Of a stretch of 64,000 bases of DNA, positions 1 through 64,000 are shown piece by piece. Positions within the stretch are counted from its first letter, which is position 1; every line of letters begins with the position of its first letter. The notes below the pieces were generated by a model, which saw nothing but the letters and a program-made list of their open reading frames with translations, had not been told where the DNA came from and did no database searches. The translations under genes and the position numbers were made by a program. This stretch comes from Planctomycetota bacterium (lineage in GTDB: Bacteria > Planctomycetota > UBA1135 > GCA-002686595). The stretch lies in assembly GCA_002862085.1 (NCBI GenBank), contig PKCK01000072.1, positions 1 through 64,000 on the forward strand, given 5' to 3'.

Positions 1-482
1 CAGGACAGGGCCGAGGGCCCGCTCGGCCCCGGCCGACGCGTCGAGGGCGTTCGATGCAGGGGTGCCTGCCAGCGGGGCCGTCTCACGCTCCATGCCCAGG
101 AGGTGCCGCTGCGGAGCAGCAGGTTCCCGCGAGCACCTGAAAAGCCCGGAGCGCGTGCGGCTTTGACGATTCGATCGATCCGCTGTCCGCACCGCCTGGA
201 CGCGCTCTTCGAGCTGCCTGCAAAGGTGAGGAAGGCGCTCCTGAGACTCTCCTGGAGAGCAGCCTTCGAGGACGCGGCCGCCAGCGATTCCGGGATCACG
301 GCGGCCAGGAATTGCGTTGTCGCGCGCCCGAACGGAGAGGCGAGGCGAGCGCGCGGGCGACCGAACGACGCAGCCCACTCCCCCGAGGCAAGACCCGGCC
401 ATGCCGCACTGGAGAGGGGCGGCGATGCGAGCTCCAGCCACTCGAACGGCTCCTCGGTCCCCTCCAAGGCGCCGGGGATCAT
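1..482 (-). CDS. Possible partial gene, product unknown (runs off left edge)
   Basis: An open frame without a stop runs from an ATG at 482 to the window edge, about 160 codons. The ATG overlaps the TGA of the upstream membrane-protein gene as ATGA, the coupling used by other gene pairs in this window. The first 60 codons have strong GC at third positions; later codons are more mixed. The predicted protein begins MIPGALEGTEEPFEW and has no signal peptide, membrane segment or motif that I recognise. Because random open frames are common at this GC content, the ATGA overlap is the main support. It could instead be non-coding. Confidence 0.35.
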   Translation of the reverse strand, partial: MIPGALEGTEEPFEWLELASPPLSSAAWPGLASGEWAASFGRPRARLASPFGRATTQFLAAVIPESLAAASSKAALQESLRSAFLTFAGSSKSASRRCGQRIDRIVKAARAPGFSGARGNLLLRSGTSWAWSVRRPRWQAPLHRTPSTRRPGPSGPSALS

Positions 483-1246
483 CTGCCTCTCAGCACTGAG
501 AGGGCGACGCCTCCGAGCTCGTCCGCCAGATGGGTCGTGAGCGCGTTGATGCACACCACGACGCCGGCCATCTCCAGGAACTCCTCCGCGGTCGCCCAGC
601 ACGCGAGCGTCAGATTGCTGACCCCCGCGGCGGCCTCCTTGTCCGGACCTGCGAGCACCTCCAGGCCAGCAGCCCCGGAGACGAACACGAGCCCGGACAG
701 GACGAGCACGTTCCGCGTTCGACCGGGCAGCCCGAGGAGAAAGGGCACCCCGAGGACGAGGAGGACGGCTCCCGCCACGACGTAGGGGAACACCCATGCG
801 TTGGTGAGGAAGCCGCCCGTCCCCACGAGACTCTTCATCGGTCCCTCGAGCCTCTCGTGGATCGAGGCGAACTCATCGAGCGCCAGGAAGAGGAACAGGA
901 AGCCGAGCCCCCGCCATTGCCAGACGAATCGACCGCCCGATCGGAGCGTCGCCTGGGCGATGGAGACCGAGAGGACTCCGCAGAGGAAGAGCGTGAGCGT
1001 CGAGTAGAGCGTAGGGACGTTCTGCTCGATGTTGAGATTGAAGAGAGGCACCAAACCGTAGACGTGGTCGTGATCCAGGCCGTACCGAAAGACGAGTCCG
1101 AGCAGGTGCGCCCCGGTCAGAAACAGCACCACCGCGGACAGGAAAACGGTGACGGTCCGCGGCTCGAGCAGGAGCGAGACAGCCACCGTCCTCGCGCTGG
1201 CGACGTCAGGCCGCCCCGCCTCGCCTTCGCCTCGGTGCGCTGTCAT
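479..1246 (-). CDS. Multi-pass membrane protein, unknown function
   Basis: The 255-residue protein has about seven hydrophobic segments separated by short loops. A conserved-looking loop reads DEFASIHERLEGP after the fourth segment, acidic and histidine-bearing, which recalls uncharacterised bacterial membrane proteins but gives no activity. The ATG at 1246 is chosen because GAGG lies 8 bases upstream. A GTG at 1264 with GAGGGA before it would add six residues and is also possible. Its stop overlaps the start of the possible gene at the window edge. I do not recognise the family; a sensor, transporter or enzyme role cannot be told apart from sequence alone. Confidence 0.75.
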   Translation of the reverse strand: MTAHRGEGEAGRPDVASARTVAVSLLLEPRTVTVFLSAVVLFLTGAHLLGLVFRYGLDHDHVYGLVPLFNLNIEQNVPTLYSTLTLFLCGVLSVSIAQATLRSGGRFVWQWRGLGFLFLFLALDEFASIHERLEGPMKSLVGTGGFLTNAWVFPYVVAGAVLLVLGVPFLLGLPGRTRNVLVLSGLVFVSGAAGLEVLAGPDKEAAAGVSNLTLACWATAEEFLEMAGVVVCINALTTHLADELGGVALSVLRGR

Positions 1247-1264
1247 CTTCGGATCCTCGTTCAC

Positions 1265-1576
1265 GGCTGATTCCCTCGCTGCAGCTGCGCGTCGGCTCGA
1301 GGCCGAGCGGCCACTTCGAGGATCCCGCCTCGACGACCACAAGTCAAACGCGGCGGAGTCACGCTCTCCCCACCGGTCCAGCCGGATCCGTGGAGGACCA
1401 TCCAGCCGGGCGCGACTCCTGGACCCTCCTCATCGACTTCCGTGGAGGAGGAGCGACCCATCCCGGCCCGAGGGGCTCCCGTCGGTTGCGCGGGTCAGCT
1501 CGAGGCACGAGATGAGCGCTCCGGCATGGACAGCGCGAGAATCACGTGACCCGGGAGCGCGTCCACCTCGCTGCGC
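1265..1576. other. Intergenic stretch, nothing recognised
   Basis: GC-rich sequence between the start region of the membrane-protein gene and the 3' end of the next minus-strand gene. A weak stem (GAGCGC/GCGCTC) overlaps the stop codon near 1577 but is too short to call a terminator. No supported ORF, RNA gene or repeat. Confidence 0.5.
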
Positions 1577-2902
1577 TCACCGGCGTTCCGACTTGACGGC
1601 ACCGAACGTCGACGGGACCCTGCAGATGACCGTGTCCCCGCGTCCATCCGCACCGGCCACGCTCTGAATCGTCCAGAGGTCCAGCAGATCGTCTCCGTCC
1701 ACGACGCTCCCGCTGTAGTCGCCCCAGGAAAGGCCGGTCGTTCCTGCGAGCCCTTCGCCGAGGCTCACCGTCCGTCGAAGGATCCCCGGCGGGTCCTCGG
1801 CCCGGCGAAACGCCAGCCGCGGGCTGATGAACATGTCGGGGCTGGTCTCCTGGAAACCGACGAGCACGTCGAGCTTGCGATTCACCGCGATCGTCGTCTG
1901 GATGAAGCTGGACGCGGGATCGGCGATCCGTCCGCTCTGAACGATCCTCCCGTCGAGCTCGATCTGGTGCCACTGCACGGCCGCTCGCCCTTCGTGATGG
2001 ACCGTGTGGGAGAACCAGATGAAGCCGCCCTGCATCACGAGGTTCTTCGGGTTCCTGTCGCCGGACGCGGTCTTCTGCTCCGTGCCCTTCTGGGGAGAGT
2101 GCGGAGGCCACCGGAACGACGGCCATCCGTGCGGTGTGGCGCCGACCTCGATCGCGCGCGGCTCCCCGCCGTCCGAAGCCGCGACCTTCCTCACCCTGAT
2201 GACCCGCTCCGTCAGCTCCACGAAGTGCAGGTCGTCGACGGGATCCTGTGTCAGCACGGGATGGCCCAGGCTTCCAGGGAAATGGAAAACCTGCGCAGGC
2301 ACGCCGGCGCGCGCCTGAGCGGTGCGGAGGACGAAGGTGCGATCAGCGCCACCGGGGAACGAATAGCCGATCCACTCGCGGCTGTACCCGATCCCGCCCC
2401 CGTCCACTCCATCGGGAGCCGGAACCGGATAGGTGTTCCAGGCGCCCGCCGGATCGGAGGTGGCCGACACCGAGATGTTCACCGGCTTGAGCTTCTCCTC
2501 GTCCCAGGGGTTCCAGAGGTCGAAGCCGAAGACGCGGCTGTGTGGATCGAAGAAGAGCTTGGGATCGATGCCCCCGTTGAAGGCGTTCTGACTGACGCCG
2601 TCCACGAACCCGCCCTGCTTGTCGTAGATGACGAGCCCGCTGTTCGTCGCGTGGAGCACGAAGCCGCCCCCCACCGCGATCTGGGGGTCCACCTGGCGAT
2701 TTCCGTCCATCGAACCGTCGAAGGCGAGCAGACCGCCGACCTCCCGCGGGTTGCCGCCCTGGCGGCGCTCCCTGGCGGCGCCTTCACGGTCGAACGTCTT
2801 CTGATGGATCGGTTGGATCGTCTCCTGACGGCTCGGCGCCTGACCCAGGGTCGGACCGGCGACGAGGAAGAGAATCGCGGCGAGGCAGCAGGTGACTTTC
2901 AT
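1577..2902 (-). CDS. Secreted protein of unknown function, probable beta-propeller-like
   Basis: The 441-residue protein starts with a classical signal peptide (MKVTCCLAAILFLVAGPTLG) and is therefore exported. The body contains a pattern seen in exported bacterial proteins of unknown function: DPQIAVGGGFVLHATNSG, then a phrase about an item in FFDPHSRVF, then SATSDPAGAWNTYPV. These read as repeated beta-strand blades, suggesting a propeller, but no catalytic motif is visible. The ATG at 2902 is chosen because it opens the signal peptide; the frame stays open far upstream but opposite kynU. Divergent from kynU with 267 bases between them. Function unknown. Confidence 0.8.
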   Translation of the reverse strand: MKVTCCLAAILFLVAGPTLGQAPSRQETIQPIHQKTFDREGAARERRQGGNPREVGGLLAFDGSMDGNRQVDPQIAVGGGFVLHATNSGLVIYDKQGGFVDGVSQNAFNGGIDPKLFFDPHSRVFGFDLWNPWDEEKLKPVNISVSATSDPAGAWNTYPVPAPDGVDGGGIGYSREWIGYSFPGGADRTFVLRTAQARAGVPAQVFHFPGSLGHPVLTQDPVDDLHFVELTERVIRVRKVAASDGGEPRAIEVGATPHGWPSFRWPPHSPQKGTEQKTASGDRNPKNLVMQGGFIWFSHTVHHEGRAAVQWHQIELDGRIVQSGRIADPASSFIQTTIAVNRKLDVLVGFQETSPDMFISPRLAFRRAEDPPGILRRTVSLGEGLAGTTGLSWGDYSGSVVDGDDLLDLWTIQSVAGADGRGDTVICRVPSTFGAVKSERR

Positions 2903-3169
2903 CCGTTGACTTGTAGCAGGGAGCGCAGGGCCGGGTCGAGGATCGCCGCCGTCCTGCACCCGGCTCGCTCCACGCTGCGCGGTGCGCCGGCTCGCGGCGG
3001 CGCGCTGGAGACCACCCACGACCGCGAGGAGAACGGGGGCGGCGTCGGTGTTAACCTGATGCATCGTCGCAGAGCCCTCCCGCGCCGCATGGCGCGCCGA
3101 GAACCGCTTCGAGCGCGCAGGTGAACGCCCGCCGCCTTCCCATCGCGCACCGCAGCCGTCACGACTCCC

Positions 3170-4363
3170 ATGACAGACTTCGCCGCGACCAGGCGCCTCT
3201 TCCAGATCCCGGACGATGTCGTCTATCTGGATGGCAACTCCCTCGGGCCGCTTCCGCGCGCGACACCGGACCGGCTCGCCCGGACCCTCGACGAGGAGTG
3301 GGCGCAGCAGCTCATCCGGGCGTGGAACACCTCCGACTGGATCGGGCAGCCCGCGCGGCTCGGCGACCGCATCGGCCGGCTCCTGAATGCGCCGATCGGT
3401 CACGTCGTCGTCGGGGACACGCTGTCGATCAAGGTTCACCAGGCTCTGGCCGCCGCGCTCGAGGCGAGCAGCCGGAGGATCATCCTCACGGATCACGGGA
3501 ACTTCCCGTCGGACGTCTACGTGGCCGAGGGTCTCGCCGCGACCCTGGGCCGGGGGCACGAGGTCCGCAGGGTCGCCCCCGATGGGATCGAGGCCGCGCT
3601 CGACGACGAGGTGGCCGTCCTCCTGCTGACCCACGTGGACTACAGGACCGGCCGGATGCACGACATGGCGGCCTTGACGCGTCGCGCCCACGAGGTCGGC
3701 GCTCTCTGCGTGTGGGATCTGGCCCACTCGGCGGGCGCGGTGCCCGTCGATCTGCTTGCGGCCGACGTCGATTTCGCCGTTGGCTGCACCTACAAGTACC
3801 TGAACGGAGGTCCAGGAGCTCCCGCCTTCCTCTACGCAGCGCCGAGGCGCGCCGCTTCGGTGACGCCCGCGATCCCCGGCTGGCTGGGACACGCCGCGCC
3901 GTTCGCGTTCGAGGCCAGCTACAGGCCCGCCAGAGGCGTGGAGAGGTTCCGGATCGGAACGCCAGCGGTGCTCCAGATGGCGGCGCTGGAGGCCTCCCTC
4001 GACATCTGGGACGAGGTGGACATCCACCGCGTCCACGAGGAGTCCGTGAGGCTCGCCGAGAAACTGATCGCAGGCCTCGAGCTGCGCTGCGGTCGAGAGC
4101 TGACCCTGGCCAGCCCCCGCGACGCCATGCAGCGCGGCTCCCACGTGTCCTTCCACCATCCGGAGGGCTACGCCGTCGTTCAGGCGTGCATCGAGCACGG
4201 CGTCATCGGTGACTTCAGAACGCCCGACATTCTTCGATTCGGCATCGCGCCGCTCTACATCGGTGACCCGCAGATCGAGCGAGCGATCGACGTCGTCGCC
4301 CAGGTCCTCGAGGAGAGGCTCTGGGACGACGAGCGCTACCGCGTGCGACGAGTCGTGACCTGA
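3170..4363 (+). CDS. kynU: Kynureninase
   Basis: Cytoplasmic PLP enzyme that hydrolyses kynurenine or 3-hydroxykynurenine to anthranilate or 3-hydroxyanthranilate plus alanine. At 397 residues it has the usual family length. Landmarks: YLDGNSLGPLP near residue 19, WDLAHSAGAVP at 182-193 with the PLP-ring aspartate D183, and CTYKYLNGGPGAPAF at 206-220, where K209 is the expected Schiff-base lysine. The ATG at 3170 gives the typical N-terminus. No other tryptophan-degradation or NAD-synthesis gene lies nearby, so its pathway partner must be elsewhere. It stands alone, divergent from a secreted-protein gene. Confidence 0.95.
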   Translation: MTDFAATRRLFQIPDDVVYLDGNSLGPLPRATPDRLARTLDEEWAQQLIRAWNTSDWIGQPARLGDRIGRLLNAPIGHVVVGDTLSIKVHQALAAALEASSRRIILTDHGNFPSDVYVAEGLAATLGRGHEVRRVAPDGIEAALDDEVAVLLLTHVDYRTGRMHDMAALTRRAHEVGALCVWDLAHSAGAVPVDLLAADVDFAVGCTYKYLNGGPGAPAFLYAAPRRAASVTPAIPGWLGHAAPFAFEASYRPARGVERFRIGTPAVLQMAALEASLDIWDEVDIHRVHEESVRLAEKLIAGLELRCGRELTLASPRDAMQRGSHVSFHHPEGYAVVQACIEHGVIGDFRTPDILRFGIAPLYIGDPQIERAIDVVAQVLEERLWDDERYRVRRVVT

Positions 4364-4436
4364 TTCGAACGGAAGCGGGTGCCGTCCAACCGTTCCGGGA
4401 ACCGGGAAGACTCCGCGCGGCGCCGGAACGAGGCGA

Positions 4437-4556
4437 TCAACGCCCGTCGTCGTGCCGCGTGACCTCGAGGAACTCGATTGCGATCAGGGGCACCGTCGCG
4501 AGCCAGCAGAGGGCGAGGATCAGGATCGTCCAGTCGGGCATGCTCGTGAGTGTCAT
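4437..4556 (-). CDS. Possible small single-pass membrane protein (39 aa)
   Basis: A short frame in the gap after kynU encodes 39 residues with one hydrophobic helix (WTILILALCWLATVPLIAI) followed by a charged tail EFLEVTRHDDGR. An internal ATG at codon 6 would give 34 residues starting MPDW. No clear ribosome binding site is seen at either start. The hydrophobic-then-charged profile is what a real small membrane protein looks like, and the tail is not low-complexity arginine as in most non-coding frames here. No family recognised; conservation in relatives would settle it. Confidence 0.4.
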   Translation of the reverse strand: MTLTSMPDWTILILALCWLATVPLIAIEFLEVTRHDDGR

Positions 4557-4912
4557 GGATGCCAGGCGAGATGAGGGCGCGTCGGCGCGGCCAGTCGGGC
4601 GTGATCAGCCTCCCTGCCCGGGAAGCGAGCGCTAGAGGTAACCCCGTGCCTCCACGACTCCATGGGATTCCCCCCGAATGAGTCCGGTGTGAGCGAGCGC
4701 GGAGGCGATCGGCCCGGCCGCTTCTCATCGACGACGCTCGCAGCCGTCCGTCCTGCCGCTCGTCGCGCGTCTTTCATTGCCGCCCAATGGAGCGTCCGCG
4801 GCCGGCGCATGGAACTTTCTCGTCCGGGCGCCGCGTCGTTCGAACGGGCCCGGCGATGCGATCGCGTCGCAACGCTTCGGTCGTCCAGCGAACCCGAGGA
4901 CCGACAAGGCGG
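4557..4912. other. Intergenic stretch without a supported gene
   Basis: Several short frames are open here on both strands, but all are arginine/proline-rich and lack hydrophobic or motif content. Nothing recognised apart from the terminator-like stem that follows. Confidence 0.5.
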
Positions 4913-4951
4913 CGCGCCCCCGCCGGCCCAGGAAGGGACCGCGGGGGCGCG
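4913..4951 (-). terminator. GC-rich terminator-like hairpin
   Basis: CGCGCCCCCGC (4913-4923) pairs perfectly with GCGGGGGCGCG (4941-4951) across a 17-base loop. It lies 34 bases beyond the stop of the minus-strand secreted-protein gene at 4985. No T-tract follows. A nearly identical stem follows the homologous gene ending at 36045. Confidence 0.6.
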
Positions 4952-4984
4952 TTATCGAGCGGCCTGGTGACCGCCCGCCCTCGA

Positions 4985-6253
4985 TCACTGGAAGGTGATC
5001 TCCAGACCGTCGGTGAAGTTCGAGCCCAGACCGACGCCCTCACGGAACCACGCCTGGAAGTTCCAGGACTCACCGGCAGAGACCCCGACCGTACCGCTGG
5101 CCTGGGGCACGGCGTTGACGTCGATCATCATCGAGAACGTCCCCGTCGCGCCGGAGCTCTGGATCTGGCTCGGTTGCGTGTAGCGCCCGATCGCGCCGCT
5201 CAGGCAGAGGTTGCCGTTGCTCGTGCCGTTCACGCCCGGAAGGAAGCCCTGGGTCCGGGACACGATGAAGATGCCGAACTGGTTCAGCGGCAGCTGCTCC
5301 GCCATGAGGGTGACGTCGTTGGCGGCGATGATCTCGCTGCCCGTGGCCGACATCACGCCGATCTGACCGCTCTGGTTGGCCGCCGCGGTGCAGTAGTTCT
5401 GCCCGATCGAGAACGACGGGACCGACACGTCGAGGTTGTCGTACACCACGAACTGGGTGCCCGGGTCGACCGACGAGAAGACGTCGCAGTAGCCGAGGCT
5501 CACGAGGCCGTCGAAGGCGTTGTCGAAGTCTCCCTGGAAGGTCAGGACGCCATCGAAGTAGAAGGAGATCTGACCGATCGTGTTGTCGACGTCGATCGTG
5601 ACCGTCGTCCAGATGTTGCCCGGGGACCCGTTGGTGTTCGGGAACAGCGACTGGAAGAAGGAGCCGGTGTTGTTGCTCCCGTGGCCGAGGTAGCTCGGGT
5701 GATCGTTCGGGAGCGTGGTGTTCGCCGTCTCGTTGGTCGGCGTGTTGTTCGGGTCACGGAACCAGCGGTAGTCGGAGCTGGAGCCCCCATCGCCGTCGAA
5801 GGCGATGAACGCGCCGGAGCCCGAAATCGGGCTGAAGAGCTGGTTCCAGGTCGAGGTGTTCCCGCCGACGCCGACGTGGGCATGCTCGGTGGTTCCGGAG
5901 GTCGACGCGTCGAAGGCGACGTAGACGTCGACGGTGAGGATGTAGCGCGGCGCGCCGACGGAGGTGTTGTGGTAGGCGGTGAGGCCGTCCGCTGCGCCGT
6001 TGCTGTCGTTGGCGGTGAACCGCAGACCCTTCGTGTCCCCCGGCGCGGAGCGCGGAGCGAGGGGGATCCCCGCGGCGATGTAGTCGAACTGGAAGTCGGA
6101 CGTCCCGTTGGGCGTGGTGTCGTCCACCACGGTGTAGTTCGCGGAGGAGTCGGTCTCGAAGCCGTCGGCGATCAGGTTCTGGGCAGAGGCGGTGGACGCG
6201 GCGAGAGCGCCGGCCGTGGCGAGCACGAGGCTCCGGTTGAGGCTGGTCTTCAT
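4985..6253 (-). CDS. Secreted protein, lectin-like N-region plus shared C-terminal module
   Basis: The 422-residue protein has a signal peptide (MKTSLNRSLVLATAGALAAS, cut near ASAQ). Residues about 30-280 look like a concanavalin-type beta-sandwich: alternating strands, FQFDYIAAG, then a late segment ISFYFDGVLTFQGDFDNAF as in laminin-G/lectin-like folds. Residues 286-422 form a separate module, from NYC through GRYTQPSQIQ to WNFQAWFREGVGLGSNFTDG and a terminal TFQ. That module recurs at the C-termini of the proteins ending at 36045 and 42404. The ATG at 6253 is chosen for the signal peptide. Probably exported or surface-bound; substrate unknown. Confidence 0.85.
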   Translation of the reverse strand: MKTSLNRSLVLATAGALAASTASAQNLIADGFETDSSANYTVVDDTTPNGTSDFQFDYIAAGIPLAPRSAPGDTKGLRFTANDSNGAADGLTAYHNTSVGAPRYILTVDVYVAFDASTSGTTEHAHVGVGGNTSTWNQLFSPISGSGAFIAFDGDGGSSSDYRWFRDPNNTPTNETANTTLPNDHPSYLGHGSNNTGSFFQSLFPNTNGSPGNIWTTVTIDVDNTIGQISFYFDGVLTFQGDFDNAFDGLVSLGYCDVFSSVDPGTQFVVYDNLDVSVPSFSIGQNYCTAAANQSGQIGVMSATGSEIIAANDVTLMAEQLPLNQFGIFIVSRTQGFLPGVNGTSNGNLCLSGAIGRYTQPSQIQSSGATGTFSMMIDVNAVPQASGTVGVSAGESWNFQAWFREGVGLGSNFTDGLEITFQ

Positions 6254-6880
6254 GGACGAGGGTCTCGATTCGTGTCGAGCTGGATTCGATGAGCGGGCGG
6301 GGGAAGCGCGAGGGGACGGGCACCCGCTGAGCCCGAAGTCTCGCAAAAGAAGCGGTTCCTTGGGCGCGATGCCGCAGCCTGTACGGGATTCCTACTCGAT
6401 GGCGCCCGGCGCGCTCGCGGTTCCCCGAGGGCCCGACCTGCTCCTCGGAGGTGGATCACGTTCGCGAGCTCGCCCCCGCGACCTCTCCGCGATCCCCGCC
6501 TGCCACGCGCTCCTCGCCTCGCCCACGCGCGGCGGGCGGACCGAGGACGCGCCCCTCCACGCCCCCTCCCAGGACGCCGCGGGCCTCGCCCCCCCGCGGC
6601 GGAGGTCGTGGTCGAGCAGATCCAGGTCCGGCACGCCCGCCGGCCCACTGCCCTCTCCGCGGGCCTCGCCCGCGAGCGCGCATTGCCTCCGGCGACCTCG
6701 ACGGTCCGCGCGCGCGTCGGGGCGGCCTCCCCCTCGCCGTCCTGGTCGTCGCGCCAACCGACCGTCGCGGCAACCCTGGCGCCGCTCCGGGGATGGCCCC
6801 GGGCGCCGGGTCGAGGAGCTGTGGGTGATGAGCGCCGAGGGGCAGGCCTCACTCCACGGGCTCGATCGAGACCCGCACGA
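6254..6880. other. Long GC-rich gap, no supported gene
   Basis: Between two minus-strand genes. Several frames of 100-240 codons are open on both strands, but they encode arginine/glycine/proline-rich sequence with no motif. One minus frame (stop near 6392) has somewhat better codon third positions (PDLDLLDHDLRRGG), yet I cannot support it as a gene. The first 100 bases upstream of 6253 probably hold that gene's promoter; no clear boxes seen. Confidence 0.45.
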
Positions 6881-8056
6881 TCACCGCTCTCTTCCGGCGC
6901 TTCCTGCGGGCCGCCCCTCGGCTGCCTCACCCTCGAGATCGAGGGGACGACGGCCGAACTTCTGGGTCCAGTAGGCACCGCTCAGGCTCGAGGCCATCTC
7001 GGTGTGCGTCGCGAAGACGATGTTCCGGTGATGACCGGGGGACGTGGTCCAGGCCCGATGAGCCTCCTGCGGTGAAGGCAGCCCGAACGAGCAGTTCTCC
7101 GCCTGGAAGTGGCGGTATCCCGCGAGCCGGGCCCTCTGGGAGGGCGTCCGTCGCTCCGGGTCCTTCTCCTCGAAGTGACTGAGCACGCCGTTGCGAGCCA
7201 TGTAGTCGGAGTGGCCGCGCGCGGCGGATTGGAGGCGCGGGTTCCACAGGAGGGGCTGCCGCCCCAGCATGACCCTGTAGTCGTTGGTGACACGTAACTG
7301 CTCCAGGGCCGCCCGATCCGGCCGGGAGCGCCCCTCCGCCCTTCGATCCTTCAGCGCCGCCGCGCCGCGCTCCTTGTTCAGGCGACGGATCGCGCGCCAT
7401 TCGCGAAGTCGGGACCGCTCGCTCGCGTCGAGGCCCAGATCGGGGAGACCCAGCGCCGCGAGGTCCGGATCCACTCCGTCCACCCACGGCCGGATCCAAT
7501 CAGGCGGCGCCGCCTCGCCGTCGACCTCGGCGAGCGTCCGGACGCCCCACTGGACGTCCTCGATCGCCGCACGCACCTTCCTGCTCAGCTTCACCGGCCG
7601 TCCGCTGCTCCACTGCTCCACCAGCTCGCTCACGAGCCGCTCGACCTCCTTCTGTGTCCGCCGGTACTCTGCCTCCTTCTCGGAGGTGACCTCCGGCTGC
7701 CGGTACGGGGTGAAGTACCGCTTCTCGTCCTCGACGATCGCGAAGAATCGCTCTCGTGTCGCGTCGAGCTCCCGACGGTCCACGACGAGCCTGTCCAGCT
7801 TGCCGACGATCGACCCGCGGCCGAGGGTGCGCTGGTGACGCGCCAGTCTCGCCCCGATCGCCGCGACCGCGTCCGCCCTCGAGGACCGCTCGAGGATCCG
7901 CGTCAGGAGAGCCGCGCGCTCCTCCGGCTCCGCACGAACGAACGACTCCACGAGCTCGTCCGCGCGGGAGGCCGCCGCGGACGGCGCATCTCCGCGACCG
8001 GATACCCCGGGGAGAGCGAGCGCAGCGGCGAGAAACAGTCCGGGCCAGATGTGCAT
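6881..8056 (-). CDS. Secreted CAP/SCP-domain protein
   Basis: The 391-residue protein has an N-terminal signal peptide ending near VSGRGDA, a helical charged region (30-245), and a CAP (SCP/PR-1) domain at about 250-375. CAP signatures visible: LLWNPRLQSAARGHSDYMA, the HF of LSHFEEKDP, RHFQAENCSFG, and AHRAWTTSPGHHRNIV. These histidine and glutamate positions are the conserved cavity residues of the family. Bacterial CAP proteins are exported, with roles in adhesion or metal/lipid binding that are poorly defined. The long helical N-terminal extension is unusual and of unknown purpose. It lies 43 bases beyond the DEAD-box gene on the same strand. Confidence 0.88.
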   Translation of the reverse strand: MHIWPGLFLAAALALPGVSGRGDAPSAAASRADELVESFVRAEPEERAALLTRILERSSRADAVAAIGARLARHQRTLGRGSIVGKLDRLVVDRRELDATRERFFAIVEDEKRYFTPYRQPEVTSEKEAEYRRTQKEVERLVSELVEQWSSGRPVKLSRKVRAAIEDVQWGVRTLAEVDGEAAPPDWIRPWVDGVDPDLAALGLPDLGLDASERSRLREWRAIRRLNKERGAAALKDRRAEGRSRPDRAALEQLRVTNDYRVMLGRQPLLWNPRLQSAARGHSDYMARNGVLSHFEEKDPERRTPSQRARLAGYRHFQAENCSFGLPSPQEAHRAWTTSPGHHRNIVFATHTEMASSLSGAYWTQKFGRRPLDLEGEAAEGRPAGSAGRER

Positions 8057-8099
8057 GGCTGGGAGCCTAGTCGTTCGGATCCCGCTGGTGACCGCTTCC

Positions 8100-9932
8100 T
8101 CAGCGCCGACGGGCGCCGTACCCCCTCCGGCGACCGCCTCGGCGCCCGCCCCGGCGCCTGGGGCCGCCAGGCCCTCGATCGCGCCGGATCATCGAGTGCG
8201 GATCGCGCGGATCCCGCCGGCTGGCCTTGGCCTCGAACTCCTCCGCGACCTCCGCAGAGACGTCGAACGTCGTCGCGTTGGGGTGCACCGAGATCGCGCC
8301 GATCGCCGAACCGTCGACCTCGCCTCGGCGACAAACGGCGGCGAGAACGCGGGACGGGTTCGCACCCTGGTTCTCCCCCCAGTTGATGAAGAAGCGGACC
8401 GAGCCGGCCGAGGGAGCGCGGTCGGGGCTGCGCCGCGCCCCGCCGTCGACGGCTTGCCTGCTGGGTCCGCCGTCGCGGACATCTCGTGCGCGGGCGGCTC
8501 GCCGGGGGCTGGCCGCGTCCAGGAGAACGGAGACGAGGTCCTCGGGCTCGTGGGCCTCCAGGAGCTCCTTCGCGAACTCCAGTCGAGCCTGGGCCGCACC
8601 GGCGGCGAGCGCCGTCTCGATCCGCGCTGCGAGCGCCGAACGATCACGCTCCTCGACCACCCGCTCGACGTCCGAGGCCGAGGGGACGTCCGCCCAACCG
8701 ATCTCGACGCCGGCGTCGGCGACGAGCCGCTCCACCGCCCGGCGACGTCGCGGAGGGCAGAAGAGCACGCTGCGCCCTTCCTGGCCGGCCCGCCCAGTGC
8801 GGCCGCTCCGGTGGGTGTAGGTCTCGGGATCGATCGGCGGGGACGTCTGCACGACGACCCCGACGTCCGGGACGTCGATGCCACGCGCGGCGACATCGGT
8901 CGCGACCAGAACGTGCACGGTGCCGGCTCGGAACGCGCCGAGCGCCCGATCGCGCTGGCTCTGCACGAGGTCGCCGCTGATGGGAAGCGCCTTGAACCCA
9001 TCCGCCTCCAGCTGCTGGGCCAGATCCGCCGCGTCGCTGCGGCGCTCGACGAACACGAGCGTCCGGCTCTCCTCCTCGAGGAGCAGCAGGTTCACCAGCG
9101 CCGCGTAGCGTTCGTTGGGACGGACCAGATGACCGATGTGTTCGATGTTCGCGTGGGCGTCCCCGATCGGTGACCCCTCGACCATCAGCGCGTTCCGCTG
9201 GTATCGACCCGCGAGATCCTGGATCCCCGGCGGGAAGGTCGCTGAAACGAGGTGAGTCCGGTGCTCTCCCGCGGACGCGTCAAGGATCGCCTCCAGGTCC
9301 TCCCGGAAACCCATGTCCAGCATCTGATCGGCCTCGTCGAGGACGAGCTCCCGAACGCTGGAGAGATCGAGCTGACCGTTGCGCAGGTGATCGACGAGCC
9401 GGCCAGGAGTCCCCACGAGCACCTGGGGGCCGCCAGCGAGCGCCGCCCGGTCCCGGTGGATCGGCGTTCCTCCGGTGACCGAGATCAGGCGCGCGTTGGC
9501 GATCCCTCCGAACAGCCATCGAAGCTCGCCGAGGACCTGACTGGCGAGCTCCCGCGTCGGGGTCACCACGAGCGCGACCGGACCCGCCTCCCGGGCCTCC
9601 TCCGACGCAGCGTCCCGGACGACCGGGGCCATCACGAAGCCGAGTCCGACGGTCTTGCCCGAGCCGGTCTGGGACGCGACGCGAAGATCGCGGCCCTCCG
9701 CGTCAGCGTCGAGGATCGCGCGCTGCACCGCGGTGAGGCCCTCGAAGCCCCGCCCTTCGATGGCGGCCCGCAGATCCGAGGCGAGACCTTCGAAGGCGTC
9801 CACCTCGGTCCCAGGAGCCACCTCCACCGGACCCGCAGCGCACCCGTCGCCTGCGGGATCGCGCTCACGCTGGCCAGCGGACAAACCCTCGTCCACGCCC
9901 TCGGTGGGGCGTTCTTCGTCGCTCTTCATCAT
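8100..9932 (-). CDS. DEAD-box RNA helicase with DbpA-type RNA-binding tail
   Basis: ATP-dependent RNA helicase of 610 residues. Motifs in order: Q-motif GFEGLTAVQ (62-70), Walker A QTGSGKT (88-94), PTRELASQV, TPGRL, DEAD (199-202), SAT (230-232), ATDVAARGIDVP and HRSGRTGRAG. After the helicase core come a helical linker and a domain matching the DbpA RNA-binding fold (VRFFINWGENQG to EVAEEF), then a basic RRGGRRGGRR-rich tail. This layout fits the DeaD/CsdA-DbpA group involved in ribosome assembly or cold-shock RNA remodelling. The ATG at 9932 is preferred because AGGAG lies 6 bases upstream; a GTG at 9959 is further out. Confidence 0.93.
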   Translation of the reverse strand: MMKSDEERPTEGVDEGLSAGQRERDPAGDGCAAGPVEVAPGTEVDAFEGLASDLRAAIEGRGFEGLTAVQRAILDADAEGRDLRVASQTGSGKTVGLGFVMAPVVRDAASEEAREAGPVALVVTPTRELASQVLGELRWLFGGIANARLISVTGGTPIHRDRAALAGGPQVLVGTPGRLVDHLRNGQLDLSSVRELVLDEADQMLDMGFREDLEAILDASAGEHRTHLVSATFPPGIQDLAGRYQRNALMVEGSPIGDAHANIEHIGHLVRPNERYAALVNLLLLEEESRTLVFVERRSDAADLAQQLEADGFKALPISGDLVQSQRDRALGAFRAGTVHVLVATDVAARGIDVPDVGVVVQTSPPIDPETYTHRSGRTGRAGQEGRSVLFCPPRRRRAVERLVADAGVEIGWADVPSASDVERVVEERDRSALAARIETALAAGAAQARLEFAKELLEAHEPEDLVSVLLDAASPRRAARARDVRDGGPSRQAVDGGARRSPDRAPSAGSVRFFINWGENQGANPSRVLAAVCRRGEVDGSAIGAISVHPNATTFDVSAEVAEEFEAKASRRDPRDPHSMIRRDRGPGGPRRRGGRRGGRRRGYGARRR

Positions 9933-10155
9933 CGCGGGCTCCTGCCCGTCTCCATTCACTCGCGGCCGCTCGTTGCGCCGGCCGCAGTCACACGAGACCC
10001 CCGCGATGTTCGATCCAGCTTCGCTGGACGCCCGCCGCTGTCGCGCGGTGGGACGAGGATCGAGGTCAACGATACTTCATCCGCAGGGGTGGGTCCGGGC
10101 GGGTCCACGAATCCAGTTGTCCTGCGTGCCAGCGCTCCTTCATGATCCACGGGTC

Positions 10156-11367
10156 ATGTTCCACGAGAAGATTCGCGCCCACGGGCACCTGATCGACACC
10201 GGTCTGCTGGAGAGGATCTTCGAGCAGATCACCGAGCAAGGAGCCGATTACGAGGTGATCGAGTTCGACCTCGGCAAGACCCACGACGACGAGTCCACCG
10301 CTCACCTCCGGATCACGGCCGCCGACGAACGGGTCCTCCAGGACGCGGTCGAGGCGGTGGTGGCACTCGGAGGCCAGATCGAGTCGGAGACCGACGCGAG
10401 GCTCTCGGCGGCGCCGAAGGACGCCTGCGTACCCGAGGACTTCTACTCCACGACGAACCATCGCACCCAGATCCGGCTCGACGGCTCATGGGAGGACGTC
10501 GCCGCTCAGCGAATGGACGCCGTTGTCGTGGTCGAGGAGGGCGCGCCCCGGTGCGTGAAGCTTCGTGACATCAAGGAGGGCGACCACGTGGTCTGCGGCG
10601 CCGGAGGGGTGAGGATCATGATCGACCACCCCGACCGCGTGCGGCAGGCCTTCGCCTTCATGAGCAACGACATCTCGTCGGAGCGCCGCGTCGAGACGAG
10701 CATCCAGCGGGTGGCGGAGACGATGCGCTCCGTTCGCGAGCGCGGACAGAAGATCGTCGTCGTCGCGGGACCGGTGGTCATCCACACCGGCGGGATCGAC
10801 GCCTTCAGCAAGCTCGTCGCCGGCGGATGGGTCAACGCCCTCCTGTCGGGCAACGCCATCGCGGTTCACGACATCGAGAACTCGTTCTTCGGGACGTCCC
10901 TCGGCGTCAGCCTGGAGACCGGCAACCCGGTCACCGAGGGGCACAAGAATCACATGCGCGCGATCAACCGGATCAACCACGCCGGCTCCATCGCACGAGC
11001 GGTGGAGCAGGGCGTGCTGACCAGCGGGCTCATGCACTCGCTCGTGACCCACGGTGTCGAGTTCGTCCTGGCGGGATCGATCCGCGACGATGGACCGCTC
11101 CCCGACACGGAGATGGATCTGATCGTCGCCCAGGAGGACTACGCGAGGGTCCTCGAGGGGGCGGGCCTCGTGCTCATGCTCAGCACGATGCTCCACAGCA
11201 TCGGCGTCGGGAACATGCTCCCCTCATGGGTCAACGTGGTCTGCGTGGACATCAATCCCGCCGTGGTCACGAAGCTGAGCGACCGCGGCTCGTCGCAGAC
11301 CGAAGGAATCGTGACCGACGTCGGCCTCTTCCTGCAGCGCCTCGCTCACACGCTGAAGAGCGGCTGA
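10156..11367 (+). CDS. Archaeal-type ornithine cyclodeaminase (LOR/SDH-domain, TIGR00300-like)
   Basis: The 403-residue protein matches the LOR/SDH family, whose archaeal members convert L-ornithine to L-proline plus ammonia and whose domain also forms the C-terminal part of cyanobacterial AgrE/ArgZ. Seen here: an N-terminal GADYEVIEFDLGKTHDDES region, the central KIVVVAGPVVIHTGG segment, a glycine-rich LLSGNAIAVHDIE stretch, and a GITDVG-like end (TEGIVTDVGLFLQRL). The arginine dihydrolase domain of AgrE is absent, so it would act on ornithine only. The ATG at 10156 is the only suitable start next to conserved sequence. Monocistronic; convergent with the next gene, 11 bases apart. Confidence 0.85.
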   Translation: MFHEKIRAHGHLIDTGLLERIFEQITEQGADYEVIEFDLGKTHDDESTAHLRITAADERVLQDAVEAVVALGGQIESETDARLSAAPKDACVPEDFYSTTNHRTQIRLDGSWEDVAAQRMDAVVVVEEGAPRCVKLRDIKEGDHVVCGAGGVRIMIDHPDRVRQAFAFMSNDISSERRVETSIQRVAETMRSVRERGQKIVVVAGPVVIHTGGIDAFSKLVAGGWVNALLSGNAIAVHDIENSFFGTSLGVSLETGNPVTEGHKNHMRAINRINHAGSIARAVEQGVLTSGLMHSLVTHGVEFVLAGSIRDDGPLPDTEMDLIVAQEDYARVLEGAGLVLMLSTMLHSIGVGNMLPSWVNVVCVDINPAVVTKLSDRGSSQTEGIVTDVGLFLQRLAHTLKSG

Positions 11368-11378
11368 GCCGCCGCTCG

Positions 11379-13055
11379 TCAGCGAATCGCCGAGAAGTCG
11401 AGGACGCCGAGGTCGTCCACGTGCCCCGGCGGCTGGGGATGGATCCCGGGGCGGACCGCGCGGGCCGCGAGGGGACTCACGACCCTCGTCAGCGCCGTGT
11501 CGCGGGGCTCGGTCTCCTCGATCAGGCCCGTCGCGACGTCGATCTCGAACCGCTTCCCGGGGGTGTGGAGGGACATGATCTTCCTCCCGCGGATGCGCAG
11601 CCAGACCTCTGCCCCGGGCGGACTGATGCAGTTCTGGATCACCACCCGCCCGCTCGCTCCTCCGCCAGCATCGTCCACGTCGAAGTAAGGCCGGCGATGC
11701 TCCCGCGCGATGAAGACCGAGTCCTCCACCAGGATCGCCTCCACCCCCCGCACCGCTGCCACGGCCTGCTCCGCCATGGTGAGGTCGAAGAGGCAGGCGT
11801 CGATGACCAGGTCGCGCGTGGGGTGCGCCTCCGAGCCCTCGGGTGCTTCTCCGTAGTGCGTCACCACGAGCCCGCCGCTCGACCGCAGCGCGCGGGGATG
11901 ATCGGGGCCGACCACTTCGCCGCCGCTCGTGCGCGTCGAGGGCCAGGCGCTGACCAGGGTGCATCCTCGCAGGACGACCGTTCCCGGATGTGCGTACGAA
12001 CCCGGATCGAAGAACGTCCAGGCGAACGCAGCGCGGCTCGCGCGCAGCCCGACGTCCACGGCGTGGCAGTCCTCGACGACGATCAGCGGCGGCGCGGTGT
12101 AGGGAAGGTTGTCCGCTCCGTACTGCCCGTAGGAACCGGCGCGGTGAGCGAACTGAATGGCCTGCCCGCCGATGCGCAGGAAGGTGTTGCCGCGGTAGAG
12201 CGCGTGCCCGCTCACGCTGTCGTAGATGCCGTGCTCCTTCGGGATGCCCGTGAAGTCACAGTCCGACACGGTGACGTCGCCGAGGTTGTAGCGGCGCATC
12301 CCCCACTTCATCCCCGTTGCGCCGAAGCCGTCGGGCTCCGGCTGGAACGTGAGGCGCGCCAGATCGACGTGACCGGTCTTGAACGCCCCGTCCAAGGGCT
12401 CGTCGAGGCCAGGCACGCCCCCCCGGGCCACGTTGAGCGCCCATTGCCATCCGCATGTGAAGTCCACGTCGCCGATGTCCGGAGCCGCGCCCGGCTTGTG
12501 CGTCACGCTGCTCATGCCCGTGCGCGCCTCGAGGTCCCACCCTCGTCTCGCCCGCACCTCGGGCAGATACGCAGCCTTGTTCTGCGCGGCGCTGCGCGTT
12601 GCGGCCGGGACGACCCTCGCCGCCCATCCATCGGCCCTGCTCGCATCGAAGGTGGCGAGGGCCGTCGCTCCAGCCGATCGGGCGGACTCTCTCGACGCGG
12701 GAGGGATTTCCCGGCTCTCCGTGCGCCGACCCGCGGCGGCCCCACGACCGAGTCGAGCGCGCTCGCGCGCTGCATCAGCGCGTCTCCGCGCCGCCGCTGC
12801 CGCCTCTCCGGCGCTCTTGGCGAGCCTCTCCAGCTCCTCCGCGGCGGCTTCGAGCTCATCGGCGACCCGCTCCGCCTCCTCGGCTGCGCGTCGACGCAGC
12901 GCGGCGCGCTCCTCCGCGCTCAGGAGCTTGGTTCGTTCGAGCTCGGTCAGATCACGCTCCCCCCGATCGCCGCCGTCCTGCGCGAGCGCCGCGAGGGACA
13001 CGAGGAGCCCCGCTCCAGCGAGGAGCAGCCCCTTGGATCCACGACGCGACCGCAT
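11379..13055 (-). CDS. Secreted coiled-coil plus probable beta-helix protein
   Basis: The 558-residue protein begins with a signal peptide (GLLLAGAGLLVSLAALAQ). Residues about 35-115 are a long alanine/glutamate/arginine helix, likely coiled coil. From about 190 to 470 there is a run of short strands typical of right-handed parallel beta-helix proteins: VTVSDCDFTGI, LYRGNTFLRIGG, LIVVEDCHAVDVG, VVLRGCTLVSA, LVIDACLFDLT, ILVEDSVFI, VVIQNCISP. Each rung ends in a Cys/Asn-type turn. Such folds often bind or cleave polysaccharides, but no catalytic residues can be assigned. Divergent from the M14 peptidase, 44 bases between the starts. Confidence 0.8.
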   Translation of the reverse strand: MRSRRGSKGLLLAGAGLLVSLAALAQDGGDRGERDLTELERTKLLSAEERAALRRRAAEEAERVADELEAAAEELERLAKSAGEAAAAARRRADAARERARLGRGAAAGRRTESREIPPASRESARSAGATALATFDASRADGWAARVVPAATRSAAQNKAAYLPEVRARRGWDLEARTGMSSVTHKPGAAPDIGDVDFTCGWQWALNVARGGVPGLDEPLDGAFKTGHVDLARLTFQPEPDGFGATGMKWGMRRYNLGDVTVSDCDFTGIPKEHGIYDSVSGHALYRGNTFLRIGGQAIQFAHRAGSYGQYGADNLPYTAPPLIVVEDCHAVDVGLRASRAAFAWTFFDPGSYAHPGTVVLRGCTLVSAWPSTRTSGGEVVGPDHPRALRSSGGLVVTHYGEAPEGSEAHPTRDLVIDACLFDLTMAEQAVAAVRGVEAILVEDSVFIAREHRRPYFDVDDAGGGASGRVVIQNCISPPGAEVWLRIRGRKIMSLHTPGKRFEIDVATGLIEETEPRDTALTRVVSPLAARAVRPGIHPQPPGHVDDLGVLDFSAIR

Positions 13056-13099
13056 GTCACGAGCCTACCCCTTCGCTCCATCCGAGGCACAATCTGCCC

Positions 13100-15814
13100 A
13101 TGATCCCGAACGCCTTTCGCGCCGCAGCTGCCGTGTGGTTCATGGCGCCGCTGACCGCCGCACCCCAGCTCACTCCGCAGAGCCCGCGGGTGCTCGGCAC
13201 CGACGGCTCCCCCACCCTGGAGGCCTACCTCCCCGCCGGTCAGCGCTACGCGCCGGACTTCCCCCGCCCGGCGGCGGTCCTCGGCTGGCCGGTCGGGACC
13301 TGGCACGTCAGGCACGACCAGCTCGTCCGCTGGTACGAGACCGTCGCCGCCGCCTCACCTCGCGCCGAGCTCTTCGAGTACGGGCGCACGCACGAGGAGC
13401 GCCCTCTCCTGCTGTGTGCCTTCAGCTCACCGCGCAACATCGAGCGCCTCGACGAGATCAGGACCGCCCACGCAGAGGCCGTTCGCGCCGGCGCGGAGGA
13501 TCACGACGGGCCGAGCATCGTGTGGATGGGCTACGGCGTCCACGGCAACGAGTCGAGCGCGAGCAACGCCAGCCTGCTCCTCGCCTACCACCTCGCCGCG
13601 GCGACCGGACCCGAGTTCGAGGCCTACCTCGACCGGACCGTGATCCTGGTGGACCCCTGCGTGAACCCCGACGGCGGCGCGCGCTTCGCTCACTGGGCGA
13701 ACATGCACAAGGGCAGACACCTGACAGCTGCGCCCGCTCACCGCGATCACCGGGAGGCGTGGCCCGGCGGCCGTACGAACCACTACTGGTTCGATCTCAA
13801 CCGTGACTGGCTCCTGCTCACCCACCCGGAGTCCCGCGGCAGGATCGACATGTTCCAGACGTGGCTGCCGACGGTCCTGACCGACTACCACGAGATGGGG
13901 AGCGGCTCGAACTACTTCTTCCAGCCCGGGATCCCCTCGCGGCGCAATCCCCTGACTCCGGTCCGCAACCACGAATTGACGGCGGCCATCGCGCGCTACC
14001 ACGCGGACGCGCTGGACGCGATCGGGAGCCAGTACTTCACCCAGGAGCGCTTCGACGACTTCTACTACGGCAAGGGCAGCACCTATCCGGACGTCCAGGG
14101 GTCGATCGGGATCCTCTTCGAACAGGCGAGCTCGCGGGGCCACCTGGTGGACTCGAAGCTCGGCGAGATGTCCTTCCCCTTCACGATCCGCAACCAGTTC
14201 ACCACGAGCCTCTCGACGCTTCGAGCCGCGGACGAGCTGCGCGCGGAGCTCGGGGCCTATCAGCGTGAGTTCCACCGCAACGCCGTCGCGGAGGCGCTCG
14301 AGGGCGGGATCGCCGGCTGGCTCTTCGGCGGCCCGGGGCAGGAGACCAGCCGCGTCGAGGCGCTCGCGGACATCCTCGCCCGGCATGGGATCGAGGTGCG
14401 CCTCGCCCGGCGCACGGACGACAGCGAGACCGCTCGGATGCGCTATTTCGTTCCCGCCGACCAGCCGCAGTACCGACTCGTTCGGGCGCTCTTCGAGGAC
14501 CGGACGTCCTGGGACGACAACACCTTCTACGACGTCTCCGCATGGTCGCTGGCCCACAGCTTCGACGTCCCCGTCGAGGTGATCCAGCGCGCGAGCGTGG
14601 ACTCCCTGCGCGTTCGCGATCCCCGTCCGCGAAGCGCGCCCAGGAGCGACGGCGGCGGCGCACCGGTGGCTCTGCCGGCGGACACCACGGCCTTCGTTTG
14701 CGCCTGGGATTCCATCCTGTCCCCCCCGCTGGTCGCCGACCTCCTCGCGAAGGGTGTCCGGCTGCGCGTGACCACCGCGCCGATCTCCACGCAGGCGCGA
14801 GTGAGCGAGGGCATGCGCATCAACGGCCCGACCGTGTTCGCGCCGGGCTCGATCCTCGTGCCCCTCACCGGCCAGGAGCTCTCCCGCGAGACCGTCTCGA
14901 GGCTGACGGCGCCCCTGCGCGGGGGTGGCGTTCCCCACGCATTCCTCGCGAGCGGACTGATCGCGGACGCGCCCGATCTCGGAAGCGCGAGTCACCCGGA
15001 GCTCCAGAGCCCGCAGGTCCTCATCGCCGTGGGGAGCGGCGTCTCGGCCTACGAGGCGGGTGAGGTCTGGCACGACATGGACACGCGCATGGGTCTGGCC
15101 GCGACGCTCGTCGAACGCGATCGCCTGGCGGACATGGATCTCGCCTCCTTCACGCACGTCGTCCTCGTCAACGGAGCGACCGCCGGCTGGGGCGAGACCG
15201 AGGAGAAGGCGCTCCTGACGTGGACGCGAAAGGGCGGAGTCCTGATCGCCACCAAGCGCGCGTCCGTCTGGGCCGCGGAGCACATGCTGACGAACGCCAG
15301 CGCGCCCCATGATCATGGGCCGGAGGCCCCCGCCGGCTCGGAGACCGAAGAGCCCGCGCGCAGGACCTACGGCGACTACGAATCGGATCGTGCCGCCACG
15401 CGGATCGCGGGGACCATCTTCCGCGCGGCCGTCGACACCTCACACCCGATCGCGTACGGGCTCGGAGCCACGATCGCGGTCTTCCGCAACTTCGAGCAGA
15501 CGCTGCCCGAGGCCGCGGACCCCTATGCGACGCCGGTGCGCTACACCGAAGATCCCCTCGTCGCCGGGTTCGCGAGCCGAGAGAACGTCGACCGCCTCGC
15601 TGGCAGCCCCGCCATTCGTGTGGAGCGCGTCGGAGCTGGCACCGTCGTGGCGATGATCGACAACCCGGTCTTCCGGGGCGTCTGGTACGGCACGCGACGC
15701 TTCCTCGTCAACGCGATCTTCTTCGGACACACCGTGCAGCGCACGGGCCCGATCGAAGAGCGCTCCGCGGCCGAGGCCATGGACTACGACCACGGTCACG
15801 CGCACGGCCGCTGA
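13100..15814 (+). CDS. Secreted M14-family zinc carboxypeptidase
   Basis: The 904-residue protein has a short signal peptide and an M14 domain at about 70-420. Zinc ligands are H148 and E151 in YGVHGNESSASN, with a later histidine in TDYHEMGSGSNYF; the catalytic glutamate is expected in GILFEQASSRG. LNRDWLLLTHPESR is the substrate-pocket loop of this family. The C-terminal half has class I amidotransferase-like segments (ILVPLTGQELSR, LVNGATAGWGETEEKALLTW) as in other large bacterial M14 proteins. The ATG at 13100 gives the signal peptide. Probably a periplasmic peptidase for peptides or cell-wall fragments; its specificity is not evident. Confidence 0.9.
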   Translation: MIPNAFRAAAAVWFMAPLTAAPQLTPQSPRVLGTDGSPTLEAYLPAGQRYAPDFPRPAAVLGWPVGTWHVRHDQLVRWYETVAAASPRAELFEYGRTHEERPLLLCAFSSPRNIERLDEIRTAHAEAVRAGAEDHDGPSIVWMGYGVHGNESSASNASLLLAYHLAAATGPEFEAYLDRTVILVDPCVNPDGGARFAHWANMHKGRHLTAAPAHRDHREAWPGGRTNHYWFDLNRDWLLLTHPESRGRIDMFQTWLPTVLTDYHEMGSGSNYFFQPGIPSRRNPLTPVRNHELTAAIARYHADALDAIGSQYFTQERFDDFYYGKGSTYPDVQGSIGILFEQASSRGHLVDSKLGEMSFPFTIRNQFTTSLSTLRAADELRAELGAYQREFHRNAVAEALEGGIAGWLFGGPGQETSRVEALADILARHGIEVRLARRTDDSETARMRYFVPADQPQYRLVRALFEDRTSWDDNTFYDVSAWSLAHSFDVPVEVIQRASVDSLRVRDPRPRSAPRSDGGGAPVALPADTTAFVCAWDSILSPPLVADLLAKGVRLRVTTAPISTQARVSEGMRINGPTVFAPGSILVPLTGQELSRETVSRLTAPLRGGGVPHAFLASGLIADAPDLGSASHPELQSPQVLIAVGSGVSAYEAGEVWHDMDTRMGLAATLVERDRLADMDLASFTHVVLVNGATAGWGETEEKALLTWTRKGGVLIATKRASVWAAEHMLTNASAPHDHGPEAPAGSETEEPARRTYGDYESDRAATRIAGTIFRAAVDTSHPIAYGLGATIAVFRNFEQTLPEAADPYATPVRYTEDPLVAGFASRENVDRLAGSPAIRVERVGAGTVVAMIDNPVFRGVWYGTRRFLVNAIFFGHTVQRTGPIEERSAAEAMDYDHGHAHGR

Positions 15815-15946
15815 CCCGGGACGCGTTCAGGGAGACGTTCCGACCGGATGGATCCCGATCCCTGGCCGCTGCCGATGTCGACCTCGGCACGTCCCCTCCC
15901 CGCGGTCTCCACGGGTCGAGGCCCACGGGTGCGCGGCGCGGGGAGA

Positions 15947-15968
15947 CGATGCGTGCGCCCACGCATCG
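15947..15968. terminator. Terminator-like hairpin between convergent genes
   Basis: CGATGCGTG (15947-15955) pairs perfectly with CACGCATCG (15960-15968) around a CGCC tetraloop. It sits 38 bases beyond the minus-strand stop at 16006 and 133 bases after the M14 stop, so it could end transcription in either direction. No T-tract. Confidence 0.55.
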
Positions 15969-16005
15969 CCCACGGCCGCTCCCTGGAGGGCGGCCGGCGC
16001 CTGGA

Positions 16006-18336
16006 TCAGCCGTCCCGGCGACGGCCCTCGCCGCGGGGCGGCCTCTGGCGGCCGCGCGCGTCCCTGTTTCGCGCCGCCGGGGTGTTCGGCGGAGTCTCGT
16101 ACTCCGGCAGGGCGAGCGCCTCGGCGGGGAGCTTCTCCATCGCCGCGAGCAGCCGCGCCTCCACGTCCGCCTGCCCGGCGTCCGCCAGCTGGGGCAGCAG
16201 GAAGCGAGTCGTCGTCACCGCCGACACGTTGAGCCCGTCGAGCACGCCCGCGGCGTCCGGCCTCGCCTCGAAGGCCTTGATCAGGAGGTCGGCAGCCGTC
16301 GCGAGCTGGCCGGCCTCCATCGCGATGCGCCCCTGCCCTGCGATCGAGATCGCCACGTAGTGAGCCGCGGCGTCCCGGTACCCGGGCGCACGCTTCGCGA
16401 CCTCCTCGAAAGCGGCGATCGCGCGGTCGTAGCTGCGCGATGCCTCCTCGGGACCACCGCGGCGCCTGCGGTACTCGCCCGCGACGATGTACGCGATGCC
16501 GGCGTGCCAGAAGGCCACCTCGTCCGCCGACGCCGCCGAGGTCATACGCCCGTACGTCTCCTCGAGGGCGTCCACGCCCCGGGACCACAGAATTCGCTGC
16601 CGAAGCCTCGCGTGGAGCTGCTCCGAACCCGGGAAGCGCTCGACCCCTTCCATCAGGACCTCGAACGCTCGCCGTCTGGCGCCCATCGAGACGAGGAAGT
16701 CGTGGTAGTCGAGCGCGTGTCGATCGTTCCCCAGGGGGTGCTGGGCGAGCAGATCGAACGCGGCCGCCGCGTCAGCCGCCCAGCTTCGAGGCCAGTCGGC
16801 GCTGGCGCGCGCCGCCGCTCGGATCGCGCGGACGCGCTCCCCGGCGAAGAGAGAGAGCATGCCCATGCCCGTCCAGCCGAGCGCGGTCTCACTGGCGGCC
16901 GCGTTCGGATCCGCGCTCATGCGCTCGAACGCCCGCGCGATGCGCTCCTCCGAGGAGCTGGTCTCCCCGGTGTAGTGGGCCACCAGGCCGAGCACCGCGT
17001 CCGTCCTCCAGTCCGACAGGCCGAGCCTCTCGGCCTCCGTGGCCGCGGCCCTGGAGTCCGCGAACCGGAGCGCGGTCACGCGCCGCTGCTCCGCCACCGA
17101 CCGGCCGGCGCTCGCCTGGGCGTCGGGGTCGACCGCGAGCCGGAGCGTCGCCTCCGCCCGCGCGAGCTCGGCGGCCGCGAGCACCAGCGGGTCCGCGCTC
17201 CGCGCGGCACGCTCGGCGGCCCGTTCGATCCGCGCTTCGACCTCGTAACGAGACCTCGCGGCCTTCGAGCCGTCGCTCGCGGCGAGGACCGCGCGGATCC
17301 GCGCGACCTCGGGACCCCGGTCGTCCGCGCTGATTCCGCGCAGGGTGATCGCGAGCGAACGGGCCCTCGGATACTGCCGGGCCATCGCCTCCAGGGCGCC
17401 GATCAGCAGCTCACGCTCCTCGGCGGGCATGGGCACCTCGAGTGCTCTCGCGATCAGATCGATGGCCGCCTCCGAGCGCTGGCTCGCCAGGACCCGCCTC
17501 GCCCTCGACGCGACCTCCACGTCGAGGCCGAAGATCGCCTGGCGCAGCAGCTCGATCGGCGCCTGGAGACCCAGCTCGGCCGAGACGTCCAGGAGCCGCA
17601 GCTTCTCCTGCCGTTTGGCCTGGCGGAACCGCTGCTCCACCATGGAGCGGTGCTCGTGCCTGCGGCTGGAGAGGAGGGCCTCCAGGGGCTTGTCACCGCT
17701 CTCGTCGGGCAGCTCCGTGCTCGTCCGGGTGGTGATGCCCTCCTCGATCCCGACCAGCACGCTCTTCACGTCGAAGGCGTAGAAGATGTCGTAGGACTCC
17801 GAACCGTCCAGCTCGACCATGATGTGGCGCGGGGCCACACGCGTCTCGTCGAGGTACTTCTCGTACACGATCGGCTCCATGGCGATGTGCTCGCCGCAGG
17901 TGACGCAGCCGAAGCGCGGGCACGGGATCCGATTGCCGTTCTCGTCGTGATCCCGCGCGTTGTGGCGATACACCGATGCGATGACGCTCACGTACGGCTC
18001 GAAGAGCTTCGCCACCTCCGGATCGCGGTAGCGCTTGCCCGCGTAGTGCTCGCTGGCGATCTCCCCGTCCATGTTGACCGCGATCATGATCGGCTTTCCG
18101 GTCTCCTTCGAGACCGCCACCGCGTCCTCCCAGGTCCTCTGCCAGGTGATCGGGACCGGCTTCTCCCAGTCCTCCGCCGTGGGTGACGGCCACATCGCCT
18201 GACGCGGATCGGCCCCTGCTCCCTGAGGACCGCGCGGCGCGGGGGGGTCCTGCTGCTGGGAGCCGTCGGCGACGCCCTGGCCCGCGTCCTGGAGAGCGAG
18301 CGCCGCGAAGGCGAGGAGGAGGATGCTGGTCGACAT
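16006..18336 (-). CDS. Secreted thioredoxin-like protein with helical repeats
   Basis: The 776-residue protein has a signal peptide (MSTSILLLAFAALALQ). Residues about 60-200 resemble a thioredoxin fold: WEDAVAVSKETGKPIMIAVN is the usual first helix-strand unit. The canonical position carries no CxxC, but a later CPRFGCVTC holds C144 and C147. Residues 220-740 are alpha-helical repeats resembling HEAT/TPR units (for example EEASRSYDRAIAAFEEVAKR). The tail is basic and low in complexity. It likely works in the periplasm as a scaffold or redox-linked protein. Divergent from the BatD operon, 58 bases apart, so promoters probably overlap. Confidence 0.8.
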   Translation of the reverse strand: MSTSILLLAFAALALQDAGQGVADGSQQQDPPAPRGPQGAGADPRQAMWPSPTAEDWEKPVPITWQRTWEDAVAVSKETGKPIMIAVNMDGEIASEHYAGKRYRDPEVAKLFEPYVSVIASVYRHNARDHDENGNRIPCPRFGCVTCGEHIAMEPIVYEKYLDETRVAPRHIMVELDGSESYDIFYAFDVKSVLVGIEEGITTRTSTELPDESGDKPLEALLSSRRHEHRSMVEQRFRQAKRQEKLRLLDVSAELGLQAPIELLRQAIFGLDVEVASRARRVLASQRSEAAIDLIARALEVPMPAEERELLIGALEAMARQYPRARSLAITLRGISADDRGPEVARIRAVLAASDGSKAARSRYEVEARIERAAERAARSADPLVLAAAELARAEATLRLAVDPDAQASAGRSVAEQRRVTALRFADSRAAATEAERLGLSDWRTDAVLGLVAHYTGETSSSEERIARAFERMSADPNAAASETALGWTGMGMLSLFAGERVRAIRAAARASADWPRSWAADAAAAFDLLAQHPLGNDRHALDYHDFLVSMGARRRAFEVLMEGVERFPGSEQLHARLRQRILWSRGVDALEETYGRMTSAASADEVAFWHAGIAYIVAGEYRRRRGGPEEASRSYDRAIAAFEEVAKRAPGYRDAAAHYVAISIAGQGRIAMEAGQLATAADLLIKAFEARPDAAGVLDGLNVSAVTTTRFLLPQLADAGQADVEARLLAAMEKLPAEALALPEYETPPNTPAARNRDARGRQRPPRGEGRRRDG

Positions 18337-18394
18337 GATCGGATCGGGGCTGCGGCTCCAACGAGAGGGTCGGCGCAGCTAACTTACTCCGCAG

Positions 18395-19471
18395 ATGGCC
18401 CGCCGTACGATGTCCCTCCCCGCTGCCCTTCTCGTGGCAGCGCTCCACCCGTGCCCTCCGGCCGGAGCCCAGCACCACCTGGAGGCACGCTGGGAGCTCG
18501 ACCCGAGTGCGCCTTACGTGGGCCAGACCTTCGATCTTCGCCTGACCATCGAGCTCGACGAGGCCTGGAGCGACCGCGCTCTGGTGCAGCTGTACCCCCG
18601 GGAGCTCGACATCCCCCTGCAGACCGACGCACTCCCCACCCCGCTCGCGGGCCTCACGACCGGCCCGGTCGAGGGCGCTGGCCCGACGATCGTGGTCGAC
18701 GGCCAGGTCGTGCGGACGGCCAGCGTGACGACGTCGGAGGGCCGACGCAGGATCACGATCACACGCTCCGGTCTGCTCGAGACGAGCGCCCTCGTACGCC
18801 TCCCCGCCCCGCTCGTCCGCTTCGTGGCTGCGTCGGGGTCCCGAGACGATCCGGTGCAGGGTCAGGTCGCCGTTGATCCGGAGGAAGGCAGCGTCCTCGG
18901 CGAGCCCCTGGAGGTCAGCGCGAGGCCGCTGCCCGAGGTCGGCCGCCCCATCGAGTTCACCGGAGCGGTCGGGACGTTCTCCCTCAGCTCGTCCATCGTC
19001 CCTCGAGCGCTCGAGGCAGGCTCCGTGACGGAGCTCACCGTCGAGGTGAGCGGAGAGGGCGCGCTCCCCGACGGCGCCGCACCGGAGCTCGTCGACGCCG
19101 AGACGGCCTTCGAATCGCTCGGGCCGGCCCGCCGGGACGGACGGCGCTTTCGGTTCACCCTGCGCTCCCTTCGACCTGGAGTCGAGCGCGCCCCGGGGGC
19201 GCGCCTGTCCACCTTCGATCCGTCGTCGGACGGGGGTGCCTGGCGGGAGGTGCACACGGAGGGCCCACCCGTCAGCGTCCGGCCGGCCGCCTCGGGTGAC
19301 CATGACGCGTCTCCGAGAGACGCCTCGGAGGTCGACCAGCCGATCCCTCCCCTCCCCTGGACGTTCTTCACCCTCGGCGCTGTCGCGCTTCTCGCAATCC
19401 TCTCCGCGATCCGCCGCATCGCTCACCGCGCCGCCGTGCGTGCCGCGGCGCGCGCCGACGACGAGTCCTGA
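18395..19471 (+). CDS. BatD-like membrane-anchored protein
   Basis: The 358-residue protein has a signal peptide, an extracytoplasmic beta-rich region and one C-terminal membrane helix near residues 315-335 (FFTLGAVALLAILSAI), followed by a basic cytoplasmic tail. The opening (PYVGQTFDLRLTIELDE) and the central EFTGAVGTFSLSSS phrase match the BatD/aerotolerance family, in which G-x-VGxF is characteristic. BatD proteins usually sit with BatA/BatB VWA proteins and a MoxR ATPase; none is visible here. First gene of an apparent operon: the rhomboid gene starts 2 bases after this stop. Confidence 0.75.
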   Translation: MARRTMSLPAALLVAALHPCPPAGAQHHLEARWELDPSAPYVGQTFDLRLTIELDEAWSDRALVQLYPRELDIPLQTDALPTPLAGLTTGPVEGAGPTIVVDGQVVRTASVTTSEGRRRITITRSGLLETSALVRLPAPLVRFVAASGSRDDPVQGQVAVDPEEGSVLGEPLEVSARPLPEVGRPIEFTGAVGTFSLSSSIVPRALEAGSVTELTVEVSGEGALPDGAAPELVDAETAFESLGPARRDGRRFRFTLRSLRPGVERAPGARLSTFDPSSDGGAWREVHTEGPPVSVRPAASGDHDASPRDASEVDQPIPPLPWTFFTLGAVALLAILSAIRRIAHRAAVRAAARADDES

Positions 19472-19473
19472 TC

Positions 19474-20400
19474 ATGCTGAACGACCTCCAGCGCTTCCCG
19501 ATCACGGCCATCCTCTGCATCGGCGCCGTGGCGTCGTTCGCGGCGGAGCTCTCCGGCCGATCCGTCGAGCACATGGTCCTCAGCGCTCCCCTCGTGATGG
19601 AGGAGCCATGGCGACTCGTGACCACGATCTTCCCCCACGGCGGCGTCATCCACCTGCTCTTCAACCTCCTCTGGATCTGGATGCTGGGGCGCATGATCGA
19701 GGCGCGCATCGGGACCGGGGGGATGCTCGTGCTGGTGCTCGTCACCACGCTCTCCGCGAGCGGTATGCAGCTCGTCTTCGTCGGCCGGCCGATCGGCCTC
19801 TCCGGCGTCGTCTACGGCCTCGCGGGCTACGCCTGGATGCGCGGCCGCCGCGACCCGATCTTCCGCGGGGTCATCGACGACTCCACGCGCAACCTCCTGG
19901 TCGCCTGGTTCTTCGTGTGCATCCTGCTCACCTGGATCGGCGCCATGAACATCGCCAACGCCGCGCACGCCGGCGGGGCGCTGATGGGGATCGCCCTCGG
20001 AACCGGCCGCCCCTGGATCGCGCCGCTGATCCTCTCGGTGCTCGGGACCGCCGTGCTCTTCAGGGCGAGCATCCCCATCCGCGACCCGGCCGCCTACGAG
20101 TGGTTCGTCGAGGGCGGTGAGGCGTTCAACGCGAGGGATCTCCCCCGCGCGGAGCGCTTCCTCGACCAGGCCACCCGGCGGGATCCGGAGATGGCCGAAG
20201 CCTGGTACTGGCTGGGCGAGACGCGCCGTCGGCGCGGTGACGAGGAAGGTGCGATCGAGGCGCTCGACCGGGCAGCGCGCCTCGACCTGAGCGTCTTCCA
20301 GGACGAGACCCTGCGCGAGTTCTTCGCCGGGCAGCTTCGGGACGAGGCCAGGGGCTCCGAGTCCGCGTCGGGGACGAACGATGACGACTCACGTCCCTGA
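19474..20400 (+). CDS. Rhomboid-family intramembrane serine protease with TPR tail
   Basis: The 308-residue protein has six to seven membrane helices. Rhomboid landmarks are all present: HLLFN (H60, N64) in helix 2, GLSGVVYGLAG with catalytic S110, and ANAAHAGGALMG with H165 in the last helix. These form the serine-histidine dyad that cleaves membrane-embedded substrates. After the membrane domain, residues 205-290 form about two TPR-type helix pairs (AYEWFVEGGEAFNARDLPRA and AWYWLGETRRRRGDEEGAI), probably cytoplasmic. The gene is packed 2 bases after BatD and overlaps the DUF454 gene by 20 bases, so the three are very likely cotranscribed. Confidence 0.9.
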   Translation: MLNDLQRFPITAILCIGAVASFAAELSGRSVEHMVLSAPLVMEEPWRLVTTIFPHGGVIHLLFNLLWIWMLGRMIEARIGTGGMLVLVLVTTLSASGMQLVFVGRPIGLSGVVYGLAGYAWMRGRRDPIFRGVIDDSTRNLLVAWFFVCILLTWIGAMNIANAAHAGGALMGIALGTGRPWIAPLILSVLGTAVLFRASIPIRDPAAYEWFVEGGEAFNARDLPRAERFLDQATRRDPEMAEAWYWLGETRRRRGDEEGAIEALDRAARLDLSVFQDETLREFFAGQLRDEARGSESASGTNDDDSRP

Positions 20401-20818
20401 GGATCCCTCCGATCCCGACGACTTCGTCGGCCGTGAGCGGCCGACCTGGGAACGCCTGCTCTGGATCGCCGGCGGGCTCGGCTTCGTCGCGATCGGAGCG
20501 GTCGGCGTGGTGGTGCCCGGCCTGCCCACGACGCCGCTCCTCCTCCTGGCGGCCGCGTGCTTCGCGAGGAGCTCACCGAAGCTCTATCGCTGGTTGCTCG
20601 CCAATCCGACCTTCGGGCCCCTGATCAAGGACTATCGAGCAGGGAGGGGCGTCACGGCCCGGGTCAAGGCGAGCGCGATCTCGGTCATGGCGGTCTTCGT
20701 CACCTTCGCGCTCTTCGTCCCTCTCCGGGGTCGCTGGGTCCCGGCGGCCATCGTCCTGGCCGCCGCCTTGTTCGGGGCCGGGTTCATCCTTCGGCTGCCG
20801 ACTCGCCCCCCACGCTGA
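20381..20818 (+). CDS. DUF454/YbaN-family membrane protein
   Basis: The 145-residue protein shows the YbaN (DUF454) pattern: LLWIAGGLGFVAIGAVGVVVPGLPTTPLLLLAA, then CFARSSPKLYRWLLANPTFGP, then KDYRAGRGV. Two or three membrane helices. The PGLPTTP motif and the RSSPKLYRWL amphipathic stretch are family hallmarks. Function unknown in all members. It overlaps the rhomboid gene by 20 bases and is last in the BatD-rhomboid-DUF454 operon; the opposing peptidase gene ends 6 bases further on. Confidence 0.92.
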   Translation: MTTHVPEDPSDPDDFVGRERPTWERLLWIAGGLGFVAIGAVGVVVPGLPTTPLLLLAAACFARSSPKLYRWLLANPTFGPLIKDYRAGRGVTARVKASAISVMAVFVTFALFVPLRGRWVPAAIVLAAALFGAGFILRLPTRPPR

Positions 20819-20824
20819 ACGCGA

Positions 20825-23320
20825 TCACTCCCAGCGCGGCTCGACTCCCATGAGGTGGCGAACCAGGAAGTCGCTGCGCCGCCGCCGTCCGTAGGCGGAC
20901 TCGGCGGCCCCGTGCCCGGCGCCAGGGATCACCAGCAGATCGAAGTCCTTGTCCGCGCGGACGAGGGCGTCGACCACCTGCATCGTGGACGCCGGATCCA
21001 CGTTCCGATCGAGCTCGCCGACGATCAGGAGGAGCTCGCCCTCGGTCCGATGCGCCTGCTCGACGTTCGAGCTCTCCGCGTAGTGCGGCCCGACCGGCCA
21101 GGACATCCAGAGTTCGTTCCACCAGATCTTGTCCATGCGGTTGTCGTGACAGCCGCAGTCCGCAACGGCGACGTCGTAGACGTCGCTGTGATCGATCAGG
21201 GCCCGCATCGCATTCTGACCGCCTGCGCTGCCCCCGTAGATCCCGACGCGCGTCAGATCGACCGAAGGATCCGACTCCCCCAGGGCACGCAACCACGCCT
21301 TTCGGTCCGGGAACCCGGCGTCGGCGAGGTTCTTCCAGGCCACGTCGTGGAAGGCCTTCGAGCGCCAGTTCGTACCCATCCCGTCGATCTGCACGACGAT
21401 GAACCCGAGCTCGGCCAGCTCCTGGACGTAGCGCAACCTCCGGAAGTCCTTCGGCACATGCGCACCGTGGGGCCCGGCGTAGATCTGCTCCACGACGGGA
21501 TACTTGCGCGCCGGATCGTGGTTCGTGGGCCGGACCACGATGCCCCAGATGTCCGTCGTCCCATCGCGGCCCTTGGCGACGAAGCGCTCCGGTGCGCGCC
21601 AGCCCGCGTCCTTGAGCGCCTGGGTCGACGCGCTCGAGAGCTGCAGGGAGCCGCGGCCGAGCGCCGATCGAAGCGCCACCTGCTCGGGCAGATCCACCCG
21701 GGACCAGCGGTCGAGGAGCCAGCGCCCGTCCGGCGACATCTCGATCCGATGAGTCCCGTCCCCGTCCGTCAGCATGGTGAGTTCACCGGTGTCGACGTCC
21801 ACCTCGGCGAAGTGCACGTGATACGGGTCCTCACCCTCGTTGAAGCCCATCACGCGGATCCGGACGCGGCGGGCCTCGTCGTCCACGTGCTCGACGCCGC
21901 GTACGACCCACGGGCCGGACGTCACCTCGCGGCGGACCTCCCCCGTGCTGGCGTCGACGAGGAGGAGGTGATTCCAGCCGCTCCGTTCGGACATCCACAG
22001 AAGGTCCTCCCTGCCGTCCTCGCTCCGCGGGAATCTGTGCATGAAGAGCTTGCCCGCGTAGTCCACGAACGTGTCGGGCGCCTCCTCGACGATCACGCGA
22101 GCCTCGCCCGAGGCCGCATCGATCGAGACCACCCTCACCACGCGGTGCCCGCGTTCGTTGTACACGCAGCTGAATCGCGACCCGTCCTCGCTCCACGTCT
22201 CCCGGTCCACGGACCAGGGGTTGGGCATCAGCGCTTCGAGGTCCGTGTCCACGAGCCGGGGCTCGTCACCGTCGAGTCTCACGAGCACCGGCCAGCGCTG
22301 GCGGATCCGGTCGCCGGGCTTGAGATAATCGAAGGTGATCAGCCGGGGCTGCACCCGATCCGCGGGGCTCGACTCGACGATGTGCACGGGGTGGGCCTGC
22401 GGCCCCTTCACGCGCCAGACGACCACCGACCGCGCATCGGGCGACCAGCGGGCCGGACCCTCGAATCGAATCCCTGCGGCCTCGTCGGAGGCCGCGAGCG
22501 GGTGAACGCCTCCGTCCCGCGAGTCCTCGATGGTCAAGCCGCCGTCCACGAAGCGGACCTTCCAGGGGTTGGACGACGCCGCACGAGGCGCGCTGCCCCG
22601 CTGCCGCCCGGGGCGCCGACGCGGCTGCGGATCGCTCCCCACGCGCGCCACGGTGGGCTCCGCGGCCCCCTGCACCCACGCGCGGTCCTCGCCGTCCTGG
22701 CCGACGAGCGCGAAGACGTGACCGTCGAAGGTGTGCTGGTTCATCGAGGCGCCCGGCGCCAGCGTCCCGTAGGCACGTCGGCCGCCGTCCGTGGTGACCC
22801 ACTCGACCCCGAGGGTCTCCTGGGTCTCGTTGACGATCAGGAGACGCGTCTCCGCACCGCGGCCGCGGCTGCGCTGCGGCACCCGACCAGCGCGCACCTC
22901 GCCGCGGAAGAGCGCGGCCTCGGGCGCGCCCGGATCCACCTGACGGGCGCTCTCCGCTCCAGGCGCCCATCTGACGATCCGGGCGTCCTCGCACAGCAGC
23001 AGCACGTCGGAGCCGTCGAGCCCCGCCGCGCGGAGCGGTGCTGTGCCTCCGGGGAGCTCGCTGACGAGCAGCGAGACCCGCTGATCTCCAGCGTCGGCCT
23101 CCGGATCGATCACCTCGATCCGCCGATCGGCGCCCCGACCCGTCAGTCGCCAGAGCCGGTGCCCGTCGAGCCACGAGCCCCTGAAGGTCTCGCCGATCGG
23201 GATCCCGGAGAAGCGACCGCGGAGCCTCGCGGCCCGCTGATGATCCGCGAGGCTTCCCTGGGCCGGGAACGCGATGGCAGGGGCGGTCGAGAGCAGCAGG
23301 ATCAGAGACGCGCGGAGCAT
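20825..23320 (-). CDS. Secreted S9 (DPP-IV-type) peptidase with VHL-beta-like insert
   Basis: The 831-residue exported serine peptidase cleaves short peptides in the periplasm (family inference). The catalytic triad is visible: S698 in YGGSAGGQ, D771 in GELDRNVDP, H803 in GAGHGAAES. A beta-propeller of DPP-IV type occupies about residues 230-570. Within the N-terminal part, residues about 157-220 (RLLIVNETQETLGVEWV, then YGTLAPGASMNQHTFDGHVF) look like a VHL beta domain: NxTxExLxVxW, then G-T-L-x-P-G, then Q-H-T-x-x-G-H. The ATG at 23320 opens the signal peptide. The nucleophile motif GGSAGG differs from the usual GWSYGG. Confidence 0.9.
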   Translation of the reverse strand: MLRASLILLLSTAPAIAFPAQGSLADHQRAARLRGRFSGIPIGETFRGSWLDGHRLWRLTGRGADRRIEVIDPEADAGDQRVSLLVSELPGGTAPLRAAGLDGSDVLLLCEDARIVRWAPGAESARQVDPGAPEAALFRGEVRAGRVPQRSRGRGAETRLLIVNETQETLGVEWVTTDGGRRAYGTLAPGASMNQHTFDGHVFALVGQDGEDRAWVQGAAEPTVARVGSDPQPRRRPGRQRGSAPRAASSNPWKVRFVDGGLTIEDSRDGGVHPLAASDEAAGIRFEGPARWSPDARSVVVWRVKGPQAHPVHIVESSPADRVQPRLITFDYLKPGDRIRQRWPVLVRLDGDEPRLVDTDLEALMPNPWSVDRETWSEDGSRFSCVYNERGHRVVRVVSIDAASGEARVIVEEAPDTFVDYAGKLFMHRFPRSEDGREDLLWMSERSGWNHLLLVDASTGEVRREVTSGPWVVRGVEHVDDEARRVRIRVMGFNEGEDPYHVHFAEVDVDTGELTMLTDGDGTHRIEMSPDGRWLLDRWSRVDLPEQVALRSALGRGSLQLSSASTQALKDAGWRAPERFVAKGRDGTTDIWGIVVRPTNHDPARKYPVVEQIYAGPHGAHVPKDFRRLRYVQELAELGFIVVQIDGMGTNWRSKAFHDVAWKNLADAGFPDRKAWLRALGESDPSVDLTRVGIYGGSAGGQNAMRALIDHSDVYDVAVADCGCHDNRMDKIWWNELWMSWPVGPHYAESSNVEQAHRTEGELLLIVGELDRNVDPASTMQVVDALVRADKDFDLLVIPGAGHGAAESAYGRRRRSDFLVRHLMGVEPRWE

Positions 23321-23451
23321 GCCCCCATTGAAGCCTCGAGCGCTCCGCCGCCACACGCCAGGCGCTGTGAATCCAGCGACCTCGAGCCGGCCGTGATCCG
23401 CAGGGCGACGCGATGGTGCGGAGCGGAATCGGAACCCGGCACCGGCAGAGA

Positions 23452-23919
23452 TCAGCGCAGCAGCTCGTCCAGCCGATCCAGGAGCGGCTCCGCTGCTCTC
23501 CGCATCGTCTCGTCCTCGCCGATCTGCTCCCTGAGGGCTGCGAGCGCGGCCCGGAGCGCCTCCCGACCCGGGAGAGCCCCGCCCAGCCGATCCTTGATCC
23601 GGCCCAGCTTCTCGAGCGCGGGCGCCCAATCGTCCGCGAGTCGCCGCAGGCTCTCCTCGTCGGAGAGACGGTCCATCGCTGCGCGGAGCTCCTCCGCCGT
23701 CCGCTCGCCGAGTGCGCGAAGGGTCTCCGGCGCGCGCTGCCCGAGCGCACCGAGATCCAGCTCCTCGATGGCTTCACGCGCCGCCCCCGCGGCGTCCACC
23801 GCGCGGTCGCAGCCCCCGGCGAGAACCGGCAGCACCGCCGCGAGCAGCAGGGCCTTCGAGCACCTCGTGGCCCTGGAGAGGCCAGCGGCCCGACCGTCGA
23901 ACTCGCGGTGCGCCCTCAT
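23452..23919 (-). CDS. Small helical lipoprotein
   Basis: The 155-residue protein has an N-terminal hydrophobic stretch LLLAAVLPVLAGGC with a lipobox (LAGGC) and is expected to be lipid-anchored. The mature part is almost entirely charged alpha helix (EEAIEELDLGALGQRAPETL and similar), with no recognised domain. The ATG at 23919 overlaps the mogA stop by 4 bases (ATGA), making it the last gene of the AI-2E/Nudix/moeA/mogA operon. Any role in molybdenum cofactor metabolism is unproven; cotranscription is the only link. Confidence 0.8.
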   Translation of the reverse strand: MRAHREFDGRAAGLSRATRCSKALLLAAVLPVLAGGCDRAVDAAGAAREAIEELDLGALGQRAPETLRALGERTAEELRAAMDRLSDEESLRRLADDWAPALEKLGRIKDRLGGALPGREALRAALAALREQIGEDETMRRAAEPLLDRLDELLR

Positions 23920-24458
23920 TTCTTCTTCGGACGGAAGACCTGGATCACCTCGGGATCGGACTCGAGGCGCGCTGCTCCGGTCAGATCGAGGCAGTAGGGC
24001 ACCGCAGGGAAGACCGCGTCGAGACACTGACGGATCGCGCTCGGCTTCCCCGGGAGGTTGATGATCAGGGCCTTGCCCCTGATCCCCGCGGTCTGCCTCG
24101 AGAGGATGGCGGTGGGCACGTACTGCAGGCTCACCTGCCGCATGAGCTCCCCGAATCCCGGCATCGGCTTCTCGACGACGCTCTCCGTCGCCTCCGGCGT
24201 CACGTCGCGCGGCGCGGGTCCCGTCCCTCCGGTGGTCACGACGAGATCGCAGCCCTCGTCATCCACGAGCTCGCGAAGCGTCTCCTCGATCCCGGCCCGA
24301 TCGTCGGGGATGACGCGCGTCACCGCCTCCCAGGGACTCGTGAGGTAGTCGGCGAAGGTCGCGTGGATCGCGGGTCCCCCGAGGTCCTCGTACTCCCCGC
24401 GGCTGGCACGGTCGGAGACCGTGACGATGCCGATGCGTGCGCTGGACGGACTGGTCAT
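23916..24458 (-). CDS. mogA: Molybdopterin adenylyltransferase MogA
   Basis: Cytoplasmic enzyme that adenylylates molybdopterin ahead of metal insertion by MoeA. The 180-residue protein follows E. coli MogA closely: GIVTVSDRASRGEYEDLGGP at the start, VTTGGTGPAPRDVTPEAT (TGGTG nucleotide motif) in the middle, then MPGFGELMRQVSL, VPTAILSRQ, NLPGKPSAI and a C-terminal VIQVFRPKKK. These last features distinguish MogA from MoaB. The ATG at 24458 overlaps the moeA stop by 4 bases. Same operon as moeA, so both last steps of cofactor synthesis are coupled. Confidence 0.95.
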   Translation of the reverse strand: MTSPSSARIGIVTVSDRASRGEYEDLGGPAIHATFADYLTSPWEAVTRVIPDDRAGIEETLRELVDDEGCDLVVTTGGTGPAPRDVTPEATESVVEKPMPGFGELMRQVSLQYVPTAILSRQTAGIRGKALIINLPGKPSAIRQCLDAVFPAVPYCLDLTGAARLESDPEVIQVFRPKKK

Positions 24459-25678
24459 GGTTGCGCGCGCTCCTCGCGCGGAGGAAGAAGGGCCCGCTCC
24501 GCGAGGGCGTGCCCGAGGTACGGCAGGAATCGCGCCCGATCCCCCGCTCCGAAGCGGGCCCCGACCGGGAGCTCGACGAGACCGTCCGCGGCCGCCGCGG
24601 CGATCAGATCTCCGCTGCCGTTCCATCGCATCGGCGCGAGGCCGCCGGCGTCCACGCGCGCGGGGAGGAAGAGATGCCTGCGCCCCCCGTGCTCGAAGTC
24701 CTGCGCCATGGGCAGCTCGATGAACCTGGGCTGCCAGCCGGCCAGGAGCTGGGCCATGGCCGGGAAGAGGAAGAGGTGGGCGGTCGCGAGCACGCTCACG
24801 GGATTCCCGGGCAGGCCCACGAACAGCGCACCGTCTCCACGCCGAGCGACGAGAACCGGCTTGCCCGGCTGGACCTGCACCTTGTGGAAGACCGTCTCGA
24901 ATCCGAGCGCGGCGAGCGTCTGCGGGACCAGGTCGCGCGAGCCCATGCTGACGCCCCCTGTCGTCACCACCACGTCCGACCCATCGGCGGCCGCGCGGAG
25001 GACATCCTCTAGCTCACCCTCCTGGTCCCGCGCGTGGCGCCGTCGAACGCGCGCACCGAGCGTCACCAGGAGTCCATCGAGCAGCGGGCCGTTGCTGTCG
25101 CGGATCCCCGCCGCCCCCGCCGCTCCGACCTCGTCGCCAGTGGTCACCACGCAGACGGACGGAGGCGTCTGCACCTCGAGCTCCGTCGCACCTGCCATCG
25201 CTGCCACGGACAGATGAGCAGGCGCGAGCCGCGTCCCTCGCGCCACCAGGACGTCACCACGACGAGCGTCCTCGCCGCGCCAGGCGATGTTCGAGCCGGG
25301 CACGGGAGCGTGTTCGAGCGTCACTTCACCCGCGCCGTCCTGCCAGTCGGTCCGTTCGATCGGCACGACGGTCGTCCCGCTCGGCGCCGGGGCGCCGGTC
25401 ATGATGCGAAGCGCGTCCCCCGGACCCAGCTGGCCCTCGTACACCTGCCCCGCCGTCAGCTCGCCGCGAACGACGAAGCGCGTCCGATCGCCGTCGGGAA
25501 CGACCGCGAAACCGTCCATCGTCGACCGGTCGAACCCGGGCTGATCACGATCGATGGCGACGTCCTGCGCCAGGATTCGCCCGAGCGCGTCCCCGACGCC
25601 GATCGCCTCGCTTCGCGCGCCGCGGCCGCCGACGTCGAGGGCGGCGAGCGCTGCCTGGGCCTCAGGAAAGGTGATCAT
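24455..25678 (-). CDS. moeA: Molybdopterin molybdenumtransferase MoeA
   Basis: Inserts molybdate into adenylated molybdopterin in the cytoplasm. The 407-residue protein shows the family order: RDQPGFDRSTMDGFAV (substrate loop), MTGAPAPSGTTVVPIE, GEDARRGDVLVARGTRL, VVTTGDEVG, DSNGPLL, TTGGVSMGSRDLV, FHKVQVQPGKPVLV and GLPGNPVSVLATAHLF. The ATG at 25678 overlaps the Nudix gene by 17 bases and gives the correct N-terminus. Fourth-from-last... it sits between Nudix and mogA in one operon. No other Moco genes (moaA-E) are in the window. Confidence 0.95.
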   Translation of the reverse strand: MITFPEAQAALAALDVGGRGARSEAIGVGDALGRILAQDVAIDRDQPGFDRSTMDGFAVVPDGDRTRFVVRGELTAGQVYEGQLGPGDALRIMTGAPAPSGTTVVPIERTDWQDGAGEVTLEHAPVPGSNIAWRGEDARRGDVLVARGTRLAPAHLSVAAMAGATELEVQTPPSVCVVTTGDEVGAAGAAGIRDSNGPLLDGLLVTLGARVRRRHARDQEGELEDVLRAAADGSDVVVTTGGVSMGSRDLVPQTLAALGFETVFHKVQVQPGKPVLVARRGDGALFVGLPGNPVSVLATAHLFLFPAMAQLLAGWQPRFIELPMAQDFEHGGRRHLFLPARVDAGGLAPMRWNGSGDLIAAAAADGLVELPVGARFGAGDRARFLPYLGHALAERALLPPREERAQP

Positions 25679-26090
25679 CGGGTGCGTCGAGAAAGGCGCG
25701 TACAGCGGCGACGAGGGGTCGATCCAGGGGCGCGAGCTCGAGCGTCTCGAGCTCGGACCCATGGACCCAGCGGATGCGGTCGTGGGTTCCGTCCACGGGC
25801 TCGGGTCGAGGGTCGACGGCGTCGGCCGGCCGCGAAGCGTAGACCGTCAGCCGAAGACCTCCACCGTCAGCGTCGTTTTCCACGGCTGCGGCGAGCGCGT
25901 CCCCGACCACCACCTGGAGGCGCAGCTCCTCGTCGAGCTCACGCGAGAGGCAAGCCGCTCCGTCCTCACCCGGCTCGAGCTTGCCGCCCGGGAACTCCCA
26001 GAGCCCGGCCAGGTGAGCGGGCCGGACGCGCCGCGCCACGAGGACGCGACCCTCGGCGTCGCGCACCGCTGCGGCGCACACCTCGATCAT
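25662..26090 (-). CDS. Nudix hydrolase, MutT-like
   Basis: The 142-residue protein carries a complete Nudix box at about 35-57: GGKLEPGEDGAACLSRELDEE, matching Gx5Ex7REUxEE. The frame VCAAAVRDAEGRVLVARR and LWEFPGGKLEPGE resemble 8-oxo-dGTP diphosphatases of the MutT group, which clean oxidised nucleotides. Other nucleotide substrates are possible. The ATG at 26090 overlaps the AI-2E transporter stop by 4 bases and its end overlaps moeA by 17, so it is translationally embedded in the operon. Confidence 0.9.
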   Translation of the reverse strand: MIEVCAAAVRDAEGRVLVARRVRPAHLAGLWEFPGGKLEPGEDGAACLSRELDEELRLQVVVGDALAAAVENDADGGGLRLTVYASRPADAVDPRPEPVDGTHDRIRWVHGSELETLELAPLDRPLVAAVRAFLDAPDDHLS

Positions 26091-27169
26091 GACGAGGCGT
26101 CGACCCGGCTCGAAGCGGACCCGCCCGCCTGCCCCATGAGACGCGCGAGCGGCCGCGTCAGCTCCTGACCCTCCATGAGCGTCTTGAGGACCGCTGCGAT
26201 CGGCGTCGCGAGGATCATGCCGACGATCCCCCAGATCTTGCCCCAGAACACGAGGGCGAGCAGGACGACCGAAGCGCGGAGGTCGAACGCGTCCCCGAGA
26301 AGCTTGTTCTCCCAGATCTGCCCCACCGCGAACTGGATCGCCCCGGGGAGCGCCAGGGCAAGGACGATCGTGAGCGTCGTCGCGTCCGTGGCCAGCAGCA
26401 GCGGCAGCGGCAGCGCCACGGCGATCACCGATCCGATGGTCGGGATGAAGTTGAGCAGGAACGTCACCAGTCCGAAGAGCATCGGCATCGGCGCGCCGAC
26501 GGCCCAGAGGGCGAGGCCGACGGCGATCCCGGTGACCGCCGAGGTGAGCACCTTCACGGAGATGTACTGCTTCACCCGCTCGCGCACCTCGCCGCCCACG
26601 CCGCTGTCGCGCTCGTTGCGCTGCTCGAGCAGCAGGAACAGCAGGAAGATCACGACGGTCACGCCCTGCGAAAGAACCGTTCCGAGGAGCGCCACGAGAC
26701 CGGGGAGGAGCGACTCCAGCTTCCCGGTGAGGTCCCCGACGGCGCCCTGAAGTTTCTCCGGCAGGCGCGTCACGAGGCCGGCGAGCGCCCCCTGGCCTTC
26801 GCCACCCTCCCCGGCTCGTACGTTCGGAGTCGCGACTCCGGCCTCCTGCACCGCGCCGTCGACGCCGGGGGCGCCGAAGCGCTGGTTGTAATCGGCGATC
26901 GAGGAGGCCACCACGCCGCCGACCACGGCCAGCAGCAGCACGCCGAGGAGCATGGTGAGCGCCACCGAGAGCGGCCGCGAGAGCCTCGTACGCTCTGCGA
27001 GACCGTCGACAACGGGCGAGAGCGCGATCGCCAGGAACATCGCGAGCGCGAAGGGGATCATCACGTCGGCCATCGCCTGGAGCGCGGCGCCGGTGGCGAT
27101 CACGGCGATGACGAGCAGGCAGATCACCTGCACGCGGCGCTGGGGTGAGGCGCTGTCCTGGGAGGTCAT
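26087..27169 (-). CDS. AI-2E family (PerM-type) transporter
   Basis: The 360-residue membrane protein has about eight helices in the AI-2E family order: two N-terminal helices (MFLAIALSPVVDGL), a helix pair, a soluble loop (about 100-155), then the conserved VKVLTSAVTGIAVGLALW, FLLNFIPTIGSVIAVALPLPL and WGIVGMILATPIAAVLKTL. FIPxIGs is the family hallmark. Members export diverse substrates; the true substrate is unknown here. First gene of the five-gene operon with Nudix, moeA, mogA and a lipoprotein. Confidence 0.9.
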   Translation of the reverse strand: MTSQDSASPQRRVQVICLLVIAVIATGAALQAMADVMIPFALAMFLAIALSPVVDGLAERTRLSRPLSVALTMLLGVLLLAVVGGVVASSIADYNQRFGAPGVDGAVQEAGVATPNVRAGEGGEGQGALAGLVTRLPEKLQGAVGDLTGKLESLLPGLVALLGTVLSQGVTVVIFLLFLLLEQRNERDSGVGGEVRERVKQYISVKVLTSAVTGIAVGLALWAVGAPMPMLFGLVTFLLNFIPTIGSVIAVALPLPLLLATDATTLTIVLALALPGAIQFAVGQIWENKLLGDAFDLRASVVLLALVFWGKIWGIVGMILATPIAAVLKTLMEGQELTRPLARLMGQAGGSASSRVDASS

Positions 27170-27230
27170 GACCGAGCGAACGACCCGGGAGCAGACGACC
27201 GCCGATCGCGGACGCCTGCCCCGAACCCCG

Positions 27231-28553
27231 TCAGATGAAGGGCGTGATGCCCGGCTGGGCCACCGGGTGGACGGGGCTCGGACCCATCGCGAAGCTCTTG
27301 GGCGTCAGGTCCTCCTTCGACTCCAGCGCCTGGTTCCAGCTGATCTCCTGGCCGGTGTACGCCGACATCCTGACCATCAGAGCGAGCAGGGTCGCGCGGC
27401 ACATGACGTCGCCGTTGTGGATCGGCTTGCCCGCGCGGATCGACGCGAACATGGCGTCGTGTTCGTTCTGGTACATGTCGTCGACCATGCCCTCGGGCGC
27501 GCGCCAACGCCACGTACGCTCGCCCTCGAGGTTCTCGATGTAGGGACGGGACGGCTGGGTGTGGGCGGTGCCCAGGTCGCCGTAGACGTGGTCCGACACC
27601 TTGCGGTGAGCTCCTGCCCACTGGCGACAGGAGAAGAATCCACGCACGTTGTCGCCCCAGTCGAAGACGGCGCTGAAGTGGTCGAAGACGTTCCCGAACT
27701 TCGGGTCGGTCCGCACGATCCGGCCGCCCTGCGCGCGCACGCTCTGCGGCGGCTGATCGTTCATCGCCCAGATGAGCTTGTCGAGGTTGTGGATCGCCTG
27801 CTCGGCCACGTGATCACCGGAGCACCACGTGTAGTAGAGCCAGTTCCGCAGCTGCGTCTCCATCTCCGACCACTCGGGGTTCTGGCCCCGATGCCACAGC
27901 GCCCCCGTGTCGTAGGAGCACTGCACCGCGTTGATGCGACCGACGGCGCCTTCATGGATCTTCTCGTAGACCGCCTGCTTCTTCTTCTCGTACCGGTAGC
28001 AGAGACCGGTGACGACGGCGATCCCCAGGTCCTTCGCCTCGTTGCACGCCTGCCAGATCTTTCGCAGGCCGGGCCCGTCCACCGCCACGGGCTTCTCGAC
28101 GAACATGTGCTTGCGCTTGGCCACCGCGTACTCCACCTGGACGGGTCGGAAACCCGGCGTCGAGGCGAAGAGCACGACGTCGCACAGATCGACCACCTTC
28201 TCGTGGCAGTCGATGCCCGCGATGCGGTTCTCCGGCGGCACGTCGATCTGGGACTGATTCAGACTCCCGTTGCCCTTCAGCTCGAGCAGCTTGGTCTCGA
28301 TCCTGTCGGGGAAGGCGTCCCCCATGGCGACGAGCTTCGTGTTGGGGTCCGCGCGCAGCGCGTTGACCACCGCGCCGCCGCCCCGGCCTCCGCAGCCCAC
28401 GAGGCCGACCTTCAGCACCTTCGTCGCGTCGTCCTGGGCCGCTCCTGCGACGCTCGCGGTCGCGCCCAGCGCGGTCGCTGCGCCGGCGGCCCTCAGCACG
28501 TCGCGCCGCGTCGAGGCGCGTCGATCCGTCGAGGCTCGCGGGCTACGGTCCAT
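27231..28553 (-). CDS. Tat-exported Gfo/Idh/MocA oxidoreductase
   Basis: NAD(P)-dependent oxidoreductase family protein, 440 residues. A twin-arginine signal (STRRDVLRAAGAATALG) predicts folded export to the periplasm. The Rossmann core starts at VGLVGCGGRGGGAVVNALR; VEKPVAVDGPGLRK carries the conserved EKP lysine of the family. Downstream come the NEHDAMFASIRAGKPIHNG and GQEISWNQALESKEDLTP signatures common in planctomycete members, which probably act on sugars or polyols. The ATG at 28553 places the twin arginine near residue 14; an ATG at 28595 is an alternative. Divergent from the FGE-like gene, 240 bases apart, and related to the oxidoreductase at 30024. Confidence 0.9.
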   Translation of the reverse strand: MDRSPRASTDRRASTRRDVLRAAGAATALGATASVAGAAQDDATKVLKVGLVGCGGRGGGAVVNALRADPNTKLVAMGDAFPDRIETKLLELKGNGSLNQSQIDVPPENRIAGIDCHEKVVDLCDVVLFASTPGFRPVQVEYAVAKRKHMFVEKPVAVDGPGLRKIWQACNEAKDLGIAVVTGLCYRYEKKKQAVYEKIHEGAVGRINAVQCSYDTGALWHRGQNPEWSEMETQLRNWLYYTWCSGDHVAEQAIHNLDKLIWAMNDQPPQSVRAQGGRIVRTDPKFGNVFDHFSAVFDWGDNVRGFFSCRQWAGAHRKVSDHVYGDLGTAHTQPSRPYIENLEGERTWRWRAPEGMVDDMYQNEHDAMFASIRAGKPIHNGDVMCRATLLALMVRMSAYTGQEISWNQALESKEDLTPKSFAMGPSPVHPVAQPGITPFI

Positions 28554-28793
28554 GGAGGAGGAGGAACAGGCTCTTCGGGAGTCGGGTCGAGTCATGGAAA
28601 GGCTGTGGGGGTCGTCGGACCGTGGCATCGTGCGCGATCGCCTCCGAATGGCCAAGGGAAAGACCACGGCTGCACGCGCGGGACCACCCGATGTGCAAAA
28701 CGTACGTCACGCCCACCGACGGGAGCCCTTGGCCTGATGCCCCGGTGCCCCCACACTGTCACGATGGCGACCCGTCCCACGCACCTCCCGCCG

Positions 28794-29966
28794 ATGCTTC
28801 GAATGCTTCGCACCACTGCCGCGCGCACCTTGCCCCTCCTCGCCGCTCTCGCGTTCCCCGCGGCTCTCCTCGCCGCGAAGGCCGCCCCGACGGCCCCGCT
28901 GCAGGAAGAGGAAGCCACCCAGAAGGAGATCTACCCGCCGCTCCCCGAGGCCTCCCCCCCGCCCACCGAACTCGAGGCGGCGAACGCGAAGGACGAGCGG
29001 ACCATGGCCAGGTACGACGAGACCATCACCGGGACCGAGGTGACCTTCGCCATGACTCCGATCCCCGGCGGCACGTTCCTCATGGGGAGCCCCGAGGGCG
29101 AGGAGGACCGCAAGGGCTGGGAGGGCCCGCAGGTCGAGGTGCGCCTCTCCCCGTTCTGGATGGGCGTCACGGAGGTGCGCTGGGACGAGTACAAGCAGTT
29201 CATGGACCGCCTCGACAAGCAGGCGCGAGCCAAGGGGGCGATCGGAGTCGCTCCACAGGACACCTGGGCCGACGCCGTGAGCCGGCCCACGCCGCCGTAC
29301 GTCCCCATGGACTTCGAGATGGGCGTGGACGGCTACCCGGCGATCTCCATGACACAGTTCGCTGCCAAGCAGTACACGAAGTGGCTCTCCATGAAGACGG
29401 GCCGCTTCTATCGCCTGCCAACGGAGGCCGAGTGGGAGTACGCGTGCCGGGCGGGGACGACGAGCGCCTTCTCCTTCGGCGAGGAGAGCGTCGACGATCA
29501 CGGCATCTGGTTCGACAACTCCGACGGCCAGTACCAGAAGGTCGGCTCCCTGAAGCCGAATGCCTGGGGCCTCCACGACATGCACGGCAACGTGGCGGAG
29601 TGGTGCCTCGACGGATTCACCGCGGACGGCTACGCGGAGCTCGCCGCGCGATCGGCGGACGGCCCCGTGGTGGACCCGGTCCAATGGCCCAAGGCTCTCT
29701 ATCCGCGCGTCGCCCGCGGCGGGCACTGGGACGACGATCCGGACAAGCTGCGCAGCGCTTCGAGGCGCGGCTCCTCGGAGGCCTGGAAGGTCCAGGATCC
29801 GCAGTTCCCCAAGAGCATCTGGTACCACACCGACGCGCAGTGGCTCGGCTTCCGGGTCGTCCGTCCGCTGAACCCGCCCCCCTACGCCGAGTGGAGTCGC
29901 TACCACGACGCCGACCTCGAGGAGATCCGCGTCATCCAGGATCGCCAGCGGAAAGGGGAGCGCTGA
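28794..29966 (+). CDS. Secreted SUMF1/FGE-like domain protein
   Basis: The 390-residue protein has a signal peptide (PLLAALAFPAALLAAKAA) and a formylglycine-generating-enzyme (SUMF1) fold at about 80-370: IPGGTFLMGSPEGEEDR, FWMGVTEVRWDEYKQFM, YPAISMTQFAAKQYTKWLS, RLPTEAEWEYACRAGTT, WGLHDMHGNVAEWCLDGF and a final LGFRVVRPL. The redox cysteine pair of true FGE is not seen near the C-terminal RSASRRGSS stretch, so sulfatase activation is doubtful. Family members without it bind copper-independent or unknown ligands. Starts considered: ATG 28794, 28764, 28803. Followed 57 bases later by the oxidoreductase gene, likely cotranscribed. Confidence 0.88.
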   Translation: MLRMLRTTAARTLPLLAALAFPAALLAAKAAPTAPLQEEEATQKEIYPPLPEASPPPTELEAANAKDERTMARYDETITGTEVTFAMTPIPGGTFLMGSPEGEEDRKGWEGPQVEVRLSPFWMGVTEVRWDEYKQFMDRLDKQARAKGAIGVAPQDTWADAVSRPTPPYVPMDFEMGVDGYPAISMTQFAAKQYTKWLSMKTGRFYRLPTEAEWEYACRAGTTSAFSFGEESVDDHGIWFDNSDGQYQKVGSLKPNAWGLHDMHGNVAEWCLDGFTADGYAELAARSADGPVVDPVQWPKALYPRVARGGHWDDDPDKLRSASRRGSSEAWKVQDPQFPKSIWYHTDAQWLGFRVVRPLNPPPYAEWSRYHDADLEEIRVIQDRQRKGER

Positions 29967-30023
29967 CCGGCCTCACGTCCATCGCCCGCACACCGCTTCG
30001 CCCCCCCCAGCCAACGACTCCCG

Positions 30024-31334
30024 ATGCCCCACAGTCACGCACCCCGCCCGAGCCAGCTCCACCGCCGCGCGCTCCTCCAGGCCACCACCGCCGCCTCCCT
30101 CACACCGGCACTGCTCGCGGGCCAGGCCGGCGCCGCCGGGGACGCCGAGCTCCGCGTCGCACTCGTCGGCTGCGGCGGTCGCGGCAAGGGCGCCGCCGTG
30201 CAGGCCTTGAACACCAAGAACTGCCGCCTGGTCGCCGTGGCCGACGCCTTCCAGGACCGCGCCGACGACGCGATCAACGCGCTCAAGTCCGCGCACCCCG
30301 ACTCCGTCAGCGTCACCAGGGAGTCGACCTTCGTCGGCTTCGACGCCTACCAGAAGGCGCTCGACTCCGATGTCGACGTCGTGATCCTCGCGACGCCACC
30401 GGGATTCCGCCCCTGGCACTTCGAGTACGCCGTCAACCGCGGCAAGCACGTCTTCATGGAGAAGCCCGTCGCGGTGGACGGGCCCGGCGTGCGACGCGTC
30501 CTCGCCGCGGCGCAGGTCGCGAAGGAGAAGAACCTCAAGGTCGGGGTGGGCCTCCAGCGCCATCACAGCACCAAGTACAACGCCACGATCGACGCCATCC
30601 ACGACGGCGCCATCGGCCGCCCCGTTCTCACGCGCGTGTACTGGAACTCCGGCGGCGTCTGGGTCAACCCCCGGCAGGAAGGCTGGGGGGAGATGCTCTA
30701 CCAGATGCGCAACTGGTACTACTTCAACTGGCTCTGCGGCGACCACATCGTCGAGCAGCACATCCACAACCTGGACGTGGGCAACTGGGTCATGGACGCC
30801 TACCCGGTCAAGTGCGCCGGAATGGGCGGGCGCCAGGTCCGCACCGGCTCGCAGCACGGCGAGATCTACGACCACTTCGCCGTGGAGTACACCTACGACG
30901 ACGGGGCGAAGATGATGAGCCAGTGCCGCCACCAGCGGAACACGAAGAACACCGTGGCCGAGTTCGCCCACGGAAGCGAGGGGACGAGCGCGCTCGGCGC
31001 CGGGCGCATCGAGACCTACGGCGGCGACCGCTGGCGCTTCGAGGGCCAGGACTCCGCTCACTACCAGATGGAGCACGACGTGCTCTTCGACGCGATCCGC
31101 AGCGACATCCCACACAACGAGGCCGAGAACGGCGCGTACGCGAGCCTCACGGCGATCATGGGACGCATGGCGTGCTACTCCGGCAAGGAGGTGACCTGGG
31201 ACCAGGCGCTCAACTCGAAACGCATCCTCGCCCCCGAGGTCGACGAGCTCACCTGGGACACGCTGCCCAAGAGCCTCCCTGGCGAGGACGGCGAGTACGC
31301 GATTCCGACTCCGGGCCGCTACGAGATCATCTGA
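30024..31334 (+). CDS. Exported Gfo/Idh/MocA oxidoreductase (second copy)
   Basis: The 436-residue protein has an N-terminal export signal with twin arginine (LHRRALLQATTAASLTPALL). The Rossmann motif VALVGCGGRGKGAAVQAL and MEKPVAVDGPGVRRV match the neighbour at 27231-28553, with which it shares domain order, including CGDHIVEQHIHNLD and a C-terminal GKEVTWDQALNSKRILAP. Some parts diverge, so the copies probably have different substrates. It lies 57 bases after the FGE-like gene on the same strand. Reaction unknown; sugar or inositol dehydrogenation is the family norm. Confidence 0.9.
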   Translation: MPHSHAPRPSQLHRRALLQATTAASLTPALLAGQAGAAGDAELRVALVGCGGRGKGAAVQALNTKNCRLVAVADAFQDRADDAINALKSAHPDSVSVTRESTFVGFDAYQKALDSDVDVVILATPPGFRPWHFEYAVNRGKHVFMEKPVAVDGPGVRRVLAAAQVAKEKNLKVGVGLQRHHSTKYNATIDAIHDGAIGRPVLTRVYWNSGGVWVNPRQEGWGEMLYQMRNWYYFNWLCGDHIVEQHIHNLDVGNWVMDAYPVKCAGMGGRQVRTGSQHGEIYDHFAVEYTYDDGAKMMSQCRHQRNTKNTVAEFAHGSEGTSALGAGRIETYGGDRWRFEGQDSAHYQMEHDVLFDAIRSDIPHNEAENGAYASLTAIMGRMACYSGKEVTWDQALNSKRILAPEVDELTWDTLPKSLPGEDGEYAIPTPGRYEII

Positions 31335-31370
31335 GCCAGAGAACGCCTTCGCGCGAGGGCGCCGCCCGTC

Positions 31371-32228
31371 ATGCTGCCGCTCGTCCTCGCGTCCCTGCTC
31401 TGGTCGGTCTCCTTCGCGTTGATCGACCGGAGCGGCATCGACCCCGATCTGCTCGCGGCCGCGCGACTGACGCTCGCGGCGCTCCTGTTCGCCCCCGTCC
31501 TCCTGAAGGAGCGCGTCCTCCCGCGTCAGGCACTCTCGCTCATGGGCGTCGGCGCCCTCCAGTTCGGGCTCATGTACGTGCTGGTGATGCGCGCGTACGA
31601 CCATCTCGCCGGCCACGAAGTGGCGCTCCTGACGATCACGACGCCGATCCTCGTCGTGCTCTCGGGAGCTCTCTTCTCCAGGCGCGGAGCGAGCCGCGGT
31701 GGCGCGAGACCCTGGTGCGCCGCAGCGATCGCCGTGGCAGCCGCATACGCCCTGCGCGGCGGCGGCGCCGTGGCGGACTCCAGGGACGGGTTCTGGACCG
31801 GCGTGGCCCTCGTCCAGGGCGCGAACCTCGCCTGGGCCGCCGGACAGGTCCTCTACGCGCGGATCGAGCCTTCCTCGGGCAGCGGCTCCATCGCGCGCTT
31901 CGGCTGGCTCTACGTCGGCGCGGCGCTCCTGGCTGGTGGATGGGCCACCGGGCACGTCGGGCGCGCGGACCTCTTCCTCCATCCGGGCCAGGTCCTGACG
32001 CTGCTCTACCTTGGGCTCGTGCCCTCCGGCGTCGCTTTCTTCCTCTGGAATCGCGGCGCGACGCAGGTGGGCATCGGGACCCTCGCGGTGATGAACAATC
32101 TCAAGGTCCCCCTCGCCGTCGCGGTCGCGCTCGCCCCACCCTTCAACGAGTCCGCGCAGATCTCGAGACTTCTCTCGAGCGCTGCGCTCCTGGGGGTCGC
32201 GCTCTGGATCGCCCGGCCTCGGGCTTGA
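31371..32228 (+). CDS. EamA/DMT-family transporter
   Basis: The 285-residue protein has ten hydrophobic segments in two repeated halves, as in drug/metabolite transporters. Seen: MLPLVLASLLWSVSFALID (helix 1), LAAARLTLAALLFAPVLL, a loop with HLAGHEVALLTITTPILVVLSG, and in the second half LVQGANLAWAAGQVLY and YLGLVPSGVAFFLWNRGATQVG. These last phrases are EamA repeat signatures. It probably exports amino acids or related metabolites. It starts 36 bases after the oxidoreductase gene and may share its transcript. Confidence 0.88.
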   Translation: MLPLVLASLLWSVSFALIDRSGIDPDLLAAARLTLAALLFAPVLLKERVLPRQALSLMGVGALQFGLMYVLVMRAYDHLAGHEVALLTITTPILVVLSGALFSRRGASRGGARPWCAAAIAVAAAYALRGGGAVADSRDGFWTGVALVQGANLAWAAGQVLYARIEPSSGSGSIARFGWLYVGAALLAGGWATGHVGRADLFLHPGQVLTLLYLGLVPSGVAFFLWNRGATQVGIGTLAVMNNLKVPLAVAVALAPPFNESAQISRLLSSAALLGVALWIARPRA

Positions 32229-32741
32229 TCAGCGCCCTGAGGACACCTGCTCCCGGCGGCCCCACCCGACCGCGAGCACGAGGCCCAGCGCGAACAGGAG
32301 CGCGCCGCTGAAGAACCCGTCCGCCGCCGCCGCGGCGCTGGGAGCCCCAGCGCTCGCCCGGTCGACGAGCATCCACAGGCCAGCCCCGCCGAGCCCCACC
32401 CAGAGCCAGCGCGCGAGTCGCGAGGCGAGCGGCTGCCCAGGACGCGCCGCGGCGGCGAGGGCCAGCGCTGCCGCCATCAGCGCAGCTCCCGTCCGCCGAC
32501 GACCGGCGCCGAGGGCTCGTCCCTGGGGCGCCATGAGCATCAGCGACCCTGGCGTGCGGACCTCCGCGTCGCCGGCGCCATCCACGCCGGGGAGCAGTCC
32601 AGCTCCGGCGACCAACCCCGGAGGCTCCGCCTCGGCGCGGGCCTGCAGACCCCCGTGGAACGTCAGCAGGCCTCCGATCGCGAGGAGAACGGCCAGCCAT
32701 CCGGCCGCGAACCCGATGCCCGCCACGCCCCTCGGACTCAC
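32229..32741 (-). CDS. Membrane protein, unknown function
   Basis: A GTG at 32741 overlaps the stop of the upstream HTH-like gene as GTGA, the coupling style of this genome, and gives 170 residues. A GTG four codons upstream is also possible. Three or four hydrophobic segments: GFAAGWLAVLLAIGGLLTF, GAALMAAALALAAAARPG, WLWVGLGGAGLWMLVD and FFSGALLFALGLVLAVGWG. Unlike the preceding protein it has no soluble domain. No family recognised. The coupling makes joint expression with the membrane-anchored HTH protein likely. It ends directly against the EamA gene, which is convergent. Confidence 0.65.
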   Translation of the reverse strand: MSPRGVAGIGFAAGWLAVLLAIGGLLTFHGGLQARAEAEPPGLVAGAGLLPGVDGAGDAEVRTPGSLMLMAPQGRALGAGRRRTGAALMAAALALAAAARPGQPLASRLARWLWVGLGGAGLWMLVDRASAGAPSAAAAADGFFSGALLFALGLVLAVGWGRREQVSSGR

Positions 32742-34141
32742 TGCTCCAGCCACCGGAACGCGAGGCCCTGGTCACCGTCCGGCCCATCCTCCAGGCGCAG
32801 TTCGAGCTCGAACCGCAGCGGGTCAGCACCTTCCCGGGGCACCACCCACGAATGAAGAGACAGTCGCATGGGGTCTCCCGATGGGTCGAGGACCCAAAGG
32901 TGCTCGCCGGAGTCGTCGTCGAGGCCAGCCGCGGCCCAGTCGGAGCGACCGAGCCTCGACTCCAGAGCGTGCCCCAGGAAGCGGTTCGCGGATCGCTCGG
33001 CCCGAAGGCGCAGGAGGGGCGGCACGACGCCTTCCGCTCGACAGGCCTCGGCCTCGGCGACGAGCCGGCGCAGGGCGTCTTCGTCGCGCGTGGCCTCCGT
33101 CATCCGCTCGACGAACGCGTGATGCGCACAGCACACGGCCCCGTCGACCCGGTGTTTTCCGCGGACCAGACCCTCCGCGTTGTGACTACCGATGCAGGGG
33201 CCGAGTGAGGACAGGTAGCGATCACCCCCGTCGTCCCAGAGAACGTGGAACGCACACGGAGCCCCCTCTCTCCCGGCATCGACGTAGGCCGTGGGATCGA
33301 TCTCTCGGAGCGTGACCGGGAACGGAGCGTGCGCCGGGTGGAGGCGGGCCGCGGGCTCCTCGTCCTCGGCGTCCGGGGAGCTGTCTGGGCGGCCCTCCGA
33401 GGGGATCGGCTCGAGGGCCAGGACCGCCTCGGTGGAAGAGGCGGCGGGCGGGACATCTGCCGCGCCCGTCCGCGCGCGCGGATCACCCACGGTCGGCCGA
33501 GCGTCGACGCTGGATCCACCCGGCGGGGCTGCCTCCACGACGTCTCCACCGAGCTGCGCCCAGCCTGCCGCCGTGGCCAGCCCGATCGCCAGGCCCAGAC
33601 CAGCGGCGCGCAGGGCGCGAACCCTGGGCGCGGAGCTCGGAACCGAGGAGGACCGCTCGGGCCCGGGAACAGGCCGCATTGACCCGGTGGCACGGGTCGG
33701 GAGCCGTTGCTCACCACGAATCTCGGCGACCATCCGCGCCGACCGGAGCTCGAGGACCTCCTTGCGGAGCCGTTCCACCTCACGGCGGAGCTCGGCCTCA
33801 TGGGATTCCTCCCCCTCTTCCCTCGCGGGCGAGGGCTGGAGGTCGACGGGCGCGTCGGCGCCGAGCTTCGAGTGGATCTCCCCCATTTGAAGCGCACGGT
33901 CCCCGAGGGATGAGCTGTTGGCAGCCGGATCGAGGACGAGCCCCGGCACGAGCGCCGCCAGATCCGCCGGTCGGACCACACGCACCGAGGCGCCCTCGCG
34001 CCAGGCGAGTTCACAGGGGAGGTCGCCGCTGTTGATCCAGACCTGGAGGGCCATGTGGGAGACGTTGGCTCGCTCCGCGGCTTCACCAAGGGTCCACCAC
34101 CCCTCATCCGTCGCGCCGAGTCCATCCCGGGGGCCTTCCAT
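32738..34141 (-). CDS. Membrane-anchored HTH-like protein with extracytoplasmic domain
   Basis: The 467-residue protein starts with a MerR/excisionase-like winged HTH (14-68: WTLGEAAERANVSHMALQVW, then RVVRPADLAALVP). A charged coiled coil follows (about 110-145), then one membrane helix (about 178-195, LRAAGLGLAIGLATAAGWA). The remainder is an acidic/proline linker and a cysteine/histidine-bearing domain (CIGSHNAEG, VDGAVCCAHHAFVE). Predicted topology: DNA-binding-like domain inside, C-terminus outside. The same order recurs in the protein at 36557-37786. The ATG at 34141 is chosen to start just before the HTH. Whether it binds DNA is inference. No function known. Confidence 0.75.
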   Translation of the reverse strand: MEGPRDGLGATDEGWWTLGEAAERANVSHMALQVWINSGDLPCELAWREGASVRVVRPADLAALVPGLVLDPAANSSSLGDRALQMGEIHSKLGADAPVDLQPSPAREEGEESHEAELRREVERLRKEVLELRSARMVAEIRGEQRLPTRATGSMRPVPGPERSSSVPSSAPRVRALRAAGLGLAIGLATAAGWAQLGGDVVEAAPPGGSSVDARPTVGDPRARTGAADVPPAASSTEAVLALEPIPSEGRPDSSPDAEDEEPAARLHPAHAPFPVTLREIDPTAYVDAGREGAPCAFHVLWDDGGDRYLSSLGPCIGSHNAEGLVRGKHRVDGAVCCAHHAFVERMTEATRDEDALRRLVAEAEACRAEGVVPPLLRLRAERSANRFLGHALESRLGRSDWAAAGLDDDSGEHLWVLDPSGDPMRLSLHSWVVPREGADPLRFELELRLEDGPDGDQGLAFRWLEQ

Positions 34142-34335
34142 GAGAGGTGTGTAGCAATTTGAGCCCCGCGATTCGAGGCTGACTGGCGCACGTATGCCCC
34201 GGGAGACCATTCCTGGCACTCCTGGAAGCAGACGAAGGATCACCCGTGGCACCTCTCGTGAATTCCGGGGAGGATGAAGGGGTCGCCTGCTCCGGGCGCA
34301 AACCCGCCCTCACCACCACCGACGCCAGACGCCCC

Positions 34336-36045
34336 ATGGTCAAGCTCCACCAACTCGCCACCCGCGTGGTCGCTTTCGCTGCGCTCACCAGCGCCGCTGC
34401 AGCGCAGAGCACCCTCGACTTCGAGATCGACGCTGCCGCCACCCAGTTCACCTACAGCGGATCCACGAGCCTCGGACCGATCGTCGGGAACCCTGCATCC
34501 TTCGGGCTCAGTGGGAACACGGGCATCCGCCTCAGTGGAGCCCCGGGCGCGCTGCCCTTCGCCGCCGAGCTGCCCGGGACCGGGACAGCCGTCGTGGCGC
34601 CGGACATCAACGCCACCATCCCGAACCCCCTGCCGTTCCTGCCGCCCCTCGCGACGGTCTCCATCACGAACCTGACCTTCAGCTTCTCGAGCCCCTCGGC
34701 GCTCGTCGACGGCGCGGGGAACGTGACGCTCGAGCTCACCACGACCGCGACGTCCGGGATCTTCACCGTCGCGCCGCTCGCCGGCTCGCAGACGGTCACC
34801 GACCTGTCCGGGTCGCAGAGCACTCCGCAGCCCTTCAACGCGAACATCTCGGTCATCGGTACCACCACCCGCATCACCGGGCCCTTGAACATCACCTTCC
34901 AGTTCACCGACCCAGCGAGCGGGATCACCGGAACGTTCAATCTCGCCGGGGCGTTCGCCGCCGAGGCCATCGCAAGTCTCGAGACGATCACGCCCGTCCC
35001 GCTGGACTTCAACTTCAACGGGATCTGCCACCCCGGCGAGGACGGCAACCCGGACGACCCGAACGGCTTCCGCGCGATCTCCGACCGCGCACTCGACTTC
35101 ACCGCAGGCGTGCCGGCCAACCAGATCAGCGATCCGTTCGTCCTGCAGGATCAGGCAGGCGCGCTCGACATCGTCCACCTCGGGAACCGCAACGCGGTCA
35201 CCAACGGCCTCTGGGCGTTCGAAGCCACGGCCGACGGCGACGACATCGGGACCCAGCCCAACTGGCTCCTGGACCCCGACCAGAGCGTCCCCCAGGTGAC
35301 GAACCTCGCGACTCCGATCCCGATCGGCTCCAACGCCGAGGGCAGGGTCCTGTTCCAGATCAGCGACGGGGGCGGCAGCTTCGACGTCTTCTTCTCGCTC
35401 CAGAGCGGAGGATCCGTCTTCGGGACCGTCTCCGGCGACGATTGGTTCAACGGCACCTTCCTGGGCCGCGGCGCCGTGGACGCCGCCGTGCCGAGCTTCA
35501 ACCTGAAACTGGAGGTCGGCACGATCGACCTCTCCGCCGCCGCTGGCGATTCCATCACCGCCGTGAGCTTCAGCAACTCCAGCAACGCCAATGGCGGCGT
35601 CGCGATCCTCGCGGTCAACGTCGCGTCGGTCGGTCTCGGCACCAACTACTGCGTGTCGAACGCCAACTCCAGCGGCGGCAGCGCCGTGATGGGCGCCAGG
35701 GGCAGCAGCATCGCCGCCAACAACAACCTCACCCTGCAGGCGTCGGGCATGCCGGCCAACCAGTTCGGCATCTTCGTCGTCGCCGCGGCCCAGAACCAGA
35801 TCCCGCTCGGCAACGGCTTCCTCTGCATCACCGGCACCATCGGCCGCTACGTCGGACCGGGCCAGATCCGCTCGACCGGCACCACCGGTGCCTTCGAGCT
35901 CCCGATCGACCTCCAAGCGATTCCGCAGGGCGGGGGCACCGCGGCCACCAATCCTGGGCAGACCTGGAACTTCCAGGCCTGGTTCCGCGACGGCGTCGGC
36001 TCCGGCTCCGACTTCACCGACGGGATCTCGATCACGTTCCAGTGA
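34336..36045 (+). CDS. Secreted protein with shared C-terminal module
   Basis: The 569-residue protein has a signal peptide (LATRVVAFAALTSAAAAQ). The body (20-430) is rich in Thr, Asn, Ser and Gly with beta-strand spacing, including a calcium-loop-like FNFNGICHPGEDGNPDDPNG. Residues 437-569 are the module seen in two other proteins here: NYC, IAANNNLTL, NQFGIFVV, GNGFLCITGTIGRY, then PGQTWNFQAWFRDGVGSGSD and a final TFQ. Start at ATG 34336 gives the signal peptide. It lies between the two membrane-anchored HTH proteins. Probably exported and surface-associated; catalytic residues not evident. Confidence 0.85.
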   Translation: MVKLHQLATRVVAFAALTSAAAAQSTLDFEIDAAATQFTYSGSTSLGPIVGNPASFGLSGNTGIRLSGAPGALPFAAELPGTGTAVVAPDINATIPNPLPFLPPLATVSITNLTFSFSSPSALVDGAGNVTLELTTTATSGIFTVAPLAGSQTVTDLSGSQSTPQPFNANISVIGTTTRITGPLNITFQFTDPASGITGTFNLAGAFAAEAIASLETITPVPLDFNFNGICHPGEDGNPDDPNGFRAISDRALDFTAGVPANQISDPFVLQDQAGALDIVHLGNRNAVTNGLWAFEATADGDDIGTQPNWLLDPDQSVPQVTNLATPIPIGSNAEGRVLFQISDGGGSFDVFFSLQSGGSVFGTVSGDDWFNGTFLGRGAVDAAVPSFNLKLEVGTIDLSAAAGDSITAVSFSNSSNANGGVAILAVNVASVGLGTNYCVSNANSSGGSAVMGARGSSIAANNNLTLQASGMPANQFGIFVVAAAQNQIPLGNGFLCITGTIGRYVGPGQIRSTGTTGAFELPIDLQAIPQGGGTAATNPGQTWNFQAWFRDGVGSGSDFTDGISITFQ

Positions 36046-36556
36046 TGTGATTGGCGGCATCGACCCGCAACGCGCCAGCCCCCTGATGGACTGACACGTT
36101 CGTCGATCCGCCCCCTGGCGCCCCCGCGTCGCAGCTCGTCCTGACGGGCAGCGGCGCGGGGGCGCGCTCGTTCGCGCTCGTCCCGCAGGCTCCACCGCCG
36201 CTGTCGAATCCGTGAAGGCCCTGCTGCGCCTCGGCGTCGCTCCAGCCTCCGAAGCACGCCAGGATCGAGCTGATGGGCTTTCGGATCCAGCGTCCGAGAA
36301 GCTGCAGGCCGCCGTTACCGACGTGACCGCCTCGGAGCCGACGAGCGCCGATGCAGCCGGTCCAGCAGCAGGGGGATCTCGCCGAGGCCATCCTCCGGGG
36401 CCGTCTCGAGCCCGGGGTCGCTCAGGCGAAGCCTGCAGCATCGTTCAGCGGTGCAGCGGCGGCTCCTGGCCGCGGGAAACGAGCGACGACCTCCTGGTCA
36501 CCGTCGCCCCCTGAGCGCGGCGGCACGGCGGCCCGACAGGCGCTCCGGAAGAGCCG
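36046..36556. other. Intergenic stretch between convergent genes
   Basis: Apart from a terminator-like stem at 36118-36165, I see no supported feature. Frames open here are arginine/proline/serine-rich and lack motif content. Third-position composition does not favour any of them. Confidence 0.5.
36118..36165 (+). terminator. GC-rich terminator-like hairpin
   Basis: GCGCCCCCGCG (36118-36128) pairs perfectly with CGCGGGGGCGC (36155-36165) across 26 bases. It is 73 bases beyond the secreted-protein stop. The stem sequence nearly repeats that at 4913-4951, downstream of the homologous gene. No T-tract. Confidence 0.55.
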
Positions 36557-37786
36557 TCAGGCGTCTGCGCGAAAGAAGCCAGTGAGGAACCGCATGAGCG
36601 GACCCCGCGGGCTCTCTTCACGGGTCTCCGTCTCGGGTGGATGCGCCAGCGCCGGCTCGGGGACCGCGAGGCGCGTCGCCTCGAGCTCCTCCAGGCGCCG
36701 CGTGGACGCGCGCAGCCGCTCTTCCAGAGCAGCCATCTGGTCCGCGTGGCGGTCGCGCTCGGCCGCCCCGAGACGCCGCTCCTCAGCGAGGACGCTCCGC
36801 GCGACGTCCGCAGCCCGATCGGCCTCGTCCAGCCTCTTCTCGAAGCGAATGCGCTCCCGGCTTGCAGCGTCGCGCGCGACGACGAGCTCTGCGGCGCGAC
36901 GCTGATCGCGCTCGTCGGCCGCCCGCAGCCGCGACTCCAGTCCGGCCAGCGCAGCCTCGAGCTCGCCGCGCTCACCCTCGGCCCGCGCAGCCGTCGCGGC
37001 CGCGCGCTCCTCCACCGCGAGCCGGGCATCGCGGGCCTCCCGGGCGATCGTCGCTGCGCTCGCGACCGCCGCAGCGATCGCCTCCTCCGCCTTCGCGCCG
37101 GCGGCTTCCCGTCGCTCGGCCGCTTCGGCCAGAGCCGCCTCCGCGGAGTCCTTGAGCGAGCGGACCTCACCGAGGGTCTCCACTCGAGCGGCGCCGAGCG
37201 CCTCCGCCGCGGTCTCCCTCACGAGGCCCGGCAGACGAACGAGAGCGACCAGCGCGACGCAGGAGACGGCCGTCGCAGCCGCTGCCCCCACGCCGGCCCA
37301 GGGGCGTCGTCTGAGCCTCAGCTCGAGGTCGAGGACACGTCGCTGAGCCATCAGGAGGCTCGCGGTGCTGGCCTGCCGCTCGCGCTCGGCGAGGTCCAGG
37401 CGCGTCTCGAGATCCTGCGCCAGCTCCACGAGAGCGTCCCGCGAAGCCCCGGACGCGAGGACCTCCTCGGCGAGATCGGGTCGTGGATCGCTCACCTCCC
37501 GTAGCTCGCGTGCTTCCTCGTTCGCGGCGGAGGCTTCCACCGCCGCGGCCGGCGCCGCCCTGCCGAGCACGTGGGGAAACAGGTCGGCCAGGTCCACCAG
37601 GCGAACCACCCGATCGTCCTGCCTCCGCCCTGGGGAGCCCTCGTAGAGGAGCTCCCCGGTGTCCGCCAGCGCCGCGATGCGCTCCGGCTCCACGCCGGCC
37701 AGGGCCGCCGCCTCCGCGAAGCTCAACGCCGAGGACGGCTCCAGCGCCTGGGCCGTCGCGAGCCCTTGTTCCGGTGACTCCCCCAC
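36557..37786 (-). CDS. Membrane-anchored HTH-like coiled-coil protein
   Basis: The 409-residue protein has an excisionase-like N-terminal domain (20-72: LSFAEAAALAGVEPERIAAL, then RVVRLVDLADLFP), a coiled coil (about 115-160), a membrane helix (164-186, GVGAAAATAVSCVALVALV), and a long alanine/glutamate/arginine coiled coil (190-385). The phrase RVVRxxDLAxLxP is shared with the protein at 32738-34141. The GTG at 37786 places the HTH near the start as in that protein; an upstream TTG at 37846 with GGGAGGG adjacent is an alternative. An inverted repeat lies just before the GTG. Divergent from the methyltransferase gene. Function unknown. Confidence 0.72.
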   Translation of the reverse strand: MGESPEQGLATAQALEPSSALSFAEAAALAGVEPERIAALADTGELLYEGSPGRRQDDRVVRLVDLADLFPHVLGRAAPAAAVEASAANEEARELREVSDPRPDLAEEVLASGASRDALVELAQDLETRLDLAERERQASTASLLMAQRRVLDLELRLRRRPWAGVGAAAATAVSCVALVALVRLPGLVRETAAEALGAARVETLGEVRSLKDSAEAALAEAAERREAAGAKAEEAIAAAVASAATIAREARDARLAVEERAAATAARAEGERGELEAALAGLESRLRAADERDQRRAAELVVARDAASRERIRFEKRLDEADRAADVARSVLAEERRLGAAERDRHADQMAALEERLRASTRRLEELEATRLAVPEPALAHPPETETREESPRGPLMRFLTGFFRADA

Positions 37787-37787
37787 G

Positions 37788-37808
37788 CCAGGATCGTACG
37801 AATCCTGG
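37788..37808. repeat. Inverted repeat in divergent promoter region
   Basis: CCAGGAT (37788-37794) and ATCCTGG (37802-37808) form 7-bp arms around CGTACGA. It lies between the GTG at 37786 and the ATG at 37927, so it could be an operator or a translational hairpin; if the upstream TTG start is used it is coding. Confidence 0.35.
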
Positions 37809-37926
37809 AGCCCCGATCTCAACGACCGCCGCGACGAGCCGTACAACCCTCCCGGTCGCGCAGATATACGCCAGGGAGCGCCGTTCCGGCGAGCGCGCGG
37901 GTCCGCCGTCTGGCACCCTTCGCGCC

Positions 37927-38916
37927 ATGAGCGACGGCTACTCCAGCGACCACGACTACTTCGCGAGTTACGCGGATCCGGGCGTGCACCGCCTGATGAT
38001 CCAGGACCACGCCCGAACCGACGCCTACAGGCGCGCGATCGAGAAGATGGCGAAGGGGAAGCGCGTGCTCGACATCGGCACGGGGACCGGGATCCTGTCG
38101 ATGTTCGCGGCGCGCGCTGGCGCCGCGCAGGTGGACGCGGTCGACAGCTCCGCGATCATCGATCTCGCCCGCGAGATCGCCAGCGACAACGGACTGGACG
38201 GCCAGATTCGATTTCATCGCGGACGCGCGGAGGAGCTCGACCTCGACCAGGAGTACGACCTCGTCATCTCCGAATGGATGGGCTTCTTCGGACTCGCGGA
38301 GCTGATGTTCGAGTCGGTCATCGACGCGCGCGATCGATACCTCGCGCCCGGCGGTCGCATGCTGCCAGGCCAGCTCCGCCTCCGGGTCGCACCGGTCTGC
38401 GACAGTCATGTTCACGAGGACCTCGGCATCGGCCTCTGGGAGCGCCCCGTCTATGGATTCGATTTCTCGCGGATCCTCGAGACCGAGGTCCAGAGCTTCA
38501 TCACAGCCGCCTGTGACCTGAAGCCCTCGAGCCTGCTCGGACGCGCGGTCACCGTCCTCGACCTCGACCTCGACGACGCGACGGCGGACGACTTCTTCTT
38601 CACCTCGGCGGAGAGCATGACCATCGAGCAGGAGGGCACCGTGCACGGATTCGGCGGGTGGTTCGAGGTCGATCTCGCCGATGACGTCGAGCTCAGCTGC
38701 TCCCCCATGCACGTCCAGACCCACTGGCGCCAGTCCTTCTTCCCGGTGCGTCCGTTCCCGGTCGAGCGCGGCGACGTCATTCGCTTCGCCATGAAGGCCC
38801 AGCGCGCCGAGGTGGGCGACCAGCGGCTGCCGGTCTACTTCATCGATGGCGAGATGCTCCGCGACGATCGCGTCGTCCACCGCTTCTTCTATCGCCACCA
38901 CGGTTCCTTCGAGTAA
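37927..38916 (+). CDS. Protein arginine N-methyltransferase, type I PRMT-like
   Basis: SAM-dependent enzyme expected to methylate arginine side chains. The 329-residue protein matches eukaryotic PRMT1 along its length: YFASYADPGVHRLMIQD with the YFxxY element (11-15), SAM loop VLDIGTGTGILSMFAARAGA with G51/G53/G55, the double-E loop SEWMGFFGLAE with E116 and E125 at the same spacing as in PRMT1, LAPGGRMLPGQLRL, and the THW loop (265-267, THWRQSFF). YGFDFSRI is also conserved. Bacterial versions are uncommon. The ATG at 37927 opens conserved sequence. It stands alone, divergent from the HTH-like gene. Substrate unknown. Confidence 0.9.
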   Translation: MSDGYSSDHDYFASYADPGVHRLMIQDHARTDAYRRAIEKMAKGKRVLDIGTGTGILSMFAARAGAAQVDAVDSSAIIDLAREIASDNGLDGQIRFHRGRAEELDLDQEYDLVISEWMGFFGLAELMFESVIDARDRYLAPGGRMLPGQLRLRVAPVCDSHVHEDLGIGLWERPVYGFDFSRILETEVQSFITAACDLKPSSLLGRAVTVLDLDLDDATADDFFFTSAESMTIEQEGTVHGFGGWFEVDLADDVELSCSPMHVQTHWRQSFFPVRPFPVERGDVIRFAMKAQRAEVGDQRLPVYFIDGEMLRDDRVVHRFFYRHHGSFE

Positions 38917-38957
38917 CCAGCGAATCGCGCGCGCGGCGCGCACACCCGCGCCGGCGC

Positions 38958-40553
38958 TCAGCGATCGCCCTCTGCGCCCCCCAAGGCCTCGGCGTAGCCG
39001 AGCCCGGCGAGCCCTGCGGCCTGCTCCCGGTCGAACTCGGACGGGAGCGGGGCCGCCCCGGCGCGCCAGCGCGCCAGCTCTTCGCCGAGCCGGTCGGCCG
39101 CCGCCCGCGCCTCCGCGTCGCCTCCGCCGAGCAGACGGTCCTGTCGCTCGGCAGGGTCCGCGCTCAGGTCGAAGAGCATCTCGAGCCCGAGGTATCCAGC
39201 CCTGACGAGCTTCCATCGCCCCAGGCGCACCGCGACCGGCTTGCGCTCTCCACGCCACTTCAGCTCGGACGCCTCGAGCGCCGCGCCAGGCTGTGTCGCC
39301 TCGCTGAACACCGCCCGCTCCACGAGGCTCCCGCCTCCACCCCGCACCGCGGCTGCGAGCGAGCGGCCGTCGAGGTCGACGGCACCCGCGGAGACGCCGG
39401 CGAGGTCGAGCACCGTGGGCATCACGTCCACGCCCGACACCGGCGTGTCCACGACCAGCCCGCTGCCGAGGCCCGCGGTCCCGGGTCCGCGCACGATGAG
39501 CGGGACGCTGACCTCGGGCTGGCCGACCCAGAGACCATGGTTCCAGGCGTTCGGCCCGTCCCAGAAGGTCTCGCCGTGGTCCGCCGTGATCACGACCAGC
39601 GCGTCCTCGAGCACCCCGAGCCGCTGCAGCCCGAGGAGCAAGCGGCCGATCTCGCGGTCCATGTGGGTCACCTCGCCCCTGTAGAGCCGTTCGAGCTGGC
39701 GACCAGCCTCCGTGGGAACCCCCGAGGCGTTCCTGACCAGCTCCTCGGGCAGCCCACCCGTGATCACGCCCTGCTGCCCTCCGGCGCTTCGCCCGAGCGC
39801 TCGCACCTGCTGCTGGACGACCGCGGCCTCGATGGCCGCGAAGTCCCCGGCGGCGAGCTCGGCTCCGTATCGCTCGACCTCGGAGGCCGGCGGCGCGTAG
39901 GGCGCGTGGGGATCGAAGTACTGCGCGAACAGGAACAGCCGCGCATCGTCCGCCCCCGCCCGCGCGAGCGTCTCCTCGGTGTGCGCGAGGATCCTGTCGG
40001 TCAGCGTGGCCGCGTCCCGCTGGCTCTGGTCGTTACCGTCCTGGCGGGCGGCTTCGTCGAAGTCCTCGTCCCAGTGGACGAAGCCCTGATCGATCCCCGT
40101 GCGCCCCGTGAGCGCCGCGGAGCCGAGGAAGCCTGCGCACCAGAAGCCCGCCTCGTCCAGGAGCTCCGCGAGCGTCAGCGCCCGCTCCGAGAGAGTGAAC
40201 CCGTTGCGTGGGACGCCGTGCCGATGGGGATAGGTCCCGGTCATGATCGACGCGTGGGACGCGAGCGTCGTCGAGGCGGCCGACGAGCAGGAGGCGAAGC
40301 GCACGCCCTCCGACGCGAGCTGATCGAGCGCAGGGGTCTGCACCGCGGGATTCCCGTAGCAGCCCAGGTGATCCGCGCGCGTGGTGTCGAGCGTGACCAG
40401 GATGATGTGTCGCACCTTGGGACCGGCGTCGCCGCCCCCGCATGCGCCGACAAGACACAGCAGACCCAGGAGAGCGAGGGCTTCTCGCGTTCGGGACCGT
40501 CCGGGGCGTCTCTTACGCGCGGTCGCGGTTCGCGGTCGGGAGGGGTCACTCAT
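38958..40553 (-). CDS. Sulfatase-fold lipoprotein, non-formylglycine type
   Basis: The 531-residue protein has a lipobox (LLCLVGAC) after a basic N-terminus and an alkaline-phosphatase/sulfatase fold: LVTLDTTRADHLGCYG (metal-binding DTTRADH), PALDQLASEGVRF, the nucleophile region STTLASHASIMTGTYPHRHG, FAQYFDPHAPYAPP and VVITADHGETFWDG. The usual C/SxPSR sequence for formylglycine is replaced by TTLASH, a form common in bacterial sulfatase-like hydrolases; threonine would be the nucleophile. So it need not depend on an FGE. Substrate unknown. The 276 bases before its start also carry the divergent dehydrogenase promoter. Confidence 0.88.
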   Translation of the reverse strand: MSDPSRPRTATARKRRPGRSRTREALALLGLLCLVGACGGGDAGPKVRHIILVTLDTTRADHLGCYGNPAVQTPALDQLASEGVRFASCSSAASTTLASHASIMTGTYPHRHGVPRNGFTLSERALTLAELLDEAGFWCAGFLGSAALTGRTGIDQGFVHWDEDFDEAARQDGNDQSQRDAATLTDRILAHTEETLARAGADDARLFLFAQYFDPHAPYAPPASEVERYGAELAAGDFAAIEAAVVQQQVRALGRSAGGQQGVITGGLPEELVRNASGVPTEAGRQLERLYRGEVTHMDREIGRLLLGLQRLGVLEDALVVITADHGETFWDGPNAWNHGLWVGQPEVSVPLIVRGPGTAGLGSGLVVDTPVSGVDVMPTVLDLAGVSAGAVDLDGRSLAAAVRGGGGSLVERAVFSEATQPGAALEASELKWRGERKPVAVRLGRWKLVRAGYLGLEMLFDLSADPAERQDRLLGGGDAEARAAADRLGEELARWRAGAAPLPSEFDREQAAGLAGLGYAEALGGAEGDR

Positions 40554-40698
40554 GGGGCCTGGGCGCAGCATAGAGCCCGAAGGCCGGTCCCCGTACGGCC
40601 CGCGGCCCCTGGATCGAGGAGAAGACCGGGAAGATCCCGGGGAGCAGAGACGCAGGGGATTTCCTCGTTCTGGGAACATCCCGCGCTTCCCCTTCGCC

Positions 40699-40727
40699 TT
40701 GACACCGTCGCGCCAGCCCTCGATCCT
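40699..40727 (+). promoter_or_regulatory. Possible sigma-70-type promoter for the dehydrogenase gene
   Basis: A perfect TTGACA at 40699-40704 is followed 17 bases later by GATCCT, which matches the -10 consensus at only three positions. The element precedes the ATG at 40830 by about 100 bases. Weak support. Confidence 0.25.
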
Positions 40728-40829
40728 GAAGGGCAGGGCCCGATCGGCCCCGAGGGCTCCGTCCCACGCTCGTGCGAGCCGTGGTTCGACGAGGCCCCCC
40801 CTTCTCCCTGTAAGTCACAGACGCCGCCC

Positions 40830-42404
40830 ATGCTCCGTCAATCCCTCTTCGCCGGCCTCGCCGCCGCCGGCCTCGCGCTCAGCGCCGAGCCGGCCAGCGC
40901 CCAGACGACGCTCACCACTGAGCTCTTCGTCCAAGGCGTCTCCCAGGCCACCGACCTCACCTTCGCCCCCGGCGACCCGACGCGGGTCTTCATCGTCCAG
41001 CAGGGCGGGATCATCCGCGTGGTCGAGAACGGCACGCTGCTCAGCACGCCGTTCCTCAACATCGACCCGCTGGTCCTCTCGGGCGGCGAGCGCGGCCTCC
41101 TCGGCCTCGCCTTCCACCCCGACTACCAGAGCAACGGCCGCTTCTTCGTCAACTACACCAACAACTCCGGCAACACCCGCGTCGCCGAGTTCGCGGTGAC
41201 GGCGAACCCGAACGTCGCGAGCAACACCGTCGTCCGGACGATCGCCTCGATCAACCAGGACTTCAGCAACCACAACGGCGGCTGCATCAAGTTCGGGCCC
41301 GATGGGATGCTCTACGTCGGCATGGGTGACGGCGGCTCCGGCAACGACCCGAACCAGCGCGCCCAGAACGGCAACTCGCTCCTGGGCAAGATGCTCCGTT
41401 ACGACGTGGACATCGCCGCGCCGTACATCCCCTCGGACAACCCGTTCCTCGGGACCTCCGGCGTCAACAACGCCATCTGTCACATCGGCCTCCGCAACCC
41501 GTGGCGCTTCACCTTCGATCGCCAGACGGGCGACATGTGGATCGGCGACGTCGGGCAGAACCAGCGCGAGGAGATCGACTTCATCCCCGCCGGCGTCCTC
41601 GGCGAGAACCTGGGCTGGCGCTGCAAGGAAGGCAACCGCTGCACCGGTCTCTCCGGCTGCTCGTGCACCAACGGCGCGCTGGTCGATCCGATCCGCGAAT
41701 ACACCCACTCCGGTGGCAACTGCTCGGTCACGGGCGGAATGATCTACCGCGGGAGCGCGATCCCGGATCTCGCCGGCACCTACTTCTACGCGGACTACTG
41801 CTCCAGTCAGATCTGGAGCCTGAAGTACAACGGCAGCTCGGTGACCGACTTCACCAACCGGACCTCCGAGCTCGACCCCCCCGGTAGCCTCTCGATCAAC
41901 GGCATCCGTTCCTTCGGCGAGGACCACGACGGCGAGGTCTACATCGTCACGAGCAGCAGGGTCTTCAAGATCGTCCCCGAACCGCCGCAGTGCGGCTGGA
42001 ACAACTACTGCCAGGGCCTCCCGTCCCTCGCCGGCGTGCCGGCGAACATGTTCGGCCTCGGCAGCTCCAGCATCTCGGCCAACGACTTCCGCGTCGGCGC
42101 CGCTGGCACCGTGCCGGGGACCTTCGGCCTGTTCTTCTACGGCGACACGCAGGTACAGATCGCGAGCAGCAACGGCAACCTCTGCGTCGGCGGCGGACTG
42201 CACCGTTTCCAGGTCGTCAACCAGTCGGACATCTTCGGAAGCGTCATCCAGCAGGTGGATTACGGGACGGCGCCGTTCAACACCGGCGTGTCGACCATCA
42301 ACCCGGGTGACACGTGGAACTTCTCCTTCTGGTTCCGCGACAACCAAGGCGGCCAGGCCGGCTGGAACTTCGCCGACGGCCTGTCGGTCCTGTTCTGCCC
42401 CTGA
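40830..42404 (+). CDS. Secreted glucose/sorbosone-type dehydrogenase with C-terminal module
   Basis: The 524-residue protein has a signal peptide (SLFAGLAAAGLALSAEPASA). Residues about 30-375 are a PQQ-type GSDH propeller: GLLGLAFHPDYQSNGRFFVN, NHNGGCIKFGPDGMLYVGMG, GLRNPWRFTFDRQTGDMWIG and DVGQNQREEID with the conserved catalytic-region histidine in DFSNHNGG. It would oxidise sugars in the periplasm with PQQ (family inference). Residues 392-524 are the module shared with the proteins ending at 4985 and 36045: NYCQG, FGLFFYG, GNLCVGGGLHRF, PGDTWNFSFWFRD, NFADGLS. Start ATG 40830. Confidence 0.9.
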   Translation: MLRQSLFAGLAAAGLALSAEPASAQTTLTTELFVQGVSQATDLTFAPGDPTRVFIVQQGGIIRVVENGTLLSTPFLNIDPLVLSGGERGLLGLAFHPDYQSNGRFFVNYTNNSGNTRVAEFAVTANPNVASNTVVRTIASINQDFSNHNGGCIKFGPDGMLYVGMGDGGSGNDPNQRAQNGNSLLGKMLRYDVDIAAPYIPSDNPFLGTSGVNNAICHIGLRNPWRFTFDRQTGDMWIGDVGQNQREEIDFIPAGVLGENLGWRCKEGNRCTGLSGCSCTNGALVDPIREYTHSGGNCSVTGGMIYRGSAIPDLAGTYFYADYCSSQIWSLKYNGSSVTDFTNRTSELDPPGSLSINGIRSFGEDHDGEVYIVTSSRVFKIVPEPPQCGWNNYCQGLPSLAGVPANMFGLGSSSISANDFRVGAAGTVPGTFGLFFYGDTQVQIASSNGNLCVGGGLHRFQVVNQSDIFGSVIQQVDYGTAPFNTGVSTINPGDTWNFSFWFRDNQGGQAGWNFADGLSVLFCP

Positions 42405-42423
42405 TCCCATCCCCGGATCCTGC

Positions 42424-42464
42424 GCGAAGGGCCGCCGCCGACTCGTTCGGCGGCGGCCCTTCGC
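42424..42464. terminator. Strong bidirectional GC-rich hairpin
   Basis: Eighteen perfect base pairs: the arms, 42424-42441 and 42447-42464, surround a CTCGT loop. It lies 19 bases past the dehydrogenase stop and 21 bases past the stop of the convergent gene at 42486. No T-tract, but the location and stem strength are typical of a shared terminator. Confidence 0.8.
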
Positions 42465-42485
42465 CGTACCCAACGAGGTCACGCG

Positions 42486-43514
42486 TCAGGCGAAGCCTTC
42501 GCGGTCGGGGTCCGCTCTGGCCTCGAGGAACGCGCCCATCAGCCCCTTCTTGATTCCCGCGCGTGCGTCGGAGTCGTCGAGGCCCTGAACGTCACGAACG
42601 GTCGCGTCCCCGCCCCCATCGACGCCGTCGAGCGCCGTCAGGATGGCGAGCGCTTGCGCATCGGCCTCCAGCGACCCCGTGAGTTCTGCGATGCGGCCGT
42701 TGAGCCGCTCGATGTCGCGCTTGAAAGCCGCCGCGTCCTCGACGTCGGCGACGCCGGCGATCTTCTCCTTGAACTCCTGGACGGTCCGCTCGAGCTCGTT
42801 CTCGCGCCGCGTCCTCGCGTCAGCGGCAGCGGACCCCATGACCTCCTCGGCGACGATGCTCGCAGCGGAGATGAGATCCGCCCCCTCGCTGACGAGGCCC
42901 TCGAGGCGCTGGCGAGATCCCATCACCTCGGCGCGGTCGAGCAGCTCCTCGAGCTCCTGGCGACCGACGGGCTCTCGTTCCCGCTCGCAGAGCTGGGGCA
43001 GCTCCATCTGAACGATTCTGTCGCCGCCGCTTCCGGCGGCCACCCTGACCCCCTCCTCGGCGACCCGTTCCAGGGTCGCGAAGTTCTTCGCACCGGGGTC
43101 CTGGTTGTGGGAGAGTCCGATCGACAGCGTCACGCTCAGAGTGCGATCGTCGAGCTGGAAGACCAGCTCGCGCGCGCCGGCGAGGAGCCGCTCTCCGATG
43201 GCCTTCCCTGCCTTCGGCTCGGTGTGCGGTACGAGCACGACGAGGCGATCGTCGATGACGTAGCCGAGCAGGTCCCCAGCTCTCATGGCTTTCTTGACGA
43301 GATCCACAACCGACATCAGCACCTCGTGCTTCGATTCGTCGCCATGAATCGTCCGGATCTGGGCGAGGTGGTCGACCTGGATCAAGAGACACGCGACGGG
43401 GTACGAGTAGCGCGCGCCGCGCTCGAACTCGACCTGCATCAGCCCGCGCACCTCGTCGCGACTGAAGAGCGCGTTCCCGCGGGCGCTGAAGCTGAGTGTG
43501 GCGGTGTTCGACAT
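42486..43514 (-). CDS. Degenerate GGDEF-domain protein
   Basis: The 342-residue protein has an N-terminal GGDEF-type fold (about 15-165): DEVRGLMQVEFERGARYSYPVACLLIQVDHL, then VVDLVKKAMRAGDLLGYVIDDRLVVLVP, then VTLSIGLSH. The active-site GGDEF is replaced by VIDDR, so cyclic-di-GMP synthesis is unlikely; it may bind nucleotides or only serve regulation. The remainder (180-340) is helical and charged. No membrane segment or receiver domain. Cytoplasmic. ATG at 43514; convergent with the dehydrogenase gene through a shared terminator. Confidence 0.8.
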   Translation of the reverse strand: MSNTATLSFSARGNALFSRDEVRGLMQVEFERGARYSYPVACLLIQVDHLAQIRTIHGDESKHEVLMSVVDLVKKAMRAGDLLGYVIDDRLVVLVPHTEPKAGKAIGERLLAGARELVFQLDDRTLSVTLSIGLSHNQDPGAKNFATLERVAEEGVRVAAGSGGDRIVQMELPQLCEREREPVGRQELEELLDRAEVMGSRQRLEGLVSEGADLISAASIVAEEVMGSAAADARTRRENELERTVQEFKEKIAGVADVEDAAAFKRDIERLNGRIAELTGSLEADAQALAILTALDGVDGGGDATVRDVQGLDDSDARAGIKKGLMGAFLEARADPDREGFA

Positions 43515-43591
43515 AGCTGGTGAGGGCGGCACCCGTCCGGGTCTGCACTTGTGGCCCGGCATGGAGTCGGGGTGACCACGGGAACGTCGAC

Positions 43592-43629
43592 GCGGCCCGC
43601 GCCCCCCCTTGAGAGGGGACGCGGGCCGC
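43592..43629 (-). terminator. GC-rich terminator-like hairpin
   Basis: GCGGCCCGCG (43592-43601) pairs perfectly with CGCGGGCCGC (43620-43629), with an inner CCCC/GGGG extension. It is 31 bases beyond the stop at 43660 of the PVC cytochrome gene, and before the degenerate GGDEF gene. Confidence 0.7.
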
Positions 43630-43659
43630 TTCCGCCCGGGTCTCAGAACGAACTCGGGA

Positions 43660-46600
43660 TCAGTCCCCGAGAGAGGCCAGGAAGGCCACGAGGTCCCTCA
43701 TCTCGGCCCTCGAGAGGTGCGAGGAGACGTCCGCGGGCATCGCGGACACGTCCCGGCGGCGCGCCGTGATCTCGCCCGGCGGGATCTCCCAGACCTCTTT
43801 CTTGGAGGTCTCCACCACGACGAGCGCCTCCGTCTCCTCGAGGATCCTCCCGCTCAGGACCTCGCCGTCGTCGAGGGAGAGCAGCCAGCTCTCGTAGCCA
43901 GCCGCGATCTGCGCGTTCGGTTCCACGATCGATCGGAGGATCTCCTCGCGGGTGAGGCGCTGGCCGACCCCGTCGAGCGCGGGGCCCGCCTCGGAGCCGC
44001 CCTCGTCGCCCACGACGTGGCAGCGCAGGCAGGCGGTCTCGGACTTGCCCGTGAAGATCGCCCGGCCTCGCTCCACGTCGCCGCCCTGCAGGCACATCAG
44101 CCATGCCGCGATCGCGTCACCTGTCTCCGACATCGAGGCCTCACGCTCGCTGAGCGTCGCCTTCACGCGCTCGGAAGGGTGTCGTTCGGCGGCGGCCATC
44201 CACTCCACGAGCTCCGGCGCCGTCGGCTCCAGGTCCGATCCGATCGCCGCGAAGATCTCCGCACACGCCTCCCCGTGAAGCCCACCGAGCACCCTGATGG
44301 CCTCCCGGCGCTCCGCGGGATCCTCGCCCCGGGCGACGGCGTCCAGCGCCACCGCGGCCTCGCTGTCGGGCGTCCGCGCGAACGCAGCGCTCCGCAGGGG
44401 CAAGAGGCCTGGGAGCGTTCGAGCGGCCAGGGCGAAGCCCTGAGCCCTGCGGTCATCGCCGTAACGATCCATCAGCGCCTCGAAGGCCCTGACCCGGTCA
44501 TCGTCCTCGAGCTCCTCGGCCGAGGCGAGGAGACCGAGCGCGGCGCGGCCGTTCGCAGGCGAGGCCGAATCCGCGACCGCGCGGTGGAAGTCGATCATCG
44601 CCACCGCAACGGGCAGCGCGCTCGGCGGACGCACCTCCTTCGTGCCGAAGAGCTCCTGCGCGTTGATCTCGGCGTCGCTCAGCTCCCGACCCTCGAGCGG
44701 GACGGGGCGCAGCGCGGTCTCGATGATCGGGAGATCCATCACCGGGTGCGCTGCCAGCGCCGCGATCGAAGCGCCGTCTCCCCCGCCGATCGGGCGGTGA
44801 TCCATGAGGATCCCGTCGCGGCTGCGAGGCCGGGTCCAATCGGTGAGCACCTCGACCGCCTCGACACGGAGGGCGTCCGCGGCGTCGATGCGGACGGCGA
44901 AGTCCGCGAGACGCTGCGCAGCCTCGGACGATCCGAGCTCGCGGTTCGCCTGGATCACGCGCCGCCACGTCAGCACTTCGTCGTCCGGGCGCAGGTACGG
45001 AAGCCTCGCCGCCAGCTCGGCCATGGCGCCGGCGATCGGCACGTCGTGGATCGCCCGCGCGGCCTCGGCCCGAACGAGGGGGCTGCGATCGTCGAGGAAC
45101 ATCGACACGCGGGCGTCTGCCGCGCGGCGCAGGATCACGACCGCCGCGCGGCGGACATGCTCCGGCCCGCTCTCCGCAGCCGCGATCAGCCGCTCATGAG
45201 CGTCGAGGCGTTCCAGGGCCCGGATGCACGTGTGCCGCATCCACGGATCCTTCGACGCCTCGGCATCGAGCACAGCCATGATCGCGGCGATCGGATCGAC
45301 GCCGCCCTCGAGCGGCGCGAGCTGCGGGATCGCTCCGAGCGCCTCCACGGCCACCCGTCGCACGTGCGGCTCGGGGGAGGAGGTCTGCTCGCAGAGTGCG
45401 GCGAGGACGGCGGGCTGGTTCGCCTTCAGCGCTTCCACGAATCGCTGCGCCTCCCGATCAGCGCCTCCCTCGTCCTCGCTGGCGGCCCACCTCTGCGCAC
45501 CACCGAGCGCCTCCCTCGCGCCGGAGATCAGCTGGACCGCGAGCTCCGGGGACGCACCACCGAGCAGCGAGACGAAGCGCATCCCGGCGACCGACCACCG
45601 GACGTCCTTCCGCGACGCCGCCGCGACGCCGCGGATGAGGTGCGTGCGTGATCGGAGCGATCGGCTCTGGTTCGCGACCATCGAGAGCACCTCCTCGACC
45701 GTCGACGCCGAGCCGCCCGCACGCACCAGGCTCCTCGTGAACGCGCGCTGGGCTCCCTCGCGAACGCGACGGTCGTCGTGGTCGAGGAGCTCCACGCACC
45801 TGGACGGTTCCATGCCCCGGAACCCCCGCGCCAGGAGCGCCCGGACCTCGTCGACCTTCGCCTGCTCACCCGCGTCGCGGGACCGGGGCGAGACGCGGTA
45901 GATCCGCCCCTTGCCCGTCTTGTTGTAGCTCGTGACCCAGTCGCTCCAGTACAGGTCCCCGTCCACGCCGAACTCCACGTCCGTGGGCAGCGCGTCCCAG
46001 ACGAACTTCTCGGTGTCGGCCAGAGCGAAACCGGAGAGGTGCGGATCGTTCCGGAAGGAGTGGATCCCGCTGTAGCCGGGGTTGCCACGGAAGTCGCACA
46101 CGAAGAAGCGGCCGTTCCACTCGGGACCGAAGCCCGTCCCGGGGTAGAGCGTCATCCCGGACGGGCCGCTCGTGAAGTTCTCGATGCAGGGCAGGACGTA
46201 CGCCGGCTGCTCGGGGTGGAACGGGTGCCAGATCTTCTCCTGGTTCCAGGGCCCACGGGTGTGGGGCCGCGAGACCCACTGGTACGCCTGACGCCAGCCT
46301 GTGTCGCTTCCCTCGAGAAGCATCGTCCAGCGCGCCTTGTCGCCGCCGTCGGAGTTGTTGTCGAGGGTGAAGAGGTTCCCCGCCTCGTCGAACACGATCT
46401 CCTGGGGGTTGCGCAGGCCGTCGCAGAACACCTCGAGGTCGGAGCCGTCCAGCTCACACCGGAAGATCGCCCCCATGCCGAGCCTGACGAGTCGTTCGCC
46501 CTCCGCGGTGTCCACGTTGAACCCGCGATCGCCCATCGAGAAGTACAGACGACCGTAGGGTCCGATGACGGGCCCGTGGAGGTCGTGCCCCAGGAGCGCC

Positions 46601-47238
46601 ACCCTCAGCCCGTACCCGGTGCTGTGCCGCTCGCGCTGCTCCGCGACCCCGTCGCCGTCGGCGTCCACGAGCTCCCACATGTCGGGGATGCAGGTGAACC
46701 ACACCTTCACCCCGCCGTCCGGAAGCGTCTCCGTGAGCAGCCCCGCTCCGATCCCCGCCGCCGGGTCGTCGAACCCGGCCGCGAAGACGGTGGAGTCGTC
46801 CGCTTCCCCGTCGCCGTCGGAGTCCACCAGGCGGACCACCCGCTCGGACTCCGTCTCGAACTCCTCCGCGTAGCGCTCGGGAGACAGGTGTTTGCGATAC
46901 ATCGCCACGCGATCCGCCACGGTCCGCGAAGCGAGGTCGTCCTCCAGCCAGTCCATGTGGCCCCGGATGTCCGTGACCCCCTTGGAATGCCGGTACGTCT
47001 CTGCGACGTAGAAACGACCCAGCGCATCGATGGTGAAGGCCACCGGGTGCGCCATCAGGGGCTCGGCCGCGAAGAGGCTGACGCCGAACCCCTCGGGCAG
47101 GGTGAAGCGCGCGATGGCCTCGCGGGCCTCCCGGGACATCTCCGTGGCCGCCGGGGCGTCGCCGTGCGCGAGACCGTCCTGGGGCAGAGGGAGGAGGGGC
47201 GAGACGGTGAGGTACGCGAGCGGGAGGAAGGGGGTCAT
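43660..47238 (-). CDS. PVC-type membrane-associated dehydrogenase with HEAT repeats and c-type heme
   Basis: The 1192-residue secreted protein has the layout typical of planctomycetes: signal peptide, propeller-type dehydrogenase domain (FTLPEGFGVSLFAAEP, FYVAETYRHSKGV, GDGLRNPQEIVFDEAGN-like segments, WRQAYQWVSRPHTRGPWN), two DxDGD calcium loops, HEAT-like repeats (about 480-950), and a C-terminal c-type heme domain (about 1060-1190) with CLRCH and a candidate axial methionine in VSAMPADV. The reaction is unknown; it probably passes electrons from a periplasmic carbohydrate or other substrate. Start ATG 47238. Followed by its own terminator. Confidence 0.92.
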   Translation of the reverse strand: MTPFLPLAYLTVSPLLPLPQDGLAHGDAPAATEMSREAREAIARFTLPEGFGVSLFAAEPLMAHPVAFTIDALGRFYVAETYRHSKGVTDIRGHMDWLEDDLASRTVADRVAMYRKHLSPERYAEEFETESERVVRLVDSDGDGEADDSTVFAAGFDDPAAGIGAGLLTETLPDGGVKVWFTCIPDMWELVDADGDGVAEQRERHSTGYGLRVALLGHDLHGPVIGPYGRLYFSMGDRGFNVDTAEGERLVRLGMGAIFRCELDGSDLEVFCDGLRNPQEIVFDEAGNLFTLDNNSDGGDKARWTMLLEGSDTGWRQAYQWVSRPHTRGPWNQEKIWHPFHPEQPAYVLPCIENFTSGPSGMTLYPGTGFGPEWNGRFFVCDFRGNPGYSGIHSFRNDPHLSGFALADTEKFVWDALPTDVEFGVDGDLYWSDWVTSYNKTGKGRIYRVSPRSRDAGEQAKVDEVRALLARGFRGMEPSRCVELLDHDDRRVREGAQRAFTRSLVRAGGSASTVEEVLSMVANQSRSLRSRTHLIRGVAAASRKDVRWSVAGMRFVSLLGGASPELAVQLISGAREALGGAQRWAASEDEGGADREAQRFVEALKANQPAVLAALCEQTSSPEPHVRRVAVEALGAIPQLAPLEGGVDPIAAIMAVLDAEASKDPWMRHTCIRALERLDAHERLIAAAESGPEHVRRAAVVILRRAADARVSMFLDDRSPLVRAEAARAIHDVPIAGAMAELAARLPYLRPDDEVLTWRRVIQANRELGSSEAAQRLADFAVRIDAADALRVEAVEVLTDWTRPRSRDGILMDHRPIGGGDGASIAALAAHPVMDLPIIETALRPVPLEGRELSDAEINAQELFGTKEVRPPSALPVAVAMIDFHRAVADSASPANGRAALGLLASAEELEDDDRVRAFEALMDRYGDDRRAQGFALAARTLPGLLPLRSAAFARTPDSEAAVALDAVARGEDPAERREAIRVLGGLHGEACAEIFAAIGSDLEPTAPELVEWMAAAERHPSERVKATLSEREASMSETGDAIAAWLMCLQGGDVERGRAIFTGKSETACLRCHVVGDEGGSEAGPALDGVGQRLTREEILRSIVEPNAQIAAGYESWLLSLDDGEVLSGRILEETEALVVVETSKKEVWEIPPGEITARRRDVSAMPADVSSHLSRAEMRDLVAFLASLGD

Positions 47239-47350
47239 CGTGCCATACGATACCCGAGCAACACGCCGTCACGGATGCACGGGCCCTCCAGCGGCGGACC
47301 GATGATCGAGCCGGTACACCGACACGGGGAGAGCCCGCGCGCTGCGGACA

Positions 47351-48502
47351 TCAGCGCGCGCGACGCTCCGCCACGAGCAGGTCCACCATGCGACCGTAGG
47401 ACGCCACTCCTTCCTGGCCCTGGGAGCGCAGATAGGCGTCGTTGACCGCGGTGGCGACGCGACCGGCGGACTCCACCCTCGCGCTGCGCCAGAACCTCGC
47501 CCGCTCCTCGAGCAGGGAGACGACGGACGGACCGAGCGCGAGCGCGCAGTCACGCTGGAGCGCCGGGTCGGCGCGCCGGAGCGCTCCGTGGACGTGGACG
47601 AGCGCCAGGGCCAGCCCCGAGATCCTCAGCGCCGGCGAGCGCGCGCGGCTGGTGACACGCCAGGCCAGGAAGTTCGCCTCGTCCTCGCGGGCCCATCCCT
47701 GCGCGTGGGCGATCTCGTGGCAGGCGACGAACCCGCGGTCGACCGCGGGCAGCCCCGCCGCCACGTGACACTCCTGAGTGTGCGGGCCGAAGATCCCGCT
47801 GATCCCGCAGGCGGTCAGCGCGCGGCTCGCGAGCGGAGCCCGAACGCGGGGAGTCGTGCACCAGCCGAGGTCGGGCTCCTCCTCGAGCCTGGATGCCCAG
47901 GCGTCCGCCGCGAGCTGCGCGACGTCGTGACCGTCCAGGGAACCCTCCAGGGCGCCGAGCTCCATCTCCAGCGTCGCGCCGAGCTCGGCCGCGAGCTCGG
48001 CCAGCTCTGCGGGGGCCGCTGGCCCCGTTCGCAGCTGGAGGCGGGCGGCGAGTGGCTCGCGATTGTGGTTGAGGCCCCAGACGAGCAGGAACGCCACGTA
48101 CAGCCATCCGGCAGCGCCGAGCGCGAAGCGAAGCGCCGCGGAAGGGCCCGCTCGGATCGCTCGCCAACCGCGGAAGCAGAGCACCAGCACGCCGATGAGC
48201 AGGGTCGCCTCCGCGAACGACAGCCGGCCAGCGTCGAGGCCCGCGGGCGGAACGATGCGTTCCCAGGCCCGACTCGAACGCGAGATCGCGCCACCGAGCA
48301 CGGGATAGACCCCCTGGGAGTACCGCTCCTCCACCAGCGACGGATCCGAGCGCGCGAGCAGTGTCAACCCGGCCCCCAGAAGCGACGGGAACAGGGTCCG
48401 CCACCAACCGGATACGGCCGGCGGCCGCGGCTTCCCATCGGAAGGCGCGGCCGCCGGTTGCATCCCGTCTGGCGAGGATCCCGCCGCGGACGGTTCGGTC
48501 AC
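47351..48502 (-). CDS. DUF3810-family membrane protein, metallopeptidase-like
   Basis: The 383-residue protein has two or three N-terminal membrane helices (LLIGVLVLCFRGW, GWLYVAFLLVWGLNHN) and a soluble C-terminal domain with VACHEIAHAQGWAREDEANFLAW, an HExxH zinc motif followed by an acidic residue, as in DUF3810 and related peptidase-like families. NREPLAARLQLR is also characteristic. Catalysis is not shown. The start is a GTG at 48502 that overlaps the stop of the MamK-like gene as GTGA, so the two are translationally coupled. It may act with that actin, but this is inference. Confidence 0.85.
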   Translation of the reverse strand: MTEPSAAGSSPDGMQPAAAPSDGKPRPPAVSGWWRTLFPSLLGAGLTLLARSDPSLVEERYSQGVYPVLGGAISRSSRAWERIVPPAGLDAGRLSFAEATLLIGVLVLCFRGWRAIRAGPSAALRFALGAAGWLYVAFLLVWGLNHNREPLAARLQLRTGPAAPAELAELAAELGATLEMELGALEGSLDGHDVAQLAADAWASRLEEEPDLGWCTTPRVRAPLASRALTACGISGIFGPHTQECHVAAGLPAVDRGFVACHEIAHAQGWAREDEANFLAWRVTSRARSPALRISGLALALVHVHGALRRADPALQRDCALALGPSVVSLLEERARFWRSARVESAGRVATAVNDAYLRSQGQEGVASYGRMVDLLVAERRAR

Positions 48503-49575
48503 TTGAGCTGCTCCCAGTAGTCCTCGGGCATGTCGTGGGCGATCTTCAGGGCGCCGTTGGCGCCCCCGTAGATCGGCTCCTCGATCCGGATCACGTTGCC
48601 GCCGCCGAGCATCTCGTGCATCTCCGCGGTGAGGGCGCGGTCGAGGCCCTTGATCTGGCTTCCGCCTCCGGCGAGCAGGACTCGGCTCTTCAGCTTCTCC
48701 TGGAACTCCGGGTCGAACGATGCGACCAGCTTGCCCAGCCCCTCGACGATCGGCGGGACGATGCGCTGGCAAGCGGTCCGCATCTGCTCCGTGATATCGA
48801 AGTCGGTCGGCTTGCCGTTCACGGGCAACTGCACCACGACGGGCTCGGTCGCGGCGTCGACGGTCGAGTGCCGCTCCTTGATCTCCTTGACCATCTGCTT
48901 GGTGAACTGAGCCTCCGGGAACGCCGCCGCGATCTCCTTCCCGAGCTCCTCGTCCACGAAGTCACCGGCGGTGTTCATGGTGATCTGATCCGACTCCTCG
49001 GGCATCGTTCCGTGCATGCGGCAGAGGTCGACCGTGCCCGCGCCGATGTCGATGACGAGGACGTCCTCGAGCATGTCGAGGCCGTACGCGACCGAGAATG
49101 GCTCCGAGCAGAGCATCACCGAGTCGACGGACTCCCGCGCTGCCTGGAGGATCGCGTCCTTGTTGGTGATCTGCGCCTGAGCGGGGACACCGATCACGGC
49201 GTAGACGAGCTCGTCCTTGCGCGGCTTGGCCTGGCGGACGATCTCCTTCACGAGGTCCATCGCCGCGCGCCGCGAGTCGGCGTCCTCGCTGCCGTCGGCG
49301 TTGAACTTCAGCACCCCGTGCTCGAGGGGGCGGTGCAGGTTCAGTGAGAGGCGCTTGTCGCGGGCCTCGCGGCCGAAGAGAACGTCTTTCTTGAGCAGCT
49401 TGCGCGCCACCGGATCCTTCGGATAGCCGACGAAGGACTCGATGGTCTCGCGTACGCCGTTGCTGGCGGACACGGATGTCCGCGAGGTACCGAGATCGAT
49501 CCCGACGTACAGGACCCCGTGGTCCTTCTTGATGTCTCCTGCGTCCTGGGTGGCGTCGGACATGGTTTCGCTCAT
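48499..49575 (-). CDS. MamK-like bacterial actin
   Basis: ATP-dependent filament-forming protein, 358 residues. It aligns with magnetosome actin MamK from end to end: phosphate-1 GIDLGTSRTSV (25-35), VGYPKDPVARKLL, the HGVL element, YAVIGVPAQAQITNKD, phosphate-2 VIDIGAGTVDLC (174-185), DITEQMRTACQ, adenosine loop VLLAGGGSQIKGL, and a terminal DYWEQL that mirrors the MamK end YWCQL. No other mam gene is visible, so it may be a non-magnetosome relative. Filament function here is inference. Two ATG starts; 49575 is taken. Coupled to the DUF3810 gene and preceded by a helical protein gene. Confidence 0.9.
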   Translation of the reverse strand: MSETMSDATQDAGDIKKDHGVLYVGIDLGTSRTSVSASNGVRETIESFVGYPKDPVARKLLKKDVLFGREARDKRLSLNLHRPLEHGVLKFNADGSEDADSRRAAMDLVKEIVRQAKPRKDELVYAVIGVPAQAQITNKDAILQAARESVDSVMLCSEPFSVAYGLDMLEDVLVIDIGAGTVDLCRMHGTMPEESDQITMNTAGDFVDEELGKEIAAAFPEAQFTKQMVKEIKERHSTVDAATEPVVVQLPVNGKPTDFDITEQMRTACQRIVPPIVEGLGKLVASFDPEFQEKLKSRVLLAGGGSQIKGLDRALTAEMHEMLGGGNVIRIEEPIYGGANGALKIAHDMPEDYWEQLK

Positions 49576-49706
49576 GGGGTGGCTGGATCCGGCGACGGCC
49601 GGAGCTGTGTGGGCGGGGGCCGCTGACGATACAACGACGCGCGGGGCACGGCACGCGCTCCGAGCGGTGAGACCCGGTGCGAGCGGGGACTTCGGCCTCC
49701 CAGATG

Positions 49707-50189
49707 CTACAGAGGACGCGAGGAGCCGAAAGTAGCGCTCCCCTGGAGCCTCAGGTTCTCACGGAAGATCGACTCCATGAGGGTCTTCTTGTGCTCTGCC
49801 TGAGCGTCCTCGCGATCGATGCCCTGGACCTCGCGAAACATCGAGGCGACGCCGAGATCCTCGAACCGACGCTCGGAGGACCTCTCCTCCCCCTGCTGCC
49901 CGAGCAAGCTCGTCACCTTCCGTAGCCGGCGCTCGAGGAGGTGGATCTGACGGCGGGCTCGGGGGTCGACCGAGCCACCCGGTCCACCAGCCTGTTCGGC
50001 CGAGGCGTCGGCCTCCAGGGCCCTGACGTCCTCGCTCGGCCCGCCTTCGCTCTCGAGCGGATCACGGCGCACGCGCGCGCTCCCCGGACGCTGCTTGCGC
50101 CGCCGGGAGCCGCTACGCAGGTCGAGATGGTGCACGACGTTCCCGCCGCGCTGCCCTGCCAGTCGTCCGCTCGTGTTGATCCGCTTCAT
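49707..50189 (-). CDS. Small charged helical protein, unknown
   Basis: The 160-residue protein has a basic, disordered first half (RSGSRRRKQRPGS) and a helical second half (RRQIHLLERRLRKVTSLLGQ, then HKKTLMESIFRENLRLQ). No family recognised. It has no signal or membrane segment and is likely cytoplasmic. The ATG at 50189 has GGAG 10 bases upstream. It precedes the MamK-like actin gene by 131 bases on the same strand and might be expressed with it. The amphipathic helices could bind a filament or DNA, but this is only a guess. Confidence 0.65.
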   Translation of the reverse strand: MKRINTSGRLAGQRGGNVVHHLDLRSGSRRRKQRPGSARVRRDPLESEGGPSEDVRALEADASAEQAGGPGGSVDPRARRQIHLLERRLRKVTSLLGQQGEERSSERRFEDLGVASMFREVQGIDREDAQAEHKKTLMESIFRENLRLQGSATFGSSRPL

Positions 50190-50235
50190 CGATCACGTTC
50201 TCCGCCTCGGACCGATAAGCCACGGTGGCGAGAGA

Positions 50236-50259
50236 CCAGGTCTTTTATCAGAAGACTGG
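50236..50259. repeat. Imperfect hairpin upstream of helical-protein gene
   Basis: CCAG-G-TCTT pairs with AAGA-CTGG with one bulged base around a seven-base loop. AT-rich for this genome. It is 46 bases before the ATG at 50189 and could be regulatory, or chance. Confidence 0.25.
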
Positions 50260-50453
50260 CATCCAGGACGGCTTGCGGGAGCGCCAAGTGCCGCTTAGAC
50301 AGGATTTCGCGGCCAACACAGCGCCACGGAGCTCACGACGTCCCTCGTCGAGGCACCGAGGGCTCAGGGCGGGTCCCTCGAAGCCATGTCGCGGCCCGGC
50401 CGACAGCCTCGGAAGGACCCGAGCGGCGGCGCACCGCGATGCGCTGGCGCGGA

Positions 50454-51158
50454 TCATCCGAGGCCGAGGACGTTCGGGATCTCCTCGAACGTCTCGACGG
50501 CGACGTGGTGCGGCCCGCTCGCGGGGGCTCCCAGTATGAGACAGCGCATTCCAGCGGCCGCGGCGCCGGCGGCGTCCACTTCCGCCCGGTCCCCGACGTA
50601 CACGACCTCCTCCGGAGGGACGCCCATGCGCTCGGCCGCGACGAGGAAGCCGCGCGGGTGAGGCTTGAAGGCGTTCACCTCGGGCTCGGTGGCGCAGACG
50701 GTGATGTCGACCATGTCATCCACCCCGAGCGCGGCGAGCTTCGCGTCCGCTGGATAGTCGGAGAAGACTCCGATGGGCAGCTCCCAGCCCTTCAGGGCGG
50801 CGAGGATCGGACGCAGCGCTGTCCGTCCCGCCGAGAGCAGGTAGGGAAGCGGCCGCTCCAGCATCCACTCCGCCACAGACGCCCGGACGAGCTCGGGCTC
50901 CACTCCGAGCTGGCGGGCAGGCTCGGCGTACTGAGCCTCGTCCAGGCTCTTCGATCCGTCACCGATCGCGCGAAGGTCCTCGCGGATCTCGCGGAAGGCC
51001 TTGAGGACCTTGACGGTCTTGGGCCCCTTCAGCGGCGAGACGAGCGCGTTGAGCACCAGCGCGCGGCCCATCCGTCGGCGCACGGGCTCGAGATCGTAGA
51101 GGGTCCCGTCCAGGTCGAAGAGGACGGCCTTGGGAGGTTCACCTTCGATCGATTCCAT
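50454..51158 (-). CDS. HAD-superfamily phosphatase
   Basis: The 234-residue cytoplasmic protein carries the HAD motifs: I, VLFDLDGTLYD (nucleophile DxD); II, GVFSDYP; III, the lysine in NAFKPHPRGF; IV, YVGDRAEVDAAGAAAAGM. The helical cap between I and II is of phosphoglycolate-phosphatase/sugar-phosphatase type. Substrate cannot be assigned. Stands alone with 264 bases to the next gene downstream. Confidence 0.9.
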   Translation of the reverse strand: MESIEGEPPKAVLFDLDGTLYDLEPVRRRMGRALVLNALVSPLKGPKTVKVLKAFREIREDLRAIGDGSKSLDEAQYAEPARQLGVEPELVRASVAEWMLERPLPYLLSAGRTALRPILAALKGWELPIGVFSDYPADAKLAALGVDDMVDITVCATEPEVNAFKPHPRGFLVAAERMGVPPEEVVYVGDRAEVDAAGAAAAGMRCLILGAPASGPHHVAVETFEEIPNVLGLG

Positions 51159-51328
51159 GGGACCTCAATCATCGGCCGACGGCGGGCGTCGGATGCACGG
51201 ACTCCGCCCGAAGACGCCAGGTGGATCCGCTCTCGGCGACCACAGCGGGCGACGGGAGCGCTCCGAGTCGTTCGCAGAGGGAACACTGGCCGCCGGCAGC
51301 GCGCCTCACCGTGCCTCCAGGACGCCGC

Positions 51329-52699
51329 TCAGGCCGCCGGTGCGGCGGCTGCCCGAGCGTACCGGCGCAGCCATGTCCCGGCGTAGCCCATGTGCACCAG
51401 GCTCCAGAGACACGCGATGCTCAGACCGACCGCTGTCCCCTCCTCGGGCCACCTCACCGTGCAAGCCCACATGAGGCCGCTGTTCACCACGAGACCGAGC
51501 GCCGAGACGAGGATCGCGACGCGCATCTGCTGCGTCACGAGGTAGAAGACGTCGTTCGCCACCGAGAAGGAGGCGACCGCGATCCCCGGACTGAGGATCA
51601 ACACGAGGAGGAACACGGGCTCCCAGAAGTCCGGCGGATAGAGGGCGTGGATGACGAAGGGGAGCAGGGGCAGCACGACGACCATCCCCAGGCTCACCAT
51701 TCCTCCGGAGAGCGCGCTCGCCTTCCAGTAGGTCCGTCGTAGCCCCCCGACGTCCTTCACGTGCGCGAGCTGGGAGAGCACCGGGAGAGCGGTGCGGTTG
51801 ATCCCCTGGACGAGGATGCGCAGCAGCGCGCCGAAGCGCTGGGCGATCCGCAGGTAGGCCACCCAGGTCCGGTTCCCGAACGCACCGAGCAGCAGCGTCG
51901 GGATGGTCTCGAAGCCGATCGAATCCATGTTCCGCACGAGTCCGACCTTCACGCCCTCCTTGAGGACGCGGCCATGGGATCCACCGCCGCGGAAAAGGCA
52001 CGGCAGGAGCGGAGGCAGGATGGAGCCCTCGAGGCGGCGCTCCCGGCGGTAGGCGTCCATGCTCAGGGCGGCGCCGACCGCGTTTCCCGCCACGAGGCCC
52101 AGGGTCGGCCCCACCGCGTCTCGGGCCAGGACCGCGCCGACCACGACGAAACCCAGTCGGCCGAACTCCTGCCCCAGCTCGACCCGCGCGAGCGCGAGCA
52201 TGCGTCGCTCCCCCTGGAGCGCGGCGATGCAGATGTTCCTCGGCGCCTCGAAGAGCGGGCCGAGGGTGAGGAGCGCCGCGCAGACCATGATCCTGCCGCT
52301 GTCCTCATCGAACACGCGCGCGAACCACGCCTCCGGGATGACCGACCAGGTGAGGACCCCGACCCCGATCGCGACCGCGGCGAGCGCGAGGCTGAGACGC
52401 AGGAAGACGCCTATCGAGGCGGGCAACGTCCCGTCGGGGTCACCGCTGCGAACCGCACTCGCGATCCGCATCGTCGCGACCGGCGCGAGCCCGAGGTTCA
52501 GGAAGAACCAGAGGAGCGCGTACATCCCGCCGGCGATGTAGAAAAGGCCGAGCTCACGCGCACCGAGCAGATGCGCCAGGAGGACCGAGCCGACCACGTT
52601 GCTCGCAGCGGTGGCGAGGGACGCGACCTGGAGGACGCTGGACTCCCTGAAGAAACGACTCCCGAGGGCGCCTCGGGCTGTCCGCGCGAGGCGTTTCAC
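51329..52699 (-). CDS. Oligosaccharide flippase-like membrane protein (Wzx/MATE type)
   Basis: The 456-residue protein has about 12-14 hydrophobic helices spread evenly, as in polysaccharide flippases. Typical phrases: VLQVASLATAASNVVGSVLLAHLLGARELGLF at the start (the first two helices of the family), LAPVATMRIASAVRSGD, and in the second half FETIPTLLLGAFGNRTWVAYLRIAQRFG. It would flip a lipid-linked sugar across the inner membrane. It begins with GTG at 52699, overlapping the FkbM methyltransferase stop (GTGA). The pair suggests decoration of a cell-envelope glycan, inferred only. Confidence 0.85.
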   Translation of the reverse strand: MKRLARTARGALGSRFFRESSVLQVASLATAASNVVGSVLLAHLLGARELGLFYIAGGMYALLWFFLNLGLAPVATMRIASAVRSGDPDGTLPASIGVFLRLSLALAAVAIGVGVLTWSVIPEAWFARVFDEDSGRIMVCAALLTLGPLFEAPRNICIAALQGERRMLALARVELGQEFGRLGFVVVGAVLARDAVGPTLGLVAGNAVGAALSMDAYRRERRLEGSILPPLLPCLFRGGGSHGRVLKEGVKVGLVRNMDSIGFETIPTLLLGAFGNRTWVAYLRIAQRFGALLRILVQGINRTALPVLSQLAHVKDVGGLRRTYWKASALSGGMVSLGMVVVLPLLPFVIHALYPPDFWEPVFLLVLILSPGIAVASFSVANDVFYLVTQQMRVAILVSALGLVVNSGLMWACTVRWPEEGTAVGLSIACLWSLVHMGYAGTWLRRYARAAAAPAA

Positions 52700-53454
52700 T
52701 TCCCGGGCTCAGGCACGAGGAGCGCGTCGCCGCTGAAGCCGTCCGTCAGGCACTCCTCGATGTCCACGCGGCCGTAGCCGAGTTCGAAGAACGCATCGAA
52801 GGCCGCCTGCTGCTCGACAGCCTTCGGGAAGTAGCTCGCGGTGAAGATCTCGATGAAGAAGGTCGGCCGCTGGCCCGTCCGGCGGAGCCACGGGAGGATT
52901 CCCTCCATCACGGCCCAGTCGTACCCCTCGGTGTCCGTCTTCACGAGATCGAGGCGCTCGATCCCGCGTTCGTCCAGCCAGTCGCTGGTGTTCCTCAGGT
53001 GCACGGTCTCGCGCTCCATCTCGTCCGCCACGACCACCGAGTTCGGACGATCGTCGAAGACCGCTTCCTCGAGCAGGGTGTTGCCCCCGGGGTTGTAGGG
53101 AGCCTTGTAGATCGTCTTGTCCTCGTTCGCGTTCCCGAGGCCCACGTTGAAGACCTCCAGCATGGAGTCGCCGGCGAATCGCTGCCTGGCCTTCTCCGCG
53201 TAGAACCGGACCGGTTCGAAGGCGAAACCGCGTGCGCCGGGTCGCGCCCGGCGCATGTGGTGCGAGAACGTCCCGATGTTGCAGCCGATATCGAGGAAGA
53301 CGCCGTCCTCGGGCACGTGGAGCGCGAGCTTCGCCACGTCCGAGCGGATCTTCTTCTCGTGGCGCCTGTCCCAGCCATCGAGGCTGCGCGTCGGCACGAA
53401 CGAGATCATCCTCTTGAGCACCTTGTCGGCGATCTTGCGGGGCGAGTTCATCAT
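52696..53454 (-). CDS. FkbM-family methyltransferase
   Basis: The 252-residue SAM-dependent enzyme has VFLDIGCNIGTFSHHM (SAM loop), FAFEPVRFYAEKARQRF, NVGLGNANEDKTIYK and LDLVKTDTEGYDWAVMEG, which is the FkbM signature KxDxEG. Such enzymes often methylate hydroxyls on sugars or secondary metabolites. Coupled to the flippase gene downstream by a 4-base overlap, so glycan methylation is the likely job (inference). Two adjacent ATGs; the first at 53454 is taken. Confidence 0.92.
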   Translation of the reverse strand: MMNSPRKIADKVLKRMISFVPTRSLDGWDRRHEKKIRSDVAKLALHVPEDGVFLDIGCNIGTFSHHMRRARPGARGFAFEPVRFYAEKARQRFAGDSMLEVFNVGLGNANEDKTIYKAPYNPGGNTLLEEAVFDDRPNSVVVADEMERETVHLRNTSDWLDERGIERLDLVKTDTEGYDWAVMEGILPWLRRTGQRPTFFIEIFTASYFPKAVEQQAAFDAFFELGYGRVDIEECLTDGFSGDALLVPEPGK

Positions 53455-53514
53455 CGGGGGAAGGGGACCGATGGGGCGGTGTCGGAGCCGGCCGTCGGGG
53501 CGGCGCGACTCGGG

Positions 53515-54117
53515 TCACAAGCGGTCCAGGAAGGCGTCGAAGGCGGCGCCCTGGGCCTGAATCGTCTCGATCGGGCCCGTCAGCTTGACCGTCCACACGC
53601 CTGGATGGCCGGGTTTCTCGATGTAGGCCACCGTCATGGGCCGCCCGGCGGCTCCATGGGCCCCCGCCGGATCCCCATCGGCCCCGGCTCCGCCGTCCAG
53701 CCGGAGAACGGACACCTCGAAGCCCCGCACGGTCCTGCGGGAGAACTGTTCCTCCGTGAGCTCCGCCACCGGTACGTCCATCCCGGCCTGGCGGATCCAC
53801 CGCGACAGATTGGCCTCGAGTCCGCCGACACCCTTCGGCCACGCCGCCACGACCACCTCACCAGCGGCGCTGACGCCTCCGTCGGCACCGGGTAGCTGGT
53901 ATTGATGCAGCCTCATCCCCTTGGAGGGAGGAACCGTCGTCCACGACTCGTCGGGGATGAAGCGTGGCAGCGCCGCGGGGAGGTCCTCGGCGCTGGAGAG
54001 GTGATCGGGCCCACCGGGACCGGACGCGCCAGGGTCGGCGCCGCCCGAGGACGCGGCGGGATCGCCACCGCATGCGGAGGCCAACGCGATCAGGAGGATC
54101 GAAGGGAAGGTCTTCAT
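53515..54117 (-). CDS. Lipoprotein of unknown function
   Basis: The 200-residue protein has a signal peptide MKTFPSILLIALASAC with lipobox (LASAC) and a low-complexity Ser/Gly/Pro linker. The rest looks compact: PDESWTTVPPSKGMRLHQY, VVAAWPKGVGGLEANLSRWI, RQAGMDVPVAELTEEQFSRR, and an end with IETIQAQGAAFDAFLDRL. It resembles small exported proteins in planctomycetes; no named family is recognised. Divergent from the small protein at 54195 with a sigma-54-like element between them. Confidence 0.75.
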   Translation of the reverse strand: MKTFPSILLIALASACGGDPAASSGGADPGASGPGGPDHLSSAEDLPAALPRFIPDESWTTVPPSKGMRLHQYQLPGADGGVSAAGEVVVAAWPKGVGGLEANLSRWIRQAGMDVPVAELTEEQFSRRTVRGFEVSVLRLDGGAGADGDPAGAHGAAGRPMTVAYIEKPGHPGVWTVKLTGPIETIQAQGAAFDAFLDRL

Positions 54118-54160
54118 GGGAAGGCCCCAGTCTACCGACGACGGAAATCGAGTCGCGCCA

Positions 54161-54176
54161 TGGCGTTCACATTGCA
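54161..54176 (+). promoter_or_regulatory. Sigma-54-type (-24/-12) promoter candidate
   Basis: TGGCGTTCACATTGCA matches the sigma-54 pattern TGGCAC-N5-TTGCW: GG at 54162-54163 and GC at 54174-54175, exactly 12 apart. Expected start near 54187, leaving about 8 bases to the ATG at 54195. A sigma-54 activator/kinase pair lies just beyond that gene. Confidence 0.55.
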
Positions 54177-54194
54177 ATATCCCAAGCCCTGCCC

Positions 54195-54683
54195 ATGCGC
54201 TGGATCGTCCCGTTGATCCTCCTCACCGCCTTCGGTGTTCACAGGGTCGGCCGCGCCCTGAGGTCCACCGAGCAGTCGGTGTCCGACCGGATCGAGTTCC
54301 TCGTCGCGAGCCTCGAGGAGCGGCAACCCAGGCGCCTCGTCGGGGGCCTCACGGAGGATTTCCTGGACGAGACCGGCCGCTTCGACCGCCGGGACGTCGC
54401 AGAGGCACTCCGCGTCCTGCTCGACCCCGGTCGACGCTATCGAGGGACGCTGCGCGAGGACGCCGGCCTGACCTTCCTCTCCGATCCCGAGCCGGCCGCT
54501 GACGCGGTCAGCGTCCGCGTACGGTGCCTGATCGAGGCCCGCGCCAGCGGGCCGGGAAGCCTGGGCGCGACCTGGCGCCCCGTATGGGACCTCGAGCTGA
54601 CGGCGGACCTCGTCCGAGCGAGCGGCACGTGGCGGGTCCGACGGACCCGCGACGTCAACCACGACGAGAGACCGCGCTGGTGA
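54195..54683 (+). CDS. Small membrane-anchored protein, unknown
   Basis: The 162-residue protein begins MRWIVPLILLTAFGVHRVG, one hydrophobic helix likely anchoring it, followed by a soluble domain: EFLVASLEERQPRRLVGGLT, EDFLDETGRFDRRDVAEALR, then a beta-rich RYRGTLREDAGL and WDLELTADLVRASGTWRVRRT. The layout resembles SnoaL/NTF2-like domains, but I do not claim it. The ATG at 54195 lies 8 bases after the predicted start from a sigma-54-type promoter. Convergent with the NtrC-like regulator, 17 bases apart. Confidence 0.7.
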   Translation: MRWIVPLILLTAFGVHRVGRALRSTEQSVSDRIEFLVASLEERQPRRLVGGLTEDFLDETGRFDRRDVAEALRVLLDPGRRYRGTLREDAGLTFLSDPEPAADAVSVRVRCLIEARASGPGSLGATWRPVWDLELTADLVRASGTWRVRRTRDVNHDERPRW

Positions 54684-54700
54684 GGCGCGGCGCCCGGCGC

Positions 54701-56107
54701 TCAGCTGAGCCCGTACTCCTTGATCTTGCGGTAGAGGGTCCGCTCCCCCATCCCGAGCACCTCGGCCGCGCGCTTGCGGTTGCCGTCCATCAGCTCGAGG
54801 TTGGCCTGGATGAGGGCGCGCTCGATCTCCTCCAGCGACCGTCCGGCGAGCTGCAGGCCGCCAGCGATCCCCGAATCGGCCCCGGTGGCGGCCCCGTCCG
54901 ACTCCCACAGGCGGATCCCCACCGGGACATCGTCCACCGACAGCGTCTCATCCGCGGCGAGCAGGACCATGTTCTCGACCGCGTTCCGGAGCTCACGGAC
55001 GTTTCCCGGCCACGGGTATCGGACCAGGAGAGCGCGAGCCTCGGGCGCGATGGCGACGACGTCCCGCCCGTGGGTCTCGCGGAACTCGGCCATGAAGTGC
55101 TCGACGAGCAGCGGGACGTCCCCGGTGCGCTCGCGCAGGGCGGGCAGGTGGATCTCGACCACCTGGAGCCGGTGGAACAGGTCCTCGCGGAAGGTCTTCT
55201 CCGCCACCATCTCACGCAGGTTGCGGTTCGTCGCGGCGACGAGCCGGATGTCGACGCTCGTCGGCTCGTTGCCGCCCACCTGGACCACCTCGCGCGCCTC
55301 GAGCACGCGCAGGAGCTTCGCCTGCGTGGCGAGCGGCATGTCGCCGATCTCGTCGAGGAAGAGCGTGCCGCCATCCGCATAGGCGATGCGCCCCTCCTTG
55401 TCGGCGAGCGCACCCGTGAACGCGCCTTTGATGTGGCCGAAGAGCTCGCTCTCGATGAGCCCCTCCGTGAGCGCGGCACAATTCACCGCGACGAAGTTCT
55501 TCTCCCGCCGTTCGCTGTTCGTGTGGATCGCGCGCGCGATGAGCTCCTTGCCCGTGCCGCTCTCGCCGAGCACGAGCACCGTGGCGGCCGTCGGCGCGAC
55601 GCGGGCCAGGATCTCGAAGACGCGCGTCATCTCCGGCGAATGCCCTCGCAGACCGTCGAAGCCGAAGCTCTTGTCGAACTGCCGCCGCAGCTCCACGTTC
55701 TCGCTGCGGAGCGATTCGTTGTCTTTCTTCAGGCGGCTCTTCTCGACGGCGCGTGAGAGCTTGGCCCTGAGCTCGCCGAGCTTGACGGGCTTCGAGAGAT
55801 AGTCCTCCGCGCCTTCACGCATCGCGTCCACCGCGGTCTCCACGGTCGCGTGCCCGGTGATCAGGAGGACCGGCGTGTCCGGCGCGATCACCTTGGCCTC
55901 ACGCAGGACCTCGAGCCCGGATCGATCGTGCATCACGAGATCCGTGAGTACGGCGTCGAACTCCTCGCGCTGAATGGAGTCCACGCCCGCGGTCCCCGAC
56001 CCGACGACCACGCATTCGTACCCGTCGATCTCCAGACCGTCGGCGAGCGCCTCCCCATGCCCCTCATCGTCGTCGACGATGAGGACCCTGCGCGTCTCCT
56101 GGCTCAT
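54701..56107 (-). CDS. NtrC-family sigma-54-dependent response regulator
   Basis: The 468-residue activator has a receiver domain (1-120) with acidic pocket VDDDE, phospho-acceptor D56 in LTDLVM and K105/K106 region SKPVKLG; an AAA+ domain with Walker A GESGTGKE (180-187), GAFTGA (227-232, sigma-54 contact loop), Walker B LFLDEIGD and arginine-finger region WPGNVRELRNAVEN; and a C-terminal Fis-type HTH (NRKRAAEVLGMGERTLYRKI). It would activate sigma-54 RNA polymerase when phosphorylated by the adjacent kinase. The ATG at 56107 overlaps the kinase stop (ATGA). Confidence 0.95.
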   Translation of the reverse strand: MSQETRRVLIVDDDEGHGEALADGLEIDGYECVVVGSGTAGVDSIQREEFDAVLTDLVMHDRSGLEVLREAKVIAPDTPVLLITGHATVETAVDAMREGAEDYLSKPVKLGELRAKLSRAVEKSRLKKDNESLRSENVELRRQFDKSFGFDGLRGHSPEMTRVFEILARVAPTAATVLVLGESGTGKELIARAIHTNSERREKNFVAVNCAALTEGLIESELFGHIKGAFTGALADKEGRIAYADGGTLFLDEIGDMPLATQAKLLRVLEAREVVQVGGNEPTSVDIRLVAATNRNLREMVAEKTFREDLFHRLQVVEIHLPALRERTGDVPLLVEHFMAEFRETHGRDVVAIAPEARALLVRYPWPGNVRELRNAVENMVLLAADETLSVDDVPVGIRLWESDGAATGADSGIAGGLQLAGRSLEEIERALIQANLELMDGNRKRAAEVLGMGERTLYRKIKEYGLS

Positions 56108-57018
56108 TCCGCGGATTCTGCGCCGTCCACGTCCGCTTCGGAAGTGGGTTCCGGGGCTGAGTGCGACGCCTGGACGTCGATCGTTCGTTCCCCGCCCGGG
56201 ATCTCCTGCATCAGCGGGATCCAGAGGTGGAAGCGCGTCCCCCTCCCCTCCTCGCTCATGACGCCGATCTCACCACCGTGCATCTCCACGATGCGCTTGA
56301 CGGTCGCGAGTCCGAGGCCCGTTCCTCCCTTCTTCGTGGAGTAGTACAGCTCGAAGCAGCGGCCCAGCTGTTCCGCACTCATCCCGACACCCGAGTCCGT
56401 CACGACGAGCTCGGCCCGGGGCCCGTCACGCCGCAGCTCGACGATGAGCTCGCCGCCTCCGGGCATGGCCTGCCGCGCGTTGACCACGAGGTTGACCAGC
56501 GCCTGCCGGAGAGCCCGCTCGTCGATCATGGCCAGTGGGATCGCCGGCGGGAGCAGAGCGTGGAGGCGCACCTGCTCCGTCTCGAGCTCCGGCGCGCAGA
56601 ACTCGAGCACCTCCGCCACGAGCTCCGCGAGATCTCCTGGAGCCCGGTTGATCTCGCCGCCTCGCGCGAATCGCAGGAAGTCCTCCAGGATCCCCTCGAG
56701 CCGCGCCACCTCGCGCTGAAGCGTTCGGACGCGCTTGAGGGACCGCTTGTCCTTCGGACTCTGGGCGCCACCGCCGCCGGGAGCTGGCTGGAATTCCTCC
56801 TCCAGCAGCGTCAGGTTGATCGCCATCGTCGAGAGCGGGTTCTTGATCTCGTGGGCGAGACCGCCTGCGAGCCGCGCGAGAAGACGCCGGCGGACCGCTC
56901 CATCCGTCTGACCGTCGGTCGCGAGAGGCTCCGGCGCGGCGTCCCACGCGCGAGACGTCCCGACCTCGGGCTGCTCCTCGCTCCCGTGCGCGTCCTCGGG
57001 TTCCTGTGATGTCGTCAT
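56104..57018 (-). CDS. Soluble sensor histidine kinase (NtrB-like)
   Basis: The 304-residue protein has no membrane segment. The H-box is LAGGLAHEIKNPLS with phospho-acceptor H56; ATPase boxes are ALVNLVVNARQAMP (N-box), VTDSGVGMS (G1) and GGTGLGLATVKRIVEMHGG (G2). The N-terminal 40 residues lack a sensing domain, so the stimulus is likely received from a partner protein or by phosphotransfer. Coupled to the NtrC-type regulator by a 4-base overlap, forming one two-component system. ATG 57018 preferred; an upstream start exists. Confidence 0.93.
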   Translation of the reverse strand: MTTSQEPEDAHGSEEQPEVGTSRAWDAAPEPLATDGQTDGAVRRRLLARLAGGLAHEIKNPLSTMAINLTLLEEEFQPAPGGGGAQSPKDKRSLKRVRTLQREVARLEGILEDFLRFARGGEINRAPGDLAELVAEVLEFCAPELETEQVRLHALLPPAIPLAMIDERALRQALVNLVVNARQAMPGGGELIVELRRDGPRAELVVTDSGVGMSAEQLGRCFELYYSTKKGGTGLGLATVKRIVEMHGGEIGVMSEEGRGTRFHLWIPLMQEIPGGERTIDVQASHSAPEPTSEADVDGAESAE

Positions 57019-57140
57019 CCTGATCCGTGGGGCTGATCCGGTCGGTGCCCCGACGCGTGGATTCCTCGACTCAGGAGGAAAGCCACTCACCAGGAGACTA
57101 CCTTCAAGGCGCGGAAGCTTCCCGTCGCCCCGACACCGCC

Positions 57141-58253
57141 GTGCCCGAACCGACGCATCTATCTCTCCCCGAGAACGGGGCGCCCGACGCGGAGACCCTC
57201 CGTACCTCCGTGGACGCGCTCGGAGCCGGCCGGGCGGTGATCCTCCCGACCGAGACGGTCTACGGGCTCGCGTTCCGCCCCGACGGCGCCGACGCGGAGG
57301 CGTTCGCGGCCGCCACGCGCGGGGCCGACCCGGGGCGCCCCCTCACCCTGCACCGCGCCTCGGCGGAGGGCCTGGCGGAGCTCGTCGAGCTGCCGGCGAT
57401 GACGGCCCGCCTGCTCGACCGCTACGTCCCGGGGCCGCTGACCCTGGTCACGCGCCCCGTCGAGAGGGCCGTGGGCCCTCTCGCGGATCACCTCCGCCTG
57501 GTCTCCCACGAGGGCTGGGCAGGCTTGAGGATCCCCGGCCACGCGGGCGCCGCTGCGATCCTTGAGGCCGCCGCATTCCCGGTCGCCGTCGTTTCCCTCG
57601 AAGGAACGGACGGCACTCCTGCGAGGACGGCCACGGAGGCTGCCCGGGCCAGGGGCGCCGAGTTGGCGACGCTCCTCCTCGACGCTGGCGCGGCGTCCCT
57701 GGGCCAGCGCTCGACCGCCGTCGCCCTGGGCCGGGGCCGCTTCGAGATCCTGCGCGAGGGCATCGTCGGCGCGGAGGCCCTCCAGAGCACGGCCGGGCTC
57801 CGCATCCTCTTCGTCTGCACGGGGAACACGTGCCGCAGTCCCATGGCCGAGGCCCTGGCGCGCCGCGCGATCCAGGACGCGATCGGGCACGCCGAGGAGG
57901 CTCGCTTCGGGTTCGAGGTGCGCTCGGCCGGCGTGTACGCCGGCCCCGGCGCGCCCGCCTCGGAGAACGCCGTGACCGCCATGGCGGATCGCGGGATCGA
58001 CCTCACCGGTCACTCATCGCGTCCTGCGATCGACCGGGAGGTGCAGGGGTTCGATCGGGTGTATTGCCTGACGCGCAGCCACCGGGATGCGCTGCTCTCG
58101 GTCCTCCCCCCCGGCGCAGCGTCCAGGGTCGAGCTCATCGATCCTGACGGACGTGATGTCCCGGACCCCTTCGGTGGACCGCTCGAGATCTATCGGGCGA
58201 CCGCGGACGTCATCGAGGAGTTCGTGCGTCGCCGGACTCCCGAGTGGGTCTGA
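57141..58253 (+). CDS. YrdC-domain / low-molecular-weight protein phosphatase fusion
   Basis: The 370-residue protein joins two domains. N-terminal (about 18-210) is Sua5/YrdC-type: ILPTETVYGLAFRPDG, VPGPLTLVTRP, and RSTAVALGRGRFEILREGIV. The usual serine-alanine-asparagine loop is here SLEGTDGTPARTA and the lysine-rich loop is TRGADPGRPLTLH, both changed, so threonylcarbamoyl-AMP synthesis is uncertain. C-terminal (about 220-370) is a low-molecular-weight tyrosine phosphatase/arsenate reductase fold with P-loop VCTGNTCRSPMAEA, nucleophile C226 and the aspartate loop DVPDPFGG. GTG at 57141 avoids crowding the divergent kinase; a GTG at 57027 is possible. Confidence 0.85.
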   Translation: MPEPTHLSLPENGAPDAETLRTSVDALGAGRAVILPTETVYGLAFRPDGADAEAFAAATRGADPGRPLTLHRASAEGLAELVELPAMTARLLDRYVPGPLTLVTRPVERAVGPLADHLRLVSHEGWAGLRIPGHAGAAAILEAAAFPVAVVSLEGTDGTPARTATEAARARGAELATLLLDAGAASLGQRSTAVALGRGRFEILREGIVGAEALQSTAGLRILFVCTGNTCRSPMAEALARRAIQDAIGHAEEARFGFEVRSAGVYAGPGAPASENAVTAMADRGIDLTGHSSRPAIDREVQGFDRVYCLTRSHRDALLSVLPPGAASRVELIDPDGRDVPDPFGGPLEIYRATADVIEEFVRRRTPEWV

Positions 58254-58986
58254 CCACCTCTCCATCACCGCGGGCATCGAGGCGCTCGATGACCGCGCCG
58301 CCGCTGAGGTGAAGATCGGAGCTCCCGAGGAGCTCCACCTCCACCGGCCCGTCCACGAAGGCCCAGGCGTCCCCGGATCCGCCGCTCCTGTGCCGGAGCG
58401 CGCCTGCCCGAAGCCGCTCGAGGTGGAGTTCACCGGAGCCATCGTGAAGGATCTCGAGCGCGCCGACCGTCCCGCTCCCACGCACGTCGATGCTCCCGCG
58501 CGCGACGATCCGCAGGTGTTCGCACATGGGAGGCGATCCCGGCGCGGGCGCGCCGCCCGCGCGCAGGTCGACCTCCCCGGTCCCGCTGGCCTCGAGCTCT
58601 GCGAGGCGGCGCACCGTGAGCTCGAGGCTGGGAACCGGATCGAGGCGCAGCCCGTCGCGGACGCGAAGGGTCAGGTGGTCCCCGGTGACCACGTGCTGGA
58701 TCAGATGCAGGATGTCCTCCGGCGCGTCGATCCACAGGTAGGAGTCCCCGCCCCGCGAGAAGCTGGCGAGAGGTCCGTCGCCGCTGCCCACCACGTGCAC
58801 GGTCAGCTCGAGGCCGCCCTCGACCGTCACCCGCTCCACGGGCCTCAACGCGCGGCGTTCCTGGACGGACGCGCCGGATCCGTGCACCACCGTGACGGGG
58901 CGCGTACAGGCCGCGAGCAGCGCCGCCCCTCCGACCGCGACCAGGGCGCGAGCGCGGTGGCGCAGGAGGAGCGAGAGCACGGGCAT
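58210..58986 (-). CDS. GIN-domain (DUF2807) lipoprotein
   Basis: The 258-residue protein has a lipobox (VGGAALLAAC) and a right-handed beta-helix-like region, with repeated strands such as LRIVARGSIDVRGSGTVGALEI, VDLRAGG, and LHLSGGAVIERLDARGDGEV. These GIN-domain features appear in exported proteins of putative adhesion function. The 3' end overlaps the end of the convergent YrdC-phosphatase gene by 44 bases. Start ATG 58986 gives the signal peptide. Minus-strand neighbour of the PTS IIA gene. Confidence 0.82.
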   Translation of the reverse strand: MPVLSLLLRHRARALVAVGGAALLAACTRPVTVVHGSGASVQERRALRPVERVTVEGGLELTVHVVGSGDGPLASFSRGGDSYLWIDAPEDILHLIQHVVTGDHLTLRVRDGLRLDPVPSLELTVRRLAELEASGTGEVDLRAGGAPAPGSPPMCEHLRIVARGSIDVRGSGTVGALEILHDGSGELHLERLRAGALRHRSGGSGDAWAFVDGPVEVELLGSSDLHLSGGAVIERLDARGDGEVVRPTRESGDARTPR

Positions 58987-59050
58987 GCGAGAACTACGCG
59001 GCAGCCGTGCTCGTATTCTCAACGGGTTCGCGATCCACGGAGGATCCCGC

Positions 59051-59518
59051 TCACGCCTCGCCCGCCACGAGCACCGCGTGGGCCTCGGCCTGCTCACGCG
59101 TCTCCATGAGCTTCGCGCGCACCGACTCCTTCGTCAGGACCCGGGCGATGTCTGCGAGGGTCCGGATGTGGAGCAGCTTCTGGCCCTTCGGGATCACGAG
59201 CAGCACGACCACGCGAGCGCTCTGACCATCGATGGACTCGAAGTCGAGCCCGCCTCCGTCCTGGACCACCCCCATCACGGCGAGGAGCTCCGAGACCTCC
59301 TCGACCGCGGCGTGCGGGATCGCGACGCCGCGTTCCATCCCGGTGGACATGGACCGCTCGCGATCCAGCACGGCATCGCGGACCGCACTCTCGAGCTCGA
59401 CCGGGAGCTTGCCGAGCGCGACGAGGTGGTGCACCAGGTCGCCGATCGCCTGCCACTTGTCCGTCGGCTGGAAGTCGAGAAGGACGTCCGCGGGATCGAG
59501 GAGCTCGCTGGGCCGCAT
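59051..59518 (-). CDS. ptsN: PTS IIA-like (PtsN-type) phosphotransfer protein
   Basis: The 155-residue cytoplasmic protein matches PTS EIIA type 2: ERGVAIPHAAVEEVSELLA with phospho-histidine H69, preceded by TGMERG and followed by VVLLVIPKGQKLLHIRTLADIARVL. The spacing is typical of PtsN, which regulates nitrogen or potassium metabolism. No sugar-transport EIIB/C gene nearby. It sits 34 bases after the antiporter-like gene on the same strand, a plausible regulatory link. The symbol is likely but not certain. Confidence 0.85.
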   Translation of the reverse strand: MRPSELLDPADVLLDFQPTDKWQAIGDLVHHLVALGKLPVELESAVRDAVLDRERSMSTGMERGVAIPHAAVEEVSELLAVMGVVQDGGGLDFESIDGQSARVVVLLVIPKGQKLLHIRTLADIARVLTKESVRAKLMETREQAEAHAVLVAGEA

Positions 59519-59551
59519 GAGCGCAGAGGATATCGACGAAGGCGCTGGAGG

Positions 59552-60973
59552 TCAGCGTGACCCGAGGACACGGCGGAGAGCGGCCCCCAGGGCCGCCCCC
59601 ACGGCGATCGTCCCGGCCAGGAGCGCCGGTCCGGGATACGTCGCCAGGCTCGCCCCAGGGTGCGGGAGGAGGAACTGAAGCGCCCCGGGCACGATCCCCG
59701 CGGCCACGAGGAAGGCCGCACCCAGTCCCGCGGCGGCGGGAACGGCGATGCGACCGCCCCTGCGCTCGGCGCCCTGATCGCCGGCCCCCTCGTTCCCGGA
59801 GGGGCCCATCAGCAGCGGCACGAGGACGAGTCCGGTCAAGGCCGCGATCCCGATCAGCGCGACGGTCGACCAGTCCTCGGCTCCGTCGCGGACCGCGCTC
59901 CCCAGGCCGATCGAAGTGGCGAGACCGCCGAGGGTGAAGGGGAAGCCGACCAGGGAGAGGCCCGCGATCCAGGCGAAGATCGTCGTCTGCGGCATCGCCC
60001 GCGCGCCGCCGACCCCTGCCAGCAGCCGCGCCCTCTCGACGCTGAGGGAGATCACGGTCGCGGCGACCGCGTGCGCGATGAGGGCCAGCGCGACTCCGCA
60101 GGCTGCGCCCTCGTCACCGGTCCCGGCGCCGTAGACCGCCAGCGCTGCGGCTCCCTGGAACAGCCCGGCGTGCCGCTCGCCGGCGGAGCGTCTAGGGCCC
60201 GCCGATGAAACCAGCGCGACTGCGAGGCCGACGAGCCCCACGGTACGCAGGGCTTCCACTCCGCCGAAGAGCACCTGCAGCGCCCAGATGAGTGTCAGAT
60301 GGATCAGCACGGCGCCCGCGGACCCGCGCGCCGCGCCGCCGCGAGCGCAGAGCCCCGCCGTCGGCCCGCCCGCTCGACCCGGCAGGAGCAGCGGAACGAC
60401 GAGCGCCAGGAAGACCGCCGTGGTCCCCGCGTCGCCCCTGAGTGGAAGCCCGAGCCACTCGATCGATCCGCTGGCTCCGACTGCGTTCCGCAGGCGCGCT
60501 CCCACAAGCCCGAGACCGAGCGTGACGAGGGCCGTCGACAGCGCGATGAGCCGCGCGAGTCCGATGGAGCGCTGCGCGAGCCTCGGACCCGAGAGGCCGG
60601 CACACGCCAGGAGCGCCGCCAGGGCCAGGAACATGCTGGTGATCGAGGCGGCCGTGACGGACAGAACGGCGAGCGCACATGGGACGAGCGGGTCGTCCGA
60701 CTCGTCGTCGCGTTCGCGTGACGCCCCGAGCGCAGCGACCCCGTTCAGCGCGAGCACGGCCGCCAAGGGCGCGAGGGCCCAGACACGAGTCGCCGCGATC
60801 TCCCCGCCCGCAGCAGCGGCCGCGAGGATGGCCCCGCCGCCGAGGATCGCCGCCGCCGGCCGGACTCGGCGCACGGTGGGCCAGATCCTCGAACGACCGA
60901 CGAGCCCCACCACGCCGAGAGCCATGGCCAGGAGCAGCCAGAATTGGGCCTCGTTGCGGATGATCCAGTCCAT
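59552..60973 (-). CDS. Proton-conducting antiporter/NuoN-like membrane protein
   Basis: The 473-residue protein has about 13 hydrophobic helices. The region MPQTTIFAWIAGLSLVGFPFTLGG resembles the conserved helix of NuoL/M/N and Mrp antiporter subunits (LSLxGxPP), but the proline-proline and several charged residues are altered. Without the typical lysine and glutamate in mid-membrane, proton translocation is doubtful. It may be a degenerate or specialised relative. Glycine/arginine-rich loops (GGPTAGLCARGGAARG) are unusual. Cotranscribed upstream of ptsN by spacing. Confidence in family moderate. Confidence 0.6.
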   Translation of the reverse strand: MDWIIRNEAQFWLLLAMALGVVGLVGRSRIWPTVRRVRPAAAILGGGAILAAAAAGGEIAATRVWALAPLAAVLALNGVAALGASRERDDESDDPLVPCALAVLSVTAASITSMFLALAALLACAGLSGPRLAQRSIGLARLIALSTALVTLGLGLVGARLRNAVGASGSIEWLGLPLRGDAGTTAVFLALVVPLLLPGRAGGPTAGLCARGGAARGSAGAVLIHLTLIWALQVLFGGVEALRTVGLVGLAVALVSSAGPRRSAGERHAGLFQGAAALAVYGAGTGDEGAACGVALALIAHAVAATVISLSVERARLLAGVGGARAMPQTTIFAWIAGLSLVGFPFTLGGLATSIGLGSAVRDGAEDWSTVALIGIAALTGLVLVPLLMGPSGNEGAGDQGAERRGGRIAVPAAAGLGAAFLVAAGIVPGALQFLLPHPGASLATYPGPALLAGTIAVGAALGAALRRVLGSR

Positions 60974-61536
60974 GGACGCTCTCCCGGGGCGTCGCCGAGG
61001 AGGGCGCGGATCGTGCCCGCGCTCCCCGCGCGCCGCAACGCCGCCCCGGGGGGCGATGATCGCGACGGACCAGATCGCCCCTAAGTGTCTGTGGTTACGC
61101 GTGCTACGCGTCTGCTGTTTCGGCCCAGCGGCGAAACGCGCCGAATCGTCGCACGCGATGGCGCCCGACGCCCGGGACGGCCGTGAGCCTCAAGAGCCGC
61201 CGCCAGCCTCTGACCATTCGCAGGGCACACGCAAGACCGACGACGATCCCACCTCGGGAGGGTCGCATCGACCCCGCCGAATCGGGAAGATGCCGGGCCG
61301 CAGGGCGTCATGACCCCCGTCGGGTGTGCTCCACGGCCCTCTGTGGCCGGGCCAGCCGCCTCTCGACCACTTGATAGCCCACGACGCCAGCCGCCCCGGC
61401 GCCGGCGACCCGTTCCTCGGGCCCACCGGCCCGACCCGACTTGCGACACCGCACGCACACCGCGCAGCCTCCGCGGCTCCCCATGGAACCGCTGACGGAT
61501 GTGCACACCTGTCCCCCATCTTCTCCCGCAGCTGCG
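60974..61536. other. Intergenic stretch between divergent genes
   Basis: 563 bases between the antiporter-like gene and gspD. Nothing supported except two copies of ACGCGT at 61097 and 61106. It must contain the gspD promoter, whose boxes I cannot identify. Frames open here are antisense to nothing and lack motif content. Confidence 0.5.
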
Positions 61537-63816
61537 ATGACCCAACCGTCCACGCCCCTCGCCCAGCGGCTCCGCCGCGCCGCGCTCGGTACGCTCCGCG
61601 CACCGCTCGGCTTCGCGCTGGTGGCCTTCGCCGCGCTCCCGACGGCGACCGCGGCGCCCCTCCAGGGCGACGATCCGCTCCCGCCGATCCAGGAGCTGGG
61701 CAGCACCTACGTCCTCAACTTCGCGCAAGGCGAGGACGAGGAGAGCATGTCGCTCTTCCAGTTCACGCAGGCCTGCCAGCAGGTGACGGGGCGCCAGTTC
61801 ACCTGGAACGAGGACACGGAGGGGCTCCTGAAGCAGCGCCGCGTGCGGCTGATCGGCACCAAGTCGATCCAGAAGGACCGCTTCTACTCGTTCTTCCAGG
61901 TGATGATGATCATCAGCGACTTCGTCTGCACCGAGATCGGGGAGGACGACATCGCGGTCATCAAGATCGATTCGCTCCAGGGGCAGGGCCGATCCAACCT
62001 CCGCGCGAGCGCGATCTACGTCGAGCCCGAGGAGCTCGACGACTACAAGGACCAGCCCGCGACGCTGATCACCACCGTGGTCACGCTGCCCAACACCGAC
62101 GTGCGCCAGGTCTCGAACTCGATGCGCACGATGATCACCGACGCCAACACGCAGCAGATGCTGCCGGCGGGGACGTCGAACTCCATGGTCCTCGTGGGCT
62201 TCGGCAGCAACGTGGTGGCCATGGCGAACATGCTGACGATCATCGACGAGGCGTCGAAGGTCGACATCCCCGAGCCGATCTTCGACAAGGTCAAGCTCGA
62301 GTACGCCGATGCCAGCGAGGTGCAGCCGATCATCGAGGAGCTGCTGGAAGCGGCGAACCAGACCGCGCGCAACCAGGTGGCGGCCGCCGGCCCCCAGGGC
62401 GTCCGGCCCGGCCAGAACAACGGCGAGGCGAAGCTCACGGTCGACGCGCGGACGAACTCCCTCCTGATCACCGCGCTTCCCGAGGACATGCCTCGCATCA
62501 AGGAGCTGATCGCTCAGCTCGACGTCGACATCGTCGAGCGCGAGCGCAGCTACCACATCTACGCGCTCGAGAACGTGGGCGCGGAGGACCTCGCCGAGAC
62601 GCTGAACGAATTCCTGGAGGACGCGGTTCAGCTCGACACTCGCGGCGCCGGCAACAACACCCGCGGCGGCCAGGCCCCGCGCTCCTCGACCAACAACCGC
62701 GAGTTCGTCGTGGTCGCGGACCCCGAGACCAACTCCCTGCTCATCGCGGCGAACCGGACCCAGTACCAGGAGCTCCAGGCCCTCGTCGAGCGCCTCGACC
62801 GACGTCAGGACCAGGTCCTGATCGAGACGGCACTGATCGAGACCTCCGGCAGCGACTTCCTCGACATCGGCGTCGAGCTGGGCTTCGCGGACATCCCCGG
62901 CGCGACTGAGGAGGGCGGCGTCGGCGTCACGAGCTTCGGCCTCTCGACCCTCGTCGATTCCGACGGTGACGGCGTCGTGGACCTGCGTACGCCGAACGTC
63001 AGCCAGGGCGTCACGGCCGGCATCATCGACGGCAACGACTTCTCGATCCCGGCGCTGCTCGCGCTGCTGGAGACCAAGCAGGACTCCAACGTCCTCAACG
63101 TGCCGAGCGTCCTGGTGAACAACAACGCCGTCGCTCGCGTCTCGCAGCTCACGGAACAGCCGACGACCCAGATCACCGCCGTCGGCGGCGGCGTCGGCAC
63201 CGGCCAGACCCAGGAGAACTTCGCCGGGTACGAGCCCGCGGGGATCACGATGGAGATCTCCCCCTCCATCAGCGCGTCGCGCTACCTGCGACTGAACGTC
63301 TTCCTCGAGGTCTCGACCTTCGTCGGCGCGGTGAGCGGCGCGATCCCGCCCGTCAGGGTGACGCGGACCATCGAGACCGAGGTCAACGTGCCGGACGGAG
63401 CGACCATGGTCATCGGCGGCATCGTGATCGACAACGAGGCCAACACGACCAACCAGGTCCCGTGGATCGGTGACATCCCGCTGCTCGGCCGCCTCTTCCG
63501 CCGCGACTCGAAGAACAAGGACCGCACGGTTCTCTACTTCTTCGTCACCCCGCACATCCTCCAGGACAAGGACTTCGCCGACCTCGCCGAGATCTCGTTC
63601 CGCAAGAAGCTCGAGGCCTCCGAGTTCATCGGCCTGGACCGTGTCCAGCAGGTGGACCCGACCTTCGGCATCGACGCGGAGACGGGCTCCCCCGTGTCGC
63701 TCGAGGGCTTCGATCTTCCCCTCTACACGCCGCCCGCCCGCGGCGAGACCGACGGCGAGAACGTCGGCATCACGCCCTACGAAGCGTCCCGCAAGCTGAG
63801 CGGCGACAACGACTGA
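61537..63816 (+). CDS. gspD: Type II secretion secretin GspD-like
   Basis: The 759-residue outer-membrane channel protein has a signal peptide (LGFALVAFAALPTATA), N-domains (N1-N3: YADASEVQPIIEELL, LTVDARTNSLLITA, YHIYALENVGAEDLAETLNEF, FVVVADPETNSLLIAANRT) and the C-terminal secretin domain: VLIETALIETSGSDFLDIGVELG, LETKQDSNVLNVPSVLVNNN, MVIGGIVIDNE and VPWIGDIPLLGRLFRRDS, ending in a short S-domain-like tail. It forms the channel for exported folded proteins. ATG 61537 precedes the signal peptide. The next gene encodes the ATPase, 34 bases downstream. Many exported proteins in this window could be its substrates (inference). Confidence 0.92.
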   Translation: MTQPSTPLAQRLRRAALGTLRAPLGFALVAFAALPTATAAPLQGDDPLPPIQELGSTYVLNFAQGEDEESMSLFQFTQACQQVTGRQFTWNEDTEGLLKQRRVRLIGTKSIQKDRFYSFFQVMMIISDFVCTEIGEDDIAVIKIDSLQGQGRSNLRASAIYVEPEELDDYKDQPATLITTVVTLPNTDVRQVSNSMRTMITDANTQQMLPAGTSNSMVLVGFGSNVVAMANMLTIIDEASKVDIPEPIFDKVKLEYADASEVQPIIEELLEAANQTARNQVAAAGPQGVRPGQNNGEAKLTVDARTNSLLITALPEDMPRIKELIAQLDVDIVERERSYHIYALENVGAEDLAETLNEFLEDAVQLDTRGAGNNTRGGQAPRSSTNNREFVVVADPETNSLLIAANRTQYQELQALVERLDRRQDQVLIETALIETSGSDFLDIGVELGFADIPGATEEGGVGVTSFGLSTLVDSDGDGVVDLRTPNVSQGVTAGIIDGNDFSIPALLALLETKQDSNVLNVPSVLVNNNAVARVSQLTEQPTTQITAVGGGVGTGQTQENFAGYEPAGITMEISPSISASRYLRLNVFLEVSTFVGAVSGAIPPVRVTRTIETEVNVPDGATMVIGGIVIDNEANTTNQVPWIGDIPLLGRLFRRDSKNKDRTVLYFFVTPHILQDKDFADLAEISFRKKLEASEFIGLDRVQQVDPTFGIDAETGSPVSLEGFDLPLYTPPARGETDGENVGITPYEASRKLSGDND

Positions 63817-63850
63817 CCCGGCCCTCGGCGCGACCACGCATCCCATCACC

Positions 63851-64000
63851 ATGGTGAGCATCGGAGACATGCTGCTCGACGCGGGGCTGACCCGCGATCG
63901 GCTCGAAGAGTGCCGCGGGGTCGCCGCGACGAACGGTGAGTCCCTCGATCGAGTGATCTTGACCAAGGGGTACATGGAGGAGAACACGCTCCTCCAGGTC
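63851..64000 (+). CDS. Type II secretion ATPase GspE/PilB-like, 5' end only
   Basis: The first 50 codons are visible before the window ends: MVSIGDMLLDAGLTRDRLEE, then VAATNGESLDRVILTKGYMEENTLLQ. This is the MshEN/T2SSE N-terminal domain of GspE and PilB ATPases (GDMLxxAGL... then a second copy of similar pattern). The ATPase motifs lie beyond the edge. ATG 63851 is 34 bases after gspD, so cotranscription is expected. GspE and PilB cannot be separated from this fragment. Confidence 0.8.
   Translation, partial: MVSIGDMLLDAGLTRDRLEECRGVAATNGESLDRVILTKGYMEENTLLQV

Follow-up and report, generated by a model that had tools for sequence, protein, structure and literature searches.

A saltatorellin-type actin of Planctomycetota and the conserved upstream gene for its candidate tail partner

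A MamK-family actin gene and the gene directly upstream of it constitute, as read from the genomes compared here, a conserved gene pair of Planctomycetota, with one-sided co-occurrence of its members, and with upstream products that have a conserved tail and variable front ends. The pair was analyzed in a window of 64,000 nucleotides, which is the whole stretch of DNA considered (assembly GCA_002862085.1, contig PKCK01000072.1, positions 1 to 64,000), and which is part of a 98.9 kb contig. The actin itself is known, and the upstream tail partner is what is new here. The interpretation that we favor, and which we hold to be reasonably probable, is that the actin, saltatorellin, works with the upstream protein as an adaptor, the tail of which would bind actin while the variable front end would regulate, the output being cell shape or internal positioning.

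The actin gene is located at 48499-49575 of the (-) strand and codes for 358 amino acids (ATG at 49575, stop codon at 48501-48499, as read in the sequence). Its assignment to the MamK family, as a saltatorellin-type member, is based on NCBIfam, PDB, the identity to a protein of strain Poly30 and a tree. The product scored 431.3 bits, over residues 22-357, with the NCBIfam model NF040964, 'MamK family actin-like protein' (cut-off 400). The top PDB chains were 5ljw, 5jyg and 5ljv (E about 1e-77, residues 21-357; labelled 'Actin-like ATPase' in the table), which we take to be Magnetospirillum MamK, and they were followed in the ranking by 8r2n (4e-36), presumably BeeR, and then by MreB (1e-9). 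About 20 residues precede the actin core, the loops DLGTS, DIGAGT and GGGSQ were seen by eye, and the C-terminus is DYWEQLK. So, the full-length alignment with MamK that had been claimed for this gene in the original prediction was confirmed, and the phosphate and adenosine loops and the terminal YWxQL, also claimed there, were found again. By its sequence, the protein is a complete actin-type ATPase with intact nucleotide loops.

Named genomes were scanned for homologues of the actin, with an alignment of 17 homologues as the query, and the best 80 of at least 549 confirmed places, several of them with short flanks, are referred to below as the named loci. The closest relative among these best 80 was a protein of Planctomycetes bacterium Poly30, with 88% identity, and kinship labels place Poly30 and the window genome in the same genus. 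The strain has been named Saltatorellus ferox Poly30 (PMC10896814). Since the window genome is congeneric with this strain, and the two MamK-type actins are 88% identical, the window actin is almost certainly saltatorellin, and no difference is known in the actin itself. The abstract of the preprint that named saltatorellin reportedly describes it as most similar to MamK, with filaments formed in E. coli and in Magnetospirillum. In the accessible text of a paper that cites a 2019 preprint, saltatorellin is mentioned as an actin-like homologue of Saltatorellus spp. that may be involved in shape-shifting, and that mention is silent on an upstream partner (PMC11032199). The degree of cell shape change in Saltatorellus has been described as unprecedented in other bacterial phyla (PMC11481906). 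The novelty that had been attributed to the actin is thus lost, as its name, and its proposed link to shape-shifting, had been in print for this genus before. MamK relatives of non-magnetotactic bacteria had also been published, in the case of BeeR (PMC11929497), and MamK-like homologues had been set aside as non-Mam (PMC7449369). As to the tail partner, no statement was found in the accessible literature, which excluded the primary preprint and most subscription papers. The filament system for another organelle or cargo that had been suggested is retained in part: this is indeed a MamK-type actin outside a visible magnetosome cluster, in a phylum of unusual cells, and an organelle or cargo role is possible, with a role in cell shape at least as likely.

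Concerning the relationship to magnetosomes, the gene could be a magnetosomal MamK split from its cluster, or the remnant of a lost cluster. The actin does pass the NCBIfam cut-off for MamK, and the genome (4.39 Mb) is 90% complete in 132 contigs, so that a cluster could be in the missing part. Against this, the search of that whole, 90% complete genome for the magnetochrome domain PF18509, the most specific of the magnetosome markers available, gave no match over the cut-off (best score 16.1 bits, cut-off 30.4), and the single-contig genome of Poly30 (G395) carries the actin too. Nearer the gene, the absence of mam genes that had been noted was borne out, as none was found by a Pfam scan of 10 neighbouring ORFs (38961-60973). 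Across 392 Planctomycetota genomes, the PF18509 marker was over its cut-off in only 4, versus 143 with the actin, counted as a match to NF040964 at 1e-40 or better; three of the four marker genomes (G036, G192 and G378) are among those 143. The same model exceeded its own cut-off in 91/392 genomes, and the label 'MamK' is therefore an annotation hazard in this phylum when set against the four genomes with magnetochrome.

The tree argues in the same direction. It was built with 104 proteins, its planctomycete rows being all the usable phylum-wide loci plus 15 of the 80 named ones, after removal of duplicates and short pieces. A clade (100/98) united the window protein with the 96 other planctomycete rows and left outside the MamK of AMB-1 and two family-f93 proteins (from G378 and G374), in a tree with a bootstrap not fully settled and with three magnetosomal-side references only. 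The marker was over the cut-off in G378 and not in G374. So, the tree sets the actin apart from AMB-1 MamK, from the MamK of the planctomycete magnetosome cluster of G378, and also from MreB. With the presumed MamK chains 5ljw and 5jyg, the window protein shares full-length homology, nucleotide loops and the C-terminal YW.QL, but it belongs to a separate clade, in a genome without the magnetosome marker over its cut-off. It is probably, judging from these comparisons, a non-magnetosomal branch of the MamK family, and a magnetosomal origin is considered highly improbable.

G378 served as a positive control: the proteins around its MamK have domains that fit MamE, B/M, N, O, P, A and Q, these Mam names being our own presumptive assignments from domain content. 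The locus (L251, G378:C33:8000-27000) is a compact planctomycete magnetosome cluster in which genes of the MamE type and genes for transporters are close to MamK. The tail motif described below is missing from the ORF upstream of this MamK, which thus differs from the saltatorellin-type partner. As a separate observation, the magnetochrome domain was also over the cut-off in G011 (L253), G192 (L254) and G036 (L255), which are possible magnetotactic members of the phylum; G192 contains, in addition to this domain, a saltatorellin-type pair.

Other actin-like families were also considered. The actin scored 60.8 bits with the MreB family PF06723, versus 454 bits for the genome's own MreB, which is a separate gene and lies far from the actin in the tree, and the identification as MreB was rejected. 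FtsA was disfavored on scores (27.5 bits with the Pfam family, cut-off 31.8), FtsA being outside the tree set. A connection with the actin-like protein of Candidatus Uab amorphum was set aside, since that protein has been reported to cluster with the actins of Asgard and of eukaryotes (PMC6906331). We regard it as quite improbable that the actin belongs functionally with BeeR of Verrucomicrobiota and forms BeeR-like three-stranded tubes. BeeR is the next closest solved structure, and it lies inside the large planctomycete clade of the tree; however, it does so on a branch of length 5.04, because of which its place is unreliable. It shares with the window actin the character of a MamK-related actin of non-magnetotactic PVC bacteria (PMC11929497). 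On the other hand, the window actin reached 209 bits with the NCBIfam model NF053558, far below the BeeR cut-off of 530, and the roughly 20 residues before its core contrast with the 30-50 of BeeR, whose long N-terminal extension it lacks.

The gene upstream of the actin (49707..50189, (-) strand) codes for a short protein of 160 amino acids, with a coiled-coil-like region and a conserved C-terminal tail, and 131 nt separate its end from the actin ATG. It had no Pfam or NCBIfam match, and it was recognized by the tail profile A2 with E 8.6e-25 (49731-50021). The conserved tail of the partners consists of coiled coil plus a short helix, LxxIFxxNLxLR, with a near-invariant Asn. In the short partner, the motif is LMESIFRENLRLQ (49743..49781, (-) strand), which is proposed as an actin-binding helix from alignments and from its enrichment versus controls. 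A second partner copy in the window, named P0002 (42486..43562, (-) strand, 358 amino acids), is a long form in which Pfam and the tail profile (E 1.6e-9, 42522-42752) delineate a degenerate GGDEF domain, coiled coil and tail. The C-terminal region is thus common to the short partner, to P0002 and, in most relatives, to the product of the gene that immediately precedes the actin. P0002 is the sole case among 40 long partners in which the tail Asn is replaced (39/40 keep it), unlike the short partner next to the actin, which keeps it; no frame slip behind the altered tail was seen in the three forward frames. In this genus, then, the long, GGDEF-bearing copy is about 7 kb downstream of the actin, and the short, sensor-less copy adjoins it. 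The window genome has three copies of the tail protein, since contig 19 holds one in addition to the two just described. This third, unlinked one (L226, 1510-2442, (-) strand; listed ORF of 310 amino acids) has an intact tail, and similar unlinked tail matches occur in three genomes of the genus.

A helical protein gene had been noted to precede the actin, and it proved to be the conserved neighbour: a first profile, derived from the best 80 named loci themselves, placed a partner region immediately upstream of the actin, on its strand and at most 500 nt from the actin core, in 75 of them. The five negatives were L072, L073, L074, L077 and L079, of which L077 and L079 were matched by an iterated profile, while the motif is present in L072 and L073, and a weaker form of it in L074. 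With 60 more loci taken over the phylum, and with places obtained twice left out, 167 loci were available, from which 7 duplicates were dropped to leave 160 distinct actin ORFs. An upstream partner was recognized in 129 of them by the iterated profile, in 142 by the profile or the strict motif, and in 145 by the profile or the loose motif anywhere in the ORF, counts which include related, non-independent loci with shared ancestry uncorrected, and in which some of the loci had already served to define the profile and the motif. For the 59 distinct loci taken after the motif was fixed, the corresponding numbers were 41 by the profile and 46 by the profile or the loose motif.

The strict motif, [LIVMF]xx[LIVM][LIVMF]xxNxx[LIVMW][RKQ] within the last 40 residues, was present in 117/158 upstream zones, versus 0/157 opposite-strand and 1/155 downstream zones. 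Among 4262 other ORFs of 150 amino acids or more, it occurred in 12, which are second partner copies or likely kin; the same listing with duplicate actins included has 13 such ORFs, 11 of which carry the partner profile, while the remaining two (in L072 and L073) give a weak alignment with P0002, in the equivalent relative position. As relatives are not independent, and some of these loci were used to define the motif, nominal p-values for this enrichment are not to be read literally. The chance level of the loose motif anywhere in the ORF was 2/159 for opposite-strand and 6/155 for downstream zones. An observation apart is that the upstream proteins of L004, L006, L009 and L027 contain the short tail motif two or three times, like a repeated binding peptide.

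No recognisable upstream partner was found in 15 of the 160 loci (L016, L074, L152, L154, L155, L164, L166, L167, L168, L174, L176, L177, L182, L204 and L209). In L016 and L182 the contig end is too near to judge, and L074 and L166 contain weak variants by eye. Seven of the partner-negative loci are one actin clade (94/98, not fully supported), and profile matches exist elsewhere in four genomes of this clade (G166, G180, G256 and, weakly, G068).

At the level of genomes, a profile of the C-terminal region built from 27 rows gave matches at 1e-4 or better in 101 of the 392 phylum genomes, and all 101 are among the 143 actin genomes; in the 249 Planctomycetota genomes without actin there was none. 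The other 42 actin genomes had no profile match, and several of them show the motif alone. In genomes with two actins, the partner was upstream of every one of them (22/22 actins of 11 named genomes, picked by accession from the best 80). The window actin belongs to a clade that is spread over much of Planctomycetota, and is encoded alongside a separate MreB.

These data bear on the possibility that saltatorellin acts alone as a shape filament, and that the upstream gene merely stays beside it in the operon for the sake of co-regulation. A recognisable upstream partner is indeed lacking for some actins of the clade, and the short partner of the genus has no recognised domain. Nevertheless, a neighbour of that kind is difficult to reconcile with the absence of the tail profile from all actin-less genomes, with the partner kept by each actin of the two-actin genomes, and with a tail motif that persists while the remainder of the partner changes. 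We consider the lone filament unlikely.

Concerning the changing part of the partners, a GGDEF-like front part could be aligned in 45 of 74 partner ORFs of 250 amino acids or more (named loci plus the window), and the degenerate GGDEF is a feature of many relatives from the order of the window genome. P0002 scored 47.6 bits with Pfam GGDEF, above the cut-off of 23.8; its aligned site lacks the GGDEF motif, and RAGD occupies the I-site position. The model of its Poly30 homologue (mean pLDDT 82.6) matched GGDEF structures in Foldseek (E 5e-12) and displays a GGDEF fold, after which come long helices and, set apart from them, a terminal helix. The catalytic signature GG[DE]EF was absent at the aligned site from all 40 long partners, and an active diguanylate cyclase was rejected on this basis; the plain string GG[DE][EF] was found in 1/40, away from the aligned catalytic site, and RxxD at the I-site position in 29 of the 40 aligned long partners.

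The front end of the L179 partner, from another lineage, adopts a PilZ fold in the sole model obtained (mean pLDDT 75.5, near 90 in the barrel). Its 13 Foldseek matches at 0.001 or better (E 6.5e-05) were all to PilZ domains or PilZ-containing cellulose synthase complexes, and the partners of L183, L186 and L188 resemble it by eye. RxxxR strings occur in the first part of 5/17 partners, including L179, by eye not in the usual place. The motif [DN]xSxxG occurs in the first part of 1/17, L205, by eye outside its PilZ part, and is absent from the PilZ-like part of L179. Other partners have front ends with helical regions. A middle helical region, common to many partners by eye, had no Pfam or NCBIfam match at the cut-off, and in the tail region no family of either database reached the cut-off in the 10 partners scanned. 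The likeness to degenerate c-di-GMP receptors, such as the GGDEF domain of FimX and the PilZ domain of Alg44, lies in the Foldseek fold matches; the differences are that the signature motifs of the partners are degraded, and that their front ends are fused to a coiled coil and to a tail without family in the 10 scanned. In view of these degraded motifs, control of the partner by c-di-GMP is put forward as a possibility and not as a firm claim.

A shared tail with front ends that vary is what adaptors might look like, which would also suit a filament that segregates or positions a cargo (a granule, a membrane compartment or DNA) in the manner of ParMRC or MamK-MamJ, with the partner as a cargo adaptor and the cell not being shaped. 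Of the families whose function is known, MamK is the nearest, and the third, unlinked tail protein of the genome can be counted in favor of a cargo as well. However, no DNA-binding or phasin family reached the Pfam cut-off in the 10 partners scanned, and of the 13 window genes tested in the best 80 named loci, only the two tail proteins occur in more than 18. A purely cargo-positioning system is rated as improbable.

The adaptor interpretation that we favor can be put in the form of a mechanism. The actin would polymerise into dynamic filaments, and the partner would dimerise via its coiled coil. The tail helix would dock on the actin, and the probable site, by analogy, is the groove that subdomains IA and IIA form. 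The variable front end might set where and when filaments form, and the output might be control of cell shape or internal positioning, shape-shifting being the obvious candidate in Saltatorellus. The precedent for the docking step is crenactin, whose hydrophobic groove is bound by the C-terminus of arcadin-2, in the place where ParR binds ParM (PMC5173319). The present pair would work like these two systems, in the case of arcadin-2 with the C-terminal helix of a protein from the same gene cluster in the groove of the actin, but it differs from them in the domains of the partner. If the tail protein regulates the filament, the mechanism of shape-shifting in Saltatorellus could be put to the test with no more than two proteins and a peptide of 13 residues. 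If true, this would also provide a defined bacterial actin-binding motif, comparable with ParR, arcadin-2 and WH2. A wider version, tentative and to our mind rather doubtful as a whole, is a hitherto unrecognised two-component cytoskeleton in a large part of the phylum, in which a MamK-type actin would be controlled by a co-encoded adaptor with a C-terminal helix as a bacterial WH2-type counterpart, tied to signalling by exchangeable GGDEF and PilZ front ends, and driving the shape-shifting of Saltatorellus.

On its other side, the actin gene is followed by a DUF3810 gene (47351..48502, (-) strand; PF12725, 183 bits), whose GTG start codon lies with the actin stop in a 4-nt overlap, GTGA (48502-48499). 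The translational coupling that had been proposed is real as far as this overlap is concerned; it is lineage-specific, with a DUF3810 neighbour in 16 of the best 80 named loci, several of which have short flanks, and DUF3810 was rejected as a general partner of the actin on this count. Farther along, between the actin operon and P0002, the (-) strand encodes at 43660-47238 a large protein in which DUF7133, HEAT repeats and a cytochrome c domain are combined, and which was present in 11 of the best 80 named loci.
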